From Candidatus Praeruminimicrobium purgamenti (GTDB lineage Bacteria > Elusimicrobiota > Endomicrobiia > Endomicrobiales > Endomicrobiaceae), in NCBI GenBank assembly GCA_018433585.1, contig JAHDQW010000001.1, positions 248,001-312,000 on the forward strand: 64,000 bases of DNA. The letters run 5' to 3'. Under the pieces are notes generated by a model, which was not told where the DNA came from, made no database searches, and saw only the letters and a list, made by a program, of their open reading frames with translations. A program made the translations under genes and the position numbers. This document shows positions 1 to 64,000 of the stretch, in pieces. Each line of letters starts with the position of its first letter. Positions within the stretch are counted from its first letter, which is position 1.

Positions 1-1
1 A

Positions 2-1861
2 AAAAAATATTTTCTTAAACAGCAGGCAGATACCTTTATCGGAAGAGAAAATTTATCCCCGAGAGGAATTGAAAACGATATAGTTCTTGCCGGAGATATG
101 ACTGTTTCAAAAGGGCATGCAAAAATAACATCCGTGCAGGATAAATATACAATTACCGATATCGGAAGTACGGGCGGCGTAGCCGTAAACGGAGTAAAAG
201 TAGGACAGCTTAACAGTGCTTCGCTGCTGTTGGGTGATGAAATATCAATCGGCAGAACAATTTTCAGAGTAGTTGATTATTTCAATGAAAATTATTCTAT
301 GCCTTGCAAACAAAAAATATTTATTTTAAAGGCTTTAAAAATAATTCAGCTGATAATAATGCTGCTTATATTGGCGGTTTCTACTACGGCTATAGGCATC
401 GGATACAGCGGTCTGTCTTTATTAAGATCATCTTCTGATAAAGTAAGTTTGTCAATAGATTCAGAATGGTCTAAAGATATTCCTATGAAAGCTGATTCCG
501 AAACTTACGGAATTTCATCAACGCCTGTTATAGCAGATTTTGACAATGACGGAGTAAATGACATTGCTATGTTAAGCAGTGCAGGTTTCTTGTATGCCTG
601 GAGCGGCGCTACGGGCGAACGTTTTTGGAAACCTGTTGAAATTTATAATTCAGGTATAGCGTCATTGGTTGTTGACGATATAAATAACGATAATATTCCT
701 GATATAATAGCTGTTTCAGATTCGTCTCTGCTTTATATAATAGACGGGCAGACAGGCAATATTATCCGCAGAGAAATTTTGGGAGGCGTTATATCGGAAA
801 CAACTCCTGTAGTCTGTGACTTAGATTCAGACGGAAAAAAAGATGTTGTAGTTGTTTCTGAAGACGGAACGGTTCACTTCTTGTATTCTCCTGGATTTGA
901 CAGCAGTTATGTCAGATATTCGGAGTTTATAGACGGTCCTCTTTATTCAAGCCCTGTAATTTTAACCAGAAAAGATTTTTCGCCTTTCGTAGTTATTGCA
1001 AATTATGACAGTAAAGTTTATTTTATAGACGGCAAATCAAGAACAAAGAAAACCGTTAACCTTTTGGAAAGCAGCGGGAAAGCTCATTTAATTGCCGGCG
1101 CGCCGGCAATAGGAGACATAAACGGGGATGGTATTGATGAAGTTATCGTACAGTCAAATTTGCCTCAATATGTTTCTGCGATAGATACGACAAAATTTTC
1201 TGTTATGTGGACATATTTTGTGGAACCGACTCCTCCTGCTGGTTTAAAATTTAACAGCAGCCCTATCGTTACGGATTTAACAGGAGACGGAATAGCCGAT
1301 GTTATGATTGTTTCCGCAAACGGAACAGTTCAGGCTTTAAAAGGCAATACTACTTATCCTTCTGGAGAGTTGTTGTGGAAAATGCCTATTCCTGACGCAA
1401 AAAGAATTTTATCATCTCCGTCCGCATTTGATTTTGACAAAGACGGAATTGTCGATATCGCTTTCGGTACTGAAGACGGAAGGATAGTTATAGCTAAGAG
1501 CAATATAAAGAGAAAAGAAATGGAAGTTATAACCGATATTAAAGCCAGCAATTCACCGATTACGTCAACTCCTTTAATTGCCGATATAAACGGAGATAAA
1601 AATATTGAAATAGTGTATACAAATATACAGGATTCAATACAGGTATTGAACACTAATGTCAAAACCATTAAGAATCTTAGAATTTGGCCTATGTTTTTGG
1701 CAAATGCGCAACATACATCAGAAGTGTCGCTGGAGCATTTTAAAAAGAATTATATGAAAATGATAATATTCGGAATTGTTTTATTTATTCTGCTGATATT
1801 TATAAAAATCAAAGGGATAATAAAAAAATCGAAAAAGAGAGTTAAGGTTATATATTTATGA
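2..1861 (+). CDS. FHA domain membrane protein with extracytoplasmic FG-GAP/VCBS-type beta-propeller (5' end outside window)
   Basis: The reading frame is open from base 2 and no stop separates it from the left edge, so the gene begins upstream; the first internal ATG at 98 lies inside the FHA fold. The visible N-terminus has FHA hallmarks (FIGREN, then SKGHAKI, then GSTGGVAVNG), a phosphothreonine-binding domain. A membrane segment follows around nt 325-400. About seven Asp-rich calcium-blade repeats come next, for example DFDNDGVNDIAM, DLDSDGKKDVVVV and DINGDGIDEVIV, as in FG-GAP/integrin-like propellers. A second hydrophobic segment and a basic tail close the protein. The FHA part should be cytoplasmic and the propeller outside the inner membrane. 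The gene overlaps the PP2C phosphatase by 4 nt, which suggests a phospho-signalling pair. The ligand is unknown. Confidence 0.85.
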   Translation, partial: KKYFLKQQADTFIGRENLSPRGIENDIVLAGDMTVSKGHAKITSVQDKYTITDIGSTGGVAVNGVKVGQLNSASLLLGDEISIGRTIFRVVDYFNENYSMPCKQKIFILKALKIIQLIIMLLILAVSTTAIGIGYSGLSLLRSSSDKVSLSIDSEWSKDIPMKADSETYGISSTPVIADFDNDGVNDIAMLSSAGFLYAWSGATGERFWKPVEIYNSGIASLVVDDINNDNIPDIIAVSDSSLLYIIDGQTGNIIRREILGGVISETTPVVCDLDSDGKKDVVVVSEDGTVHFLYSPGFDSSYVRYSEFIDGPLYSSPVILTRKDFSPFVVIANYDSKVYFIDGKSRTKKTVNLLESSGKAHLIAGAPAIGDINGDGIDEVIVQSNLPQYVSAIDTTKFSVMWTYFVEPTPPAGLKFNSSPIVTDLTGDGIADVMIVSANGTVQALKGNTTYPSGELLWKMPIPDAKRILSSPSAFDFDKDGIVDIAFGTEDGRIVIAKSNIKRKEMEVITDIKASNSPITSTPLIADINGDKNIEIVYTNIQDSIQVLNTNVKTIKNLRIWPMFLANAQHTSEVSLEHFKKNYMKMIIFGIVLFILLIFIKIKGIIKKSKKRVKVIYL

Positions 1862-3270
1862 TATTCCTAAATAATGCTAAAACAGATACCGGTGTTCTAA
1901 GGACTGAAAACCAGGATTCTTTCGGGGTTTGTCCTGAAAAAAATTTTTTCTTTGTCTGCGACGGAATGGGCGGCGGAGTTGCCGGCGATTTCGCCAGTAA
2001 ATATGCCGTAAGCGTAATATTGTCGTCGTTTTTGAAACTTTCAAATGAAGAATGTTTCTCTATAGTAGGCGACAAGTTCGCTTTGTTTGACGAGAAAATT
2101 ATCAGACCTGCAGCCGCAATAAAACTTGCAAATAAGGCTTTGAATAATTTAACGCTGAGATACCCTAAGCTTTCCGGCATGGGGACAACCTTCACAGGCG
2201 TTTGGTTTGAAAGAGAAACGGCGCTGCTGCATATATATAATGTCGGAGACAGCAGAGTATACCGCGTAAGAAACGGAAGCATAAAACTTTTGACCGAAGA
2301 CCATTCAAAAATTAAAGAATTAATAGATAACGGTAAAATGACAGAGGAAGAAGCTAAAACGGCAGAGATTCAGAGTATGATAACAAGAGCTCTTGGAATT
2401 ATGCCTACCGTGAAAGTTGATTACAAAGCCGAAGTTGTTAAACCCGGCGATATTTATATTTTATGTACTGACGGTCTTAACGGAGAAATAAGCGATTTTA
2501 CGATCAATGATATTGTCAGTTTGCATAAACCTAACATATCTTCGATTTCAAGTGAACTTATTTTGGCTGCAAACAATGCTGGCGGAAGAGATAATACTAC
2601 AGTAATTACCCTGTATGCTCAGGATGAACAGGATTTTAGTGCTCAGATTCCTTTGACAGTGCAGCAAAATATTGTTACTTTTGATGATGAACAGCACGAA
2701 GAGTCTTTAAAAGAAGATTTTGTAATACACAGACTTGAAAAAAATTTTAATGTTGAAATACCTAAGCTTGCAAAACAAAAGAACTTTTTTGCTAATCCTT
2801 TTGTTATTGCAATAATGCTTGTGCTTTTGCTCGTTATAGGCATTTTCTTACATTCATCTTTTTCTAAAAAAGAACAAAAGAGCATAGTTGAACTGACCGG
2901 AAACGTTTCAGGCCTTAAACTTGATGTAAGAACATTATCTAAAGAAAAAATGGAAGAAATACAAAAAACAGAAGACCAGGTCTTTAGAATGCAAATTCTT
3001 CAGGATTGCAGAAGAAACAAAGATTTAATGACGATTCCTATGTCAAATGTTACAATAATGCTTGAAAGTAACGGGCAAAATAAGTTTATGGGATTATCAA
3101 GTTATATACCTTTGGAGATAAAGCTTCCTAAAGGTAAATATCTAATGACGCTTACTTATCCGTCTTATAAAATTCTTGACGAAAATCTGCAGTTAAAAGA
3201 TTCTATAGAAGTATATTTGGAAAATTCGGGATCATTGCAAGATCTTGTAATCCTTATGGTTCCTGATTAA
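1858..3270 (+). CDS. PP2C-family Ser/Thr protein phosphatase with C-terminal membrane anchor
   Basis: A 470-residue protein. The first ~255 residues are a PP2C (PPM, Stp1/PrpC-like) domain with its metal-binding motifs in order: ENQDS, CDGMGGGVAGD, GMGTTF, GDSRVYRV, CTDGLNGEISD and GGRDNTTV. These phosphatases remove phosphate from Ser/Thr using two Mn/Mg ions. A single strong membrane segment lies at about residues 310-332 and is followed by roughly 135 residues that should be extracytoplasmic; part of this looks PEGA-like (LPKGKYLMTLTYP). The start overlaps the FHA gene (ATGA), so the two are translationally coupled. No matching Ser/Thr kinase is seen in the window; it may lie upstream. Confidence 0.9.
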   Translation: MIFLNNAKTDTGVLRTENQDSFGVCPEKNFFFVCDGMGGGVAGDFASKYAVSVILSSFLKLSNEECFSIVGDKFALFDEKIIRPAAAIKLANKALNNLTLRYPKLSGMGTTFTGVWFERETALLHIYNVGDSRVYRVRNGSIKLLTEDHSKIKELIDNGKMTEEEAKTAEIQSMITRALGIMPTVKVDYKAEVVKPGDIYILCTDGLNGEISDFTINDIVSLHKPNISSISSELILAANNAGGRDNTTVITLYAQDEQDFSAQIPLTVQQNIVTFDDEQHEESLKEDFVIHRLEKNFNVEIPKLAKQKNFFANPFVIAIMLVLLLVIGIFLHSSFSKKEQKSIVELTGNVSGLKLDVRTLSKEKMEEIQKTEDQVFRMQILQDCRRNKDLMTIPMSNVTIMLESNGQNKFMGLSSYIPLEIKLPKGKYLMTLTYPSYKILDENLQLKDSIEVYLENSGSLQDLVILMVPD

Positions 3271-3288
3271 AATTTGGAGGGATAGTCG

Positions 3289-3675
3289 ATGGACAATGCA
3301 AAGAAATATAGAATTTTAATCATTGATGACGATAAAGTTTTCTTGGAAACAATGTGTACTATTTTAAGAATGGAAGGCTTTGACGTACATGATGCCGAGA
3401 CTGCAGAAAGCGGTTTTGAAGCTATGGTTAACGTAAGGCCTGATTTAGTCATGCTTGATATAAATTTGCCTGATAAAAACGGGTTTGAAGTTTTGACGTC
3501 AATAAAAAACAGTAAAAATTTTTCAAATATGCCGGTTGTTTTGATAACCGGAGACACTGCAGTTTTAGTTGACCAGGCTTTTGAAAAAGGAGCAGACGAT
3601 TGCTTCTTTAAGCCTATAAATCCTAAAGAAATAATTGCAAGAATAATGAAAATACTGGAACAATATGAAAATTAA
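3289..3675 (+). CDS. Single-domain response regulator (receiver only)
   Basis: A 128-residue protein made only of a CheY-like receiver domain. The acidic pocket is DDD at 13-15, the phospho-acceptor is Asp57 (MLDINLPDKNG), and the conserved Thr (LITGDT) and Lys (FFKPI) are present. There is no output domain, so it must act by protein contact, like CheY or DivK. A strong GGAGG ribosome site lies just upstream of the ATG. It sits between the FHA/PP2C pair and the PorV-TPR gene, whose start it overlaps by 11 nt. No kinase is adjacent; the kinases at 36-39 kb are possible but unproven partners. Confidence 0.92.
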   Translation: MDNAKKYRILIIDDDKVFLETMCTILRMEGFDVHDAETAESGFEAMVNVRPDLVMLDINLPDKNGFEVLTSIKNSKNFSNMPVVLITGDTAVLVDQAFEKGADDCFFKPINPKEIIARIMKILEQYEN

Positions 3676-5833
3676 AAAAATAAGCGTCTTTTTATTTTTT
3701 CTCATCTTTTCGACATCTGCTTTTGCAGATTTTGAAAATTCGTATATTTCCGTTTTAAATCCGGATCCGTATTCACAGTCTCTCGGCGCCAGCATTTTAT
3801 CTTTATCGCCGTCTGTTTTCGGATTATTTGCCAATCCAGCCTCAAATTATAAAAATATATCTAAGGAAATTCAGTTTTCATATGTTTCTGTTTATAACAA
3901 TATTTACGGAGCAAATGCAGGCGTTGTTATACCTACGGAAAAAATAGGTAATTTTTCTTTTATTGCTTCCGGTTTTGAATACAACAAAGATATATCTTCT
4001 TTGGATTTTAAGAATTCAATAATGGTCGCTCTGAATTATGTTTACCCTATCGTGCAGCAATATCCTATATATACAGAAAAAGGCTCTGTGGGTGTTACTT
4101 TTAAATATTATAATTTAAAAATGAAAGATGAAAATGACAAGGATTCATCTTTTTACAGCTGTGATTTCGGATTTATTTATCTTTTGGATTTTATAGACAG
4201 AAATTTGACCGCAGGTTTAGCCGTAAAAAATATAGGTAATGATATGGAAATAAAGAATATTTTTCAAAAACAAACTGAAACGGCTGCAGCATCGGCCAGG
4301 TATCTGATTTCAGAGGATTATAAAGTTTCCTTTATGGCAGATATGGTAAAAAATCTGCATATTACGGATACCGGTTTTGCGTGCGGGTTGGAAACAGTAC
4401 CTTTCTATCCGTTATCTTTAAGAGTCGGATGGAGAGATTACAGGGATAACTTTAACAAGGGTCTTACTGCCGGATTCTCCTTGGATTTTGATAAAGTGCA
4501 TGTCGCTTATTCTTATTCAGACATATTGGATACTTCAGATGATCAGCATACTTTTTCTTTGGGGTTTTATTTCGGAGCAATATCTGATTCAGGCAAAGCG
4601 TATGATCATTATTTAGGTTATTACTTAAATATGGCAAAAGACGCTTATTTAAAAAAGAATTATATTTCCGCAAGGCAGCAGTTTGAAGATATATTATCGA
4701 TTTATCCGGAAGAGCCTGTGGCGAAACATTATCTGCAGCTTTTATCCGATGATTTAGACCAGACTGACAGAGACGTGTCTTCTAAAGTCGATAAATATTT
4801 GGCGAAAGCTGATGTCGCTTTATTGAGAAATAATGTTATCAAAGCAAAAAAATACTATACTAAAATTTTAGTTTTGGATAAGGAAAATGAGCAGGCGCTG
4901 GAAGGACTGAAAAAAGTTGAGGCCGAAGTGGCTGAACAGGAAATTTATAAAAACAGAAAAAAATATGCGAAGGAAATAACTCAGTCATGGGTAAAAGCCA
5001 TGAAATATTTTGACAACGGCGAATTTGTTTATGCAAAAGAAGAACTTTTAAAAATTGTTAAAATAGATCCTTCAAATGCCGGTGCTTTGCAATATTTGGA
5101 TTTTATACAGAAAAAAGTTGACAGAGTTAACGAAATACAGGCTAATGATATTTTTAAGCAGGGAGTAAAAGAATATAATGAAGAAAATTATGAAAAAGCT
5201 TTAACCTTTTTTAATGCCGCTTATATTTCAAGTCCGGATAGAACCGATATAAAAGAGTATATAGACAGCTGTAATGAAAAAATAAACATGCAGAGAAAGA
5301 AAGATACTGCTGCTTTGCCTGCGGCGGTTCCTTCGTCGCCTGCTTCTTCACAGCCGAGTTTTCTTACAAATAAACAGGTTGAAGAACAAATGAAAAGGGT
5401 ATACAATACCGGTTTGGAACAATTCAGCCAGAAAGATTATAATGCCGCTTTAAAAACATTCAATACTTTAAAAACAATGTCTTTGAAAAATAAATTTTTT
5501 GAGTATAACGAACAGATAAAAAATTACATATCGAAATGTAATGAAGCGTTAGCCGATAATCTTTATAATCAGGCAAAAGATCTTGAGATGAAAGAAGAAC
5601 TTGATAAGGCTTATGATATGTACAAAGAAGTACTGAAATATGTTCCTAACCATAAAGAAGCAAAAAAAGAAATGGCAAATTTAAATTCAGTAGTGGCGCA
5701 AAAATATTATGACCAGGGATTAAAGGCTTTTTCTGAAGGGGATAAAGAAAAAGCAGTTGAATATTTAAAACAGTCTTTGGAATATGATCCAAATAAACTT
5801 GAAGCCAAAAGAGCTTTAGACAGGATTAAATAA
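3665..5833 (+). CDS. PorV/UPF0164-like outer-membrane barrel fused to TPR repeats
   Basis: A 722-residue exported protein. A clear signal peptide ends at AFA near residue 22. Residues ~23-300 have alternating beta strands and the phrase LFANPAS, typical of the PorV/PorQ/UPF0164 barrel family. Residues ~310-722 hold multiple tetratricopeptide repeats, such as YFDNGEFVYAKEELLKIV and GVKEYNEENYEKALTFFNA, interrupted by an Ala/Pro/Ser-rich linker near residue 550. The TPR part is probably periplasmic. Barrel-TPR fusions of this kind are known mainly from Elusimicrobiota and related phyla, but the exact role is unknown; scaffolding or secretion is a guess. It overlaps the receiver gene and galT follows after 2 nt. 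Confidence 0.75.
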   Translation: MKIKKISVFLFFLIFSTSAFADFENSYISVLNPDPYSQSLGASILSLSPSVFGLFANPASNYKNISKEIQFSYVSVYNNIYGANAGVVIPTEKIGNFSFIASGFEYNKDISSLDFKNSIMVALNYVYPIVQQYPIYTEKGSVGVTFKYYNLKMKDENDKDSSFYSCDFGFIYLLDFIDRNLTAGLAVKNIGNDMEIKNIFQKQTETAAASARYLISEDYKVSFMADMVKNLHITDTGFACGLETVPFYPLSLRVGWRDYRDNFNKGLTAGFSLDFDKVHVAYSYSDILDTSDDQHTFSLGFYFGAISDSGKAYDHYLGYYLNMAKDAYLKKNYISARQQFEDILSIYPEEPVAKHYLQLLSDDLDQTDRDVSSKVDKYLAKADVALLRNNVIKAKKYYTKILVLDKENEQALEGLKKVEAEVAEQEIYKNRKKYAKEITQSWVKAMKYFDNGEFVYAKEELLKIVKIDPSNAGALQYLDFIQKKVDRVNEIQANDIFKQGVKEYNEENYEKALTFFNAAYISSPDRTDIKEYIDSCNEKINMQRKKDTAALPAAVPSSPASSQPSFLTNKQVEEQMKRVYNTGLEQFSQKDYNAALKTFNTLKTMSLKNKFFEYNEQIKNYISKCNEALADNLYNQAKDLEMKEELDKAYDMYKEVLKYVPNHKEAKKEMANLNSVVAQKYYDQGLKAFSEGDKEKAVEYLKQSLEYDPNKLEAKRALDRIK

Positions 5834-5835
5834 AC

Positions 5836-6837
5836 ATGATAGAATTAAGAAGAGATCCTATATCATCAAGATGGGTAATAATAAATGATAAAAGAGATTT
5901 TGAATATCCTGATCATGAAAATATTAAAATTTTAGATAAGAAACTTTGTCCTTTTTGTCCGGGAAAAGAAAATTTGACGCCTCCGGCATTGGTCGCTTTT
6001 GATAAAAAAGGAAATAGAATTGATTCTTCTTCAAAAGATTGGAATATAAGGGTTATACCTAACAATAAACCGATATTGGCAATAGAAGGAAGCATCAGCA
6101 GAAGAGCTGAAGGCCTTTATGATAAAATGAACGGTGTAGGGGCTCATGAAATTGTCATAGAAACTTCAAGCCACGACAGAAGTATTGACTCTTTCGGAGA
6201 AGAGGCTTTTGCACAAGACATAATTGTTGCCCAAGAAAGAATAAATGATCTTAAAAAAGATTTGCGGTTTGAATATATATCAGTTTTTAAGAATCACGGA
6301 CAGCATGCAGGAGAAACCATTTCTCATCCGCATTTTCAATTGGTGGCATTGTCTATAATCCCAAGGAATATTAAAGATGAAATGGTTACCGCCCAAAAAT
6401 ATTATGAATTCAAAGAAAGATGTTTAATGTGTGATATTATTGAACAGGAATTATCTTCTGGAGCAAGAGTTGTTGCCGAAACTGATTCTTTTTTGGCTTT
6501 TGTTCCTTTTGCGTCAAGATACCCTTTTGAAACATGGATACTGCCTAAAGATCATATGCCTGATTTCAGGACGCTTCATGATAAAAAGAAAATAGATGAA
6601 ATGTCTGCCATATGTATAAGCGTGTTCAGAAGATTATTTAAAGTTTTGGATAATCCGTCTTATAATTTGGTTTTAAAAGCATTGCCTTTGAAACAGGATT
6701 TTTTACAGTATTATCACTGGCATGTGGAAATAGTTCCTAAAATTACAAGATTTACTGGTTTTGAGCTTGGAACGGGAATGTACATCAATCCTACAATACC
6801 TGAAGAGTCCGCAAAGTTTTTGAGGGAAGCGGAATAA
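5836..6837 (+). CDS. galT: Galactose-1-phosphate uridylyltransferase family protein (HIT superfamily)
   Basis: A 333-residue GalT-type nucleotidyltransferase. The N-terminal phrase ELRRDPISSRWVII and the zinc-binding CPFCPG fit the family, as does SHPHFQLVAL carrying the catalytic His-Pro-His; HWHVEIVP supplies further histidines near the C-terminus. The enzyme swaps UMP between UDP-glucose and Gal-1-P. Related family members act as ADP-glucose phosphorylases, and the overlap with glgA (stop and start share one base, TAATG) makes a role in sugar nucleotide and glycogen metabolism likely. The substrate cannot be settled from the sequence. Confidence 0.88.
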   Translation: MIELRRDPISSRWVIINDKRDFEYPDHENIKILDKKLCPFCPGKENLTPPALVAFDKKGNRIDSSSKDWNIRVIPNNKPILAIEGSISRRAEGLYDKMNGVGAHEIVIETSSHDRSIDSFGEEAFAQDIIVAQERINDLKKDLRFEYISVFKNHGQHAGETISHPHFQLVALSIIPRNIKDEMVTAQKYYEFKERCLMCDIIEQELSSGARVVAETDSFLAFVPFASRYPFETWILPKDHMPDFRTLHDKKKIDEMSAICISVFRRLFKVLDNPSYNLVLKALPLKQDFLQYYHWHVEIVPKITRFTGFELGTGMYINPTIPEESAKFLREAE

Positions 6838-8315
6838 TGAATATTTTAATGGTTTCTTCAGAATGCGTTCCTTATGTGAAAGTCGGCGGACTTGCCGATG
6901 TCGTCGGAACTCTTCCGAAATATCTGAAAAAACAAGGTCATGATGTAAGAATCATAATACCTAAATACAGAAGTATAGACGGCGTTAAGTATAATTTGGA
7001 AACTCTTCCTTACAGACTTACCGTTAAAGTCGGTAAAGAACAGGAAAGTTTCAGAATAAAAACTTGTTTGTTGGACGGAAACGTCCCTGTATATTTTATT
7101 GAGAATATGAGATATTTTAACAGGCTTGGCATTTACGGCGACGAGTCAGGAATAGGTTACGGCGATAACAGGGAAAGATATATTTTCTTTTCAAAGGCGG
7201 CTGTAGAAGCTGTAAAAGCAATAATGTTCCGCCCGGATGTTATCCATTGTCATGACTGGCATACAGGGCTTATTCCCGCTTATTTAAAAACGACTCATGC
7301 TAATGACGGCTTTTTTTGGAATACTTCAACAATTTATACTATACACAATATTTCGTACCAGGGAAGTTTTGAAGCTTCGACAACTCTTCCTTTAGCAGGT
7401 TTTTCATGGGAAGATTATAAAAGCGATAAACTTGAGTTCTACAATACATTTAATTTTATGAAGGCAGGTCTTGCTTACGCCGATATTATTTCGACGGTAA
7501 GCCCTACTTATGCGAAAGAAATTCAGGGACCGGCCGGCAACGGAATGGAAGTTGTTTTGCAGGTAAGAGAAAAAGATTTATTCGGTATTCTTAACGGGAT
7601 AGACTATTCTTATTGGAATCCTGCCGATGACAAATACCTGAATGCGAAGTATTCTTCTTCTGATATCAAGAATAAAAGTTTATGTAAAAAACATTTACAG
7701 GAAAAATGCCGTTTTGCAGTCGATGAAAAAGCTTTTGTCATAGGGTGTGTATCAAGGTTTGATTCCCAGAAGGGTTTTGACCTGATAATGGACACAATAA
7801 ACAAAGTTCAGCATTTAAATATTCAAATTGTGGTTTTGGGTTCAGGAGATATGAATATAAGAAACGGATTATTGTATTTAAAACATATATATCCTGAAAA
7901 GGTAAGCGTTTGGACTACTTATAACGAGCCTCTCTCTCATGAGATATATGCTGGAGCCGATGCTTTTTTGATGCCTTCAAAATTTGAACCTTGCGGATTG
8001 AGCCAGATAATATCTCTTGCTTACGGCACAGTTCCTATAGTTAACAAAACCGGCGGACTTGCCGATACAATAATTAATTTTTCGAAAGACAGCCTGTCAG
8101 GCAACGGTTTTGTCTTTGATTTTTCAAAAGGAGAACAGTGTGTGGATGCTGTTATTAACGCTTATAATGTTTACCAGAATCAAACGGTTTGGAATAAAAT
8201 TATAAGCAATGCTTTTTCAAGTAATTATTCCTGGAATAAATCCATGGAACAGTATGAAAACATGTACAACACCGCGGTACAGAAAAGAACGGCATATACA
8301 ATATACCAGATATAA
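6837..8315 (+). CDS. glgA: Glycogen synthase (GT5)
   Basis: A 492-residue GT5 glycosyltransferase. The N-terminal VKVGGLADVVGTLPK holds the KxGGL nucleotide-sugar motif; HCHDWHTGLIP, YTIHNISYQG, VSRFDSQKGFDLI and PSKFEPCGLSQ are classic GlgA segments. It extends alpha-1,4-glucan chains from ADP-glucose (or UDP-glucose). The length matches the family. It is coupled to galT and is the last carbohydrate gene in the run; no glgB, glgC or glgP appears in the window. Confidence 0.95.
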   Translation: MNILMVSSECVPYVKVGGLADVVGTLPKYLKKQGHDVRIIIPKYRSIDGVKYNLETLPYRLTVKVGKEQESFRIKTCLLDGNVPVYFIENMRYFNRLGIYGDESGIGYGDNRERYIFFSKAAVEAVKAIMFRPDVIHCHDWHTGLIPAYLKTTHANDGFFWNTSTIYTIHNISYQGSFEASTTLPLAGFSWEDYKSDKLEFYNTFNFMKAGLAYADIISTVSPTYAKEIQGPAGNGMEVVLQVREKDLFGILNGIDYSYWNPADDKYLNAKYSSSDIKNKSLCKKHLQEKCRFAVDEKAFVIGCVSRFDSQKGFDLIMDTINKVQHLNIQIVVLGSGDMNIRNGLLYLKHIYPEKVSVWTTYNEPLSHEIYAGADAFLMPSKFEPCGLSQIISLAYGTVPIVNKTGGLADTIINFSKDSLSGNGFVFDFSKGEQCVDAVINAYNVYQNQTVWNKIISNAFSSNYSWNKSMEQYENMYNTAVQKRTAYTIYQI

Positions 8316-8317
8316 AA

Positions 8318-9055
8318 ATGAAAAAAATTACAATTAACGTTTCCAGAATATTGAAGGTTTTAACTTTGACGGCTTTAATGGCTCTGTCGTCTTTTATAGC
8401 GCAATATTATCTGAATTTTAAATCTGATAATTCTAAAATGGCCGAAGATTTGAAAATAGCTGTTTTTGTAGACGGGACTGTCGATGAAAAGTCCGCAGTG
8501 TCTGAAATTAACAAGTTTTTTTATTTTAATGTTGTAGATTATGTCGACGAAAGCAGATCTTTTGATAAGGCTGTCGAACTTAATCCTGAACTCAAAAATG
8601 TAGTTCCAGAGAATACGATTTCTTATCCTTGTTACATTCTAGTTAATAATGTGTCAGCTGAAAATATGCAGCAGCTGGAAGAAATTAAAGACCATCTTTC
8701 TTCTCTTTCTTTTGTCAAAGATGTCGTATATGACGCAAAAGCTTTTGAAATGTTTTATAAACGTACCGATTTGCTGTCCGTTTATGAAAAAATTTATTAT
8801 GTTATATCCTTGTTTATTATGACGGTTTTTCTTATAAAACTGTCACTGGCTGTTATAAAAAAAGAATTCAAGGAAATAATTTCCGAGACGGCATACGGAT
8901 GTCTTTCTGCTCTTGCAGGCTATGTCATAATATGTATTTTTGCCGCCATAACTCATAATACGGTTTTTGTTTTATATTGGCATATTTTATTTGTGATTGT
9001 TCCTTTTGGGGCAATTATAAGTTTTATGATGAAAGAATCAAATGTTAAAAATTAA
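8318..9055 (+). CDS. ftsX: FtsX-like cell-division permease protein
   Basis: A 245-residue protein with FtsX topology: a first membrane helix at ~13-31, an extracytoplasmic domain at ~45-145 containing VFVDGTVDEK and a late FVKDVVYD, then three helices at ~157-177, 190-211 and 216-236. FtsX transmits ATP hydrolysis by FtsE to periplasmic murein hydrolase activators. The next gene is an EnvC-like activator overlapping by 14 nt, which supports the call. The usual upstream partner ftsE is absent; glgA occupies that position. Sequence similarity is loose, so it may be a diverged member. Confidence 0.7.
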   Translation: MKKITINVSRILKVLTLTALMALSSFIAQYYLNFKSDNSKMAEDLKIAVFVDGTVDEKSAVSEINKFFYFNVVDYVDESRSFDKAVELNPELKNVVPENTISYPCYILVNNVSAENMQQLEEIKDHLSSLSFVKDVVYDAKAFEMFYKRTDLLSVYEKIYYVISLFIMTVFLIKLSLAVIKKEFKEIISETAYGCLSALAGYVIICIFAAITHNTVFVLYWHILFVIVPFGAIISFMMKESNVKN

Positions 9056-10172
9056 GCTCTTATTTATTACTGTTGCTTTATTTGCTTTTCCTATAGCGTC
9101 TGCCGTTGCAGACAGCAATTCCGATTTGCAGGGAAGAACGCAGGAATTGAATCAGCTGAGGCAGGATATCAACAAGAAAAAAGTTGAGAAAGACCAGCTT
9201 GTTAAAGAAGAAAAAAAAGTAAAGAAAGAACTGCAAAGAATAACATCTTCAATAGCCGGAATTGAAAAACAATTAAAATTGCTGCAATCCAAAATCAAAG
9301 AGGCCGAAAAAAATTTGGAATATGCTTCACAGCAATATTCCGAAGCCGACAGAGAAAAACATAATTTCGGCAATAAAATCGAAAATGAAGTTTTTTTATA
9401 CAGCAGGCGTAAATTAGTCAAGTATTTTGATTATCCTTTGGAATTTAAAATGCGTCTTTTATCTATTAACGACAAATACGATAAGTTTAATATTGCCGAT
9501 AATAAAGAGAAAAAAGCGCAGTCAAATATGATTAAGTACGACAATGCAAAAAGAACATTCATAAGTCTAAAAAATAAACAGGAAAATTTAATAAATCAAA
9601 ATAAAAAATTGAAGCAGGAAAAAAACGAACTGCTTAAAACCACTGCCGGAAAAAGAGTCCAGGCTGAACAGGATATCAAAGCTCTCAATGATTCCGCGAA
9701 AGCTCTTCAGTCATTGATCAACAAATTAATGCAGGCCAGCAAAAGCAAAAAAAGAATAACTTCTCTCAGATCGGCAAGTACGGAAAGAAGAAATAATCTG
9801 CCTTGGCCTGTAGACGGCCAAATAGTGCTTAATTACGGCAAAAACAAACATCCTGACTTAAATACGAATGTGATCAGCAACGGGATAAAAATAAAGGCCA
9901 GAAATAATGCTATAATAAAATCCGTGGATGAAGGAGAGGTTGTTTTTACAGGCGAATTCAGAAGTTACGGTAAAATGATAATAATTGACCATAAAGGCGT
10001 GTTCTTCAGCGTTTACGGAGAGCTTGGAAATATTTTGGTAAGCGAAGGACAGGCGGTTTCAAGAGGCGCGAATATAGCCAAATTAGGATCCGGAGATAAT
10101 TCAGTGCTTTACTTTGAGATAAGACAGTATAATGTTCCTGAAAATCCTGTTTTATGGCTTGAAGAAAAATAA
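9042..10172 (+). CDS. envC: EnvC-like murein hydrolase activator (coiled coil plus degenerate M23/LytM domain)
   Basis: A 376-residue exported protein with a signal peptide ending near ASA/VA at ~20-23. Residues ~25-240 are rich in Lys, Glu and Gln heptads, predicting a long coiled coil. Residues ~265-376 are a LytM/M23 fold (WPVDGQIVLNYG, then GEVVFTGEFRSYGKMIIIDH). The zinc ligands of active M23 peptidases are missing: the HxH segment reads VYGEL/YFEIR instead of containing His. This fits EnvC/NlpD-type activators that switch on amidases rather than cut peptidoglycan. It overlaps ftsX and precedes ctpA, a common order. Confidence 0.85.
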   Translation: MLKIKLLFITVALFAFPIASAVADSNSDLQGRTQELNQLRQDINKKKVEKDQLVKEEKKVKKELQRITSSIAGIEKQLKLLQSKIKEAEKNLEYASQQYSEADREKHNFGNKIENEVFLYSRRKLVKYFDYPLEFKMRLLSINDKYDKFNIADNKEKKAQSNMIKYDNAKRTFISLKNKQENLINQNKKLKQEKNELLKTTAGKRVQAEQDIKALNDSAKALQSLINKLMQASKSKKRITSLRSASTERRNNLPWPVDGQIVLNYGKNKHPDLNTNVISNGIKIKARNNAIIKSVDEGEVVFTGEFRSYGKMIIIDHKGVFFSVYGELGNILVSEGQAVSRGANIAKLGSGDNSVLYFEIRQYNVPENPVLWLEEK

Positions 10173-10185
10173 CGGAGAGTGCTAA

Positions 10186-11547
10186 ATGTACATTTTAAAA
10201 ATTAAAAGAACTTTATTTATATCGGCAGTTATTCTATTCGCAGGCTTTTTGAATGCGTACGCGAAATCCGATGAAACTTATGACGCGTTAAGAATGATGG
10301 TTGATGTTATGGAAATAATAGATAACAATTATGTGGAAACGACAAAGCCTAAAGATTTGGTTATAGGAGCGATTAACGGCGTTGTAAGAACTCTTGATCC
10401 TTATTCGCAGTTTATGGATGAAAAAGCATATAAGGAAATGAAAACTGAAACGCAGGGCTCTTACGGAGGCGTAGGATTAAGAATAATGATGCAGGACGGG
10501 ATTTTAACCGTTCTTACGCCTATGCCGGACACTCCTGCATATTATGCAGGAATTCTTCCTGAAGATAAAATCATTAAAATAGACGAACAGTCTACAGAAA
10601 ATATGTCAAGCGACGAGGCTGTTAAGTTAATGAGAGGCAATCCGGGGACATTTGTAGTTCTTACGATTTCAAGACCTAAAGCAAAAGAAGAGTTGGTTTT
10701 TAAAATAAAGAGAAAAATGATTAAGATAGAAACAGTTAAGAAAATGATGCTGGAAGATAATATAGGATATATCAGACTTTCGGAATTTAATGCGCAAAGC
10801 GCGGAAGACGTTGCGAATATGTTAAACGATTTATCGAAAGAAAAAGCGAAAGCTTTGATTTTTGATTTGAGAAATAATCCCGGAGGATTATTGGAATCAT
10901 CGGTAAATATATGTGAATTGTTTATAAAAGAAGGAAGTTTGGTTGTATCTACAAAAGGAAGAGATAAAGCTTTGGAGCAAAATTATTATACAAAGAAGAA
11001 ACCTCTTTTTCCTGATATCCCTTTAGTTATCTTGATAAATAAAGGTTCGGCATCTGCATCTGAAATTGTTACAGGTACGATGCAGGATTATAAAAGGGCT
11101 TTGGTTATAGGAGGGAACTCTTTCGGCAAGGGAAGCGTTCAAACGATAATCCCGTTATCCGACGGAAATGCTTTGAGACTGACCATAGCTAAATATTATT
11201 TGCCTTCAGGAAGAACAATTGTAAAACAGGATGTAAAAAAAGGAATAAAAAGCGGCATTACGCCTGATGTTTTTATTGAAGTTTCACCTGAAACCGAAGG
11301 AAAATTATATATGCAGTCCGAATCGGTAAAATTAAGTAAAGATGACAATGAACCTAAAATTGAAGATGAAGTTTTGCAGACTGCTGTAAAAATAATTAAA
11401 GCCGATAAAGTTAACGAATATATAAATAATCATGAGAAATATTTGCATGATTATCCTAAAGAAACTCAAAAAATTAAATCTGATGAAAGTAAAATAAACA
11501 ATAAAGAGACAGAAAATGGCAAAACAGAAGAAAGAATCAAAAAATAA
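10186..11547 (+). CDS. ctpA: C-terminal processing protease, S41 family with PDZ domain
   Basis: A 453-residue periplasmic protease with an N-terminal signal segment (to about residue 27), a PDZ domain at ~95-175 (YGGVGLRIM, GNPGTFVVLTISRP) and an S41 core. The catalytic dyad is visible: Ser290 in KGSASASEI and Lys315 in SFGKGSVQ, 25 residues apart as in Tsp/Prc. These enzymes trim C-termini and control peptidoglycan hydrolases. A charged, Lys/Glu-rich tail follows the core. A good Shine-Dalgarno (CGGAGAG) precedes the ATG. The end overlaps the next gene by 32 nt. Confidence 0.95.
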   Translation: MYILKIKRTLFISAVILFAGFLNAYAKSDETYDALRMMVDVMEIIDNNYVETTKPKDLVIGAINGVVRTLDPYSQFMDEKAYKEMKTETQGSYGGVGLRIMMQDGILTVLTPMPDTPAYYAGILPEDKIIKIDEQSTENMSSDEAVKLMRGNPGTFVVLTISRPKAKEELVFKIKRKMIKIETVKKMMLEDNIGYIRLSEFNAQSAEDVANMLNDLSKEKAKALIFDLRNNPGGLLESSVNICELFIKEGSLVVSTKGRDKALEQNYYTKKKPLFPDIPLVILINKGSASASEIVTGTMQDYKRALVIGGNSFGKGSVQTIIPLSDGNALRLTIAKYYLPSGRTIVKQDVKKGIKSGITPDVFIEVSPETEGKLYMQSESVKLSKDDNEPKIEDEVLQTAVKIIKADKVNEYINNHEKYLHDYPKETQKIKSDESKINNKETENGKTEERIKK

Positions 11548-11947
11548 AATATTACCGAAAATATATTTAATACTGCTTTTTATTGCTGGAATTATCCTCG
11601 CATTTTCTTTTCAAACGGCAAAAAAAAGCAAAACTCTTGACGTCGATCAAATGCTTGATAATAATTTGGTTACAGCTTTAACTTCAAACGGGATAGAACA
11701 AAAAGACGTTTTGTCTCAGTTTGCCAGAGAAAAGAAAGATAAGTCTTCGGCTTATAACGAATATTATAAAAAAATAAAGATGCCGAAAAATAAAAAACCT
11801 GAAAATTTTGAACCTGTTTTAAAAACATTGGCCAGAAATTTTAAATTGGAACTGTCCAAAACAACATACAAAGACAATTCTTTCAAGTATGTCTTTTCAG
11901 ATAAAAAAAGAATATATTCCACAATTGTTTTGGTTGAAAGAGATTAG
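11516..11947 (+). CDS. Small single-pass membrane protein of unknown function
   Basis: A 143-residue protein: a basic N-terminus, one membrane helix at ~16-32 (IYLILLFIAGIILAF), then about 110 residues of Lys-rich extracytoplasmic sequence with no motif I recognise. It begins inside the end of ctpA, out of frame, and is tightly spaced with the following radical SAM gene. In related genomes the slot after envC-ctpA often holds a divergent polysaccharide deacetylase with an N-terminal anchor; this could be a reduced relative of its anchor region, but that is a guess. Confidence 0.65.
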   Translation: MAKQKKESKNKILPKIYLILLFIAGIILAFSFQTAKKSKTLDVDQMLDNNLVTALTSNGIEQKDVLSQFAREKKDKSSAYNEYYKKIKMPKNKKPENFEPVLKTLARNFKLELSKTTYKDNSFKYVFSDKKRIYSTIVLVERD

Positions 11948-11952
11948 TTTTA

Positions 11953-13488
11953 ATGAAAAATAAAATTAAATCTTATGAATTGCTTGAATTTGCAAAAAAA
12001 TATTCAAATGAAAGAAAATTCGGCGTTGCACTTGATTATTTAAAAAAATGCGCTAAATTCAAAGAATTTTCAAAAGAAATTTTATTTGAAAAGGCAAAGA
12101 TTTTTTATGAACTTAACGAGTTGGACAAATCATGCCGTTATTTTTTGAAATATATTAAAAATTCCTCGGATGTTGTGCTGAAAGCAAATGCCGTACTTAT
12201 AGTATCAAAAATATATAAAATAAAAGGCTGTTATGATAAAGCATTGTTTTTTCTTGACGGTATGGATAAAACACCTGTACTGCCTCAATGGGAAAAAGAA
12301 AGACTTGATGTCAGTTATTACAAGTTTAATGATTTTTTTAAAGTACATGAATTTTCAGGAGACGCCGGTCTTTTAATCAAAGAATTTGAAGTTATAAAAT
12401 CAATCCGTCCTAAAACACAGAGAGAATTGTTTTATGTTTCAAGGATTTCGAATTATCTGCATAATTATGAATTTACAAAAAAATTAATAAACGAACAAAT
12501 TTCTCTTGCAAACTCATCAGATGCTTTTTATAATAATGCAATCTTAAATGAATTTGAGATCGCTTCGAAAACATTCCTTTTGAAATCAAAGCCGCGCGGC
12601 TTGTGGATTGCTCCGGGAAGTAAATGTAACATTTCATGTATTATGTGCTTTTCAAAAGATATAAACTGGGAATTGTCGGATAAAAACATAAAAGATATTT
12701 ATTCTTATATGCCTTATTTGGAGAATATTGTGTGGTGGGGCGGCGAGCCGACAATTTCTGAAAAATTTTATGAAATGATAACATATGCCTTAAAATATAA
12801 AAATATTAAGCATACCGTTATTACAAACGGACAGTATTTACCGCAAAAATTTATTGATTTGGTAATTGACAATTCTATAGAGGTGGCATTTTCTATAGAT
12901 TCAGTTGACAAAAATAAGTATGAAAAGATAAGATACGGCGCAAGTTTTGAAAAACTTATGGAAAATATTGCAAAACTGAAACCGCTTGCCGATAAAAAAT
13001 TATTGAAGATAAATTCCGTTATAGCTGATTATAATGCAAAAGAAATCAAATATATATTGAAGTTTGCCAGAAAATGGAATTTCAGAACCGTTTCTTTTAT
13101 ACCGATGATAAGCAAAGATATAAAAAACAATATGTTGAAAAGAACTGATGATTTAAATAAAATAGATAAAATGATTGGAAAAGATGCCGGTGTTGAAGTA
13201 AACAGCAGTATAAAAATTTTATCAGGCGAAAACTGCGGTATAAAATGCGCGACAAAAGGATTTTGCCATACGCCGTGGAGTTATGCGACCATCAGATATG
13301 ACGGTAAAATTGTTCCGGATAATTTATGTACTTGTTACAGAAAAGAGAGTTTTAATTTGACGGATTCGAATTTTCTTAAATACTGGAACAGTACATATAT
13401 GACTGATTTGAGAAAAAATATCATTTCCCGCGGGGCGTGCAGCGTTTTATGCCCTCAGGCGAATGTTTTAGAGAAAATTAAAAAATGA
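11953..13488 (+). CDS. Radical SAM/SPASM-like protein with N-terminal TPR-like helices
   Basis: A 511-residue protein. The first ~200 residues look like helical repeats (YLKKCAKFKEFSKEILFEKA). The radical SAM core starts near residue 215 with the 4Fe-4S motif Cys225-x3-Cys229-x2-Cys232 (KCNISCIMCF), followed by a GGEPT glycine-rich motif. A Cys-rich C-terminal region (CGIKC, GFCHTPW, LCTCY, CSVLCPQ) suggests a SPASM or twitch-type auxiliary cluster site. It uses S-adenosylmethionine to generate a radical; the substrate is unknown. No candidate precursor peptide is adjacent. It overlaps tsaD by 4 nt. Confidence 0.82.
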   Translation: MKNKIKSYELLEFAKKYSNERKFGVALDYLKKCAKFKEFSKEILFEKAKIFYELNELDKSCRYFLKYIKNSSDVVLKANAVLIVSKIYKIKGCYDKALFFLDGMDKTPVLPQWEKERLDVSYYKFNDFFKVHEFSGDAGLLIKEFEVIKSIRPKTQRELFYVSRISNYLHNYEFTKKLINEQISLANSSDAFYNNAILNEFEIASKTFLLKSKPRGLWIAPGSKCNISCIMCFSKDINWELSDKNIKDIYSYMPYLENIVWWGGEPTISEKFYEMITYALKYKNIKHTVITNGQYLPQKFIDLVIDNSIEVAFSIDSVDKNKYEKIRYGASFEKLMENIAKLKPLADKKLLKINSVIADYNAKEIKYILKFARKWNFRTVSFIPMISKDIKNNMLKRTDDLNKIDKMIGKDAGVEVNSSIKILSGENCGIKCATKGFCHTPWSYATIRYDGKIVPDNLCTCYRKESFNLTDSNFLKYWNSTYMTDLRKNIISRGACSVLCPQANVLEKIKK

Positions 13489-14504
13489 AAATTTTAGCAA
13501 TAGAAACGTCATGCGACGAAACTTCGGCGGCAGTAACGGAAAACGGAAGAAAAATTTTGTCCAACGTTATATCTTCCCAAATCCCGATACATGCGAAATT
13601 TAACGGAGTTGTCCCCGAACTTGCAAGCAGAGCGCATATACGGAATGTAAATGTTGTTATAGAATCGGCATTAAAACAGGCTAAGATAAATTTTAATAAT
13701 TTTTCAGACAATATAGATTATATCTGCTGCACATACGGGCCAGGTCTTGCAGGTTCTCTCCTTGTAGGAATTATGGCTGCAAAAACACTGTCATATATTT
13801 ACAATAAGCCTTTGGTCGGCGTAAATCATATAGAAGGGCATATGTTCTCTGCAGTTATAGAGAATAAATCATTAAAACCGCCGTTTTTGAGCGTTATTAT
13901 TTCAGGCGGACATACAGAGTTGGTAATAGTAGATGATTACGGGAAATATCAGTTTCTGGGAGGCACCAGGGACGATGCCTGCGGAGAAGCTTTTGACAAA
14001 GTTGCAAAAATACTCGGGCTCAGCTATCCGGGAGGTCCTGTCATAGACAAACTTGCCGATTTGGGTAATCCTAAAGCCGTGAATTTTACAAGACCTTTGC
14101 TTAAGGGCAGCTGGGATTTTTCTTTTTCAGGAATAAAGACAGCCGTATTAAATTATTCTAAAAAAGCCGATATAAATAATAAACAGGTTGTAAATGATAT
14201 TTGTGCAGGATTCCGTCAGGCAGTTGCTGAAACCCTGGTTTATAAGGCGTTTGAAGCGGTAGACAAATATTCATTAACTTCGGTGGCGTTGGGCGGCGGT
14301 GTTTCTTGTAACAGCTTAATCAGAAAAATGTTTAAAGAGCGGGCTGCAAAAAATAAAGTTAAAATTTTTATCCCTTCACCTGTTTTTTGTACGGATAATG
14401 CAGCTATGATAGCGGCAGCAGCATATTATAAAATATCAAACAAGTCTTATAAAATAAATAATCAAATAAGCCCGAAACCGTCATTGGGATTAGAGAATTG
14501 GTAA
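13485..14504 (+). CDS. tsaD: tRNA N6-threonylcarbamoyladenosine transferase
   Basis: A 339-residue TsaD/Kae1 protein. It starts AIETSCDETSAAV and includes PELASRAH, the metal-binding GVNHIEGHMF with its two His, ISGGHTELV, GEAFDKVAKILGL and YPGGP. It transfers the threonylcarbamoyl group to A37 of ANN-reading tRNAs together with TsaB and TsaE, which are not in the window. Length matches the bacterial family. It is coupled to the preceding radical SAM gene and is 3 nt from the dus gene. Confidence 0.97.
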   Translation: MKILAIETSCDETSAAVTENGRKILSNVISSQIPIHAKFNGVVPELASRAHIRNVNVVIESALKQAKINFNNFSDNIDYICCTYGPGLAGSLLVGIMAAKTLSYIYNKPLVGVNHIEGHMFSAVIENKSLKPPFLSVIISGGHTELVIVDDYGKYQFLGGTRDDACGEAFDKVAKILGLSYPGGPVIDKLADLGNPKAVNFTRPLLKGSWDFSFSGIKTAVLNYSKKADINNKQVVNDICAGFRQAVAETLVYKAFEAVDKYSLTSVALGGGVSCNSLIRKMFKERAAKNKVKIFIPSPVFCTDNAAMIAAAAYYKISNKSYKINNQISPKPSLGLENW

Positions 14505-14507
14505 TAC

Positions 14508-15485
14508 ATGATAAAACTTCCGCAGCTTTCAATAGGCGATATTAAACTCAAAAATTCTTTAATGCTTGCTCCTATGGCCGGAATTACAGACTTGCCTTTA
14601 AGAGAACTGGCAGTTGAAGGAGGAGCAGGTCTTGTTTACACTGAAATGGTATCTGCTACGGCTCTCGTTTACGGCGACAAAAAAACTTTAAAACTTTTGG
14701 CAACTTCTGAAAAAGAGCCCGTTGTTGCCGCTCAGATTTTCGGGACACAGCCGCAGATTATGTCCGAATGCGCAAAAAGAATTCAGGATTTAGGATATAA
14801 AATTATAGATATAAATTTGGGATGCCCTGCAAAAAAAATTGCTAAAGTCGGCGCCGGCGCAAAACTTTTGGCAAGTCCTAAAAGCGTTGAAAATCTTTTG
14901 TCTGCCGTTGTCAAAAGCGTATCCGTTCCTGTAACAGCAAAGATAAGAATAGGACTTATCAAAGGACAGAATGTTGCTCCTGAAATTGTTGAAATTGCGC
15001 AGAACTGCGGCGTAAAAATGCTTGCCGTACACGCAAGAGCCGCTGAGCAGGGACACAGCGGTTTGCCTGATTTTGAAGCTTTTGAAAAAGCTGCTGAAAA
15101 TGCAAAAATTCCGATAGTGGCAAACGGCGGAATTATCGATATACTTACTGCAGAAAAATTTTTAAAAATACCTAAATGCTCCGGTCTGATGATAGGAAGA
15201 GGAGCAATAGGCGATTATGACCTTTTTAAAAGAATAGAGTATTTTTTTGACAAACAGGAATTACTGCCTCAAACTTCGATACAGACAAGACTGAAGTGGT
15301 TCAGAAGGCATGCGGTGTCATCATCACTTTATTACGGCGAAGAAAAAGGTTTGGTTGTTCTGAGAAAAATAGCTCCTTATTATATCAAAGGGCTTCCTAA
15401 TGCATGCTCTTTAAGAAACAGAATAAACACTCTGACGACTCTTAAAGAATTTGACGAGATTTTTTTTAATATAAACAAAATATAA
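14508..15485 (+). CDS. dusB: tRNA-dihydrouridine synthase
   Basis: A 325-residue flavin-dependent Dus enzyme that reduces uridines in the tRNA D-loop with NADPH. The opening MLAPMAGITDLPLR, the catalytic-Cys motif INLGCPAKKI with GAGAKLL, the phrase AVHARAAEQGHSG and the FMN-phosphate site VANGGI plus MIGRGAIG are all present. It is closest by eye to the DusB type. It ends the run that began before the window; a promoter for psd lies in the following gap. Confidence 0.92.
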   Translation: MIKLPQLSIGDIKLKNSLMLAPMAGITDLPLRELAVEGGAGLVYTEMVSATALVYGDKKTLKLLATSEKEPVVAAQIFGTQPQIMSECAKRIQDLGYKIIDINLGCPAKKIAKVGAGAKLLASPKSVENLLSAVVKSVSVPVTAKIRIGLIKGQNVAPEIVEIAQNCGVKMLAVHARAAEQGHSGLPDFEAFEKAAENAKIPIVANGGIIDILTAEKFLKIPKCSGLMIGRGAIGDYDLFKRIEYFFDKQELLPQTSIQTRLKWFRRHAVSSSLYYGEEKGLVVLRKIAPYYIKGLPNACSLRNRINTLTTLKEFDEIFFNINKI

Positions 15486-15582
15486 AGCGTTTGTTTAATA
15501 ATAGAGTTATTTTAACCCCTGTCTTTTCTCTGTTTCAATGCTTCCAAGCCGAAACAATATTTATAAAAATAAATAAAAAAAG

Positions 15583-15611
15583 TTGAATATTAGATACCAA
15601 TTTGATAAAAT
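15583..15611 (+). promoter_or_regulatory. Promoter for psd-pssA
   Basis: TTGAAT at 15583-15588, a 17-nt spacer, then TAAAAT at 15606-15611. Transcription would start near 15618, about 30 nt before the psd ATG at 15648. The remainder of the dus-psd gap shows no other clear signal. Confidence 0.65.
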
Positions 15612-15647
15612 TACCAATTAATAAAATTGAAAAAACAGAGGTTTTCT

Positions 15648-16286
15648 ATGACAATAGTTAAAGATGGGCATCCTTTTATATTAGCGCCGTTGGCGGCTGC
15701 AATTTTGCTGCTGATTTTCGGCTCCGGATTTTTCATTGTATTTTTGTCTTTAATATGTTTTCTTTTTGCCGCATTTTGCTTGTTTTTTTTCAGAGATCCG
15801 GATATAAAGATTACTGAAGGAGAAGGATTGATTTTGTCTCCGTGTAACGGGACGGTGATGGAAGTAAGAGAAAACGATAACGGACAATCGGTAATAAGGG
15901 TTTTCTTATCGGTATTTGATGTTCATTTACAGAGATCTCCGGTAAGCGGAATTGTAAAAAGCGTCGAATACAGACCGGGAAAATTTTTAAAAGCCAATGA
16001 AGCCGAAGCTCATATTGTCAATGAACAAAATTGGATAACCATAGAGAATGAAAAGGGCATATATGTCGTTAAACAGATTGCCGGAATCTTGGCAAGAAGA
16101 TGCGTTTCTTGGGTAAAACAGGGTGATACCGTTAAAACCGGAGATAAGATAGGCTTGATTAAGTTCAGCTCTCAGGTCGATTTACATATGCCTGCTGGCT
16201 ATGACATTAAAGTAAAAGCTGGAGATAAAGTTGTATCCGGAGTTACTGTTTTTGCATCAATATTAAAAAATGGAGAAATAAAATAA
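15648..16286 (+). CDS. psd: Phosphatidylserine decarboxylase proenzyme, short archaeal-type, with a Ser-Ser processing site
   Basis: A 212-residue Psd of the short family. The ATG at 15648 was chosen because AGAGG lies just upstream; a TTG at 15627 would add seven residues. Two hydrophobic stretches at ~10-42 anchor it in the membrane. SPCNGTV, LSVFDVHLQRSPVSG and the C-terminal FSSQVDLHMP are family landmarks. The proenzyme cuts itself before a serine that becomes the pyruvoyl cofactor; the family normally has Gly-Ser there, here Ser174-Ser175. It makes phosphatidylethanolamine from the product of the adjacent pssA. Confidence 0.92.
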   Translation: MTIVKDGHPFILAPLAAAILLLIFGSGFFIVFLSLICFLFAAFCLFFFRDPDIKITEGEGLILSPCNGTVMEVRENDNGQSVIRVFLSVFDVHLQRSPVSGIVKSVEYRPGKFLKANEAEAHIVNEQNWITIENEKGIYVVKQIAGILARRCVSWVKQGDTVKTGDKIGLIKFSSQVDLHMPAGYDIKVKAGDKVVSGVTVFASILKNGEIK

Positions 16287-16287
16287 A

Positions 16288-17106
16288 ATGCCTTCTTTTA
16301 GGAAAGGTTTGTATGTTTTGCCAAGTTTGTTTACGGCAGGTAATTTGTCGTCAGGGTTTATTTCAATTATTTATGCCATAAACGGAAATTTTAATACGGC
16401 AGCATGGTTTATAATGCTGGCAATTTTGTTTGATATGCTTGACGGAAGAGTCGCAAGACTTACAAAGACTATGAGTAAATTCGGTATGGAGTTTGACTCT
16501 TTGTGCGATTTAGTCTCTTTTGGAGTTGCTCCTGCAGTTTTAATGTATTTGCTTGTGTTGAATTCAATGGGAAACGTAGGAATTGCAATAGCTTTGTTTT
16601 TCGTCATAACAAGCGCTACCAGGCTTGCGAAATTTAATGTAAAGGCAATGGAGCCGGTTGTTGTATCGGATACGGCAAAACCTTCAGACAGTTTTTCAGG
16701 ATTGCCTACTCCTGCTTCTGCCGGAGTTATAGCTTCATTTGTTTTGAGCTATGAAATATTCGACGGAACGGTTTTGTCCTTTAAGACAATACCTCTGTTA
16801 ATGAAAAAAATGCCGTTCTTTTTTGAAGCGATGCCTGTAATAATGGTGATAATTTCGTTTCTTATGGTATCAAACGTTCCTTATAATGCATTTAAAAAGA
16901 TGAAATGGTCAAGACCGAAGTCTATACAGTTTTTTATGCTGTTAGTTGTTTTTCTTATTGCAGTTTTTTCATTTCCGCAGAATATGTTTTTTATAATATT
17001 TTTCGGTTATGCTTTGTCGGGAATTGTACTGCTTATCGTAAGATATTACAGAGTTAAAAAAGCTTTAATAAAAAGTTATAATGAAAATAGACATAAACAT
17101 GAATAG
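16288..17106 (+). CDS. pssA: CDP-diacylglycerol-serine O-phosphatidyltransferase
   Basis: A 272-residue integral membrane enzyme that joins serine to CDP-diacylglycerol. The CDP-alcohol phosphatidyltransferase signature DG-x2-AR-x8-G-x3-D-x3-D is intact (LDGRVARL, then KFGMEFDSLCDL). Multiple hydrophobic helices run through the rest of the protein. It starts 1 nt after psd ends, so the two are one operon. A basic tail closes the protein. A short open frame overlaps its stop codon and leads into the leuA leader. Confidence 0.93.
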   Translation: MPSFRKGLYVLPSLFTAGNLSSGFISIIYAINGNFNTAAWFIMLAILFDMLDGRVARLTKTMSKFGMEFDSLCDLVSFGVAPAVLMYLLVLNSMGNVGIAIALFFVITSATRLAKFNVKAMEPVVVSDTAKPSDSFSGLPTPASAGVIASFVLSYEIFDGTVLSFKTIPLLMKKMPFFFEAMPVIMVIISFLMVSNVPYNAFKKMKWSRPKSIQFFMLLVVFLIAVFSFPQNMFFIIFFGYALSGIVLLIVRYYRVKKALIKSYNENRHKHE

Positions 17107-17200
17107 AAATATAATTTTAAAAATATTAAATATCGGTATACTGGGAAATTGGCGACTTAGAGCCTGTTTATTCATAAGTTGTTTTGTGTATTTTTGCTGA
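17099..17200 (+). CDS. Candidate leader ORF (33 codons) ahead of leuA
   Basis: ATG at 17099 overlaps the pssA stop by 8 nt and the frame runs to TGA at 17198-17200. The 33-residue product contains five Leu and six Ile. Leu codon 24 (TTA, 17168-17170) lies inside the 5' arm of a stem that masks the leuA ribosome site. There is no strong Shine-Dalgarno; coupling to pssA would be needed. Leu and Ile are common by chance in AT-rich DNA, so this is only a candidate. Confidence 0.3.
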   Translation: MNRNIILKILNIGILGNWRLRACLFISCFVYFC

Positions 17201-17217
17201 GTTAATGAATAAATAGG
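17163..17217 (+). promoter_or_regulatory. Stem that masks the leuA Shine-Dalgarno
   Basis: The arm at 17163-17175 (CCTGTTTATTCAT) pairs with 17205-17217 (ATGAATAAATAGG): 13 pairs in RNA, twelve Watson-Crick and one G-U, with a 29-nt loop. The 3' arm ends in the AGG of the leuA ribosome site AGGAGA (17215-17220). Closed, the stem should reduce leuA translation; a ribosome over the 5' arm would open it. Confidence 0.5.
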
Positions 17218-17226
17218 AGAATTATT

Positions 17227-18756
17227 ATGAAAAAAGATAAAGTGTTGTTTTTTGATACAACTTTAAGAGACGGAGAACAGTCGCCTGGCGCAAGTATGAA
17301 TTTAAAAGAAAAAATTCAGGTAGCGCACCAGTTGGCAAATATGGGAGTTGATATAATTGAGGCGGGATTTCCTATATCAAGTCCGGGAGATTTTGAATCT
17401 GTAAAATCTATTGCCCAACAAATCAAAGGGCCTGTAATAGCCGGTTTTGCAAGAGCAAATGAAAAAGACATAACAGCATGCTGGGAAAGCGTAAAATATT
17501 CAAAAAATCCGAGGATTCACATCTTTATAGCAACTTCGGATTTGCACATTGAAAAAAAATTACAGAAAACAAGGCAGGAAGTTTTTGACATGGCGGTCAG
17601 ATCCGTCAAATTCGCAAAGAAATTTTGCGATGATATTGAATTTTCTGCAGAAGATGCCAGCAGAAGCGATATAAAATATTTGTGCAGCGTCATAGAAGCC
17701 GTAATAGACGCCGGGGCAAAAACTGTTAATATTCCGGATACTGTCGGATACAAAATGCCTGAAGAGTTCGGAAGTTTAATAGCGACTGTGAAAAATACAG
17801 TTCCTAATATTTCCAAAGCAGTCATAAGCGTTCACTGTCACAACGATTTGGGATTAGCTGTTGCGAACTCGCTGGCTGCCATTTCGAACGGAGCAAGACA
17901 GGTAGAATGTACTGTAAACGGTATAGGAGAAAGAGCAGGAAACGCCGCTTTGGAAGAAATAGTAATGGCTTTAAAAACCAGAGAATATTTTTTTAATGTC
18001 GGGTATAATTTAAAAACTAAAGAAATTTATAAATCAAGTAAATTGGTTTCAAATATTACCGGAGTTTTAGTTCAGCCGAATAAAGCGGTTGTAGGCGCAA
18101 ATGCTTTTGCCCATGAATCAGGAATACATCAGGACGGAATGCTGAAAGACAGAAATACTTATGAAATAATGTCTCCGGAGGCAGTCGGCGTACCTGAGAG
18201 TTTATTGGTTTTGGGGAAACATTCCGGCAGACATGCATTTACAAGAAGAATAAAAGATTTGGGGTATACGCTGGAAGCTCCTATAATGGAATCGTTATTT
18301 GAAAGATTTAAAATATTGGCTGATAAGAAAAAATGTGTTTTTGATGACGATATAATCGCTTTGGTTGAAGAAGGCATATCGGGCGTTAAAGAAACTTATT
18401 TTATAGATTATGTCCATGTTACGTCAGGAGTAAGCGTTATTCCTACGGCAACCGTAAGATTGAAGAAAACCGATAAGTCTAAAACGGAAACCATACAGGA
18501 AGCGTCCTGCGGAACAGGTCCTGTTGACGCAATTTATCAGGCTATAAATAAAATAACCGGTATGAAAGTCGATTTGGTCGACTATTCTCTCAGAGCGGTT
18601 TCAGTCGGCGAAGACGCCCAGGGAGAAGTAAACATAAAAGTAAAATATAAAGATTCTGTATATACGGGAAAAGGCACTTCCACAGACATTACGGAAGCCA
18701 GCGCCAAAGCGTATGTGCATGCAATAAATAAGATAGTCGTAATGCAAAAGGAGTAA
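17227..18756 (+). CDS. leuA: 2-isopropylmalate synthase
   Basis: A 509-residue LeuA that condenses acetyl-CoA with 2-ketoisovalerate, the first step of leucine synthesis. Family motifs: [16 protein letters not shown] (metal and substrate site), the metal-binding [14 protein letters not shown], and [14 protein letters not shown]. The C-terminal ~125 residues (from about 385) form the LeuA dimer domain that binds leucine for feedback inhibition, so the enzyme should be allosteric. It heads a leuA-leuC-leuD-leuB-asd run. Its ribosome site is held in a stem (see 17163-17217). Confidence 0.96.
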
Positions 18757-18762
18757 TATAAT

Positions 18763-20025
18763 ATGGGGTTAACAATTACTGAAAAAATTTTAGCAAGTCA
18801 CTGCGGTAAAAAATTCGTGGAACCTGGAGAATTTATCGAACCTAAAGTCGATATTTCTTTGTCAAACGACGTTACGGCTCCTCTTGCAATAAAAGAATTC
18901 AGATCTACTGGCACAAAAAAGGTTTTTGACAAAAACAAGATAGCTCTTGTTATGGATCATTTCACTCCTAACAAGGATATAAACAGCGCGCAGCAGGTAA
19001 AGTATGTAAGAGAGTTTGCACAGGAACAAAAAATAAAGCATTACTACGAAGGCGGCAATGTCGGAGTAGAACATGCTTTGCTTCCTGAAAAAGGCATTGT
19101 TGTTCCTGGAGACATCGTTGTAGGTGCAGATTCACACACGTGTACTTACGGAGCGTTGGGCGCTTTTGCAACAGGCGTAGGTTCGACAGATATCGGCGCT
19201 TCTATGGCAACAGGCAAAGTATGGTTAAAAGTTCCTCAGACTATAAAATTCGTTTATAAAGGCAAGTTGAATAAATGGGTCAGCGGGAAAGATTTAATAC
19301 TTTATACGATAGGCAAAATAGGAGTTGACGGAGCTCTGTATAAAACTATGGAATTTACGGGCGAAGTTATAAATAAGCTTCCTATGCATGAAAGATTTAC
19401 CATGGCTAATATGGCGATAGAAGCCGGCGGAAAATCAGGAATATTTCATGTCGATAAAAAGACTGTTGACTATGTTTCAAAAAGAGCTTTAAGAAAATTT
19501 AAAATTTTTGAAAGCGATAAAGATGCTAAATACTGCGATATTATAGAAATAAACTGTTCTGAAATTTATCCTCAGATTTCTGCGCCTTTTTTGCCTTCAA
19601 ATGCAAAAGCCGCAAAATCTTTGAAAAAGACATACATAAACCAGGTTGTTATAGGTTCATGTACTAACGGAAGAATTGAAGATTTAAGAATAGCGGCTGG
19701 TATATTGAAAAATAAAAAAGTAAACCCTAACGTCAGAACTCTGATAATACCGGCTACTCCGGCGGTTTATTCTGATGCTTTAAAAGAAGGACTGCTGAAA
19801 ATTTTCATGGATGCGGGATGCGTAGTTTCAGCTCCTACATGCGGGCCATGTTTAGGCGGGCATATGGGAATACTTGCCGCAGGAGAAAGATGTGTCGCTA
19901 CCACCAACAGAAACTTTGTCGGAAGAATGGGGCATGTTCAGTCGGAAGTTTATTTGGCAAGTCCGGCAGTTGCCGCGACATCGGCAATAAAGGGATATGT
20001 TGCTGATCCTAGTGAAATTAAATAA
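18763..20025 (+). CDS. leuC: 3-isopropylmalate dehydratase large subunit (archaeal-type LeuC)
   Basis: A 420-residue aconitase-superfamily protein. The 4Fe-4S cysteines sit in [14 protein letters not shown] and [33 protein letters not shown] is the typical core, given here only in part of its length: [12 protein letters not shown]. The ~420-residue length marks the archaeal/short type that works with a separate small subunit, encoded next. Homoaconitase activity cannot be excluded by sequence alone, but the leu neighbours make isopropylmalate isomerisation the best call. Confidence 0.93.
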
Positions 20026-20038
20026 CGGGGAATATGAA

Positions 20039-20539
20039 ATGGAAAACAAAATGAAATTAAAGGGATATGTTCACAAATACGGGGCAAATGTAAATACAGA
20101 TGAAATTATTCCCGCAAGATATTTGAACACTATTGATCCTGAAGTGCTTGCAAAATACTGTATGGAAGATATAGATAAAGATTTTGTGAAAAAAGTCAAA
20201 AACGGCGATATTATAGTTGCGGATACTAATTTCGGCTGCGGATCTTCCAGAGAACACGCTCCTATATCAATAAAAGCCGCCGGCGTTTCAGCCATAATTG
20301 CAAAGTCTTTTGCAAGAATATTTTTCAGAAATTCAATCAATATAGGTCTTCCTATACTTGAGTGTCCGGAAGCGGTTGATTCCATAGAAAGCGGAGATCA
20401 GCTCGAGATAGATTTAGTAAAAGGCGAAATAAAAAATATTACAAAAAAACAAATTTATAAAGCGCAACCTTTTCCTGATTTTATGCAGAAATTAATTAAA
20501 GCAGGCGGATTGTTGTCGTATATAAAAGGGGGAAAGTAA
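20039..20539 (+). CDS. leuD: 3-isopropylmalate dehydratase small subunit
   Basis: A 166-residue swivelling-domain subunit. The ATG at 20039 was chosen because CGGGGA lies just upstream and it matches family length; an earlier in-frame ATG at 19997 would run through the end of leuC. Motifs: [11 protein letters not shown] near the start and [11 protein letters not shown] in the active site. It forms the isomerase with LeuC. The last base of its stop is the first base of the leuB start (TAATG). Confidence 0.94.
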
Positions 20540-21603
20540 TGAGCAAAACATATAAAATAGCTCTTTTGCCGGGTGACGGAACAGGTCCGGAAGTTTTAAA
20601 TGAAGGTATCAAGGTTATTAAGGCTGCTGCAAAGAAAACAAATGTAAACTTTGAGTTTGTCAATTATGACTTGGGCGGAGAAAGATATAAAAAAACAGGA
20701 GAAGTTTTGCCTGATTCTGTTGTTGAAGAATTTAAAAAATTTGACGCTATGTATCTTGGAGCGATAGGTCATCCTGACGTTAAGCCGGGTATTCTTGAAA
20801 AAGGTATTTTGCTCAGACTCAGATTTGAACTTGACCAGTATATAAACCTGAGGCCTGTAAAATTATACGAGGGCGTAGAATGTCCTATTAAAGGAAAAGA
20901 ACCTAAAGATATAGATTTTATCGTCGTAAGAGAAAATACCGAAGGCTTGTATGTCGGATCCGGAGGCTTTATGAGAAAAGATACTCCGAATGAAGTTGCG
21001 ATCCAGGAATCAATCAATACAAGATTCGGCGTTGACAGATGTTTGAAATATGCTTTTGAATTGACAAAGAAAAGAAATAAAGACAATAAACTTACGCTTT
21101 GCGGAAAGACAAACGTTTTAACTTATGCTTTCGGTTTATGGGAAAGAGCTTTCAGAGAAATGGGGGCACAAAAGTATCCGGGCATAAAACTTGATTATAC
21201 TCATGTTGACGCAACATGTATGTGGATGATAAAAAATCCTGAATGGTTTGACGTTATAGTAACCGACAATCTTTTTGGTGATATTATAACGGATTTGGCT
21301 GCAATGATTCAGGGCGGTATCGGAATTTCTGCAGGAGGCAATATTAATCCTGAAGGAGTTTCTATGTTTGAACCTATGGGCGGATCTGCTCCTAAATATA
21401 CAGGTCAAAACGTCATAAATCCTCTCGCTGCAATAAGCGCAGGAGCAATGATGCTTGACACTCTCGGACTTAATAAAGAAGCAAAAATGATAGAAAACGC
21501 CATAGAAAAAGTTCTTGCAAGCGGACAAATAAAAAGTATGGCTGCAGGAAGAATGGGAATGGGGACGACTCAGGTCGGAGATCTCATAGCTAACAGTTTG
21601 TAG
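20539..21603 (+). CDS. leuB: 3-isopropylmalate dehydrogenase (isocitrate/isopropylmalate family)
   Basis: A 354-residue beta-decarboxylating dehydrogenase: LLPGDGTGPEV at the N-terminus, the substrate-loop arginines in LRLRFELDQYINLRP, the ENTEGLY segment, then DNLFGDIITDLAA and EPMGGSAPKYTG. It oxidises 3-isopropylmalate with NAD. The ENTEGLYVG form resembles the actinobacterial/archaeal LeuB branch; homoisocitrate or isocitrate activity is less likely given the operon. It is coupled to leuD by a one-base overlap. Confidence 0.92.
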   Translation: MSKTYKIALLPGDGTGPEVLNEGIKVIKAAAKKTNVNFEFVNYDLGGERYKKTGEVLPDSVVEEFKKFDAMYLGAIGHPDVKPGILEKGILLRLRFELDQYINLRPVKLYEGVECPIKGKEPKDIDFIVVRENTEGLYVGSGGFMRKDTPNEVAIQESINTRFGVDRCLKYAFELTKKRNKDNKLTLCGKTNVLTYAFGLWERAFREMGAQKYPGIKLDYTHVDATCMWMIKNPEWFDVIVTDNLFGDIITDLAAMIQGGIGISAGGNINPEGVSMFEPMGGSAPKYTGQNVINPLAAISAGAMMLDTLGLNKEAKMIENAIEKVLASGQIKSMAAGRMGMGTTQVGDLIANSL

Positions 21604-21667
21604 TGTTATAAAACTCAGCAGTAAACATAATAAATTACGCAGAGAATATAGAAGGAGCAGGAGAAAA

Positions 21668-22684
21668 ATGAAAAAGTATAAAGTTGCTGTTGTCGGTGCT
21701 ACCGGAGTTGTAGGAAATGAAATGATAAAAATGCTGGAAGAAAGAAATTTTCCCGTAGAATCTGTCAAATTTCTTGCTTCTGCCAGATCTGTCGGTAAAA
21801 CGTTAAAATTTAAAGGAAAAGATATACCTGTTGAACTTTTAACGCATGACAGCGGTAAAGGAATGGATGTCGCATTGTTCAGCGCCGGCGGTCAGACTTC
21901 AAAAGATTTTTCTCCGTCATTTGCAAAAGCAGGCTGTTTTGTAATAGATAATTCAAGCGCATGGAGAATGGATGACAACTGTCCTTTGGTTGTTCCTGAA
22001 GTTAATCCTGACGATTTGTCAAAAGATAAAAAAATAATTGCAAATCCTAACTGCTCTACTATTCAAATGGTTGTGGCTTTAAAACCGCTGCATGATTTTG
22101 CAAAAATAAAAAGAGTCGTCGTTTCTACATATCAGTCTGTTTCAGGCGCAGGTTCAAAAGGTCTTGCAGATTTGGAATCGCAGACAAAAGCTTACGGCAA
22201 GGGTGAAAAAATGCCGGCTCCTGCAAAGTTTCCTTATCAAATTGCGTTTAACTTAATTCCCCAGATAGATGTCTTCGATCCTAACGGATATACAAAAGAA
22301 GAAATGAAAATGACAAACGAGACAAAAAAAATCATGGGCGATAAATCCATTCTTGTAAGCGCTACATGCGTAAGAGTTCCTGTATTCAGATCGCACAGCG
22401 AATCGGTATGGATTGAGACGGAAAAAGAATTAACTCCTCAGAAAGCTAAAGAACTTCTTTCGAAAGCAAAAGGTATAGAAGTTATGGATGATCCTGAAAA
22501 AGGAATATATCCTATGCCTCTGCAGGCGGAAAATCTGCAGAAAACATTTGTAGGCAGAATAAGAAGCGATATATCATGTGCGAACGGTTTAACGTTTTGG
22601 GTAGTATCTGACAATTTATTGAAAGGCGCGGCTCTAAATGCCGTTGAAATAGCGGAGATGTTAATAGCAAAAAATATATTGTAA
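21668..22684 (+). CDS. asd: Aspartate-semialdehyde dehydrogenase
   Basis: A 338-residue enzyme that reduces aspartyl phosphate to the semialdehyde feeding lysine, diaminopimelate, threonine and methionine. The NADP site VGATGVVGNEMIKMLEER, the catalytic Cys in ANPNCSTIQMV, SVSGAGSKG, and the late RVPVFRSHSESV are family signatures. A GGAG ribosome site lies upstream. It follows leuB after a 64-nt gap with no evident terminator, so it may share the leu transcript. Confidence 0.96.
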   Translation: MKKYKVAVVGATGVVGNEMIKMLEERNFPVESVKFLASARSVGKTLKFKGKDIPVELLTHDSGKGMDVALFSAGGQTSKDFSPSFAKAGCFVIDNSSAWRMDDNCPLVVPEVNPDDLSKDKKIIANPNCSTIQMVVALKPLHDFAKIKRVVVSTYQSVSGAGSKGLADLESQTKAYGKGEKMPAPAKFPYQIAFNLIPQIDVFDPNGYTKEEMKMTNETKKIMGDKSILVSATCVRVPVFRSHSESVWIETEKELTPQKAKELLSKAKGIEVMDDPEKGIYPMPLQAENLQKTFVGRIRSDISCANGLTFWVVSDNLLKGAALNAVEIAEMLIAKNIL

Positions 22685-22691
22685 TTATAAA

Positions 22692-23378
22692 ATGAAAAAA
22701 CTTATAATTAATGCGGATGATTTCGGCTATAGGACTTCAATAAACAAGGCTATTGTTTATGCTCATAAAAACGGCGTAGTCAAAAGCACGTCTATGCTAG
22801 CAAACAGAGAGGCTTTTGACGAAGCTGTTGTCTTGGCAAAGGAAAATCCGTCATTGTCAGTAGGTCTTCATATTGATTTAGACAAATATTTTAATATTGA
22901 CCATAATTCAGGAGTTTCTAAAGGATGGGCGGATAATAAGCCTTTGGACAGAAATACAATAAAAGCTGAAATAAAACAGCAGCTTGAAAAATTATTGTCT
23001 TCAGGAATAAACGTTGATCACTTCGACAGCCATCATCATACGCACTTGTATAAGGAAGTATTGGAAGTTTTAGTTGAAATATGTAAAGAATATAAAATTT
23101 ATGCGGTAAGATTTTTCAGTAAATTTTATAATGACCAATATACCGCGCATGAAATGAAAGAACTTCTAAGAATAAATCAGATTAAATTTCCGAATCATTT
23201 TATTGAAGGCTGGTATTACGGCAATGTTGATGAAACATTTGATATTTCCGAACTTATGACACATCCGGGATACGGTGAAATTTGGAGAGAAATCGAGCTT
23301 GGAGCATGCTGCGATATCGTTTTAAAAGAATATTGTATAAGAAACAATATTTGTATAATAAATTTTTCTGAACTGTAA
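22692..23378 (+). CDS. YdjC/ChbG-family carbohydrate deacetylase
   Basis: A 228-residue protein of the YdjC (ChbG) family, metal-dependent deacetylases acting on acetylated oligosaccharides such as chitobiose. Metal and active-site motifs: INADDFGY (Asp pair), GLHIDLD (His), and DHFDSHHHTHLY with several His. The C-terminal MTHPGYG phrase is also typical. It is 7 nt from asd, so it is probably co-transcribed, although the function is unrelated. The natural substrate is unknown. Confidence 0.88.
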   Translation: MKKLIINADDFGYRTSINKAIVYAHKNGVVKSTSMLANREAFDEAVVLAKENPSLSVGLHIDLDKYFNIDHNSGVSKGWADNKPLDRNTIKAEIKQQLEKLLSSGINVDHFDSHHHTHLYKEVLEVLVEICKEYKIYAVRFFSKFYNDQYTAHEMKELLRINQIKFPNHFIEGWYYGNVDETFDISELMTHPGYGEIWREIELGACCDIVLKEYCIRNNICIINFSEL

Positions 23379-23391
23379 GCATATTATTTTG

Positions 23392-23421
23392 TTGACAATA
23401 AATGATTTTATAAACTAAAAT
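23392..23421 (+). promoter_or_regulatory. Promoter for the autotransporter gene
   Basis: TTGACA at 23392-23397, an 18-nt spacer, TAAAAT at 23416-23421. Transcription would start near 23428, leaving an AT-rich leader of about 50 nt with a very strong GGAGGAG ribosome site at 23468-23474. Confidence 0.7.
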
Positions 23422-23476
23422 ATTCTTAATTATAGATTTATTTACTGTTTATTATAATATAATTTTTGGAGGAGTA

Positions 23477-26400
23477 ATGAAATTAAAACAACTTTTGTTG
23501 TTGGTGCTCTTTTTTACTTTTTGTATATCATTAAATGTTTTTGCTGAAGATTTGAAAATTGAAGACGGTAAAACTGTGAAATATGGATTTAAGGGCAAAA
23601 ACACTAATACCTATGATGATACTAAGATTTATGATAATGTCTCTATAGGAGCCGGGACAAAAGTTGTTCTTGACAGCCAGTGGCAGTATATGTATGTAAG
23701 TTCAAATACAACAACGACATATTCCGAAGGTATTATGTATGACACTACTACGGTCCCTGTTTCTTCAACATCTGTTATAAATTCTACCGAAGATACAAAT
23801 TATAAATACAGAAATGACGAAGTCATAGCAACTCTCTCGTTAGTAAGTACGGGAACGCTTACTATTAATGCCGGCAGCGAACTGTCTTTAAGAAATCAAT
23901 ACAGTTTAATATCCTCGACCCAGGATGTCTCTTTGAAATATGCGGTTACCGGGAAAGACGCCGACGGCAAAGATATTATATCTCTGGATGAAGAAAATAC
24001 TACACTTAGCTCTAATAATACCGTTTATAACGGCACAACGAACAGAAATATATTAGGCGGAGTAACAGATCTTTTTACGGGTGATATAGTTTTCGGAGCA
24101 GGTATCGAGGACACAGTCTTGACATTTCAAGGGGTAGCGTCTTCTTCCGCCAAAGGAACTACAGGAGTATTGCCTACTGCAAAAGATTCTGAAACTGTTC
24201 CGGGCAAAGGTGTTACAGGAACAACTACTCTTATAGATACAATAGAGGACATTTCGGAAGGTAAGCCTACGCAAGATGCGGATTGGGCATCTTTTTCTAA
24301 TAACTTCAAAATTAATTCAAATAATGCCGTTTTTAACGTTTTGAGCGACGGAGTGTCTTTAAGCGGAGATATTACAGGCGACGGTACTGTTGTCAAATCA
24401 GGTTCAGGAAGGCTTCTCCTTATAGGTGATGCCACAGGCCTAACGGGAAATAATACAGGATATGCATGGAATATAAGATCAGGCTTCGTTATTGCTTATG
24501 AACAGAAGAATCTCGGCATGGGAGCTGTAAATATCGGGTCATCCGGAATACTTGGACTGGGTAATATTGATTATCCTCTTCCTCAGGTTTATACAAATGA
24601 TATTACTTCAAATGGAGGACTTCTCTCTCTTTCAGGGAACAGTAGTTATGTATTATCAGGAGATATAAGCGGGGAAAGCGTTTATTTTTCTTTAGGCGGA
24701 ACTACAAATCTTCGCTTAGCAGGAGAAAACACAGTTAATGATTTTATCGTTAATTTTGAAGGTGCAAACAACATTATAGAAGCTAATTCTGTAAGTTTGT
24801 CATCAAATTCAATAAGCGCTTTTAATGTTACAGAAGATGATGCTTCAAAAGAATTTTCTAATTTTACGTTATCGATAAATCAGAGCACTGACGGGGAATA
24901 TAAAGGATCATTAAACGGAGAAATGTACATTAAAAAGACAGGCAACGGAATTTTAACTCTTTCAGGTGTAAATACGTATAATCAGGGAACATATCTTTCG
25001 CAGGGCGGGATATTAATGACTAATGCAAGTTCTCTTGGAACAGGAAAGATTATGTTTGATTCGGGAGTAAGAGGAATCTCTTCCACATATGCTTCTTTGG
25101 GAGTATCAAGCTCTACGGTCGGTACAATAGATTTAGTTAATAATATTCATATAGACAAAGGCGCTGTTTTTAATGTGTATGAAAATCAGTCAATGTCACT
25201 TTACGGAGATGTGTTAAGCTATCATACTACGGCAGGCAACGAAGCTGAATTTGTAAAAACAGGCTTAGGACTTTTAGAAATAGCCAAAAGTTCATCGACT
25301 ACAAGAAAAGTAAATATATCTTCGTTTACTGTTCAGCAAGGCGGATTTAATTTAGATGAGAATGTAGTGCTTGATTCTTATTTTTCTTTAAACAGCGATT
25401 CCGCATATTTGAGCATGGAGAAAGGAGCCGGAGTCAAAAACGCAATAGATGTTAATGCAGGTGACCTTATAATATTTAACCAGTCAAATATAGCAGATGC
25501 TTCGGTAAATTTTAACAGTACTTCGACAGTTAATCTTTCTCAGTTAGTTACTTCGAGCAATACCGTACTTTCTACTACAACTTTAAATAACAGAATAAGC
25601 GTTGCAAAAGGCATCGACTTTGTAACGGATTCTACTACGACTGCTAATCTTAACGCATTCAATTTTCTTTCGGCTACGGATTCAATAATAAAAAAGAGCG
25701 GAGAAGGAAATTTAAATTTTAATACAAACGGAGTTGATTTTAATATCTCGAATTTATCTGTTAATGACGGATATTTTAATTTAGTTGCAAATTCAAGTAT
25801 GACTGTTTCAAGCACAACTGTTGTGGACGGAGGAATTTTGTCTTTTGAACAGGGTTCTTATTTCCAGTCAAGCGCAAGCGGAGTTGATGAAAAAATAGTA
25901 GTATCAAGCGGCGGTATAAAAATTTACGATGATAATAATATTGAAACCAGCACGCTGTTAAGTTTTGAAGGAACCGATAAAAATAATCTGGCAAAATTAA
26001 TAGTTGTTGCAGATAACGTAAATCTGACAAACAGCATTTTTGTAAAAACAGGCGTTATTGTTGAAAATGAAAATTCTTTAACGATTTCCGGCGATTCTAT
26101 AAATTATGATTCGGCTGCAAGCGGTATTTTCGGGAAATCCGGTGCAGGGACAATGACTATAGCTCAAACTTCCGGCGGTGCCGGGTTTAATATGGGAGAA
26201 TTAGCCGTTATAGAAGGATTAATGAATATTACTACGGATGTGAATGTTTCGACATCGGTAGTAACAGGCAATACTTCAAGCATGTATATAAACACTTCTA
26301 CGATGACGGTTGTTAATGATTTTAATCTGTTCAATTACGATGAAATGAAAATTTTATCCGCTAAATTGAATGTAGGCAATGATCTTGCTCTTTCCAGCGG

Positions 26401-28402
26401 AAGTTTCACAGTTAATAATTCAACTGTGTCTGTAAGCAATGTTCTTGATTCTAACAACATGGCTGCTTTTGACGTTATAAAATCATCAGTAACGGCATCA
26501 TCTTTAGGTATAGCCGATATGAGCAGCAGCGTAAATATAAGTTCATCAAACGTTTTTGTTTCAAGCTCAGCTGTTTTTTCAAATCTGGCAGGGGTTAATA
26601 TCTCCGACTCAGGTTTGACTTTAGGCAGTAATTTCGATTTGTCTTATTCTACTTCTTCATTATCGTTGTCTTCTTTATCTGTCGGTAAAAATATGATATT
26701 TGATGCTTCATACGTTTCAATGAGCACTGCGTCAATAAATGTTTCAAGCGGTGCATATTTGACTAATGTAAATTTGGCAATGAGTTCTTCCAGCATATCT
26801 GCAGATTATATGTCTGTTTATAATTCTACGGTAACATTGAGAGACAATTCTGTTTTGGCTTCGGCAGTGGATTTAAATAATGCTGCAATATTAAAAGGGT
26901 TCGGTTCTGTAAACGGTTCTCTTAACGTGAAATCAAATGCTGCCGTTTCTATAGGAGAAACAGCATTGCAGCTAGGGCAGATGAGCGTTAACTCTGCAAG
27001 ATTTAATGCAGGATCAACTTTATATATAGACGTTAAAAGTTCCAACAGTGCGACAAGCAATGATAAGTTGGCTGTAAACGGAAACCTTGTCGTTGAAGAC
27101 GGAGTAACTCTTAACGTAAATATTACGGGAGACAATTCTGAATTTGCCAGAAAGAAAAGTTTTGAAATTATAACTTATACAGGTGTTTTGGATCCGTTAA
27201 ATGCTGCGATTTTCTCTAATATAGAGCTGAGCAGCGCAAGATTAAAAGCTGATGTTCAATCTACGGGAAGTTCTGTTATATTAAACATATTCCAAAGATG
27301 GACAAATTATTCGCTGCCTGGTGCATCTGTTAACCAGCAGGGTATGATGGATGCTTTGAATGATATTTACGCAGATTCTGAAGCAAGCATTATTCTTGCC
27401 GCGACTTTGGCAAAGACAGATGAACTTTACGGAGATTATCAGGATACGGGAGACAGTACTGCATTTATAGCGGCGCTGGCCGATTTATCGGGATTGATGT
27501 ATGCTAATTCATTTGAATCAAGCATACTTCTTGCAAACTCAAAAGTAGGTTTTATTTATAACAGATTGGCTGATTTTGAAAGCAGACCTCAGAATAACAT
27601 TTGGGCCCAGGCATATACAAATACGCACAGTATTGCAAAGAACGGCGGCAATTCAAAGTTTGAAAATTCTGTTACAGGTTTGATTGCAGGATTTGATACT
27701 TTTACAAATCAGGATTTTGTTATGGGTATCTCCGGTTTTTACGGTTCAGGACAATTTAAACAGTCTGAAGATAAAGCCGATATTGACGAAGCCGGTGTGA
27801 ATGCTTATGCGTATTACCAATATGACGATATTGAAATAAAAGGATTGATAGGATACGGAGTACAAGATTATGAAGCTACAAGAAAGTTAAGATTTATCAG
27901 CCAGGAAGTAAAGTCAAAATACGCTGTTAATACTTTGAGTTTCGATATGGAAGCTTCATACAAATATTCTATAAACAATGAAATAGTTCTTAAACCTTTA
28001 ATGGGCTTAAACTGCACGGTTGCTTCAAATAATGACATTGTTGAAGACGGAAATCTCGAGCAAAAATTGAAAATAGACGCAGGAAGTTATACAAAAGCCG
28101 ATTTTAGAATCGGTTTGGGATTACAAAGCAATAATTCGTCAAAATTCAATTGGTATGTTTCAGCCGTTGCAAAACAAGTTGTTGACGGAGATAAATTGAC
28201 TATGACTGCAAGCTTTGCAGAAGTTCCTGATGAAAAATTTGAAATTGAAAGCACTAAGCTTTCAGATACTGTTTTCTCAGGCAATATAGGCGGCGTTTAT
28301 TCTCTCACAAAAGATGTTGATTTGTTTATAGATTTATCAACAGATACGTCTTCAAGCACAAATATGTTGAGCGGAAACGTAGGTGCGTCTTATAAGTGGT
28401 AA
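23477..28402 (+). CDS. Large type V autotransporter (beta-helix passenger, C-terminal barrel)
   Basis: A 1641-residue secreted protein. A signal peptide ends at VFA near residue 23. The passenger carries autotransporter-associated repeats of the form KTGxGxLxLxG: VKSGSGRLLLIG, KKTGNGILTLSG, VKTGLGLLEIAK, KKSGEGNLNF and GKSGAGTMTIAQ. Residues ~940-1140 are very Ser/Thr-rich, consistent with a beta-helix. About the last 270 residues form the translocator barrel (from around IWAQAYTNT) and end in Trp, the usual outer-membrane C-terminal aromatic. The surface role (adhesion or other) cannot be read from sequence. It is monocistronic, with its own promoter and terminator. Confidence 0.9.
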   Translation: MKLKQLLLLVLFFTFCISLNVFAEDLKIEDGKTVKYGFKGKNTNTYDDTKIYDNVSIGAGTKVVLDSQWQYMYVSSNTTTTYSEGIMYDTTTVPVSSTSVINSTEDTNYKYRNDEVIATLSLVSTGTLTINAGSELSLRNQYSLISSTQDVSLKYAVTGKDADGKDIISLDEENTTLSSNNTVYNGTTNRNILGGVTDLFTGDIVFGAGIEDTVLTFQGVASSSAKGTTGVLPTAKDSETVPGKGVTGTTTLIDTIEDISEGKPTQDADWASFSNNFKINSNNAVFNVLSDGVSLSGDITGDGTVVKSGSGRLLLIGDATGLTGNNTGYAWNIRSGFVIAYEQKNLGMGAVNIGSSGILGLGNIDYPLPQVYTNDITSNGGLLSLSGNSSYVLSGDISGESVYFSLGGTTNLRLAGENTVNDFIVNFEGANNIIEANSVSLSSNSISAFNVTEDDASKEFSNFTLSINQSTDGEYKGSLNGEMYIKKTGNGILTLSGVNTYNQGTYLSQGGILMTNASSLGTGKIMFDSGVRGISSTYASLGVSSSTVGTIDLVNNIHIDKGAVFNVYENQSMSLYGDVLSYHTTAGNEAEFVKTGLGLLEIAKSSSTTRKVNISSFTVQQGGFNLDENVVLDSYFSLNSDSAYLSMEKGAGVKNAIDVNAGDLIIFNQSNIADASVNFNSTSTVNLSQLVTSSNTVLSTTTLNNRISVAKGIDFVTDSTTTANLNAFNFLSATDSIIKKSGEGNLNFNTNGVDFNISNLSVNDGYFNLVANSSMTVSSTTVVDGGILSFEQGSYFQSSASGVDEKIVVSSGGIKIYDDNNIETSTLLSFEGTDKNNLAKLIVVADNVNLTNSIFVKTGVIVENENSLTISGDSINYDSAASGIFGKSGAGTMTIAQTSGGAGFNMGELAVIEGLMNITTDVNVSTSVVTGNTSSMYINTSTMTVVNDFNLFNYDEMKILSAKLNVGNDLALSSGSFTVNNSTVSVSNVLDSNNMAAFDVIKSSVTASSLGIADMSSSVNISSSNVFVSSSAVFSNLAGVNISDSGLTLGSNFDLSYSTSSLSLSSLSVGKNMIFDASYVSMSTASINVSSGAYLTNVNLAMSSSSISADYMSVYNSTVTLRDNSVLASAVDLNNAAILKGFGSVNGSLNVKSNAAVSIGETALQLGQMSVNSARFNAGSTLYIDVKSSNSATSNDKLAVNGNLVVEDGVTLNVNITGDNSEFARKKSFEIITYTGVLDPLNAAIFSNIELSSARLKADVQSTGSSVILNIFQRWTNYSLPGASVNQQGMMDALNDIYADSEASIILAATLAKTDELYGDYQDTGDSTAFIAALADLSGLMYANSFESSILLANSKVGFIYNRLADFESRPQNNIWAQAYTNTHSIAKNGGNSKFENSVTGLIAGFDTFTNQDFVMGISGFYGSGQFKQSEDKADIDEAGVNAYAYYQYDDIEIKGLIGYGVQDYEATRKLRFISQEVKSKYAVNTLSFDMEASYKYSINNEIVLKPLMGLNCTVASNNDIVEDGNLEQKLKIDAGSYTKADFRIGLGLQSNNSSKFNWYVSAVAKQVVDGDKLTMTASFAEVPDEKFEIESTKLSDTVFSGNIGGVYSLTKDVDLFIDLSTDTSSSTNMLSGNVGASYKW

Positions 28403-28417
28403 TATAAAAATAAAAAA

Positions 28418-28453
28418 ATAACAGCCGGTTTTATGACGGCTGTTATTTTTTTG
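28418..28453 (+). terminator. Rho-independent terminator after the autotransporter
   Basis: A perfect 10-bp stem, 28418-28427 with 28437-28446 (ATAACAGCCG and its complement), a 9-nt loop and a following T-run. An A-run upstream could make it work in both directions. Confidence 0.9.
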
Positions 28454-28482
28454 TTGATAATTTTTCAATCTTTTGCTAAAAT
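28454..28482 (+). promoter_or_regulatory. Promoter for tRNA-Gln
   Basis: TTGATA at 28454-28459, a 17-nt spacer, and TAAAAT at 28477-28482 with an extended TGC just before it. It lies 20 nt ahead of the tRNA 5' end. Confidence 0.75.
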
Positions 28483-28502
28483 ATTCAAATCATAAAATTA
28501 AT

Positions 28503-28575
28503 TGCCCGATGGAGTAATTGGTAACACGTCTGCCTCTGGAGCAGAAGTCTCCTGGTTCGAGTCCAGGTCGGGCAG
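28503..28575 (+). tRNA. tRNA-Gln (anticodon CUG)
   Basis: A complete cloverleaf of 73 nt: acceptor TGCCCGA with TCGGGCA, anticodon stem TCTGC/GCAGA around loop CTCTGGA (anticodon CTG), T-arm CCTGG-TTCGAGT-CCAGG and discriminator G. CCA is not encoded. It reads CAG codons. Confidence 0.96.
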
Positions 28576-28591
28576 TTTGCTCACAAATTAA

Positions 28592-28625
28592 AAATTTAGT
28601 CGAAAGACTGGATTTTTTATTTTTT
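28592..28625 (+). terminator. Terminator of tRNA-Gln
   Basis: A 10-pair stem (two G-U pairs) at 28592-28601 and 28606-28615 closed by a GAAA tetraloop and followed by T-rich sequence. Confidence 0.8.
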
Positions 28626-28647
28626 ACAGACAAAAAGATAAAATACA

Positions 28648-28678
28648 GTTACTTTTTATCACGAGTCTAAAAAGTAAC
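28648..28678. repeat. Perfect 11-bp inverted repeat (AGTAAC-type element)
   Basis: GTTACTTTTTA at 28648-28658 and its exact complement at 28668-28678, with a 9-nt loop, followed by CAAAAAGACCC. There is no T-run after the second arm, so it is not an ordinary terminator. The phrase AAAAAGTAACCAAAAAG resembles intergenic elements I recall from other bacteria; this was not verified. Confidence 0.6.
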
Positions 28679-28998
28679 CAAAAAGACCCACCGCAGAGTA
28701 TATTCCTTTATATTTTTTACTGTCATCACTGAACTTGAATTTTCCTTACAAAATAATGAAACAGAAAATTCTTCAAACAAACAGATGATTAAAAATTTAT
28801 CTATTTTAAATTTTTACAGTAAAAAATATTTCAGTCATAGACATACTCTAATGCGGTAATACTATAAAATTAGGCACAAAATACTTTGGTTTATCTCGGA
28901 CTTACATCTGTACGCCCAACAGCACAAATCATAAAATCTTGAAAGACAAAAACAAAACAAAAAAAGAAATCTCGTCTATTAATTTAACATAATGATAT

Positions 28999-29027
28999 TT
29001 GATATAATAATTTATATATACTATAAT
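28999..29027 (+). promoter_or_regulatory. Promoter for the three-gene island
   Basis: TTGATA at 28999-29004, a 17-nt spacer, perfect TATAAT at 29022-29027. The start would be near 29034, about 26 nt before the first ATG. Confidence 0.75.
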
Positions 29028-29059
29028 ACTACCATGTTTCTTAGCACAAAGGAACTTTT

Positions 29060-29296
29060 ATGATGTTACCTAAATTAATCGTTGAAATTGAAAAATATTT
29101 AGAAAAAAACGATATAGATTCTAAGATTGGTTATATTGGTAATTCAAATTTTGCTGAATATAATTTTTACCTTAGCAAAAACCAATGTTTTACAATTTGT
29201 TTTCAAAATGACAAATATCATTCTTGGAATGCTCCAAATATATCAGATGAAATTGCCAAAGTTGTAGAAGAAATGATCATAAAATTTAATAAATAA
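29060..29296 (+). CDS. Small protein of unknown function (island gene 1)
   Basis: A 78-residue acidic-to-neutral soluble protein, preceded by AGGAA. A second Met is the next codon, so the start could be 3 nt later. Helical N- and C-termini flank a beta-like aromatic centre (FAEYNFYLSKNQCFTICF). I recognise no family. Size and layout are compatible with an immunity or adaptor protein, which is only a guess. It heads an apparent three-gene operon with codon use more AT-rich than neighbouring genes. Confidence 0.6.
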   Translation: MMLPKLIVEIEKYLEKNDIDSKIGYIGNSNFAEYNFYLSKNQCFTICFQNDKYHSWNAPNISDEIAKVVEEMIIKFNK

Positions 29297-29314
29297 TTGC
29301 ATTTTAGGAGCATT

Positions 29315-30019
29315 ATGAATATAAGGTCAATAGAAGTATCGTGTCTATGTCATGATATTAATGATACTAAAACTTATTTACCAGTAAAATCTAGTCTTAC
29401 AAAAACATATGATGACTTATGGATTTTGGTATTTCCAGGTGGATGTGAAAAAACTTTGGACTCAACATTTTTCAAAGAAGTTTTAAAGTTTGCTATTTCT
29501 AAAACTTTCAATGAATGGTTATATTTCTTATTTTCAAAAAATGAGACAATTTCAGTTGGAAATTTTATTACTAGAAACTTTCCTATTTTTTATAAACCAC
29601 CCACTAATATATTATACAAAGATGCTTATGGCGCTGAACTTACAGATACTCTTATGTTACTTGCACATTATTTATTGAATAATGATAATTTAAATTTCGA
29701 TACTGGTAATATTATCTATGATAAGCTAAATTCAAGTTCAGATAAAAAATATAGAAATAAAATAATAATACCGTCTTCTAATTTACAAGCAAAAATAATG
29801 GGTGATACTTCTTTTTTTGAACGACTTAAGCAAAAATATTGGTTTTTTGAATGTTTATATGAACTAGAAAATAGTGAGAGATCCACTTTTATATATAGAC
29901 CTTATAATACTATTCCTCTGTTCTCTAGTGATTATGATATATCTCCTATTGAAAATAGATTATCTCGAGAAAAGATTGTAGCAGAAATTCAAAAAGAGTA
30001 TGAGAGTCTCCTCCAATGA
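29315..30019 (+). CDS. Protein of unknown function (island gene 2)
   Basis: A 234-residue soluble protein. The ATG at 29315 has AGGAG 4 nt upstream; a TTG at 29297 would lack a ribosome site. It has no signal peptide or membrane helix. Aromatic and Asn/Lys-rich composition, a few Cys near the N-terminus (VSCLCHD, PGGCEK), and a C-terminal charged helix (SREKIVAEIQKEYESLLQ). No motif or family is recognised. The frame lies between island genes 1 and 3 and overlaps gene 3 by 4 nt, which supports it being real. Confidence 0.65.
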   Translation: MNIRSIEVSCLCHDINDTKTYLPVKSSLTKTYDDLWILVFPGGCEKTLDSTFFKEVLKFAISKTFNEWLYFLFSKNETISVGNFITRNFPIFYKPPTNILYKDAYGAELTDTLMLLAHYLLNNDNLNFDTGNIIYDKLNSSSDKKYRNKIIIPSSNLQAKIMGDTSFFERLKQKYWFFECLYELENSERSTFIYRPYNTIPLFSSDYDISPIENRLSREKIVAEIQKEYESLLQ

Positions 30020-30462
30020 AATATGTTGTAATGATTATAAATAATCTAACCACAGCAGTCCTATTATATAATGTATATAAATATATTATTGTTGTTATAA
30101 TCGAACAGATCATTAAAAATAATAAAAGACGTTATAAAGAAAATATTGAAAATCAATATGAGTTAAATAATAGTAAATATAAAATATATGATATAAGAAA
30201 TCAATCAAAAAATAAAAAAGCGTTGTTAGAATTTAGTATACCTATTATATTTGTTTTGTTTAGCCCATTTGAAAAATTTAATGTTATACTTATTTTTGTA
30301 ATATTGTTGTATTTTTTATTAAGAAAATATTTACTGCCAAAAAATCTTCCATTCTTTGATTCAAAAAGAGATTATATTATATTTATAATATCTTTTTTTA
30401 TAGTATTGATATATATATGTATATATATATGTAAATTATTTCTAATTCATATAAAATTATAA
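30016..30462 (+). CDS. Membrane protein of unknown function (island gene 3)
   Basis: A 148-residue protein coupled to gene 2 through an ATGA overlap. Hydrophobic segments: ~1-33 (containing YKYIIVVIIEQII), ~73-101 (IIFVLFSPF, VILIFVILLYFLL) and ~119-145 (IIFIISFFIVLIYICIYIC). Between the first and second lies a basic, Asn/Lys/Tyr-rich cytoplasmic loop. No family is recognised. Very AT-rich coding sequence, so the exact C-terminus should be treated with some care, but the coupled start argues for a real gene. Confidence 0.6.
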   Translation: MKYVVMIINNLTTAVLLYNVYKYIIVVIIEQIIKNNKRRYKENIENQYELNNSKYKIYDIRNQSKNKKALLEFSIPIIFVLFSPFEKFNVILIFVILLYFLLRKYLLPKNLPFFDSKRDYIIFIISFFIVLIYICIYICKLFLIHIKL

Positions 30463-30737
30463 ATATTTTTTAGATATATCATAGTATTAGTTTTTGTATC
30501 CATATCATTCTAATCATAAACTTCGCCGTCGCAGGCGTCGTAAAAACTCCAAATTCTGCGAAAAAATTATTTTCTATTTCCAACTAAACTTTCAAATTTC
30601 AATCCGATAAGGAATAATTAAGAGTTTTTGTAGAAAAGGAATTTAATAGAAAAAAAACTCATTTATTGCAGCAAATGTAAAAAATCCAAAAATAAAAATA
30701 TTGTATTTTAACGAGTATAGATTATATTCACATTGTG
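30463..30737. other. Non-coding stretch after the island
   Basis: No gene is seen. A short GC-rich motif, CGCCGTCGCAGGCG at about 30525-30538, stands out in the AT-rich surroundings and could form a 4-bp hairpin. An 8-bp inverted repeat (GAGTTTTT 30622-30629, AAAAACTC 30653-30660) is also present. The promoter of the leader-peptide unit begins at 30738. Confidence 0.5.
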
Positions 30738-30766
30738 TTGACAAATTTATTTTTTTTGTATATAAT
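30738..30766 (+). promoter_or_regulatory. Perfect consensus sigma-70 promoter of the leader/yezD unit
   Basis: TTGACA at 30738-30743, exactly 17 nt, TATAAT at 30761-30766. It matches the sigma-70 consensus at all 12 bases. The start would be near 30773, giving a leader transcript of about 255 nt before yezD. Confidence 0.88.
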
Positions 30767-30840
30767 CATACTTAATTGATATGAATAGTATGAAATAAGA
30801 AAAATTGATGTTAGATTTTATTTTGAAAGGGGGAATGAGA

Positions 30841-30924
30841 ATGTTTGGTTATTTTAGAAATTTTAATATGATGATGTGTTGTATGTCGATGTGCGGCTTT
30901 GATACGGCAGGTGCGAGCATGTAA
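30841..30924 (+). CDS. Met/Cys-rich leader peptide (27 residues)
   Basis: The frame opens with ATG 30841 after a very strong ribosome site (AAAGGGGGAA) and ends at TAA 30922-30924. The 27-residue product contains seven Met and three Cys, concentrated in MMMCCMSMC (codons 10-18). It follows a consensus promoter and is followed by a terminator hairpin and then yezD. Such an arrangement is typical of amino-acid-sensing leader peptides; sulfur amino acids would be the signal. It has no membrane or signal features and is unlikely to have a separate function, though this cannot be excluded. Confidence 0.7.
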   Translation: MFGYFRNFNMMMCCMSMCGFDTAGASM

Positions 30925-30992
30925 CAATTATTAAAACATAATTATTAAAACATATATCCACTGCCAAAGCAAAAACAGGCTGTGGTTTTTTT
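30906..30992 (+). promoter_or_regulatory. Candidate transcription attenuator: alternative antiterminator and terminator
   Basis: Terminator: CCACTGCC (30958-30965) pairs with GGCTGTGG (30978-30985), with one T-T mismatch, a 12-nt loop and seven T (30986-30992). Competitor: GGCAGGTG (30906-30913), inside the leader ORF, can pair with CACTGCC (30959-30965) as 7 bp with one bulged G, taking the terminator's 5' arm. A ribosome stalled at the Met/Cys codons would leave 30906-30913 free (read-through); one that reaches the stop codon would cover it (termination). Confidence 0.6.
30926..30953 (+). repeat. Tandem 14-bp direct repeat in the attenuator
   Basis: Two exact adjacent copies of AATTATTAAAACAT (30926-30939 and 30940-30953) sit between the leader stop codon and the terminator. 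They may act as an unstructured spacer or arise by slippage. Confidence 0.85.
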
Positions 30993-31028
30993 ATTTTCAA
31001 AAGGATGTTCTAAAAAGGAGATTTTAAA

Positions 31029-31211
31029 ATGAGTTTAAAAGAAAGTATAGTAAATGACGGAATTATAAAAGATATAAGAGATGCAGTGGAAGGATTATCG
31101 TACGGCACTGTTATAATTACGGTGCATAATAAAAGAATAACGCAAATCGAAATATCTAAAAAACAAAGGTTTGACGATATTTGGAATGTTGATGAAGGAG
31201 GTGGAATTTAA
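31029..31211 (+). CDS. YezD-family (DUF2292) small protein
   Basis: A 60-residue protein that matches the DUF2292/YezD pattern by eye: an N-terminal helix (SIVNDGIIKDIRDAVEGL) followed by strands YGTVIITVHNKRITQIEISKKQR. AGGAG at 31016-31020 sets the start. The function is unknown; I recall YezD-type genes commonly near sulfate uptake or cysteine synthesis genes. The Met/Cys leader upstream independently points to sulfur metabolism. It is probably co-transcribed with the DUF3034 barrel. Confidence 0.72.
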   Translation: MSLKESIVNDGIIKDIRDAVEGLSYGTVIITVHNKRITQIEISKKQRFDDIWNVDEGGGI

Positions 31212-31231
31212 ATTATTAAAAAAGGTCGTTT

Positions 31232-31254
31232 CTCTCAACGGATAAGCCGTAGAG
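31232..31254 (+). other. Hairpin between yezD and the DUF3034 gene
   Basis: CTCT (31232-31235) and ACGG (31238-31241) pair with CCGT (31247-31250) and AGAG (31251-31254); a CA bulge and a 5-nt loop. No T-run follows, so a role in mRNA processing or stability is more likely than termination. Confidence 0.4.
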
Positions 31255-31332
31255 CATTCAAAAAACAAATAGTGTAAATACAACCAGTCAGCTGGAATAA
31301 AAAGCACAAAAACAAAATAAGGAGATGTTAAA

Positions 31333-32169
31333 ATGAAAAAAATTAAATTATTCGCAGCGGCTTTATTTCTGACGGTTGTAGCAGTAAAATATGTCTTTGC
31401 CGGGGCTCCTCTTACAAATTTGGAAGGTGTGGGAGGTGTGGCATTTAATCCTCTGGCATATTTGGCAGATTCGGAAGGTACAGAAAGTCATTTGAAAATC
31501 GGAGATACTGATGTAGTCGGTAAGCCGAGATTTGGAGCATGGTATGTCAGCCTCAGCAATGTAAACGTTGACTGGACTGCTGTCGGTATAGCCGATACAT
31601 TCTTTAACAGGCTGGAAGTTTCTTACGGTTATGAAACTGTTAATCAGGATAATGCAACGGCAAAGCACAAAAATAATATCGGTGCTAAATTATTGATTTT
31701 GCCTGAAAATTATGCCGGTGCAAAGTTCTTGCCTGCCGTGTCGATTGGCACAATATGGAAGCAGACTTCTAACGTCGGCACAGGTGTGGAGGATAATGCT
31801 TTTGACTACTATGCCGTTGCGACAAAATTAGTTACCCAATTGCCTGCTCCTGTGTTGGTTTCAGGAGGCGCTCTTTCCACAAAAGGCAAAACTACGGGAG
31901 TTTTTGGTTATGACAAAGACAGAGAACTGACAGGATTTGCCAATATTGACGTGATTCTTCCTGTAAATATATTAGCTGGTTTTGAATACAAACAGGGAGC
32001 AAATTATTCGGATTGGAAAGATTCTGATTATTGGGACACTCATATAGCGTGGACGCCTGATAAAAATCTTACTTTGGTTCTTGCTTATGTTAACGCCGGA
32101 GATTATAAATCAACGAGTAAGGTAGGGCTGGGGGAAGGAGTGGTTTGGAGCGTGCAATATGCGTTTTAA
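31333..32169 (+). CDS. DUF3034-family outer-membrane barrel protein
   Basis: A 278-residue exported protein: signal peptide ending at FAG near residue 23-24, then APLTNLEGVGGVAFNPLAYLA, the hallmark opening of DUF3034. The rest alternates in beta-strand style and ends in Phe, as outer-membrane barrels do. AAGGAG precedes the ATG. Its function is unknown; downstream of yezD and the Met/Cys leader it may admit or handle a sulfur compound at the outer membrane (inference). A strong terminator follows. Confidence 0.8.
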   Translation: MKKIKLFAAALFLTVVAVKYVFAGAPLTNLEGVGGVAFNPLAYLADSEGTESHLKIGDTDVVGKPRFGAWYVSLSNVNVDWTAVGIADTFFNRLEVSYGYETVNQDNATAKHKNNIGAKLLILPENYAGAKFLPAVSIGTIWKQTSNVGTGVEDNAFDYYAVATKLVTQLPAPVLVSGGALSTKGKTTGVFGYDKDRELTGFANIDVILPVNILAGFEYKQGANYSDWKDSDYWDTHIAWTPDKNLTLVLAYVNAGDYKSTSKVGLGEGVVWSVQYAF

Positions 32170-32200
32170 AAAATACAGGCTGTAAATATTACAATTAAAG

Positions 32201-32242
32201 AAAACCCGTCGGAGCTATTAAATAAATTCGACGGGTTTTTTT
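32201..32242 (+). terminator. Terminator after the DUF3034 gene
   Basis: A perfect 11-bp stem (32201-32211 with 32229-32239, core ACCCGTCG), a 17-nt loop, continuing into T's. Confidence 0.9.
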
Positions 32243-32261
32243 ATTGGTTAAAGCATAATAA

Positions 32262-32291
32262 TTGAAATTAAGCGGCTTTAAATGTTAATAT
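32262..32291 (+). promoter_or_regulatory. Promoter for mscS
   Basis: TTGAAA at 32262-32267, an 18-nt spacer, TAATAT at 32286-32291. It overlaps an upstream in-frame ATG at 32282, which supports the later start at 32333. Confidence 0.5.
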
Positions 32292-32332
32292 ATAGAAGCT
32301 TTAATTTTATAGCAACAGAAGGAGAAAAGAAA

Positions 32333-33382
32333 ATGTTCAATGAACTGATTGAAAATACTATTTTACAAAACAGTCTGAGAGATTATTTATTTTCTTTGAT
32401 AATGATGGCGATACTAATCGCCGTTATATATATTATAAGAATTATCGTAATAAAACGTCTTGAAAAATGGGCTGCTTCTACGGAAACAACATTTGACGAT
32501 TTTATTATAATGCATGTTAAAAAAACGCTGACGCCTCTTCTTATAGCCGGTTCTTTTATTATCAGCTTAAAAAATTTGGTTATCAGTCCCGCTGTGACAA
32601 AAGTTATATATTTTATCGGCATTGCCGTTCTTATCGCTATGTGTCTTAAATTTTTGATGTCGCTTGTGGATTATTTAATAGATTCTTATTTGAGAAAAAG
32701 TAAGGCGAACGAAACCCGTAAAAGAAGTTTGAAATGGATTGTAATTACTGCAAAAATTCTTCTTACCGGAATAGCTCTGATAATATTTTTGGATAATATG
32801 GGCGTTAAAATATCAACGCTCGTAGCCGGACTTGGTATAGGAGGCGTCGCAGTAGCTTTTGCATCACAGGCAATATTGGGCGATTTATTCAGCTTTTTTG
32901 TAATTTTATTTGACCGTCCTTTTGAAATAGGCGATTTTATAGTAGTTGACGATTTAATGGGAACGGTAGAATATGTGGGAGTCAAAACTACGCGTTTGCG
33001 CAGTATCGGTGGGGAAGAACTTATATTTTCAAATACTACTCTTACAAATGCCCGTGTCCGCAATTATAAAAGAATGGCACACCGCCGCGTTGTTTTTAAA
33101 ATAGGCGTAACATACCAGACTTCTTTGGAAAATACAAAAATGATTCCTGAAATAATAAAAAATATTATTTCTTCAGAGAAAGATACGCGTTTTGACAGAT
33201 CTCATTTTTTTTCATACGGTGATTTTGCTCTGATTTATGAAACTGTTTATAATGTCTTAGACAGTGACTATAACAAATACATGGATATTCAGCAAAGCAT
33301 AAATTTAAAAATTAAAGAAGAATTTGACAGACGTAAAATTGATTTTGCTTATCCTACGCAGACTTTATTTATAAATAAATAA
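32333..33382 (+). CDS. mscS: MscS-family mechanosensitive channel
   Basis: A 349-residue small-conductance mechanosensitive channel. The ATG at 32333 has AAGGAG upstream. Hydrophobic helices fill the first ~180 residues; the pore helix is the Gly/Ala-rich GLGIGGVAVAFASQAILGD, followed by the beta-domain phrases PFEIGDFIVVDD, GTVEYVGVKTTRLRS and FSNTTLTNARVRNY. It opens under membrane tension to release osmolytes. Its stop codon abuts the stop of the convergent eno gene with no spacer. Confidence 0.93.
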   Translation: MFNELIENTILQNSLRDYLFSLIMMAILIAVIYIIRIIVIKRLEKWAASTETTFDDFIIMHVKKTLTPLLIAGSFIISLKNLVISPAVTKVIYFIGIAVLIAMCLKFLMSLVDYLIDSYLRKSKANETRKRSLKWIVITAKILLTGIALIIFLDNMGVKISTLVAGLGIGGVAVAFASQAILGDLFSFFVILFDRPFEIGDFIVVDDLMGTVEYVGVKTTRLRSIGGEELIFSNTTLTNARVRNYKRMAHRRVVFKIGVTYQTSLENTKMIPEIIKNIISSEKDTRFDRSHFFSYGDFALIYETVYNVLDSDYNKYMDIQQSINLKIKEEFDRRKIDFAYPTQTLFINK

Positions 33383-34666
33383 TTAAATTATATTTTTAAA
33401 AGTTTGTTTGCCTGCAAAAATTGATTTGCCGGCAAGTTCATGTTCTATTCTCAGAAGACGGTTGAACTTTTCTATGCGTTCTCCTCTGCATCCGCTTCCC
33501 GTTTTCAAATGTCCGGCGTTTACTCCCACTGCAAGGTCTGCTATAAAAGTATCTACGGTCTCTCCGCTTCTGTGTGATATAAAAGTATTATATTTGTTTT
33601 TTTGTGCAAGTTCTATTGTTTCTATAGTTTCAGATACGGTTCCTATCTGGTTTAGTTTTATAAGAATTGAATTAGCCGTATTTCTATTAATTCCGTCCTG
33701 CAGTATTTTCTTATTGGTGCAAAAAAGGTCGTCTCCGACAAGTTCTATTTTGTTTCCTAAAGCATCTGTCAGTTGTTTCCATCCGTTCCAGTCATTTTCT
33801 GAAAGACCGTCTTCCAGTGAAACAATAGGGTATTGTTTTACCCAGCTTTCCCACATTTTTATCATTTCATCGCTTGAAAGCGTTTTTCCTGAGCTTTTAA
33901 ACATTTTGTATTTCCCGTTATCCCAAAGCTCGCTGGTTGCAGGATCAAGACAAATACTTATATCAGTATGTGGTTTGTAGCCTGCTTTTACTATTGCTTC
34001 AAGAATTATATCGACAGCTTCTTCATTTGATTTCAAGTCAGGGGCAAATCCGCCTTCATCGCCTACGCCTGTACTGTAGCCTTTCTTATTTAAGATATAT
34101 CTTAAAGCATGAAACGTTTCTTGTCCAATCCTGATGGCTTCTTTAAACGATTGTGCGTTATGAGGCGCTATCATAAATTCCTGAAAATCAACGTTATTAT
34201 CTGCATGTTTGCCTCCGTTTATTACGTTCATACATGGAACAGGCAATATATAATTATCATTGTTTGAGAGATACATATATAGCGGAATTTTGAGACTTTT
34301 TGCTTTTGCGCGTGCATAAGCCATAGACACTGAAAGTATTGCGTTTGCGCCTAATTTTGACTTGTTTTGTGTGCCGTCCAAAGCTATCATAAAGTAATCA
34401 AGTTCTTTCTGATCTGCAAAATTTCTGTTTGTTATTTCTTTTGAAATAATAGTGTTTACATTATTTACGGCTTTCAAAACGCCTTTTCCTGAGTATCGTT
34501 TTTGGTCTCCGTCTCTCAGTTCAAAAGCTTCTTTTTCGCCTGTAGATGCGCCGCTTGGCACCATTGCACTTGATTGGGTGCAGTCTTCAAGCGTTATTGT
34601 AGTTTCAATTGTAGGGTTGCCTCTGGAATCAAGGATTTCAATTGCTTCAGCTTTTTTTATCTTCAT
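33383..34666 (-). CDS. eno: Enolase
   Basis: A 427-residue enolase converting 2-phosphoglycerate to phosphoenolpyruvate. The start at 34666 has GGAGG 8-12 nt upstream on the minus strand and gives the canonical [17 protein letters not shown] opening; an ATG 39 nt earlier is less likely. Signatures: [29 protein letters not shown] for a metal Asp/Glu, LIKLNQIGT, and the late SHRSGET. It is the only glycolytic gene in the window and is transcribed alone. Confidence 0.97.
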
Positions 34667-34706
34667 AAGGAGTTCCTCCGTATGTTTAAAACAGTTGTCT
34701 GGCAAA

Positions 34707-34735
34707 ATAGTAGCAAATATTTTTGACAGTTTAAA
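34707..34735 (-). promoter_or_regulatory. Possible promoter for eno
   Basis: On the minus strand TTTAAA (34730-34735), a 17-nt spacer and TACTAT (34707-34712), about 41 nt upstream of the start codon. Neither box is consensus. Confidence 0.35.
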
Positions 34736-34760
34736 GCATTTGAGAGTTTTCTGTAATGAA

Positions 34761-34798
34761 AAAAAACACCTGATATCTGTTCGATATCAGGTGTTTTT
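34761..34798 (-). terminator. Terminator of the Ala/Lys-rich protein gene
   Basis: A 12-bp perfect stem (ACACCTGATATC and complement) with a 5-nt loop, flanked by A5 and T5 so that it is bidirectional. It isolates eno from the minus-strand gene upstream of it. Confidence 0.92.
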
Positions 34799-34835
34799 AA
34801 TTTTATAAATAGAAAAAGTTTGTTTTAAAGGTTTC

Positions 34836-35051
34836 CTATTTTACTTCTGCAGCAGCTTTTTCAGCTTTCTTTTCGGCTTTCTTTTCTGCTTTAACTGCTT
34901 TCTTTACAGCTTTCTTTGCTGGAGCAGTCTGAGAAGATACAGCTACTGCTGTTTCAGTAGAAACAGAAACTGTTTTTACTGTTGCTGTACTTGCAAATAC
35001 TCCTGTTACGAAAACTGCTACGAACAACAAACTTGCTAATCCTTTTACCAT
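34836..35051 (-). CDS. Small exported Ala/Lys-rich protein
   Basis: A 71-residue protein. The first ~20 residues form a signal peptide (LASLLFVAVFVTGVFA). A Thr/Val/Ser-rich middle leads to a tail made almost only of Ala, Lys and Glu (KKAVKKAVKAEKKAEKKA), like histone-H1 or alanine-zipper tails. The predicted mature part is ~50 residues. It has its own promoter, a good ribosome site (AAAGGAGAG) and a strong terminator, so it is likely well expressed. The function is unknown; periplasmic binding of anionic polymers is a guess. Confidence 0.75.
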   Translation of the reverse strand: MVKGLASLLFVAVFVTGVFASTATVKTVSVSTETAVAVSSQTAPAKKAVKKAVKAEKKAEKKAEKAAAEVK

Positions 35052-35085
35052 GACACTCTCCTTTCTAAATTTACTAATGAACAGT

Positions 35086-35114
35086 GTTTTACATCTTTTT
35101 TAAATCTTTGTCAA
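35086..35114 (-). promoter_or_regulatory. Promoter for the Ala/Lys-rich protein
   Basis: Minus strand TTGACA (35109-35114), a 17-nt spacer, TAAAAC (35086-35091). About 34 nt separate the -10 box from the start codon. Confidence 0.65.
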
Positions 35115-35183
35115 TAGATGTAAAGTTTGATACTTTATGTTTATATTTAATATAATTTATCCGATGATAAAATAAAAAAATTT

Positions 35184-35211
35184 TTGTTTTAGAAAAAAAT
35201 TATATTAATAT
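35184..35211 (+). promoter_or_regulatory. Possible promoter for tilS
   Basis: TTGTTT (35184-35189), a 16-nt spacer, TAATAT (35206-35211), 14 nt before the tilS ATG. It is a weaker match than most others in the window. Confidence 0.35.
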
Positions 35212-35225
35212 AAAACGGACAGAGA

Positions 35226-36197
35226 ATGTTGATTTGGGAAAAATTCAAAAAAAATATTATTGAAAATAAAATTGCAGTTTCAGGCGATAAAATTTTATTG
35301 GCGGTTTCGGGCGGCGCAGATTCCGTAACTATGGCTCATTTGTTCGTGAGATTAAAGAAAATATTAAATATAGAATTGATTATTGTTAATTTTAATCACA
35401 GTCTCAGAAAAGAATCCGCAGCCGAAGCAAAGGTTGTAGAAAACTTTGCAAAAAAAAATAAAATAGATTTTGTCCTTAAAACGCTGCAGACTAAAAAATA
35501 CGCGGCCGAAAATAATATTTCCGTAGAGACTGCCGGGAGATATTTAAGATATTCAAATCTGGAAGAAATAGCTAAAGACAGAAAATGCAATAAAATAGCA
35601 ACAGCCCACAACATGAATGATAATGCCGAAACAGTTTTGATGTGGCTTATAAGAGGTACGGGTACGGAAGGGTTAAGCGGTATTCCTTCCGTCAGAAAAA
35701 TAAGTGCAAAAATATCAATAATAAGACCGTTATTGGTAATTTCAAGAGATTTAATAGATAAATATGTAAAAAAGCATAATTTAAAGTTTTGCACCGATAA
35801 ATCAAATTTTACATGTGATTTTACAAGAAATAAAATAAGGCTTAATATTATCCCGAGATTACAGGAATTAAATCCGCTTGTTATAAATCACATATTTAAT
35901 TTGTCAAATATAGTCGGCGCTGAAAATGATTATTTTAAGGTTAAGGTAAATTCTTTCCTTTTAAAGCATGTAAAAATTCAAAAAAACAAAATAAATATAA
36001 ATCTGCAACCTTTTTTAAGAGCTGAAGAAATTCTTAAATACAGAATTTTAAAAGAGATTTTGCCTGATAAAAAAAGAGCAGTACATATAAATAATATAAT
36101 AGCGTGGATATGCGATAAAAAATCAAAACAGTATATATTGTCAAAATTATGGATTGCAGTAAAAACCAAAGAGAAAATTGTATTTAAGCAAGTTTAA
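35226..36197 (+). CDS. tilS: tRNA(Ile)-lysidine synthase
   Basis: A 323-residue N-type ATP pyrophosphatase that puts lysine on C34 of the CAU-anticodon tRNA-Ile so that it reads AUA. The P-loop LLAVSGGADSVTMAH, the metal/ATP segment ATAHNMNDNAETVLMWLIRGTG (only part cited: HNMNDNAET) and KSNFTCDFTRNKIR are diagnostic. It is shorter than E. coli TilS (432 residues), lacking part of the C-terminal domains, as in several small-type enzymes. AUA is frequent in this AT-rich sequence, so the enzyme should be essential. Confidence 0.95.
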   Translation: MLIWEKFKKNIIENKIAVSGDKILLAVSGGADSVTMAHLFVRLKKILNIELIIVNFNHSLRKESAAEAKVVENFAKKNKIDFVLKTLQTKKYAAENNISVETAGRYLRYSNLEEIAKDRKCNKIATAHNMNDNAETVLMWLIRGTGTEGLSGIPSVRKISAKISIIRPLLVISRDLIDKYVKKHNLKFCTDKSNFTCDFTRNKIRLNIIPRLQELNPLVINHIFNLSNIVGAENDYFKVKVNSFLLKHVKIQKNKININLQPFLRAEEILKYRILKEILPDKKRAVHINNIIAWICDKKSKQYILSKLWIAVKTKEKIVFKQV

Positions 36198-36235
36198 AAA
36201 AACAACCATAATGTTTAAATTACGGTTGTTTTTTT
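36195..36235. terminator. Bidirectional terminator between tilS and the two-component cluster
   Basis: AACAACC-A-TAA pairs with TTA-C-GGTTGTT (one A-C mismatch), with A's before and seven T's after; it can serve the convergent genes on both sides. Confidence 0.85.
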
Positions 36236-36251
36236 GTCTGTGTAATATTTT

Positions 36252-36947
36252 TTAAGAATTTAAGATATTTAACGATACTGTTACTTTTGTACCTTTTCCT
36301 TTTTCGCTTTCAATAGAAAGAGTTCCGTTGTGCATTTCAACTACCTGATTTGCAACCGTAAGACCCATTCCTACCGCTTTTGCCAATTTAGTTGAGAACA
36401 TAGGGTCAAGACAGCTTTCAAGAGTTTCAGCATCCATGCCTGCTCCGGAATCAATAATTTCTGTTTTAACTGTATTGTTTTCGATAAGCATATTAACGGT
36501 TATGATGCCTTTATTCTGCATAGCGTCTTTTGAGTTAGTTATTATGTTTACAAAAACTTGTTTCATTCTTTCGGCATCGGCATATATTTTTGATGACAGC
36601 AGATTTAGTTCAAAGTTTATTCCTTCGGTTTTTGTTTCGTTTACAGCTTGGCTTATAATATCCTGTAAATCGCATGGCGCTTTTGTAAGCTGTTTAACTC
36701 TTGTCATGTCCAATAACGTTGTTATTTTCGTGTTTAAATTGGCTACTTCGCTTGACATTAATTTTAACATTGCATTAGGCGTTTCGCCCTCAAGTTTCAA
36801 AGTCTTTGAAAAATAATAAGCAATATTTGAAAGTCCGCCTATGACGTTTTTTAAATCATGCGACGCTACGGATGCAAATTTTGCTATTGCTTTGTTTTTT
36901 TCCGCATTTAATTCTTTTTTTGTAAGCGTATAAGTTTTTTCAGACAT
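36252..36947 (-). CDS. Soluble histidine kinase lacking a sensor domain
   Basis: A 231-residue cytoplasmic kinase consisting only of HisKA and HATPase_c domains. The phospho-acceptor is His30 in ASHDLKN; the N-box is NIITNSKDAM, the G1 box DSGAGM and the G2 region GMGLTVA. There is no membrane helix or sensing domain, so it must receive its signal through protein contact. The H-box region (SNIAYYFSK) closely resembles that of the membrane kinase two genes away (KNIAYFLSK), suggesting duplication. It is the last gene of a three-gene minus-strand operon. Confidence 0.92.
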   Translation of the reverse strand: MSEKTYTLTKKELNAEKNKAIAKFASVASHDLKNVIGGLSNIAYYFSKTLKLEGETPNAMLKLMSSEVANLNTKITTLLDMTRVKQLTKAPCDLQDIISQAVNETKTEGINFELNLLSSKIYADAERMKQVFVNIITNSKDAMQNKGIITVNMLIENNTVKTEIIDSGAGMDAETLESCLDPMFSTKLAKAVGMGLTVANQVVEMHNGTLSIESEKGKGTKVTVSLNILNS

Positions 36948-36952
36948 AAGAG

Positions 36953-38017
36953 TTACTTCCTTATTTTATTTATTAAGCTTATTATGTCGTCGATTTCAAA
37001 AGGTTTTGTAAGATAAAAGCATCCTTTCTTTTTCAGAGCCTCAACATTTGCTTCATCCTGTAAGATATAAATTGCGCCTATGTTAGGCATCAATCTTTGC
37101 AGTTTGTCGTGAAAGTCTGAGATATTTGTTTCTATTTTTGTGTTAATAAGAACTGTGTCAAAAAAACAGTATTTTATTTCATCAAAAAAGCTTTGGAAAT
37201 TATTGTAAGGGATAAGATTGAATTTTTTCTCAAGCAGAGAAGCTCTCAAAGAAATAAACTCGTCAGAATTGGCATTAATCATTGCAATGTTGTATTTTCT
37301 GTTTTCTTGTCCGAGAATATCAAAAACCTGCGGAATGCATATAGGAGTTTTTATAAAAGATACCGTTCCTATTTTTTGAAATCTTTCCAAAATACCTGCG
37401 TTTTCTTCGCTTCCAACCAAAATGGTTTTAGGTATGGACCCTGTCATTTCTTTTAATTTTTCAAGTATTGAAAGGCTTATTTCAGCGTCGTTGTCGATGC
37501 TTAAAATCAGAATATCAGGCTTATGTTTAAACATAAAATCTATTTTACTCATATCCATATCTGTAGTGGCGACGTTAAGTCCGCTGTGTTTGAGAGAATT
37601 TAAAAAATTTGAGTCAATATTCGCTTCATTGTCAACGACAACTGCAAACGGTCTTGATGTAACGTCTTTAATTGTTGATAAAACCGTCCCTATTTCAAAA
37701 GGCTTGCTTAAGCATGTAAATGCTCCGAGATTTAAGGCTTCGACTATCAAATCGTTCAAAGCGTATGCGGTCATCATTACGCCTATTATATCAGGCCTTA
37801 TTTTTTTTATAAGTTTGAAAGTTTCGGTTCCTGTTCGGCCGGGCATTCTTATATCTGAAAATAAAATATCAAACGATTCTTTTTCTGCCATTTCTACGGC
37901 TTTAAATCCGTCTTCGGCGGTCTTAACTTCAAAGCCTTCCATTTCTAAAATGCTTGCCAAAGAAAACCTTAAAGCATCTTCATCGTCAACAACTAAAATT
38001 TTCAGTTTTTTGTCCAT
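36953..38017 (-). CDS. Response regulator with three tandem receiver domains, two degenerate
   Basis: A 354-residue protein without a DNA-binding output. Residues ~1-118 are a canonical receiver (DDE at 11-13, phospho-acceptor Asp55 in FSDIRMPG, Thr and SKPF Lys). Residues ~122-235 look like a second receiver core (FAVVVDNEAN, ILILSIDND, FIKTP). Residues ~240-354 look like a third (YNIAMINAN, TVLINTKIE with Asn in place of the acceptor Asp, LTKPFE). It sits between two kinases, with gaps of 5 and 9 nt, and could route or buffer phosphate between them. The second and third assignments rest on pattern reading. Confidence 0.82.
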   Translation of the reverse strand: MDKKLKILVVDDEDALRFSLASILEMEGFEVKTAEDGFKAVEMAEKESFDILFSDIRMPGRTGTETFKLIKKIRPDIIGVMMTAYALNDLIVEALNLGAFTCLSKPFEIGTVLSTIKDVTSRPFAVVVDNEANIDSNFLNSLKHSGLNVATTDMDMSKIDFMFKHKPDILILSIDNDAEISLSILEKLKEMTGSIPKTILVGSEENAGILERFQKIGTVSFIKTPICIPQVFDILGQENRKYNIAMINANSDEFISLRASLLEKKFNLIPYNNFQSFFDEIKYCFFDTVLINTKIETNISDFHDKLQRLMPNIGAIYILQDEANVEALKKKGCFYLTKPFEIDDIISLINKIRK

Positions 38018-38026
38018 TTCAATCCC

Positions 38027-39607
38027 CTATGCCAGCGGCAGTTCTATAGTGAAAGTCGTTCCGACGTTCTTTTTGCTTTTTACTGTAATTTTGCCTAAAT
38101 GAGCTTCTATTATTTCTTTTACTATAGGCAATCCCAACCCTATGCCCTTCAGTTTTGTGGTAAATAACGGTTCAAAAAGATGAGATTGCGTTTCTTCATC
38201 CATACCGCATGCATTGTCTTCGATAATAAGTAAAAAGCTCTTATACTCTTTCTTTGTAATAATAGTAATCGTTCCTCCTTCCGGAGGCATGGCGTCTCTT
38301 GCGTTTGAAACTAAATTTATGATGACCTGCGTTATCTTGTCAGGATCTATTACCGCTGAGAAAGATTCAAAATCTTTCAATATGTTTACCTGTTCAGGCA
38401 AAGTTACCGCCAACAAAGCTTTTTCAATGAAAGAATCTATTTGTATTTCAAGTTTATTTAATTTTTTTGTTTTTGAATAATCAAGCAGATCCGTAATAAT
38501 TTTATTTGCTCTTAATACTTCAGATGACAGCATGTTTATCATCTGCTTTGATTTATCGTCGCTGAAAGCTCCCATTTTTGAAAGGAAATATGCAATATTT
38601 TTAATACCTGCCAGCGGATTCCTTAATTCATGCGCAACTGAAGACGCCAGTCTACCGATAGTCGCAAACTTTTCTGATTTTATCAAATCCTGCTGAATGC
38701 TTTGAACTTTGTCCAGAGTCTCTTCAAGTTCCTGGCTTCTTTGTTCGAATGCAATTTTAAGATTCAGAAGCTCTTTTTTTTCTTTATTTAATTCTCTTAT
38801 ATGTACTTCCATCTCTGTTGCCATAGAGTTGAATGATATTGCCAAATCCCTGAATTCGTCTCTGGAATTCAACGGAACTCTGTAGCCCAAATTTCCCATG
38901 GCTATTTTTTTTGTGCCTATTATAAGTTCCTGTATAGGTTTTACAAGAATTTTTATTAGGAATATGGCTATAATTATACCGGCTAAAACAACTATAAGAG
39001 TCAGAAAAACTATGCTTTTCGACATCTTATCAATTTGATAGTTTATTCTTTCAAGAGTAAGACCTACTCTTACAACGCCGATTATAACTCCAGTATCCGG
39101 AGCTGAAAAAGAGTTCGGATAAGCCATTGAATTTGCGGAGTTTAAATAATCGTAAGATATTATAGGAACAATAATTTCTATGACTTCTCCTATTCCCGAT
39201 ATTACGCTTACGCCTTTTTGCAGTCTTGTTTTTTCAAGAGCCGATATTGAAGAAGGTTCAATCGGAGTAGACGTTATATATTGGGTAATTAACGGATCTG
39301 AAATTGACGATTCTGAAAGCGCAATTCCGTTTTTGTCATAAATAATAGAATATAAAACATCTTCTTCTTTTATTGTGTTTTTTGTTAAGTGTGAAAGGAA
39401 TTCTTTGCTTACCGTAGTTACGCCGTATTCGCTTGAATTTGCCAGAGTATGGGCTAAAATTATTGCTCTGTTTTCGACAAATCCTCTTAACAGAAGCGTT
39501 TGTCCGTTAATGAAAAACCATGTTAAAACTATTGAGGTGAATATTATGACGATCGAGATTATTATAACAAACTTAAAACTTAAGCTGAACGATAAATTTT
39601 TTTTCAT
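38027..39607 (-). CDS. Membrane-bound sensor histidine kinase with HAMP domain
   Basis: A 526-residue kinase. Two membrane helices (~11-34 and ~200-223) bracket a periplasmic sensor domain of ~165 residues; a HAMP segment follows (LVKPIQELIIGTKKIAMGN), then a short coiled coil, HisKA with VAHELRNP, the N-box NLVSNARDAM, the G1 box DNACGMD and GIGLGLPIVKEI. The ligand is unknown. It heads the operon with the triple-receiver protein and the soluble kinase. Its start is 41 nt from the 3' end of tRNA-Thr on the same strand. Confidence 0.95.
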   Translation of the reverse strand: MKKNLSFSLSFKFVIIISIVIIFTSIVLTWFFINGQTLLLRGFVENRAIILAHTLANSSEYGVTTVSKEFLSHLTKNTIKEEDVLYSIIYDKNGIALSESSISDPLITQYITSTPIEPSSISALEKTRLQKGVSVISGIGEVIEIIVPIISYDYLNSANSMAYPNSFSAPDTGVIIGVVRVGLTLERINYQIDKMSKSIVFLTLIVVLAGIIIAIFLIKILVKPIQELIIGTKKIAMGNLGYRVPLNSRDEFRDLAISFNSMATEMEVHIRELNKEKKELLNLKIAFEQRSQELEETLDKVQSIQQDLIKSEKFATIGRLASSVAHELRNPLAGIKNIAYFLSKMGAFSDDKSKQMINMLSSEVLRANKIITDLLDYSKTKKLNKLEIQIDSFIEKALLAVTLPEQVNILKDFESFSAVIDPDKITQVIINLVSNARDAMPPEGGTITIITKKEYKSFLLIIEDNACGMDEETQSHLFEPLFTTKLKGIGLGLPIVKEIIEAHLGKITVKSKKNVGTTFTIELPLA

Positions 39608-39648
39608 AAACTCTTTTGTTCTTTTAAGTTAGGATGGTATATCTAAAA

Positions 39649-39721
39649 AGCCGACGAGAGGACTTGAACCTCCGACCGATGGTTTACAAAACCATTGCTC
39701 TACCAACTGAGCTACGTCGGC
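39649..39721 (-). tRNA. tRNA-Thr (anticodon UGU)
   Basis: Minus-strand 73-nt cloverleaf: acceptor GCCGACG/CGTCGGC, anticodon stem ATGGT/ACCAT around loop TTTGTAA (anticodon TGT), T-arm with TTCAAGT. The discriminator is T and CCA is not encoded. It reads ACA codons. Confidence 0.95.
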
Positions 39722-39746
39722 AACAAAACAAATTTTTATGGCACAA

Positions 39747-39775
39747 AGAATACTAAAAAAATAACTCTTTGTCAA
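39747..39775 (-). promoter_or_regulatory. Promoter for tRNA-Thr
   Basis: Minus strand TTGACA (39770-39775), 17 nt, TATTCT (39747-39752), 25 nt from the tRNA. It is back to back with the tRNA-Leu promoter. Confidence 0.7.
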
Positions 39776-39799
39776 TTTTATGTCGGAGAAACGGCATTC

Positions 39800-39828
39800 T
39801 TGACTAAAATTTAATATTATTATAAAAT
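39800..39828 (+). promoter_or_regulatory. Promoter for tRNA-Leu
   Basis: TTGACT (39800-39805), 17 nt, TAAAAT (39823-39828), ending 9 nt before the tRNA 5' end. Confidence 0.75.
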
Positions 39829-39837
39829 AAAAAAGAA

Positions 39838-39923
39838 GCCGAGATGGTGGAATTGGCAGACACGTGAGACTCAAAATCTCAAGTTGCTCAGGCGACGTGT
39901 GGGTTCAAGTCCCACTCTCGGCA
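39838..39923 (+). tRNA. tRNA-Leu (anticodon CAA)
   Basis: An 86-nt class II tRNA with a long variable arm: acceptor GCCGAGA/TCTCGGC, anticodon stem TGAGA/TCTCA around CTCAAAA (anticodon CAA), T-arm GTGGG-TTCAAGT-CCCAC and discriminator A. It reads UUG codons. CCA is not encoded. Confidence 0.95.
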
Positions 39924-39931
39924 TATCTTTT

Positions 39932-39963
39932 TAACGACTATGTTAATAGTCGTTATTTTTATT
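39932..39963 (+). terminator. Terminator of tRNA-Leu
   Basis: A perfect 10-bp stem TAACGACTAT and complement with a GTTA loop, followed by T5. Confidence 0.9.
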
Positions 39964-40026
39964 TATATCCGAAAATTGTAAAAAACAAACGTGAAATTAT
40001 GAGTATTACCGGCGTTTTGGCATAAA

Positions 40027-40064
40027 TAAAAAAAGACTTACAAAGAATGTAAGTCTTTTTTTTT
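40027..40064 (-). terminator. Terminator of tRNA-fMet
   Basis: A perfect 10-bp stem (AAAGACTTAC and complement, 40032-40041 and 40049-40058), a 7-nt loop and flanking A/T runs on both sides. Confidence 0.88.
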
Positions 40065-40067
40065 ATA

Positions 40068-40144
<77 letters not shown>

Positions 40145-40164
40145 ATTAACAACCAATTTTGATT

Positions 40165-40193
40165 ATTTTATATTTTAAAATGCGTTTTGTCAA
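40165..40193 (-). promoter_or_regulatory. Promoter for tRNA-fMet
   Basis: Minus strand TTGACA (40188-40193), 17 nt, TAAAAT (40165-40170), 20 nt from the tRNA 5' end. Confidence 0.8.
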
Positions 40194-40207
40194 ATATATT
40201 GTTATTT

Positions 40208-40236
40208 TTGACACTATAAGCTTTTTTTTATAAAAT
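40208..40236 (+). promoter_or_regulatory. Promoter for tmk (start near or at the ATG)
   Basis: TTGACA (40208-40213), 17 nt, TAAAAT (40231-40236). Only 9 nt lie between the -10 box and the ATG at 40246, so the mRNA would have a leader of about 0-3 nt. Confidence 0.75.
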
Positions 40237-40245
40237 TCAAAAGAT

Positions 40246-40908
40246 ATGAAATTAAAAAAAGGCTTTTTAATAACTGTCGAAGGGTGTGAAGGATGCGGTA
40301 AGTCTACGCAATCCAAACTTTTGGAACAGTATTTGCGTAAAAAAGGTTTCAAAGTCGTTTTAACCAGAGAACCTGGCGGAAGTGTTGTCGCCGAACAGGT
40401 AAGAGGCATTCTTTTAAATCCGAAATCGAAGCTTTCTCCTGTCTGCGAACTGATGCTGTATGAATCAGCCAGGGCTCAGCATGTTGAAGAAATAATAAAA
40501 CCTAATTTAAAAAAAGGATATATTGTAGTTTGCGACAGATTTACCGATTCAACAATTGCATATCAGGGGTATGCAAGGAAAATAGACATAAAAAAAATAG
40601 AAAAACTTAATGATATCGCGACAGATTCGATAACTCCTGATTTAACCATTTATCTTGATATTAAACCGCATATCGGCATACAAAAAGCAAAATCCGAGTC
40701 ATTAAAAGATTCTTTCAAAAACGGAGACAGAATAGAAAGAGAAAGCATTTCTTTTCATAATGCCGTAAGGAAAGGTTTTGTCGCTCTTGCAAAAAAATTT
40801 CCTGAAAGAATTAAAACGGTTAAAACAAATCCTGTCATAGAGAAAACGCAGGCAGCCGTAAATACGGAAATAGATAAATTTTTAATGAAAAAGAAGATAT
40901 ATGTTTAA
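40246..40908 (+). CDS. tmk: Thymidylate kinase
   Basis: A 220-residue dTMP kinase: P-loop VEGCEGCGKSTQSKLL, TREPGGSVVAEQVR, and the DRFTDSTIAYQGYAR motif that binds dTMP. It makes dTDP from dTMP. There is no Shine-Dalgarno ahead of the ATG; the promoter sits so close that the message is probably leaderless. The end overlaps holB by 8 nt. Confidence 0.96.
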   Translation: MKLKKGFLITVEGCEGCGKSTQSKLLEQYLRKKGFKVVLTREPGGSVVAEQVRGILLNPKSKLSPVCELMLYESARAQHVEEIIKPNLKKGYIVVCDRFTDSTIAYQGYARKIDIKKIEKLNDIATDSITPDLTIYLDIKPHIGIQKAKSESLKDSFKNGDRIERESISFHNAVRKGFVALAKKFPERIKTVKTNPVIEKTQAAVNTEIDKFLMKKKIYV

Positions 40909-41851
40909 AGATATAATAGCGCAGAATAAGGCTAAAGCGATTATTTCGGAGCAGATAAAAAACAATAAAATACCCCATGCGTATATTTTTATGGGTGAAG
41001 ACGGAATCGGCAAAAATACGACAGCTTTGGAATTTGCAAAGATTTTAAATTGTACAATAAATGACTATACTAAAACTGATATAGGAGCCTGCAATCACTG
41101 TATTGCATGCGAGCAAATAAACAAAAGGTCGTATCCTGATCTGCATATTATAAATTTTGAAAAACAGGCTGAAATTTTAGAAGAAGATTTAGATAAACAG
41201 AAAACGCTTAAAATAGATATAATTCGATACATGCAGAAAAAAGTTTACATGAAGTCAGCCGAAGGCCGATGGAAAGTTTTTATTTTGGAGCCGGCCGAAA
41301 AAATGACTACAGCGGCGGCTAACTGTCTTTTGAAAACATTGGAAGAACCGCCGGAAAATACGATAATTATCTTGGTGGCAAAGCATAAAGAAACTATTCC
41401 TATAACTATAGCTTCAAGATCCCAGACCGTTTTTTTTCAGCCTTTGCCTTCAAATGAAATAGCTTCTTATTTGCAGCAGCAGCATTCTTTAAGTTCTGAA
41501 AATGCGGTAAAAATTGCTAACATGTCTGACGGTTCCATAGAAAAGGCAGAAATGCTTATGCTTAATACGCAAAATGAATATTCATCTTTATGGACTGAAC
41601 TGACAGGAAGAAAACTTGCTGCGGCTGATATATTGAGCAAAAGCAAACAAATTTCGAAAGACAGAAAATCGGTAATGGAGGCAATAGACATAATGACGGA
41701 AAGCGCCGTAAAAAACTTCAGAAGAGAACCTGATAAATATACGGATATCATAGAAAAACTGCTGGAAAGTAAAAAATATTTGAATCAGAACATAAATCCT
41801 AACACAGTGCTGGATGATTTGTTTATCTATATAAATTCAAAAATAAAATAA
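40901..41851 (+). CDS. holB: DNA polymerase III delta' subunit
   Basis: A 316-residue clamp-loader subunit. It opens with FKDIIAQNKAK and HAYIFMGEDGIGKNTTA (degenerate Walker A), has a zinc-binding group CNHCIAC, the ANCLLKTLEEPPENT sensor region and ASRSQTVFFQPL. It helps load the sliding clamp. The tmk-holB-ricT order is common in bacteria. Confidence 0.93.
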   Translation: MFKDIIAQNKAKAIISEQIKNNKIPHAYIFMGEDGIGKNTTALEFAKILNCTINDYTKTDIGACNHCIACEQINKRSYPDLHIINFEKQAEILEEDLDKQKTLKIDIIRYMQKKVYMKSAEGRWKVFILEPAEKMTTAAANCLLKTLEEPPENTIIILVAKHKETIPITIASRSQTVFFQPLPSNEIASYLQQQHSLSSENAVKIANMSDGSIEKAEMLMLNTQNEYSSLWTELTGRKLAAADILSKSKQISKDRKSVMEAIDIMTESAVKNFRREPDKYTDIIEKLLESKKYLNQNINPNTVLDDLFIYINSKIK

Positions 41852-41862
41852 CGGAGACATAA

Positions 41863-42696
41863 ATGACTATAGCGGTTGGAGTGATTGTCAGAAGAATAAA
41901 GGAAAAAATTTATGCGCAGACAGGACAGTACACTATAGAGTTAAACGATAAAGTGATTGTCGAAACGGAACACGGCGTTGAATTCGGAGTAGTTTGCGAG
42001 AAAGAAAAGAAGATTGAGCAGACTAAAGACGTTTATATAGGTAAAATTATCAGAAAAGCCAATGAATACGATTTGAAAAGACTTGAAAACAACGCAAATA
42101 AAAATCATCAGGCTCACGCCGTAGTTGCAAAAGAAATAAGCGCGCACAAACTTGATATGAAGCTTACATGCGTGCAGTATACTTTCGACAGAACAAAATT
42201 GTTTATCTATTACACTTCAGAAACCAGAGTCGATTTCAGAGAGCTTATTAAAGATTTAGGGCATGTTTTAAAGACAAGAATACAAATGGTTCAGATCGGC
42301 GTAAGAGACGAGTCAAAAATAGTCGGGGGAATCGGGACATGCGGACAGCAGCTGTGCTGCCAGATATTTTTGAAAGATTTTAATTCTGTCACAATAGATA
42401 TGGCAAAAGATCAGGATTTGTCTTTGAACACTGCAAAGCTTTCAGGTTTATGCGGAAGGCTTATGTGCTGTCTTTCTTACGAACATGACCAATATCTTAA
42501 CGTAAAGAAAAATGCTCCTTCCGTAGGCTCAAAAGTAAGTACGCCGGGCGGCAAAGGAACAGTACTGTCGGTTGACTGCGTAAAAGAATCCGTTAATGTG
42601 GAACTCGGAGAAAATAACGTAAAAACCTATAAAATTTCACAGATTAAAACTATTGAAAACAATAAAGATAACAAAGAAAAAAAAGATAAAAAGTAA
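41863..42696 (+). CDS. ricT: PSP1-domain regulator, RicT/YaaT family
   Basis: A 277-residue PSP1-C domain protein. Cysteines cluster as GTCGQQLCCQIF and GLCGRLMCCLSYEHD, which bind Fe-S clusters in the B. subtilis RicAFT complex that promotes RNase Y activity. A Lys/Asp-rich tail ends the protein. AACGGAGA precedes the ATG. It completes the tmk-holB-ricT set; ricA and ricF are not visible, so its role here may differ from that in Firmicutes. Confidence 0.9.
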   Translation: MTIAVGVIVRRIKEKIYAQTGQYTIELNDKVIVETEHGVEFGVVCEKEKKIEQTKDVYIGKIIRKANEYDLKRLENNANKNHQAHAVVAKEISAHKLDMKLTCVQYTFDRTKLFIYYTSETRVDFRELIKDLGHVLKTRIQMVQIGVRDESKIVGGIGTCGQQLCCQIFLKDFNSVTIDMAKDQDLSLNTAKLSGLCGRLMCCLSYEHDQYLNVKKNAPSVGSKVSTPGGKGTVLSVDCVKESVNVELGENNVKTYKISQIKTIENNKDNKEKKDKK

Positions 42697-42781
42697 AAAT
42701 AATAAAATTTTAAGAATTTTACTTTTTGAAACAGATTTTGTATTTTATTGAACAAAATATTAAGTAAGCGGGGACAAAGAA

Positions 42782-43156
42782 ATGAATGTACCAAACGAAT
42801 TATTCTATGCAAAGACTCATGAATGGGCGAGAAAGGAAGGGAAAAAAGTTTATGTCGGCATTACTGACCATGCCCAGCATGAAATTACCGATATCGTTCA
42901 CGTTGAGCTTCCTGAAGTCGGAAAAAAATTTTCCAAATCCCAGCCGTGTGCCGTTGTTGAATCTGTTAAATCCGCATTTGATATATACAGCCCTGTATCA
43001 GGGACGGTAGTTGAAGTAAATGAAGAGCTTTTATCAAGCCCTGAAATTATAAATCAATCGCCTTATGAAAAAGGGTTTTTCTTCGTTTTGGAAATTGAAA
43101 ACGAAAATGAACTCAAAGAATTAATGAGCGCGGAAGACTATAAAAAATCTCTTTAA
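42782..43156 (+). CDS. gcvH: Glycine cleavage system H protein
   Basis: A 124-residue lipoyl carrier. Lys63 in VVESVKSAFDIYSP is the lipoylation site, and KTHEWAR opens the fold. It shuttles the aminomethyl group between the P, T and L proteins. GCGGGGA provides the ribosome site. It starts a gcvH-gcvPA-gcvPB operon; gcvT, which usually precedes gcvH, is not present in the window. Confidence 0.96.
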   Translation: MNVPNELFYAKTHEWARKEGKKVYVGITDHAQHEITDIVHVELPEVGKKFSKSQPCAVVESVKSAFDIYSPVSGTVVEVNEELLSSPEIINQSPYEKGFFFVLEIENENELKELMSAEDYKKSL

Positions 43157-43165
43157 GGCGAAAAA

Positions 43166-44506
43166 ATGAATTATATTCCGGTAAATGAACAAGACAGAAA
43201 AGAGATGCTGGACCGTATAGGCGTAAAAAGCATCGAAGAATTATTGGCTCTTCAGATTCCTGAATCTTTGAGAGCAAAAAAATTAAACCTTCCAGAAGGA
43301 TTATCTGAACAGGAATTGTCTGCGCTGTTTAAAAATTATGCAGGCAAAAATAAGTCGAATTTAGTTTGTTTCAGAGGCGCGGGCGTTTATGACCATTTCG
43401 TTCCTTCTCTTGTAGACGAAATTACGGGAAGATCCGAATTCTCGACGGCATATACTCCTTATCAGGCTGAAGCAAGCCAGGGAACTCTGCAGGCTATTTT
43501 TGAATACCAAAGCATGATATGCGAGCTTACCGGACTTGACTGTGCAAACGCTTCCATGTATGACGGAGCAACTGCCGTTGCCGAAGCCGTATTGCTTGCA
43601 GTAAGAACTTCAAGGAAAAATAAAATTATTATTTCCTCGGGAGTAAATCCCGAATATCTTTCGGTTGTGGAAACTTATACTAAAAATCTCGACGTTGAAA
43701 TCATTAAGATAAAAATTGATGAAAAAACAGGAGCTTTGGATAAAAATGTTTTACAAAGCATGCTTTCTGATGATATAGGTGCAGTTGTTGTTCAGTCTCC
43801 TAATTTTTTTGGAGTTGTGGAAGATATGCTTTCGTTATCGGAAACGGCAAAAAACAAAAATGCTCTTTTTGTGACTATCGTAAATCCGGCTTCTTTGGGT
43901 ATTTTGAAAACTCCTTGCGAATATAATGCCGACATTGCCGCAGGAGAAGGACAGGTTTTCGGCAACCGCATGCATCTAGGCGGGTCAACGTTCGGATTTT
44001 TAGCAGTTAAAAAAGCGTTGGAATGGAAAATACCCGGCAGAGTTGTCGGACAAACTGTTGACAAGAACGGTAAAAGAGGCTTTGTTCTTACTCTCCAGTC
44101 CAGAGAACAACATATCCGCAGAGAAAAAGCTACGTCTAATATCTGTACAAATGCAGCATTAAATGCTTTTGCAGGATGCGTTTATATGGCGTGCCTCGGA
44201 AGCAGCGGCATTAAGGAACTTGCCGAGACAAATATATCAAAGGCCAGATATGCTTTTAACGCAATAAAAAAGCTGGAAGGTTTTGAACCTTTATTTGCAA
44301 ATTCACTGTTTTTTAACGAATTTGTTTTTAAGACGGTAAAAAATGTTAAAAAGATTGAAAAAGCATTGTTAAAAGAAAATATTTTAGGACCTTTAAATCT
44401 CGGCGCTTTTGATAAAAAATATAAAAATTGTTTAATGTTTGCCGTTACTGAAAAAAGGACGAAGCAGGAAATAGATAAATTAACCGATATTTTAAACAGA
44501 GCATAA
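43166..44506 (+). CDS. gcvPA: Glycine dehydrogenase (decarboxylating) subunit 1
   Basis: A 446-residue N-terminal-half subunit of the split P protein. Characteristic segments: FRGAGVYDHFVPSLVDEI, YTPYQAEASQGTLQAIFEYQ (cited in part), ANASMYDGATAVAEA and the late LTLQSREQHIRREKATSNI (cited in part). With subunit 2 and PLP it decarboxylates glycine and passes the aminomethyl group to GcvH. It lies 9 nt after gcvH. Confidence 0.96.
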   Translation: MNYIPVNEQDRKEMLDRIGVKSIEELLALQIPESLRAKKLNLPEGLSEQELSALFKNYAGKNKSNLVCFRGAGVYDHFVPSLVDEITGRSEFSTAYTPYQAEASQGTLQAIFEYQSMICELTGLDCANASMYDGATAVAEAVLLAVRTSRKNKIIISSGVNPEYLSVVETYTKNLDVEIIKIKIDEKTGALDKNVLQSMLSDDIGAVVVQSPNFFGVVEDMLSLSETAKNKNALFVTIVNPASLGILKTPCEYNADIAAGEGQVFGNRMHLGGSTFGFLAVKKALEWKIPGRVVGQTVDKNGKRGFVLTLQSREQHIRREKATSNICTNAALNAFAGCVYMACLGSSGIKELAETNISKARYAFNAIKKLEGFEPLFANSLFFNEFVFKTVKNVKKIEKALLKENILGPLNLGAFDKKYKNCLMFAVTEKRTKQEIDKLTDILNRA

Positions 44507-44508
44507 AA

Positions 44509-45936
44509 ATGAATAAACTTATAAATGAAATCAGATCAAACAGAAACACAGACAGAGTGATAAAATGTGACGTGCCTTTAGATATTGAGATGGATGTCAG
44601 GTACAAAGGACAAAAGAGTACAAATATTCCGAATCTGTCCGAGAATACTTTATTGAGGCATTTTACAAATTTATCAAGAAGGAATTACGCTTTGAGCACA
44701 ACTTTTTATCCGTTGGGTTCATGTACTATGAAATACAATCCTGTAGTTAACGAAAAGATTGCCGCATTTGAAGAGTTTTCTTCTGTACATCCGTACCAGT
44801 CTGAAGAAACTGTACAAGGCAGCCTTGAAATTATGTATGAACTGGAAAAAAGTTTATGCGAAGTTTCCGGAATGGATAACTTTACGTTGCAGCCTGCAGC
44901 CGGAGCGCACGGAGAATATGCAGGTCTTTTAATAATAGCAGGATATTTTAAAAGCATAAAAGAAAAGAGAACGAAAATTATAGTGCCTGATTCTGCGCAC
45001 GGGACAAATCCTGCTTCGGCGGCTCTTGCCGGCTTTGAAATTATTTCATTAAAATCTGACGAAAACGGGATAGTTTCTCCGGAGAATCTTAAAGCAGTTT
45101 TGACAAAAGATGTCGCCTGTATGATGATGACGGTTCCTAATACTCTGGGGGTTTTTGAAAAAAATATTGCCGAGATTTCGGAAATTCTTCATCAAAACGG
45201 TTCTTTGTTGTATTACGACGGAGCAAATTTGAATGCCGTTATGGGAATAGTTAAACCTGCGGACATCGGTTTTGACGTAATGCATATTAATTTACATAAG
45301 ACGTTTGCGACTCCTCACGGCGGCGGCGGTCCGGGAGCAGGTCCTGTCGGGGTAAAGGCTTTTTTAAAGGATTTTCTTCCGGTTCCGGTAATTGTGAAGG
45401 AAAACAATAAATTTAAAATTTCTTTCGGCGACAAAAAAAAGTCAATCGGAAAAATGAAGGCTTTCTTCGGAAATTTTCCTGTCTTGCTTAAAGCTTGCGC
45501 ATATATTAAAGCTTTGGGAGGAGCCGGTTTAAAAGAAGCTTCGGAACAGGCGGTTTTAAACGCAAATTACGTATTATCAAGTTTGAAAGATAAAGTTTCA
45601 ATACCTGCCGGCAGCGTGTGTATGCATGAGTTTGTTCTTTCATCAAAAGGGCATCTTGGCGACGGCGTTAAAACCTTGGATGTAGCAAAAAAACTTCTTG
45701 ATTACGGATATTATGCGCCTACAATTTACTTTCCTTTAATCGTTGAAGAAGCGATGATGATAGAACCTACCGAAACGGAATCAAAGCAGGTTTTGGATGA
45801 ATTTACGGATGTATTATTAAAAATTATTGAAGAATCGGTGTCAAACCCTGAAATTCTTCATAATGCTCCTGTAAACACTTATGTAAGCCGTCTTAATGAA
45901 GTAGAGGCTGCAAGAAAACCTAAATTGCATTGGTAA
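44509..45936 (+). CDS. gcvPB: Glycine dehydrogenase (decarboxylating) subunit 2
   Basis: A 475-residue C-terminal-half subunit that carries PLP on the Lys of NLHKTFATPHGGGGPG. FYPLGSCTMKYNP and QPAAGAHGEYAGLL are also diagnostic. It starts 2 nt after gcvPA. The two-subunit form of the P protein is usual in Firmicutes, Thermotogae and several deep-branching phyla. Confidence 0.96.
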   Translation: MNKLINEIRSNRNTDRVIKCDVPLDIEMDVRYKGQKSTNIPNLSENTLLRHFTNLSRRNYALSTTFYPLGSCTMKYNPVVNEKIAAFEEFSSVHPYQSEETVQGSLEIMYELEKSLCEVSGMDNFTLQPAAGAHGEYAGLLIIAGYFKSIKEKRTKIIVPDSAHGTNPASAALAGFEIISLKSDENGIVSPENLKAVLTKDVACMMMTVPNTLGVFEKNIAEISEILHQNGSLLYYDGANLNAVMGIVKPADIGFDVMHINLHKTFATPHGGGGPGAGPVGVKAFLKDFLPVPVIVKENNKFKISFGDKKKSIGKMKAFFGNFPVLLKACAYIKALGGAGLKEASEQAVLNANYVLSSLKDKVSIPAGSVCMHEFVLSSKGHLGDGVKTLDVAKKLLDYGYYAPTIYFPLIVEEAMMIEPTETESKQVLDEFTDVLLKIIEESVSNPEILHNAPVNTYVSRLNEVEAARKPKLHW

Positions 45937-45960
45937 TTGAATTTTTACAATAAAAAATAA

Positions 45961-45998
45961 AAAAGTCAGGTGGATGAAAATCAGCCTGACTTTTGTTT
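45961..45998 (+). terminator. Terminator of the gcv operon
   Basis: A 10-bp perfect stem (AAAAGTCAGG 45961-45970 with 45985-45994) and a 14-nt loop; the T-run is short and interrupted. Confidence 0.7.
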
Positions 45999-46008
45999 AA
46001 TAAATTTG

Positions 46009-46038
46009 TTGTAGAATGCTGTATATTTTTTGTAGAAT
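46009..46038 (+). promoter_or_regulatory. Possible promoter for the LPS cluster
   Basis: TTGTAG (46009-46014), 18 nt, TAGAAT (46033-46038), 29 nt before the hldD ATG. The sequence TTGTAGAAT occurs twice here, which may simply be a short repeat. Confidence 0.35.
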
Positions 46039-46067
46039 ATAAAACAAAAAATGAAAGAGGTTTTAAT

Positions 46068-47027
46068 ATGATAATACTTACTGGCGGAGCCGGGTTCATC
46101 GGAAGTTGTTTCTTATGGAAACTTAATAAGGAAAAGATAGACGATGTTTTAGTCGTAGACCACCTTGACGACAGTGAAAAATGGAAAAATCTTGTAGGTA
46201 AAAAATATAAAGATTATATCCAGAAACAAGATTTTCTTGAAGCCGTAAAATCAGGTAAAATCAGCAAACCTGAGGCGATAATCCATCTAGGCGCCTGCAG
46301 TTCAACGACAATGACGGATGCAAATTATTATATTCATAATAATTTTGAATACTCAAAAACACTTTCATTATGGGCGATGGAATTAAATATTCCTTTTATT
46401 TATGCATCTTCGGCCGCAACTTACGGTAACGGAGAAAACGGTTATGACGACACTATTGATATAGATAAACTGGCTCCTTTAAATATGTACGGCTATTCAA
46501 AGCAGATGTTTGATTTATGGCTTCTTAGAAATAATTATCTTGGCGAAGTTACCGGAATAAAATTTTTCAATGTCTTCGGACCTAACGAATATCACAAAGG
46601 GTCAATGAAAAGCGTAATATGTAAAAGCTATGACGATGTGGAGCAAAAAGGCATCATGAAATTGTTTAAGTCTTATAAAAAAGAATACGGGCACGGCGAA
46701 CAAAAAAGGGATTTTATATATATTAAAGATGCTGTTGAAGTTATGTGGTTCCTTCTTAATAATCCTGAAAATACAGGTATCTTTAATTTGGGAACTGCAA
46801 AGGCGAGAAGCTGGAATGATATTGCGAATTCTATGTTTGCGGCTGTCGGCAAGAAGTCAAACATAGAATACATTGAAATGCCTGAAATATTGCAGGAAAA
46901 ATATCAGTACTTTACGCAGGCTTCAATGGAAAAAATAATAAAAGCAGGATGCAGGCATAATTTTATGACGCTTGAAGATTCGGTTAAAGATTACTGTTCT
47001 TATTTGAAAAATAAGTCTTATTTATAA
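46068..47027 (+). CDS. hldD: ADP-L-glycero-D-manno-heptose 6-epimerase
   Basis: A 319-residue short-chain NAD(P)-dependent epimerase. The ATG at 46068 was chosen (AGAGG upstream and the Rossmann motif TGGAGFIGS directly after); a TTG at 45993 would add residues that do not fit. ACSSTTMTDANYY and the FNVFGPNEYHKGSMKSV segment are HldD signatures; SSAATYGNG carries the catalytic Ser/Tyr region with YGYSKQMFD. It finishes ADP-heptose for the LPS inner core. First gene of the cluster. Confidence 0.95.
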   Translation: MIILTGGAGFIGSCFLWKLNKEKIDDVLVVDHLDDSEKWKNLVGKKYKDYIQKQDFLEAVKSGKISKPEAIIHLGACSSTTMTDANYYIHNNFEYSKTLSLWAMELNIPFIYASSAATYGNGENGYDDTIDIDKLAPLNMYGYSKQMFDLWLLRNNYLGEVTGIKFFNVFGPNEYHKGSMKSVICKSYDDVEQKGIMKLFKSYKKEYGHGEQKRDFIYIKDAVEVMWFLLNNPENTGIFNLGTAKARSWNDIANSMFAAVGKKSNIEYIEMPEILQEKYQYFTQASMEKIIKAGCRHNFMTLEDSVKDYCSYLKNKSYL

Positions 47028-47041
47028 TTGCGGGGAAAAAA

Positions 47042-48025
47042 ATGAAATTAGCAGACATAGTTCAAAAGTTGTCTAAGCAGTCTGTTTTGGTAGTCGGCGA
47101 TACGATGGTAGATAAATTTATATGGGGAAAAGTTTCAAGAATTTCTCCCGAAGCGCCTGTTCCTGTTGTTGAAATTTCAAACGAAACAGAAACTTTAGGC
47201 GGAGCCGGCAATGTCGCAAGCAACATAACTTCTTTGGGAGCATCCTCTTATCTTGTTACTGTTATCGGTGATGATAACGACGGTAAAAACATGAAGGATA
47301 TGCTGGAAAGAAAAAATATCAATACTGATTTTGTCGTTGTAGATAAAAACCGCCCTACCACAATAAAAACAAGGATTATAGCTTCTCATCAGCAGGTGGT
47401 AAGAGTTGATAAAGAAATAAAAGGTTCTTTTTCCGGAGGCACGGAAGTAAATATTTTAAAAAACATTGAAAAAGTTATGGAAAAAGTCAACGGCGTAATA
47501 ATTTCTGATTATGCAAAAGGCGTTGTCAGCGAAAAAATTTTAAAAAAGATAATAGCGCTGGCGAAAGAAAAAAATATTCCTGTCACTGTTGACCCTAAAA
47601 TAGAAAATTTTAAAAAATATAAACATATTACATGCATGACTCCTAATACAAAAGAAGCAATAGAAGGAATGAATGCAAAAAATATTTCCACTGATGAAGA
47701 TATAGCGATGCTGGGCAATAAAATTTTAAAAACTTTGAAGTCCGAATCTGTCCTGATAACCAGGGGAGAAAAAGGAATGACGATAATCGAAAAAAACAAT
47801 AAAATAACTCATATTCCGACAAGAGCAAAAGAAGTTTATGATGTAACCGGCGCAGGTGATACTGTTATTGCGACTATGACTTTGGCGTTGTCGGCAAAAG
47901 TAGATTTGGTAACTTCGTCGGAAATCGCGAATTTTGCGGCGGGTATTGTCGTCGGTAAAGTAGGCACGGCAACCGTAACTCAGAAAGAACTTATACAGGC
48001 AATAGAGGATTTTAACAGAAAATGA
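47042..48025 (+). CDS. hldE1: D-glycero-beta-D-manno-heptose-7-phosphate kinase (kinase domain only)
   Basis: A 327-residue ribokinase-family protein. VVGDTMVDKFIWGKVSRISPEAPVPVVE (only in part: GDTMVDKF, SPEAPVPV) and GGAGNVASNI fit RfaE domain I; VTGAGDTVIATMTL holds the catalytic Asp. It phosphorylates heptose-7-phosphate. The C-terminal adenylyltransferase domain of E. coli HldE is absent and must be separate; gmhA and gmhB are also not in the window. Coupled to kdsB by 4 nt. Confidence 0.94.
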   Translation: MKLADIVQKLSKQSVLVVGDTMVDKFIWGKVSRISPEAPVPVVEISNETETLGGAGNVASNITSLGASSYLVTVIGDDNDGKNMKDMLERKNINTDFVVVDKNRPTTIKTRIIASHQQVVRVDKEIKGSFSGGTEVNILKNIEKVMEKVNGVIISDYAKGVVSEKILKKIIALAKEKNIPVTVDPKIENFKKYKHITCMTPNTKEAIEGMNAKNISTDEDIAMLGNKILKTLKSESVLITRGEKGMTIIEKNNKITHIPTRAKEVYDVTGAGDTVIATMTLALSAKVDLVTSSEIANFAAGIVVGKVGTATVTQKELIQAIEDFNRK

Positions 48026-48750
48026 AAACGGCCGTAGTTATTCCTGCAAGATATGCATCGTCAAGGTTTCCCGGTAAACCGTTGTTCGTTATAAAGAACA
48101 AACCGTTGATTTTGCATGTGGCTGATAAAGTTGCAAAATGTAAAAACGTTGATTGTGTAGCCGTGGCAACGGATGATAAAAGAATTTTTGACGTTGTCAA
48201 AGAGGCAGGATACAGCGTTTTTATGACTCCTGAAAATTTAAAAAGCGGAACGGACAGAGTAGCTTATGTCGCTCAAAAATATTTGAAGGCAATTGATGTT
48301 TTCATCAATGTTCAGGGTGACGAGCCTTTAATTGATGCCAAGTTAGTTGAACAAATGATTGATCAGTTTAAAACTGATAAGAAAATTGAATATATTACCG
48401 CAGCTTACAAAATGAAACCGTCCGATGACGTTTCTAATCCGAATACGGTTAAGGTTATTTTTGATAAAGACATGTATGCAGTATATTTTTCAAGGCTGCC
48501 GATACCTTATCTCAGGGATAAAGGGAAAAATAAAATTGATTACTACAAACATATAGGAGTTTACGGCTACAGAAAGAATTTTGTAATTGATTTTTCCAAA
48601 ATGAAACAAACTGATTTGGAAAAAGCGGAATCGCTGGAACAGTTAAGGGCTTTGGAAAACGGCAAAAAAATAAAAATTGTAATGTCGGCTAAAGATTTAC
48701 AGGATGTAAATGTCTTTGAAGATATTGCTAAAGTGGAAAAAAAATTATAA
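48022..48750 (+). CDS. kdsB: 3-deoxy-manno-octulosonate cytidylyltransferase
   Basis: A 242-residue CMP-Kdo synthetase: VVIPARYASSRFPGKPL at the N-terminus, the ATDDKRI and SGTDRVAY segments and FINVQGDEPLI. It activates Kdo with CTP for transfer to lipid A. The start overlaps hldE1 (ATGA). Confidence 0.96.
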   Translation: MKTAVVIPARYASSRFPGKPLFVIKNKPLILHVADKVAKCKNVDCVAVATDDKRIFDVVKEAGYSVFMTPENLKSGTDRVAYVAQKYLKAIDVFINVQGDEPLIDAKLVEQMIDQFKTDKKIEYITAAYKMKPSDDVSNPNTVKVIFDKDMYAVYFSRLPIPYLRDKGKNKIDYYKHIGVYGYRKNFVIDFSKMKQTDLEKAESLEQLRALENGKKIKIVMSAKDLQDVNVFEDIAKVEKKL

Positions 48751-48756
48751 TAAAAG

Positions 48757-48765
48757 TGGTATAAT
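48757..48765 (+). promoter_or_regulatory. Extended -10 promoter directly ahead of kdsA
   Basis: TGGTATAAT is a perfect extended -10 (TGnTATAAT). Only 6 nt separate it from the kdsA ATG, predicting a leaderless transcript. No -35 match is evident. Confidence 0.45.
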
Positions 48766-48771
48766 ATTAAT

Positions 48772-49602
48772 ATGAAAAATAATGAAATAAAAATTAATGA
48801 AAAAATTACCATATCAAATAATCTTCCTTTATCCGTTATTGCCGGACCGTGTATTATAGAGAGCAAAGCTAAAGCATTTTCAACAGCGGAGAATTTGAAA
48901 AATATTTGTTCCGAATTAAAAGTAAATTTTATTTTTAAGGCTTCTTACGATAAAGCGAACAGATCTTCAATAGATTCGTTCAGAGGTCCTGGTCTTGAAA
49001 AAGGCTTGGAAATTTTGTCTTATATAAAAAATACTTTGAAAGTTCCTGTCATTACGGACGTACACTGCGCTTATGATGTCAAAAAAGTCGCTGAAGTTGC
49101 AGATTTTATACAAATACCTGCTTTTTTATGCAGACAAACTGACTTGATAATAGCCTGTGCAAAGACAAATCTTCCTGTTAACGTAAAAAAAGGTCAGTTT
49201 CTTGCCCCTGAAGACACGCTGCAGATAATTAATAAAATAAAAGCTTGCAAAAACAATAAAATTTCTTTGACCGAAAGAGGTTCGAGTTTCGGGTACAGAA
49301 ATTTAATCGTTGATTTCAGATCAATTGAAATAATGAAAAATTTCGGATATCCGGTGATATTTGATGCTACCCACAGCGTTCAAAAGCCGGGAGGATTCGG
49401 CACTTCAAGCGGAGGAGACAGACAGTTTGTTTTCCCTTTGGCAAAGGCTGCCGCCGCAGTAGGAATAGCGGCTCTTTTTGTTGAGGTTCATCCTAATCCG
49501 GATAAAGCTCTTTCGGACGGGGCTAACAGCATAGATTTTAAAATGTTTAAAAATATCTTGCAGGAAGTTGTTAAAATAGATAGGATTATCAAGAAAAAAT
49601 AA
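48772..49602 (+). CDS. kdsA: 3-deoxy-8-phosphooctulonate synthase
   Basis: A 276-residue Kdo-8-phosphate synthase that condenses PEP with arabinose-5-phosphate. LSVIAGPCIIESKA, KASYDKANRSS, FRGPGLEKGL, VITDVHCAYD, and the DATHSVQKPGG motif are diagnostic. The Asn of KANRSS plus the CIIES Cys suggest checking metal dependence, as Cys at that position is found in metal-dependent enzymes, but this was not resolved. It is 21 nt from kdsB with a possible internal promoter. Confidence 0.96.
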   Translation: MKNNEIKINEKITISNNLPLSVIAGPCIIESKAKAFSTAENLKNICSELKVNFIFKASYDKANRSSIDSFRGPGLEKGLEILSYIKNTLKVPVITDVHCAYDVKKVAEVADFIQIPAFLCRQTDLIIACAKTNLPVNVKKGQFLAPEDTLQIINKIKACKNNKISLTERGSSFGYRNLIVDFRSIEIMKNFGYPVIFDATHSVQKPGGFGTSSGGDRQFVFPLAKAAAAVGIAALFVEVHPNPDKALSDGANSIDFKMFKNILQEVVKIDRIIKKK

Positions 49603-49603
49603 C

Positions 49604-49795
49604 ATGTCTAAAAACAAAAAAGAACATACATGGATGCCTTCTTTAAAGTGGATGGGAAAAACGCTGATAATAATATACGTTTTGATTATAGCCGCTTTCT
49701 TTTCTTTCAATATTCTGCTGAAACCTTATATGAGAAATATTCCTGTTGAATTGACTCCTTGGCTTGATAAAGCAGCTTCAGCGGAGAATAAATGA
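49604..49795 (+). CDS. Small single-pass membrane protein in the Kdo cluster
   Basis: A 63-residue protein: a basic N-terminus with two Trp (HTWMPSLKWMGK), one membrane helix at ~20-40, and a short periplasmic tail. The gene starts 1 nt after kdsA and overlaps kdsC by 4 nt, so it is coupled on both sides. I recognise no family. Its position suggests it helps lipid A/Kdo assembly, as inference only. Confidence 0.7.
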   Translation: MSKNKKEHTWMPSLKWMGKTLIIIYVLIIAAFFSFNILLKPYMRNIPVELTPWLDKAASAENK

Positions 49796-50322
49796 AAAAA
49801 TATTCAAAACAACTTCTTTCGGATGCAAAAAAGATAAAATTAATCGCCACTGACATAGACGGCGTTTTAACTGCCGGAGAAGTAATACTTTTAGAAAATA
49901 ATGAAGAAATAAAAATATGGAATGTCAAAGACAGATTGGGTTCGACTTTGTTAAGAACGCATCTGCCTGATGTCAAGGTCGCATGGATAACCGGCAGACA
50001 GTCAAAACAGGTTTCTTTGAGGGCAAAAGAATTATCTGTCGATTATTTGATCCAGTCGTGTAAAAATAAAAAAGAAGCTCTTGTGAAAATTGCAAATGAT
50101 TTGGAAATAGATTTTTCAAAGATTTTATATATAGGCGATGATATTATAGATATAAGCGCCCTTAAGTATTCGGGTATTTCTTTTTGTCCCAAAGATGCTT
50201 CTGACGATGTGAAAAAATGTTCAAAATATATTTCACAGTATGACGGCGGAAAAGGCGTGTTCAGAGAAGCATGCGAGATATTGCTGAAAGCCAATAATCT
50301 TTGGAAAGAAATAATCGGTTAA
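49792..50322 (+). CDS. kdsC: 3-deoxy-manno-octulosonate-8-phosphatase
   Basis: A 176-residue HAD phosphatase of the KdsC type: the nucleophile motif ATDIDGVLTAG, WITGRQSKQV, and the metal motif YIGDDIID. It removes phosphate from the KdsA product. The length matches the cap-less, tetrameric family. Confidence 0.95.
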   Translation: MKKYSKQLLSDAKKIKLIATDIDGVLTAGEVILLENNEEIKIWNVKDRLGSTLLRTHLPDVKVAWITGRQSKQVSLRAKELSVDYLIQSCKNKKEALVKIANDLEIDFSKILYIGDDIIDISALKYSGISFCPKDASDDVKKCSKYISQYDGGKGVFREACEILLKANNLWKEIIG

Positions 50323-50327
50323 CAATT

Positions 50328-51230
50328 ATGAAAAAATATATAAGGAAATGTTATTTTTACGGGGCATATATCTTTTCTAAGCTTGTTTTAGTGCTGCCTT
50401 ATAAGTTTGCGGTCGGCAAATTAGCTGAATTTTTGGGTGCAGCGGCTTATTATCTTGTAGCAGATGCAAGAAAAAGAGCAAGAAAAAACTTAACGTTATG
50501 TTTTCCTGAAAAAAGCAAAGACGAAATAGAATGCATTATTAAAAAAATTTTTAAATATCAGGCAAAAAATTTTTTTGAACTGCTTAATTTTCCGAAATTG
50601 GATAAAAGTTTTTTTCATTCTGTGGCTTCAATGTCGCAAAAAGATATAGAAATATATAAAAAGGCTCTTTCAAAAAACAAAGGACTTTTAATCGCAAGCG
50701 CGCATTTTGGGAATTGGGAAATGCTTGCATCCGGAGTTGCTGCTGAAAATTTTCCTGTAAACGTTATTGCAAAGAGAATTTATATTGAAGAATTAAATCA
50801 AATGCTGGTTTCTTACAGAAGCTCAAAAAATGTGAATGTAATTTTAAGGTCTGAGAGAGATACGGCAAGAAAAATGCTGAAAGCTTTGAAGAATAATGAA
50901 ATTATAGCTATGCTTATAGACCAAGACACATCGGTACAGAGCGTATTTGTCGATTTTTTCGGTATGCCGGCTTCCACTCCTTCAGGACTTGCTACGATAG
51001 CTTTGAAAACAGGAACGCCCGTTATTATGACTGTAAGTAAAAGACTTCCCGGCGATACTCATGTTTTTATAGTAAGCGAAGAAATAGAACCTGATAAAAC
51101 AACGGATAATTTTGAGCAGGATGTTATAAATTTTACGGCTAAAGTCACAAAATACATAGAAAAATGCATAAAAGAAAATCCTGAACAATGGGTGTGGTTT
51201 CATGAAAGATGGAAAACTAAAAAAGTATAA
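50328..51230 (+). CDS. lpxL: Lipid A lauroyl/myristoyl acyltransferase family protein (LpxL/HtrB)
   Basis: A 300-residue membrane-associated acyltransferase. The ATG at 50328, 5 nt after the kdsC stop, was preferred to an upstream frame start inside kdsC. The catalytic HX4E is in ASAHFGNWEML. DARKRARKNLTLCFPEKS and the late EQWVWFHERWK are typical. It adds a secondary acyl chain to Kdo-lipid IVA. The 3' end overlaps lptC by 29 nt. Confidence 0.93.
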   Translation: MKKYIRKCYFYGAYIFSKLVLVLPYKFAVGKLAEFLGAAAYYLVADARKRARKNLTLCFPEKSKDEIECIIKKIFKYQAKNFFELLNFPKLDKSFFHSVASMSQKDIEIYKKALSKNKGLLIASAHFGNWEMLASGVAAENFPVNVIAKRIYIEELNQMLVSYRSSKNVNVILRSERDTARKMLKALKNNEIIAMLIDQDTSVQSVFVDFFGMPASTPSGLATIALKTGTPVIMTVSKRLPGDTHVFIVSEEIEPDKTTDNFEQDVINFTAKVTKYIEKCIKENPEQWVWFHERWKTKKV

Positions 51231-51747
51231 GTACGTTTTGATTCTTTTTTCATTTACGGTTATGTTGTCTTTTTCTTCCTGTCTGGAGGAAGATGCCGCA
51301 ATTGAGGAAACTCCTCCTACGACAGAGCAAACTATAGAAAATTTTGTAATTACGGAAACGCAGGGCGGAAAAATCAAAACGATACTTGAAGCCGAGTCTG
51401 CGATAATAGACGATGAACAAAAAAAAGCTTATCTGACTCTGCCTAAAGTTAAATTTTACGAGAACGGTAAATATACTTCAATTCTTATTTCGGAATCGGG
51501 AGAGATTGATTTAAATACTAATAATATAAAAGCTCTCGGAAAGTGCACCGTGGATACCGTGAGAAATGAATATTTGCAGACAAGAGACGTTTCTTATGAT
51601 TCAAAAAAGAAAATTATTTCATCCGACAGCGATATCAAAATTACGAGAGGAGAAGACGTAGTCTACGGCAGAGGTTTTGAATCGGATACTGATTTAAATA
51701 ATATTATCATTAAAAAGCAAAGGGCTATCATTGATTCGAAAAATTAG
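51202..51747 (+). CDS. lptC: LPS export protein LptC
   Basis: A 181-residue protein. The N-terminal hydrophobic segment ends in a lipobox-like LSFSSC at ~22-27, so it may be a lipoprotein rather than a helix-anchored LptC. The remainder is the beta-jellyroll (GGKIKTILEAESAIIDDE, AYLTLPKVKFY). It passes LPS from LptB2FG to LptA. Its start lies within the end of lpxL, and it overlaps lptA by 17 nt. Confidence 0.85.
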   Translation: MKDGKLKKYKYVLILFSFTVMLSFSSCLEEDAAIEETPPTTEQTIENFVITETQGGKIKTILEAESAIIDDEQKKAYLTLPKVKFYENGKYTSILISESGEIDLNTNNIKALGKCTVDTVRNEYLQTRDVSYDSKKKIISSDSDIKITRGEDVVYGRGFESDTDLNNIIIKKQRAIIDSKN

Positions 51748-52408
51748 TTTTACGTTTATATTTTTTATGTTAGTTTCTTTTTCTTTTGCTCAAGTAAAAG
51801 AAAAAACTGTAATTACCGGCGATATTATGAAGATTAAAAAATCAGGTGAAAAAACAATTGTTGAAGGCAATGCGACTATTGCAAGAGGATCAAATACGGT
51901 AACTTCTGATAAAATGACATATTACAAGAATAATTCCAATGTAGACGCTAAAGGAAATGTGAAGTTTTATGTCCGCGACGAGGACGGAAGTACGATAAAG
52001 GCGTTGTCTCAGGAAGCAGTCTATAATACTGATAATTCAAGCGGACAATTATGGGGTGGAAGACCGGTTATACAATATAATCTTAAAAATTCGACGGATA
52101 CGGTATATCTTTTTGCCGATAAAGTTTATCTTCACAATGATTTTGAATATGCGGATGCCGAAGGCAGCGTTGAAATAATTTCTTCCTCCGGAACAATTAC
52201 GTCGGATAATGCTTTGCTTGATAAAAAAACAAAATCTTTGTTTATGCATAAAAATTTAAAAAAACCGCAGGTAAACGCTTACCAAAAAGACAAAGAAGCT
52301 GAATTTACTGCTGATGAAATATCTTTATTTTATGATAATAAAACTATCCAGATGAATAAAAATGTTGAAGGTAAAATTACAATGGATACCTTAGAGGTGA
52401 AACAATGA
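51731..52408 (+). CDS. lptA: LPS transport periplasmic protein LptA
   Basis: A 225-residue OstA-family protein. The start is taken as TTG at 51731, because only this gives a complete signal peptide (MIRKISFTFIFFM to SFAQ); the next in-frame ATG at 51767 would lose its basic N-region. The OstA repeats are TVITGDIMKIKKSGEKTIVEG (cited in part), ARGSNTVTSDKMTYY and a later EYADAEGSVEI. It bridges the periplasm between LptC and LptD. Overlaps lptB by 4 nt. Confidence 0.88.
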   Translation: MIRKISFTFIFFMLVSFSFAQVKEKTVITGDIMKIKKSGEKTIVEGNATIARGSNTVTSDKMTYYKNNSNVDAKGNVKFYVRDEDGSTIKALSQEAVYNTDNSSGQLWGGRPVIQYNLKNSTDTVYLFADKVYLHNDFEYADAEGSVEIISSSGTITSDNALLDKKTKSLFMHKNLKKPQVNAYQKDKEAEFTADEISLFYDNKTIQMNKNVEGKITMDTLEVKQ

Positions 52409-53124
52409 TACTGTCCGCCCACTCCTTATATAAGAAATATAAACACAGAATGGTTGTAAATTCAATCAGCATAAAGGTTGAACAGGGAGAGATTGTCGGA
52501 TTACTCGGCCCGAACGGAGCAGGCAAAACTACAACTTTTTATATGGTTGTCGGTCTTGTTGAACCGTATGAAGGCAATATCTATCTTGATCAGAAAGACA
52601 TAACCTATGCTCCGATGTACGAAAGAGCAAGATCCGGTATAGGTTATCTTCCTCAGGAAACGTCAATCTTCAGAGGTCTTACCGTCGAGGATAATTTGAT
52701 GGCTATAGCCCAGACGCTGCCTATATCAAAAAAAGAGCAGGAAAAAAAAGTTGATTCATTGCTTGAAGATTTCGGACTTACGAAATTGAGAAAGCAAATA
52801 AGCGTAACATTGTCGGGCGGCGAAAAAAGAAGATGTGAAATAGCAAGAGCTTTGGTTAACGACCCGAAATTTTTATTGCTTGACGAGCCTTTTGTCGGAA
52901 TAGATCCTATAACTGTTTCTGACATTCAGAATATTATTTCAAGATTGAGTAAGAAGGGACTTGGAATTCTTATTACCGACCATAACGTAAGAGAAACTCT
53001 TGAAATTATAGACAGAGCATACATAATTTACGAAGGTAAAATTTTGCTTGAAGGCAATGCAGACGAACTTTTAAACAGTGCGGAAGCCAGAAAAGTTTAT
53101 TTAGGCGAAAATTTTAAAATGTAA
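52405..53124 (+). CDS. lptB: LPS export ABC transporter ATPase LptB
   Basis: A 239-residue ABC ATPase: Walker A LLGPNGAGKTTTFYM, Q-loop YLPQETSIFRGL, signature TLSGGEKRRCEIARAL, Walker B LLLDEPFVGID and the switch His (ITDHNVRET). It powers LPS extraction with LptF and LptG, which are not in this window. The usual downstream rpoN is replaced by miaA. Confidence 0.97.
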   Translation: MILSAHSLYKKYKHRMVVNSISIKVEQGEIVGLLGPNGAGKTTTFYMVVGLVEPYEGNIYLDQKDITYAPMYERARSGIGYLPQETSIFRGLTVEDNLMAIAQTLPISKKEQEKKVDSLLEDFGLTKLRKQISVTLSGGEKRRCEIARALVNDPKFLLLDEPFVGIDPITVSDIQNIISRLSKKGLGILITDHNVRETLEIIDRAYIIYEGKILLEGNADELLNSAEARKVYLGENFKM

Positions 53125-53180
53125 GACATCTGCATAAAATATTGCCGTTTAAAATATGCGCTTTATTCAGACCGAATTAT

Positions 53181-54104
53181 ATGAAAAATCAAAAAATCAT
53201 CATTTCAGGTCCTACCGGAGTCGGGAAGACAAATATTGCTGTTGACCTTTGCCAAAAAATAAACGGAGAGATAATCTCGGCAGATTCAAGGCAGGTATAC
53301 AAGTATTTGGATATTGGCACAAATAAAGAAGGAATACTTGAAAAAGACAATATAAGAAAAATAAACGGCATCCCTCAGTATTTAACGGATATTATTGCTC
53401 CGGATAAAAAATATAATGCAAAAAATTTTGAGCAGGATGCTGAAAAATATGAAAAAAATATTTTGAAAGAAAATAAAACGCCGGTTATTGTCGGTGGAAC
53501 AGGATTATATATTAAATCTTTTTTATACGGACTTGACGATTTGCCTGACGCAGACGAAGCTATACGCTCTTCGATTCAAAAAGATATAGATGAAAAAGGC
53601 TTGGAATACGTATACGGAATGCTTGCCGAAGCCGATATTTTTTCCGCACAGAAAAACAAAGGAAACACGCAGAGAATCATAAGAGCATTGGAAGTATATA
53701 AACTTACCGGCAAAACAATGACTGAATTATTAAACCGGAAAAAAATTAAAAATAAAAAATATAAACATTTTGTAATAATTAAAGACAGAGAAGAACTGTA
53801 TAGAGATATAAACGAAAGATGTATAAGAATGCTGAAATCAGGAATGATAGAGGAAACGGAAAGAGTTTTAAATATGGGTTATGCAAAAAACAGTTATGCT
53901 TTGACTGGAGTAGGCTATAAGCATATAATTAAATATCTTGACAATGAAATTACAAAACAGGAACTTACGGAACATTTTTCAAGAGACACGAGACAATATG
54001 TAAAAAGACAAATCACATGGTTTAAAAATCAGCAGGATACAGAATTGATTGATATTACAGGTAAAAATTATAAATCGGTAACGGAAATTATTTTGAGGCA
54101 TTGA
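53181..54104 (+). CDS. miaA: tRNA dimethylallyltransferase
   Basis: A 307-residue MiaA that prenylates A37 of UNN-reading tRNAs. The ATG at 53181 was chosen; a TTG at 53142 would add residues before the P-loop. Motifs: ISGPTGVGKTNIAVDL, SADSRQVYKYLDIGT, VGGTGLYIKSFLYG and the late DTRQYVKRQITWF. The stop codon overlaps the -35 box of the next promoter. Confidence 0.95.
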   Translation: MKNQKIIISGPTGVGKTNIAVDLCQKINGEIISADSRQVYKYLDIGTNKEGILEKDNIRKINGIPQYLTDIIAPDKKYNAKNFEQDAEKYEKNILKENKTPVIVGGTGLYIKSFLYGLDDLPDADEAIRSSIQKDIDEKGLEYVYGMLAEADIFSAQKNKGNTQRIIRALEVYKLTGKTMTELLNRKKIKNKKYKHFVIIKDREELYRDINERCIRMLKSGMIEETERVLNMGYAKNSYALTGVGYKHIIKYLDNEITKQELTEHFSRDTRQYVKRQITWFKNQQDTELIDITGKNYKSVTEIILRH

Positions 54105-54129
54105 CAAATATAAAAGAAAATGTTAGTAT
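54101..54129 (+). promoter_or_regulatory. Promoter of the DtxR-family regulator
   Basis: TTGACA (54101-54106), 17 nt, TAGTAT (54124-54129). An operator-like sequence overlaps its -10 box. Confidence 0.75.
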
Positions 54130-54136
54130 AGTCAAA
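54123..54136 (+). promoter_or_regulatory. Operator-like site on the regulator's own promoter
   Basis: TTAG-N6-CAAA, one base from the TTAG-N6-CTAA found at three other sites nearby. It overlaps the -10 box, suggesting autorepression. Confidence 0.45.
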
Positions 54137-54159
54137 CAAATTATGATAAGGCTAATTTT

Positions 54160-54579
54160 ATGAGTGAAAAATTGAGTGAGTCGTTGGAAAATTATTTGGA
54201 GACGATAGCTTTTTTAAAGAGGGAAAATAAAGTAGCTAGAGTCAAAGATATAAGTAAAATGCTGAATGTAAAAAGTTCAAGCGTTAATATAGCTTTAAAT
54301 GTTCTTATGGAAAAAGGTTTTGTTCTTCATGAAAGATACGGTTATGTCGATTTGACTTCAAAAGGGCAGGCTGTTGCTGATGATATACAGAAAAAGGAAG
54401 ATATTCTTTTTTTATTTTTTCATGACATACTCGGGGTTGAAAAAGAAGCGGCTCTTAAAGATGCCTGCAAAATAGAGCATACTATAAGCGATGAGTCTTT
54501 GGCTAAATTAATATATTTTGTAGGGATGTTGGATAAAGAACCTGCTTTAAAAAAGAATATTCAGAAGAAGACGAAATAG
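54160..54579 (+). CDS. DtxR/MntR-family metal-dependent transcriptional regulator
   Basis: A 139-residue protein: a winged helix at ~1-62 (SESLENYLETIAFLKRE, VRVKDIS-like ARVKDISKMLNVKSSSV) and a dimerisation/metal-binding helical region with the His/Glu-rich ACKIEHTISDESL. DtxR proteins bind DNA when loaded with Fe(II) or Mn(II). It lacks the SH3-like third domain, like MntR. The adjacent feo genes and the shared operator favour iron as the signal. Confidence 0.92.
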   Translation: MSEKLSESLENYLETIAFLKRENKVARVKDISKMLNVKSSSVNIALNVLMEKGFVLHERYGYVDLTSKGQAVADDIQKKEDILFLFFHDILGVEKEAALKDACKIEHTISDESLAKLIYFVGMLDKEPALKKNIQKKTK

Positions 54580-54608
54580 TACCACTCTTTTTATTTTTTT
54601 GATTAATA

Positions 54609-54626
54609 AGTTAGTCTGAACTAACT
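54609..54626 (+). promoter_or_regulatory. DtxR-type operator upstream of the metal permease
   Basis: A perfect palindrome with 7-bp arms AGTTAGT and ACTAACT around CTGA. It contains the core TTAG-N6-CTAA (54611-54624) and lies about 30 nt before the permease ATG. Confidence 0.7.
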
Positions 54627-54656
54627 CATATAAGCTTTAAGGAATTAGGATTTAAT

Positions 54657-55898
54657 ATGCAGTATTTTAATATTTTGTTTTCAATGTTTAATGAAATGGC
54701 TCCGTACTTGCTGCTCGGTTTCTTTTTTGCCGGTATTCTGCACGTTTTTATTCCACAGAGTATTTTTTCAAAATATTTGGCAAAAAATAATTTCTCTTCT
54801 GTTTTTACTGCGGCTTTATTCGGAGTCCCTCTGCCGTTATGTTCATGCGGCGTTATTCCGGCAGCTATGGCGTTAAGAAAAGAGGGCGCTTCAAAAGGCT
54901 CTGTAATATCTTTTTTGATAGCGACTCCTCAAACAGGAATAGATTCAATTATGGCTACTTACTCTCTTCTCGGGCTGCCTTTTGCGATAATTCGTCCGGC
55001 AGCAGCTTTTATAACTGCGATTTTAGGCGGCGTTGTGTCAAATATCTTTATAAGAAAAGAAGAAAGTTTTAAAGAAGAGATGCCTGTTGTGTCATGTAAA
55101 ATTGAAACAAAAACGGCCGGAAATAAAATAATGTCAGCATTAAAATACGGTTTTGTAGATATAATCAGAGATATCGGGAAAAGATTGGCAGCGGGTCTTT
55201 TAATAGCTGCGATGATTACTTATTTTGTTCCTGAAAGTTTTTTCAGCTTTTTTGCCGGAAATACGGTTTTGGGGATATTATTCGTGTTAGCTTTAGCAAT
55301 TCCGATGTACGTATGCGCTACGGCTTCAATACCTATAGCGATAGCTCTAATGATGAAAGGTTTCTCTCCGGGAACGGCTCTTGTTTTACTTATGGCCGGT
55401 CCTGCTACAAACATTGCCTCAATTTTGGTAATTTCTAAAATTTTAGGCAAGAAATCAATGGCTCTTTATTTAGGCTCTATTATTTTCGGCGCAGTAAGCT
55501 TTGCTCTGATTATAGATTATTTTTTGCCTGCGCAATGGTTCAACGTATCTATGATGCATGAAATGGTAAATTGCCATAACGCTTCTTTTTCATGGCTGAA
55601 AATAATATCGGGATCGGTCTTGGTTGCTCTGATTATAAATTCGTTTATTATGAATTATTTTACAGGCAAGAAAAACAGAGTCGTCGTTGCCGGAACACAT
55701 GCTTATAAAGTCGACGGAATGCATTGTGAACATTGTAAAAACAGCGTAATTGCTTCTTTGAAAAAAATAGACGGTATAAAATCTGTTGCAGTTGATTTAA
55801 AAAACGGGATAATATACGTCGAAGGAAATGTTGAAGAGGCTAAGATTAAAGATGCGGTAAATTCTTTAGGATTTGTATACAAAGGCGCAAATACATAG
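54657..55898 (+). CDS. SO_0444-type metal permease with C-terminal HMA domain
   Basis: A 413-residue membrane protein of the DUF318/permease family (SO_0444 type, annotated as Cu/Zn efflux). The motif PLPLCSCGVIPAAMALRK carries the conserved CSCG, repeated in form later as YVCATASIPIA. Eight to ten membrane helices are likely. Residues ~345-413 are a heavy-metal-associated domain with the metal site GMHCEHCKNS. It lies under a DtxR-type operator, so it may export a metal in step with iron status; the metal itself is not determined. Confidence 0.85.
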   Translation: MQYFNILFSMFNEMAPYLLLGFFFAGILHVFIPQSIFSKYLAKNNFSSVFTAALFGVPLPLCSCGVIPAAMALRKEGASKGSVISFLIATPQTGIDSIMATYSLLGLPFAIIRPAAAFITAILGGVVSNIFIRKEESFKEEMPVVSCKIETKTAGNKIMSALKYGFVDIIRDIGKRLAAGLLIAAMITYFVPESFFSFFAGNTVLGILFVLALAIPMYVCATASIPIAIALMMKGFSPGTALVLLMAGPATNIASILVISKILGKKSMALYLGSIIFGAVSFALIIDYFLPAQWFNVSMMHEMVNCHNASFSWLKIISGSVLVALIINSFIMNYFTGKKNRVVVAGTHAYKVDGMHCEHCKNSVIASLKKIDGIKSVAVDLKNGIIYVEGNVEEAKIKDAVNSLGFVYKGANT

Positions 55899-55924
55899 AA
55901 ATAAGCGCTCGTTTTATATTTTTT

Positions 55925-55953
55925 TTGTTCTTTAAGTTAGTTTAATCTAATAA
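55925..55953 (+). promoter_or_regulatory. Possible feo promoter
   Basis: TTGTTC (55925-55930), 17 nt, TAATAA (55948-55953), with an operator core in the spacer. It is 144 nt upstream of feoA; a hairpin lies between, so another promoter near 56045-56076 is possible. Confidence 0.35.
55937..55950 (+). promoter_or_regulatory. DtxR-type operator, feo distal site
   Basis: TTAG-TTTAAT-CTAA, the same core as at the permease, preceded by AAG as in the other sites. Confidence 0.6.
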
Positions 55954-55990
55954 ATATTTAATAGTCTAATATTTTTTTAAATTGCATAGT

Positions 55991-56017
55991 CAATCCGTTT
56001 AATCGTATTTCGGATTG
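55991..56017 (+). other. Hairpin between the two feo operators
   Basis: CAATCCG (55991-55997) and CGGATTG (56011-56017) form a 7-bp stem; a T-run begins 5 nt later. It could end the permease transcript. Confidence 0.45.
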
Positions 56018-56038
56018 GCATATTTTTTAAATATTAAG

Positions 56039-56052
56039 TTAGATTGAACTAA
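56039..56052 (+). promoter_or_regulatory. DtxR-type operator, feo proximal site
   Basis: TTAG-ATTGAA-CTAA, 45 nt before feoA. A partial half-site (AGTCAAACTAA, 56061-56071) follows. Confidence 0.6.
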
Positions 56053-56096
56053 AAAACATAAGTCAAACTAAAATAAATAATAATAAGGAGAAAATT

Positions 56097-56333
56097 ATGA
56101 GGAAATTATTAAGCGTTTTTAAAGAAAATGAATCAGGCATTGTTGCCAAGATCTATTCTGAAGACGACAATTTGTCAAGAAAGATACTGGCTATGGGGAT
56201 TACAAAAGGCGTTTCTGTAACTGTGGTTAAAAAATCACTGCTTGGAGATCCTATAAATGTAAATGTGAGGGGATATTCTTTGAGCTTAAGAAAGTATGAA
56301 GCGGCGGCAATATTAATGGAGGTTTTAAAATGA
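56097..56333 (+). CDS. feoA: FeoA-type protein 1
   Basis: A 78-residue SH3-like FeoA. The C-terminal GYSLSLRKYEAAAILME and the LAMGITKGVSVTVVKKS segment match the family, which interacts with FeoB in Fe(II) uptake. AAGGAG precedes the ATG. It overlaps the next feoA by 4 nt. Confidence 0.92.
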   Translation: MRKLLSVFKENESGIVAKIYSEDDNLSRKILAMGITKGVSVTVVKKSLLGDPINVNVRGYSLSLRKYEAAAILMEVLK

Positions 56334-56569
56334 GTCCTTTAACAAAAGCTAAAAAAGATACCATTCTTGTTTTTTCGGCTTTCGGCAATATTGTTGAAAG
56401 CGAGAAACAAAAGCTTACGGACCTCGGACTTATACCCGGAGAATCAATACAGCTTATCAATGAAGCAAAAAACGGTTATATAACATTTATTTTAAAAGGC
56501 AGCAGAATCGCTTTGGACTGCCATATTGCAGGAGAGATTATAGTAAACGAGGTAATAAATGAAAACTAA
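56330..56569 (+). CDS. feoA: FeoA-type protein 2
   Basis: A 79-residue FeoA paralogue: LTDLGLIPGESIQLINEAKNG (part), then GSRIALDCHIAGEIIV. Two separate feoA genes before feoB is a known arrangement in anaerobes. It overlaps feoB by 11 nt. Confidence 0.92.
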   Translation: MSPLTKAKKDTILVFSAFGNIVESEKQKLTDLGLIPGESIQLINEAKNGYITFILKGSRIALDCHIAGEIIVNEVINEN

Positions 56570-58655
56570 TTTAAAAGAAATAAATATTTGTCTTGCCGGA
56601 AATCCGAACTGCGGGAAATCAAGTTTGTTTAATAATTTGACGGGGCTCAGACAGCATGTCGGAAATTATCCCGGAGTAACTGTTGAGAAAAAAGAAGGAA
56701 GTCTTGTAAATGGCAACTATAAAATAAATGTGGTTGATTTACCGGGTATTTACAGTCTTTCGGCAAGTTCCGAAGATGAAGTAGTTGCAAGAAATTTTAT
56801 CATAGAGCAAAAACCTGATTTGATAATAGATGTTGTTGATGCGTCAAATTTCGAGAGAAATTTATATCTTTACACTCAATTGTCAGAATTAGGCGTTAAA
56901 GTGATTATAGCGCTGAATATGATTGATGTCTTAAAAAATAAAGGACAGGAAATAGACTGTGAGTTATTGATGAAAAGTTACGGAATATTGGCTGTTCCTT
57001 TAATAGCAAACAAAAATAAAGGAACCGAAGATATCGTTAAAGCAGTTATAGACGTATATGAAAATAAAATAGATGTTAAAACCACAAGAATTGATTACGG
57101 TGATTTTATATCAGAACATCTTCAGAAAATTGAAAGTATTATTTATGACGATGTTCTTTTAGCGGCAAAATATTCAGTAAGATATCTTTCTGTCAACTTG
57201 ATAAAGAAAGATAAATTTGTCCTTGAAAAAATAGGAAAATCCTCAGTTTATCAAGAATTAAAAAAACAAGCTTTTGAAAGCGGTGATAATATATCCGATA
57301 AATTTTCAGACAGCATTGATTCCGTCTTTGCCGACAAAATATATACGTGGATACATTCAGTTGCAGCGGTTGTTGTAAGGACTGTTTCAAAAAGCAAATA
57401 CGATGTTTCGGATGTTATAGACAGAATAGTTTTAAACAGAATATTTGCTTTGCCTATATTTGGTCTTGTGATGTATGCAATTTTTAAATTCACTTTTACT
57501 GTTTCTGCGCCTTTTGTCGGATGGTTTGAATCGGGAATAGAATTTTTGTCAGGCTATGCAGGCGAAATAATTCCTGAAGGCGTATTTCAGTCTTTTATAG
57601 TTGACGGAATTATCGGCGGCGTAGGCGGAGTTTTAGGCTTTTTCCCTCTGATTCTTTTTATGTTCTTTGCCATAGCTTTTTTTGAAGATACCGGATATAT
57701 GGCAAGAGCTGTGTTTATTATGGATAAATTTATGAGGAAATTCGGGCTTCACGGAAAATCTTTTGCTTCTATGATTGTTGCCACAAACGGTTGTGCCGTT
57801 CCCGGTCTTATGGCTGCAAGAACCATTGAAAGTGAAAAAGACAGACTTATAACGCTTATGGTTACCCCTTTTATGATATGCGGCGCAAAGCTTCCGATAT
57901 TTGCTCTTTTTATAGGAGCTTTCTTTTCCGCAAAAGACGGAGCGAATGTAATGTTTATTATGTATGTGTTAAGCGTTGTACTTGCTTTGGGCGCGGCATG
58001 GATACTCAAGAAAACAATTTTAAAGGGGAAACCGGCATATTTTATAATGGAACTTCCGCCGTACAGAATGCCGAGTTTAAAAGGAATACTTTTAAAAATG
58101 TGGGAAAGAGGGGTCCTGTATTTAAAAAAAGCAGGAACGGTAATTCTGTTAATGACTATAGTTATATGGGCGGGACTTTCTTTCCCTAAAGCAGGCGGCA
58201 AGGCAGTCGAGAACATAAGCGAAGAACAGGCGGCAAGCGTTCAGGTTGAACAGAGTTATATAGGTAAGCTCGGCAATTTTATAGAACCTGTTATACGTCC
58301 TATAGGTTTTGACGGAAAAGCAGGTATTGCCTTGATTTCGGGACTTGCGGCAAAAGAGGTTGTGGTAAGCACTTTGGGAACAATATATTCTTTGGGAGAA
58401 ATTGATCCTGAAGATGCATCTCCTCTTGCGGAAAGGTTGAAGAATGACCCTGACTGGAATAAATTAAAAGCCGTTACGTTTTTAATTTTCTGCCTTATTT
58501 ATCTGCCTTGCGTAGTTGCGGTTGCCGTATTCTTCAGAGAATCAGGTTCAAAAATAAAATGGCTTGTTTTTCTTGCTTTTTGGACGACTGTTGCCGCATG
58601 GTTAACTTCATTTGTCGTTTATCAGGCAGGAAGACTTCTTGGCTTTGGAGGCTAA
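56559..58655 (+). CDS. feoB: Ferrous iron transport protein B
   Basis: A 698-residue FeoB. The N-terminal G domain has G1 AGNPNCGKSSLFNNL, the G3 DLPG and the G4 variant LNMID; a helical GDI-like region follows, then Nramp-unlike gate domains with conserved Cys (TNGCAVPGLMAAR, FMICGAKLPIFALF). It imports Fe(II) through the inner membrane. It is about 60 residues shorter than E. coli FeoB, normal for this class. Under the DtxR-type operators, it should be expressed in low iron. Confidence 0.96.
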   Translation: MKTNLKEINICLAGNPNCGKSSLFNNLTGLRQHVGNYPGVTVEKKEGSLVNGNYKINVVDLPGIYSLSASSEDEVVARNFIIEQKPDLIIDVVDASNFERNLYLYTQLSELGVKVIIALNMIDVLKNKGQEIDCELLMKSYGILAVPLIANKNKGTEDIVKAVIDVYENKIDVKTTRIDYGDFISEHLQKIESIIYDDVLLAAKYSVRYLSVNLIKKDKFVLEKIGKSSVYQELKKQAFESGDNISDKFSDSIDSVFADKIYTWIHSVAAVVVRTVSKSKYDVSDVIDRIVLNRIFALPIFGLVMYAIFKFTFTVSAPFVGWFESGIEFLSGYAGEIIPEGVFQSFIVDGIIGGVGGVLGFFPLILFMFFAIAFFEDTGYMARAVFIMDKFMRKFGLHGKSFASMIVATNGCAVPGLMAARTIESEKDRLITLMVTPFMICGAKLPIFALFIGAFFSAKDGANVMFIMYVLSVVLALGAAWILKKTILKGKPAYFIMELPPYRMPSLKGILLKMWERGVLYLKKAGTVILLMTIVIWAGLSFPKAGGKAVENISEEQAASVQVEQSYIGKLGNFIEPVIRPIGFDGKAGIALISGLAAKEVVVSTLGTIYSLGEIDPEDASPLAERLKNDPDWNKLKAVTFLIFCLIYLPCVVAVAVFFRESGSKIKWLVFLAFWTTVAAWLTSFVVYQAGRLLGFGG

Positions 58656-58656
58656 A

Positions 58657-58806
58657 ATGGAAATGTTGTTTGTGGTCGTTGTCGTTTTATTAAGTTGTGC
58701 GGGATTAATTTATTTGTTTTTAAAGCATTTAAAGGGATCATGCAGTTGTTGTTCCGGGTGTGAATGCGGTGATAAAAGCAGTAAATCGTGTAATTGTAAA
58801 AAATAA
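58657..58806 (+). CDS. FeoB-associated Cys-rich membrane protein
   Basis: A 49-residue protein. The ATG at 58657, with GGAGG in the end of feoB, is preferred over an earlier start within feoB. One membrane helix (~4-22) is followed by a tail with seven Cys (SCSCCSGCEC, SCNC). Such proteins follow feoB in many anaerobes and may take part in Fe(II) handling, like FeoC-type partners. It begins 1 nt after feoB. Confidence 0.85.
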   Translation: MEMLFVVVVVLLSCAGLIYLFLKHLKGSCSCCSGCECGDKSSKSCNCKK

Positions 58807-58846
58807 AGTGATTGTCGGTTATTAAATAAAAAGGGGAGGAAGTAGA

Positions 58847-60079
58847 ATGGCTAAGAAGTTTTTATGCAGTTGTGCAGTTTTTTCTGTTTTGATGTTGTCA
58901 GGAGGAAATCTCTTCGCAAGTTCGGGAGAGCATCTGGAAAAAGAACTTGAGAGTTTAAAAGAGAGACTTAATATTATTGAGAAAAAAACAGAAGAAGCAA
59001 AAGAATTTAAAGGTGTATTGAGCGATTTGGTTATAGGAGGAGGAATAACTTTGGTTTTGCAAAATGCTCAGAATGCAAATGCTGATTCAACAGATTTGTA
59101 TAACGGTAAAACTCCTTCAGTTGCTTCATATTCCGTAGATTTGGGTTTTGAAAAAAACTTTGATGAAAACAATAAAATGTTTATTCATCTTGAAACAGGT
59201 CAGGGGAGTATAGAAAGTCAGTTAAAAGTTTTTTCAAATGTAAACAGAGACAGTGATGAATCTGACGGAGCAGTTTCTGTAACTGAAGCTTGGTATGAGC
59301 ATACATTTGCAGGAACAGGGTTGAAAGTAAATATCGGTAAAATTGATGCTACAGGAGGAGTTGATGAAAATACTTATGCTAATGATGAGACGGAACAGTT
59401 TTTAGGAAATATTTTCAGAAATTCTTCAGCTATAGATTTCCCGGATGATAATTCTTTTGGAGTAAAAGTTGCATATGAATCAGATAAAGCAGATGTCTCT
59501 TTGCAGTATTTAAACGCCGACGGAGCATGGCAGGATGTCACAAAAAATATTTTTGTTTCAGGACAGCTTAATTTAAAACCTGAATTTATTAAAGATAAAG
59601 AAGGAAATTACAGGTTTTATGGATGGACAAATACAAAGCAATATGTTAAGTGGACAGATTCATCTAAAAATGATGAAAATAATTACGGTTTTGGCATAAG
59701 CTTTGACCAGCAATTAACTGATAAAACAGGAGCTTTTGCAAGATACGGGTGGGAAAACCAGGAAGTTTATTGCACCGGCAGCGATTTTTCTTTGTCTCAA
59801 AGCTGGAGTTTGGGATTGCAGTTTGCGGTAAAGTTGATTAGCTCCGAAGATATACTTGCTGTTGCATACGGGCAAGTTATTCCTTCATTAGATTATAAAG
59901 ATGTAAACGGTTTTAATGCAAAAACGGAAAATCATGTAGAAGTATATTACAAATTACAGATAACTGATTATTTGTCAGTAACTCCGGACATACAAGTAAT
60001 TGAAAATCCTTACGGAGGAGATGCAGGAAACAACGACACAATTTTCGTAGGTGGAATAAGAATGCAGATAAGTTTCTAA
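58847..60079 (+). CDS. Outer-membrane porin (OprB-like) of the feo operon
   Basis: A 410-residue exported protein with a signal peptide ending at LFAS near residue 25, a short coiled coil (EKELESLKERLNIIEKK, an SLH/anchor-like stalk found in several porins), then a beta-barrel with aromatic-alternating strands. TEAWYEHTF and KVNIGKIDATGG resemble the OprB/carbohydrate-porin family. It ends in Phe. GGGGAGGAAG gives a strong ribosome site. It follows the Cys-rich Feo partner with no promoter between, so it may admit iron or a chelate; the substrate is not known. Confidence 0.8.
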   Translation: MAKKFLCSCAVFSVLMLSGGNLFASSGEHLEKELESLKERLNIIEKKTEEAKEFKGVLSDLVIGGGITLVLQNAQNANADSTDLYNGKTPSVASYSVDLGFEKNFDENNKMFIHLETGQGSIESQLKVFSNVNRDSDESDGAVSVTEAWYEHTFAGTGLKVNIGKIDATGGVDENTYANDETEQFLGNIFRNSSAIDFPDDNSFGVKVAYESDKADVSLQYLNADGAWQDVTKNIFVSGQLNLKPEFIKDKEGNYRFYGWTNTKQYVKWTDSSKNDENNYGFGISFDQQLTDKTGAFARYGWENQEVYCTGSDFSLSQSWSLGLQFAVKLISSEDILAVAYGQVIPSLDYKDVNGFNAKTENHVEVYYKLQITDYLSVTPDIQVIENPYGGDAGNNDTIFVGGIRMQISF

Positions 60080-60086
60080 AAAAGTA

Positions 60087-60151
60087 TTAACGGCGCTTTG
60101 CGGCTAAAAAAGGATTAAGAATATTTCTATTATTCTTAATCCTGCCGTTAA
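60087..60151. terminator. Nested inverted repeat at the end of the feo operon
   Basis: Inner arms of 13 bp (60111-60123, 60131-60143) are perfect; outer arms TTAACGGC (60087-60094) and GCCGTTAA (60144-60151) add 8 bp, with 16 unpaired nt on the left side. No T-run follows, so it may stop RNA decay or end transcription with Rho. Confidence 0.6.
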
Positions 60152-60185
60152 GAAAAAATAATTTTCTAACATCATGGTTTAAAAA

Positions 60186-63100
60186 ATGAAAAAAATAATA
60201 ATTTTAATAACACTTATAGTATATTTTATCAATATAATAATCCCTCAGGGAGTAACTGCCGAAAATATCATAAACAGCGAAGTCTTTTACGCAGACGGCA
60301 AAACATTGTGCGTAACTCTTCCTGTTTCAAGCGGTGTCGTATTTGAATCTAATGTGAAAAATGGAATCAGACCTGATTTAATCATTATTGAAGATTTGCA
60401 CTCTAATGCTTATGTCCAAAAAAACATATTTAATATTATAGATTATTGCAGCAGAGAAATAGGAATAGGTTATATATTTACCGAAGGGGCGCCTGAAGGA
60501 GAAATAAATCTTGATTCATTGCATTCGCTTACTCCTGCAAAAGTGAAGAATCAGGTTTTAGACAATATGCTGAATAAAGGTTTGTTGGGAGCTGCGGAAT
60601 ATTACGGAGTGCTAAAAAGAGATGCAAAACTGTACGGATTGGAATCATGGTCTGTATATATGGAAAATATAGAAAGATACCAGAATATAAACAGAAAAGA
60701 GACTTCTTTGCTGAATATAATATCTTCCGCCGAAATAAACTTAAATATAGATCAATTAAAAGCTTATGATAAAGATATGTTTTTATATGAGGATGTATTT
60801 TATGGTAGTTTTCGAAAAGGCAAAAAACATTTTGAAACAATAAATTATCTTATGGAAAAATACGGAATAAAAACAGATTCATATAAAAATATAAAAGCTT
60901 TTGTCGTTCTGTCTGCGGATAAGGAGAAAGCATATCCCGTAGGAAATGATATAAAATATTTTTCCGGTCTTTTAAGGAATAATATTTCTTTCTATGAATA
61001 CAAGAAACTTTTCAATGAACAAAAAAATAAAAATTCCGAAGAAAGATTGATAATACTTTACGAAAAATCAAAAAAATTTTTAACAAGTGAAGAGAATAAA
61101 AAGTATATATATATACAAGAATTGAAGAAGAAGCATGAATTTATAAATGCTTTTGACTTAAAAGGATATATTGAAGAAACTGATACTGTAAAACAAATAC
61201 TGTTTAATAAAATTTTTAAAGGAAAAGAAGCAAGAAACACAGGAATAATGAGTCATTTTCTTACATTGCTTAAAGATTATGTTAAGCTTAATATAACGTT
61301 TGAAGATTTAGAGTATATTCAAAACAATAAAGAAAAATTTAAAAGCATTCTGTCAGACAGTTCTTTGCAGGATAAAAAAAATATTACAGATATTATTGAT
61401 AATAAAGAAATAGAAGAATACTATAATACAAATATTAAAAGAAATAAGATTTTTGTTGATGTTATAAAAAAGAAAAGAAGCGGGTCAAAAACGGATGTGG
61501 CTGTTATAGGAGGATTTCATCACGGTATAACAAAAATGCTTGAAGATGAAGGCATCAGTTATATTGTTATAATGCCTAAGTCAGATAAAACGGATTTGCG
61601 GAATTATAAAACGACTATAATGGATATAACCGTTTCTCCGGATGCTCTTTCAGACGGATTATTGGTTATGGGTTTGTCAAAACATAAACAAAGAGAGTTT
61701 TTAACAATATGGATACAAGAGTTAAGGAACAGCGGTTTTAAAGATTATGAAATAATAGAAATACTTAACAAATGGGCTAATTCTTATAAAAATTTTTTCG
61801 GAGTCAGTGGAGAATCCGTAAGTAAAATGCATGAAAAAGAAGAGATGAAATCAGAATTTGTAAATGATGAACATGGAAATATCAAAGAAGATAACAATAT
61901 ATCAGAAACGGCAAAAGCAGATTCCGCAAATACTCAAATAGAAAAAATAGATTTGTCTGCAGTTGTAAAAGAAAGTAAAAAAATAACAGTTAAAAAACTT
62001 TTAACAATCGCTGAAGTTGCCGTAAAATCATATTTGGCAAAATTTAAGAAACCGTTTGTTTACAGATATGAAAAAGACGGAGAAAATACAGTTGATGAAA
62101 AAACGGTTAAGAAAATGGAATCAAATATACGATATTTTCCTTTTATACAACTTATGCTTGGCTTTGAACTCGCTTCATCTTTCTCGACAATATTTATGCA
62201 GTCAAGCGGATATGAGTTAAATTTAATTGCCGTGATATTTTCATTCCTTGCTCCTGCCGGTTTTGTCTTTTCCGGATTTTTCGGCTTTTTAGGAGACAGA
62301 ATTCCAAAGAGAACAATGCTTATATTGTCGCTGCTTCTTCATACATTGGGAAGCGTCAGTTTTACCGTTATACAATTCTCTCCTGTCCTGTTTGTTGCTT
62401 CCCAAATTTTGCCTGTAATAGGAATAGCCGGTCTTGATATAAGTCTCAGTCCGTTTCTTTATAAATCTCTTGACAGCCTGAAGAAGAAAGAATCTTTTAA
62501 GGAAATATACGGGCTGAATCTAGGCTTATTTTGGATTACGATGTCGTTGTCATCACTTATAGGAGGAACTCTTGCTTTTTTTGTCGGGCAGCAGATAGTT
62601 GTTATAGTAGCCGCAACGCTGGATGTCGCCGTGTTTGCCGGAGCTTTATTCTTTACTCATAAAGAAAGTACAGAGACAGCTGGCAAAGAAGAAAAAGAAA
62701 TGAATGAAGACACAAACGGTAAGAAAAACCGAATTTCACAAATTTTCAATCCGTTGAGAGCTCTTTTTTCAGATAGAAAAACTTTTACGTCAGTTATAGT
62801 AAATATGGTGGTAAATAATATTTTCTTTGTATCATTAGCATTCTTTTTGCAGCCTTTATTTGTATTAAGCGGATTAAGTGCCATATTTCTTGCGCCTATT
62901 TATTTTGCCGCAAATGTTCTTCAGTCTTTAGCATCTCATTTTATAAGCAGATTTGGAGTTATTGCTGAAAAGAAACTTTACAGAACGTTGTTTTTAAGCG
63001 GCGCTCTCATAATGACGGCTCTTTTTGCCGTTACCGGTCATCCTTTATTTTTGTTTGCCGTATATGTTTCAATGAATTTCTGGCAGGGCACGGCTTCTTT

Positions 63101-63395
63101 AACTGAAATTTCATCTGTTTATGAAATTCTCGACGACAATATGAGGTCTAAATGGCTTGCGTTTAAATCAATGGCAGGCACGGTTGTGGCAAGCTTCACA
63201 CAAATAGCCATAAGCGGGCTTCTTTCTTTCGGAGTAACTGGCGATATGATTATTACTGCGGCAATTTCAGTTGCGGTATCTGCTTCAATCGCAATACCTA
63301 AAATATTTGGAGAAAGGCATAAAAAGCATAAAGATATTTTTGAAACAATAAATATTGATACCAAGGGGATAACGGCTCTTTTAGCTTCCGCATAA
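60186..63395 (+). CDS. Fusion of a ChaN/TraB-like domain with a major facilitator transporter
   Basis: A 1069-residue protein. A hydrophobic N-terminus (~1-25) acts as signal or anchor. The following ~450 residues have three motifs placed like those of the ChaN/TraB/EreA superfamily: IIEDLHSNAYVQKN, FTEGAPEGE and AVIGGFHHGITKM (His-, Glu- and His-bearing). A charged linker (~545-600) leads to an MFS transporter at ~645-1050 with GFLGDRIPKR between helices 2 and 3. The substrate is unknown. There is no clear ribosome site. The N-domain assignment is by motif only. Confidence 0.7.
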   Translation: MKKIIILITLIVYFINIIIPQGVTAENIINSEVFYADGKTLCVTLPVSSGVVFESNVKNGIRPDLIIIEDLHSNAYVQKNIFNIIDYCSREIGIGYIFTEGAPEGEINLDSLHSLTPAKVKNQVLDNMLNKGLLGAAEYYGVLKRDAKLYGLESWSVYMENIERYQNINRKETSLLNIISSAEINLNIDQLKAYDKDMFLYEDVFYGSFRKGKKHFETINYLMEKYGIKTDSYKNIKAFVVLSADKEKAYPVGNDIKYFSGLLRNNISFYEYKKLFNEQKNKNSEERLIILYEKSKKFLTSEENKKYIYIQELKKKHEFINAFDLKGYIEETDTVKQILFNKIFKGKEARNTGIMSHFLTLLKDYVKLNITFEDLEYIQNNKEKFKSILSDSSLQDKKNITDIIDNKEIEEYYNTNIKRNKIFVDVIKKKRSGSKTDVAVIGGFHHGITKMLEDEGISYIVIMPKSDKTDLRNYKTTIMDITVSPDALSDGLLVMGLSKHKQREFLTIWIQELRNSGFKDYEIIEILNKWANSYKNFFGVSGESVSKMHEKEEMKSEFVNDEHGNIKEDNNISETAKADSANTQIEKIDLSAVVKESKKITVKKLLTIAEVAVKSYLAKFKKPFVYRYEKDGENTVDEKTVKKMESNIRYFPFIQLMLGFELASSFSTIFMQSSGYELNLIAVIFSFLAPAGFVFSGFFGFLGDRIPKRTMLILSLLLHTLGSVSFTVIQFSPVLFVASQILPVIGIAGLDISLSPFLYKSLDSLKKKESFKEIYGLNLGLFWITMSLSSLIGGTLAFFVGQQIVVIVAATLDVAVFAGALFFTHKESTETAGKEEKEMNEDTNGKKNRISQIFNPLRALFSDRKTFTSVIVNMVVNNIFFVSLAFFLQPLFVLSGLSAIFLAPIYFAANVLQSLASHFISRFGVIAEKKLYRTLFLSGALIMTALFAVTGHPLFLFAVYVSMNFWQGTASLTEISSVYEILDDNMRSKWLAFKSMAGTVVASFTQIAISGLLSFGVTGDMIITAAISVAVSASIAIPKIFGERHKKHKDIFETINIDTKGITALLASA

Positions 63396-63447
63396 TGTTC
63401 CGTTGTCAAAGCGATACCGCCGAAGTTGTTTGTTTTGGCTGAACAAA

Positions 63448-63476
63448 TTGATAATAAATTAACTTTTTGCTAAAAT
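63448..63476 (+). promoter_or_regulatory. Promoter for hisD (predicts a leaderless mRNA)
   Basis: TTGATA (63448-63453), 17 nt, TAAAAT (63471-63476) with an extended TGC. Six nt separate the -10 box from the ATG. Confidence 0.75.
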
Positions 63477-63482
63477 TTATCT

Positions 63483-64000
63483 ATGAATACAGATATAGCG
63501 AAAGCGGTTTCAGATATTATTGAAGATGTAAAAAAGAACGGTGATAATGCAGTTTTAAAATATATTAAAAAGTTTGACGGGATTTCGTTTGCTTTGTTAA
63601 AAGATGCTAAAGTATCCGTAAAACGAATATTGTCTGCTGAAAAAAATGTGGACAAAAAGTTAAAAAAAGCAATTTTATCATCATATAAGAATGTTAAAGC
63701 TTTTCATCAAAAAGAATATCTAAACATTAAAAAGAACTGGTTTTTTTCTGACAAATCAAAAACTGTCGGGCAAATGTACAATCCGATAGAATCTGTCGCA
63801 TTGTATGTACCGGGCGGAAGATTTTCATATCCTTCAACGGTTATTATGACGGCTGTAGCCGCAAAAGTTGCAGGCGTGAAAAGGATTGTTATCGTCACTC
63901 CTCCTAAAAAAATGTCAGATGATGTTCTTTTTACGGCAAAGGTATGCGGAATAGATGAAATTTATTCTATAGGCGGACCTGTCGCGATTGCCGCGATAGC
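63483..64000 (+). CDS. hisD: Histidinol dehydrogenase (3' end outside window)
   Basis: The frame is open from ATG 63483 to the window edge, 172 codons. ALYVPGGRFSYPSTVIM and AAKVAGVKRIVIVTPP are the HisD signature regions, and SIGGPVAIAAI leads to the NAD-binding part. It catalyses the last two steps of histidine synthesis. There is no Shine-Dalgarno; the promoter ends 6 nt upstream, so translation is probably leaderless. Only the N-terminal third is visible. Confidence 0.93.
   Translation, partial: MNTDIAKAVSDIIEDVKKNGDNAVLKYIKKFDGISFALLKDAKVSVKRILSAEKNVDKKLKKAILSSYKNVKAFHQKEYLNIKKNWFFSDKSKTVGQMYNPIESVALYVPGGRFSYPSTVIMTAVAAKVAGVKRIVIVTPPKKMSDDVLFTAKVCGIDEIYSIGGPVAIAAI

Follow-up and report, generated by a model that had tools for sequence, protein, structure and literature searches.

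A Met/Cys-coding leader, an intrinsic terminator and a competing hairpin ahead of yezD in an Elusimicrobiota genome, probably a cysteine-tRNA-reading attenuator

As listed in Table 1, the yezD-DUF3034 gene pair of Candidatus Praeruminimicrobium purgamenti is preceded by a short leader ORF rich in Met and Cys codons, by an intrinsic terminator and by a hairpin that competes with this terminator. The window, which is the whole 64,000-nucleotide stretch analysed, covers positions 248,001 to 312,000 of contig JAHDQW010000001.1. Computation establishes that the ORF, terminator and competing hairpin exist and that their arrangement before sulfur genes is conserved. Together they most likely represent a ribosome-mediated transcription attenuator that responds to how much charged cysteine tRNA is available, with a possible contribution of methionine to the signal, and that controls yezD and DUF3034. 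The original prediction of a sulfur-responsive attenuator is largely supported and correct in outline. Its ribosome-stalling geometry agrees with the RNA folds and with the related loci, whereas leader translation, stalling, the sensed amino acid and read-through in the cell are the parts that we infer. When cysteine is plentiful, the ribosome would complete the 27-codon leader and sit at its stop codon, where it would cover 30906-30916 and melt the inner helix, so that the terminator would form and transcription would stop. When cysteine is short, the ribosome would wait at codons 13-18, upstream of 30906. The 3' end of the leader would then pair with the terminator 5' arm as this arm is transcribed, the terminator would be blocked, and the polymerase would read into yezD and DUF3034. 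Because the relatives stand before sulfate-uptake and cysteine-making genes in two phyla, the element is most likely an on-switch at low charged cysteine tRNA.

Table 1. Features of the leader region and of the genes behind it (positions in the window)
Feature	Position	Strand	Basis
Sigma-70-type promoter, TTGACA-17-TATAAT	30738..30766	+	12/12 consensus, best of region
Ribosome-binding site of leader ORF, AAAGGGGGA	30826..30834	+	read from sequence
27-codon leader peptide ORF, MFGYFRNFNMMMCCMSMCGFDTAGASM	30841..30924	+	sequence; Cys-rich leaders at related loci
Met/Cys putative control codons 10-18 (MMMCCMSMC)	30868..30894	+	0/5000 shuffles
Antiterminator 5' arm in last leader codons, pairing with about 30956-30965	30906..30916	+	arm-pairing tests, nascent and ribosome-state folds
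Inner antiterminator helix region across leader stop codon	30919..30951	+	nascent folds, 18 members
Intrinsic terminator CCACTGCC...GGCTGTGG + U-tract	30958..30992	+	folding; kept in relatives
yezD (DUF2292), 60 aa, regulated gene in the model	31029..31211	+	PF10055, E 2.7e-10
DUF3034 outer-membrane-type protein, second gene of block	31333..32169	+	PF11231, E 2.2e-19; adjoins yezD at relatives
Probable operon terminator AACCCGTCG...CGACGGGTT + T-tract	32203..32242	+	read from sequence; not in scanner list (loop limit 8)

The promoter matches the consensus at every position, as had been claimed, and lies 75 nt upstream of the leader ORF. All described parts of this ORF are present in the sequence, including the ribosome site, the 7 Met (start included) and 3 Cys of the product, and the run at codons 10-18. 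MMMCCM at 30868 is the sole Met/Cys run of at least 5 residues with Cys in the six frames of the 64-kb window. No ORF with an equally dense run arose in 5000 dinucleotide shuffles of 30773-30958, and chance is excluded by these shuffles. Among the Rfam models compared with the window, only tRNAs reach the gathering threshold, and 17 yezD loci gave zero matches at E<=1; no Rfam match places the element in a known riboswitch, T-box or leader family. Also, a scan of 341 genomes of the window's phylum with the DNA pattern of the Met/Cys run, allowing 1 mismatch, gave an exact match in the host genome only and five 1-mismatch matches. The YezD-type gene and the DUF3034 gene expected after the terminator were both identified by their Pfam matches. 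We take YezD to resemble the OscA-type small proteins. The oscA gene is found together with genes for sulfate transporters, and cells that lose it become more sensitive to chromate (PMC2996968). Between yezD and DUF3034, the 120-nt gap (31212-31332) contains a possible hairpin, CTCTCAACGG...CCGTAGAG, with no T-tract, and the gap is of similar size at relatives. Further upstream, 23477-28402 encodes a 1641-residue autotransporter (PF03797) whose passenger is rich in Ser and Thr, and a tRNA lies just after it at 28503-28575.

The terminator postulated ahead of the YezD-type gene was found as a hairpin at 30958-30985 with a U-tract at 30986-30992 (-8.7 kcal/mol); the terminator scanner missed it because loops of more than 8 bases were excluded. 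The leader segment GGCAGGTG (30906-30913), proposed to disrupt this terminator, is complementary to 30958-30965. The proposed pairing is thus present, but the antiterminator is longer than suggested and its inner helix spans the leader stop codon. In window folds of free RNA, a ribosome placed on a Cys codon leaves the terminator 5' arm paired to the leader (0.83-0.96), and a ribosome at the stop codon leaves it paired to the terminator 3' arm (0.74-0.85). The two states that had been foreseen were therefore recovered by folding, the antiterminator for a stall at Cys and the terminator for a ribosome at the stop. When GGCAG was broken in silico, the terminator was restored and the switch was lost. 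Folded as a whole, the 228-nt leader is unremarkable (z -0.13); the whole-leader z-score is uninformative, and the strong evidence comes from relatives.

Related elements were analysed at 21 loci, which belong either to the phylum that contains an Omnitrophota MAG or to the window's own phylum, with gene identities assigned by Pfam and NCBIfam; the genome scans cover these two phyla, and the relatives are MAGs that are mutually non-independent. A Cys-rich leader ORF with 2-5 Cys is present in 21 of 21 loci, where the leaders at yezD loci were chosen for Cys content and the covariance model used for the others was trained on Cys-rich leaders. A clear intrinsic terminator is present in 20 of the 21. 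The genes that follow are yezD-DUF3034-metY, metY, DUF2061-cysH, cysH, a sulfate-binding protein gene and, once, a porin gene. It can be seen that yezD is kept as a target, but the targets belong to sulfate assimilation generally and not to yezD alone. Two close YezD relatives are located in genome contigs, one titled Omnitrophota and one binned as Paceibacterota. Both have the leader MVIYIKDLNMMMCCLGLCSL[W/R]GRGGPPM, then a CCCACTACC...AGTGGGTTTTTT terminator, yezD and metY, the gene of O-acetylhomoserine sulfhydrylase, and in both an Rrf2-family gene ends just upstream. In the phylum of the Omnitrophota-titled relative, yezD was found in 97 of 384 genomes. Further leaders upstream of yezD are MTIYFKNLNMMMCCMAMCCCGMGGPPM (L044), MNRLFSSIPMMMCCLAVCRLRGGGGPPV (L078), MAKYPQDMMRRMMCCLRGRGGPFV (L041), MFRKNRNPIMCMCPMTMTGGGWMRRC (L053) and MKYPARQRKRSMCCMVMRCFRSRGEPPM (L114). 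The flank of all 12 leader-bearing yezD loci contains metY and/or cysK, with DUF3034 present as well at nine of them. Since other yezD loci, some of them in the same gene context, carry no leader, the leader is an optional module.

Six non-yezD members were obtained by scanning with an RNA covariance model built from 11 members, and were not picked by gene. They precede DUF2061-cysH (MRAAMYCYMGMCCLLGRGRSPM in L126, L127, and MLKFFYKKFYCIMMCCLYGRRWSM in L131), metY (MNINYFFNLNIMRIYCCCGMWEPPM, L128), and cysH with a PHO4-family permease (MAVNCYGMMCCMQMRGSLARGGCFM, L129; MTALFSGIMCCIKN, L134). A second draw of model matches added L165 (DUF2061-cysH) and L166 (yezD, then a metY-like gene). The model scan of 336 genomes of the window's phylum gave two more members, MNANKYQMMMCMCSRSAGEGFIAL (L148) before a sulfate ABC transporter substrate-binding protein gene (NF008022, E 1.7e-163) and MLKINCCEMMCMCNFSLGEGDTAL (L150) before a Porin_O_P gene. 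Among the stronger matches, L164 has a leader, L130 has a terminator and then yezD with no leader, L132 carries an ORF that resembles a leader but encodes no Cys, followed by a DUF2061-like gene, and L133 has a terminator only. These are exceptions to the general pattern, and L130 and L132 speak against the attenuator. Weak matches in genus g10 of the window's family lie within a coding frame and were dismissed. The gene just after them is, in our own reading, presumably NifU-like.

Several yezD loci show other upstream arrangements. L053, L059 and L106 form a divergent subfamily of leaders that share the motif CPxTxTGGG, in which L106 has few Met/Cys in its run and no visible terminator. At L048, L049, L084 and L096, a promoter-like TTGACA followed by a CTCGATAGAGTTA-type sequence replaces the Cys leader, and these upstream sequences gave no Rfam match. 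At L077, the leader MVKLNNLILCFSGRMCCLSDWG stands directly before yezD without a terminator, and a hairpin beside the ribosome site suggests a translational version.

Besides the gene context, the predicted RNA switch itself is conserved. A test set beforehand asked whether relatives retain a Met/Cys run together with the competing pairing; they do, with a Cys-rich leader, terminator and antiterminator before sulfur-assimilation genes in two phyla. The terminator 5' arm is CCCACTACC in most members, CCACTGCC in the window, CCCACTTCC in L148 and L150, and CCCGCTGCC in L129, and it pairs with the last leader codons in all 18 analysed members; in 16 of the 18, a distance of 8-12 nt lies between the end of the leader arm and the stop codon. 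The arms of one species pair better with each other than with arms swapped between species (P 0.0025; 0.023 without near-duplicates), in tests that pool related, non-independent sequences. Additionally, the nascent fold, that of the RNA just before the terminator 3' arm, has one shape in 18 of 18 (summed z -9.5), in which an outer helix joins the leader end to the terminator 5' arm and encloses an inner helix that bridges the stop region. The inner helix sequences of L126, L127, L128, L129 and L131 are unrelated; therefore, this helix is kept as structure. Equilibrium folds with a stalled ribosome show a clear switch in the window, L044, L097, L129 and L131. Most other relatives still prefer the terminator in such folds; therefore, cotranscriptional trapping must be assumed, and nascent folding was used for this reason. 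In the search for compensatory changes in both stems, the terminator showed two positions with changes on both sides, but the outer helix, which is 91% paired among 11 core members, showed one-sided and no double changes, as counted on a MAFFT alignment in which the window leader arm is misregistered by 5 columns. An anti-antiterminator seen by eye, AUGAUGAUG with the post-stop CAUCAU, was unsupported as a conserved pairing (P 0.09; 0.35 dereplicated). Conserved pairing of the Met codons, as putative control codons, with the post-stop region, through which control could operate independently of translation, lacked support.

In the window, L148 and L150, the first nucleotide of the leader arm is at codon position 3, but in most relatives it is at position 1; therefore, the segment is kept as RNA and not as a peptide motif. 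This bears on nascent-peptide arrest, in which the conserved C-terminal GRGGPPM of many relatives, instead of slow decoding, would halt the ribosome in response to a sulfur metabolite. RGGPPM-like ends are indeed common at related loci. However, the motif is missing in the window (TAGASM), L148 (EGFIAL) and L131 (GRRWSM), the window, L148 and L150 read its nucleotides in a different frame, and base pairing accounts for the segment, which makes such arrest very unlikely. In the window, L148 and L150, 13-14 nt separate the start of the last Cys codon from the arm. This distance is about that to the front edge of a ribosome with the last Cys codon in its A site.

Control by an Rrf2-type repressor at the promoter, with a real terminator and an incidental leader ORF, would fit the Rrf2-family gene ahead of most relatives and the existence of yezD loci without a leader. 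It is very improbable all the same, as the window leader has its own promoter with no Rrf2 gene in front, and one common competing hairpin accompanies the Cys-rich leaders that are found repeatedly ahead of various sulfur genes in two phyla. The probable attenuator appears to be foreign to its host lineage. No yezD was found in 35 other genomes of the window's family, and the leader model gave no credible leader across this family except that of the window. The window YezD shares 73-75% identity with L012/L013, and the DUF3034 proteins of the window and L044 are 74% identical. Since yezD is missing from the other family genomes, the block looks horizontally acquired. In all likelihood the leader was transferred as one unit with yezD and DUF3034, with a presumed donor and direction. 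A plasmid search gave 3 distant YezD matches, and a phage search for YezD gave none.

Leaders with Cys codons are known from other bacteria. uORFC-8-2, before cysS in Rhodobacterales, combines a short ORF of tandem Cys codons with a following intrinsic terminator, as in the window, and its ribosome-mediated attenuation is predicted (PMC8632094). Compared by description, uORFC-8-2 is confined to Alphaproteobacteria and cysS and holds the Cys codons in its first stem (PMC8632094), whereas the window family precedes sulfate-assimilation genes, mixes Met and Cys codons and has an antiterminator spanning the stop codon; no cysS lies downstream at any member read. Polycysteine leader ORFs also precede mycobacterial cys operons (Seliverstov 2005, PMC1262725), and that of M. 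smegmatis is cysteine-responsive according to papers citing Canestrari 2020. They share with the window family the Cys codon run ahead of sulfur or cysteine genes, but are leaderless, have no conserved terminators and are described as translation attenuation, whereas the window has a ribosome site, a promoter 75 nt upstream and an intrinsic terminator. The trp, his, leu, thr and phe attenuators are similar in their control codons, in an antiterminator using the terminator 5' arm and in the decisive ribosome position; they differ in amino acids, target genes and sequences, and a pairing of control codons with the post-stop region is unsupported as a conserved feature here. The parts of an attenuator are present: a short ORF with a putative control-codon run (27 codons in the window; 21 related leaders), an intrinsic terminator between it and the first gene, a mutually exclusive antiterminator on the terminator 5' arm that would be free only while the ribosome waits at the control codons (in relatives by nascent folding only), and targets that make or import the amino acid (metY, cysK, cysH and the sulfate-binding protein in relatives), among which the window's own yezD-DUF3034 counts by association only. 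The open-access literature searched describes no Cys leader with a terminator for sulfate-assimilation operons or for these phyla, and a Cys leader with an intrinsic terminator only before alphaproteobacterial cysS. This kind of leader is already known, while the window RNA family, which precedes genes for taking up and assimilating sulfate in two phyla that have been little studied, and its gene set appear undescribed. The family offers a testable context for YezD (DUF2292), DUF3034 and DUF2061, and its RNA model can mark sulfur regulons in genomes without genetics.

The proposed Met/Cys signal stands in so far as the leaders are Cys-rich in all relatives, but Cys is more consistent than Met and, from the leader sequences, would be the likelier signal. 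The same attenuator might instead respond to charged Met-tRNA or to both amino acids together. Internal Met residues (about 85) outnumber Cys (63) across the 21 members, three leaders have Cys below Met by two or more, and the metY product is homocysteine. However, at least 2 Cys occur in 21 of 21 members, L134 has one internal Met only, the metY-cysK leader of the host genome contains one internal Met against 5 Cys, and cysH and sulfate-uptake targets supply cysteine first, so that a methionine or joint signal is rather unlikely. Similarly doubtful is the wider proposal of a horizontally mobile, cross-phylum RNA family acting as a general sulfur-assimilation switch, which would read interleaved Met and Cys codons and open yezD-DUF3034, metY, cysH and sulfate uptake when either amino acid runs short.

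The host genome has a metY-cysK pair at C8:324335-326538 and another metY-like gene. Before the pair, at about G000:C8 324193-324282 (L168/L200), 142-55 nt before the metY motif, lies the Cys-rich leader ORF MSYKNIKSLYINYICWRMCLFCCSCKRIN with a promoter-like TTGACA...TATATT and no visible terminator. Homologues of this leader exist in the same genus (G001, ...WRMCIFCCCNKIEVNKK) and in the same family (G007, ...WRMCLFCRSII). This second leader and its homologues are independent evidence that leader peptides serve the lineage as a means of sensing cysteine supply. Unrelated Cys-run leaders before metY were also observed elsewhere in the window's phylum, namely KRMCCCLNSLL (L186, G037), FCCCMRMCR (L202, G329) and FCRICPFCCFC (L216, G012).
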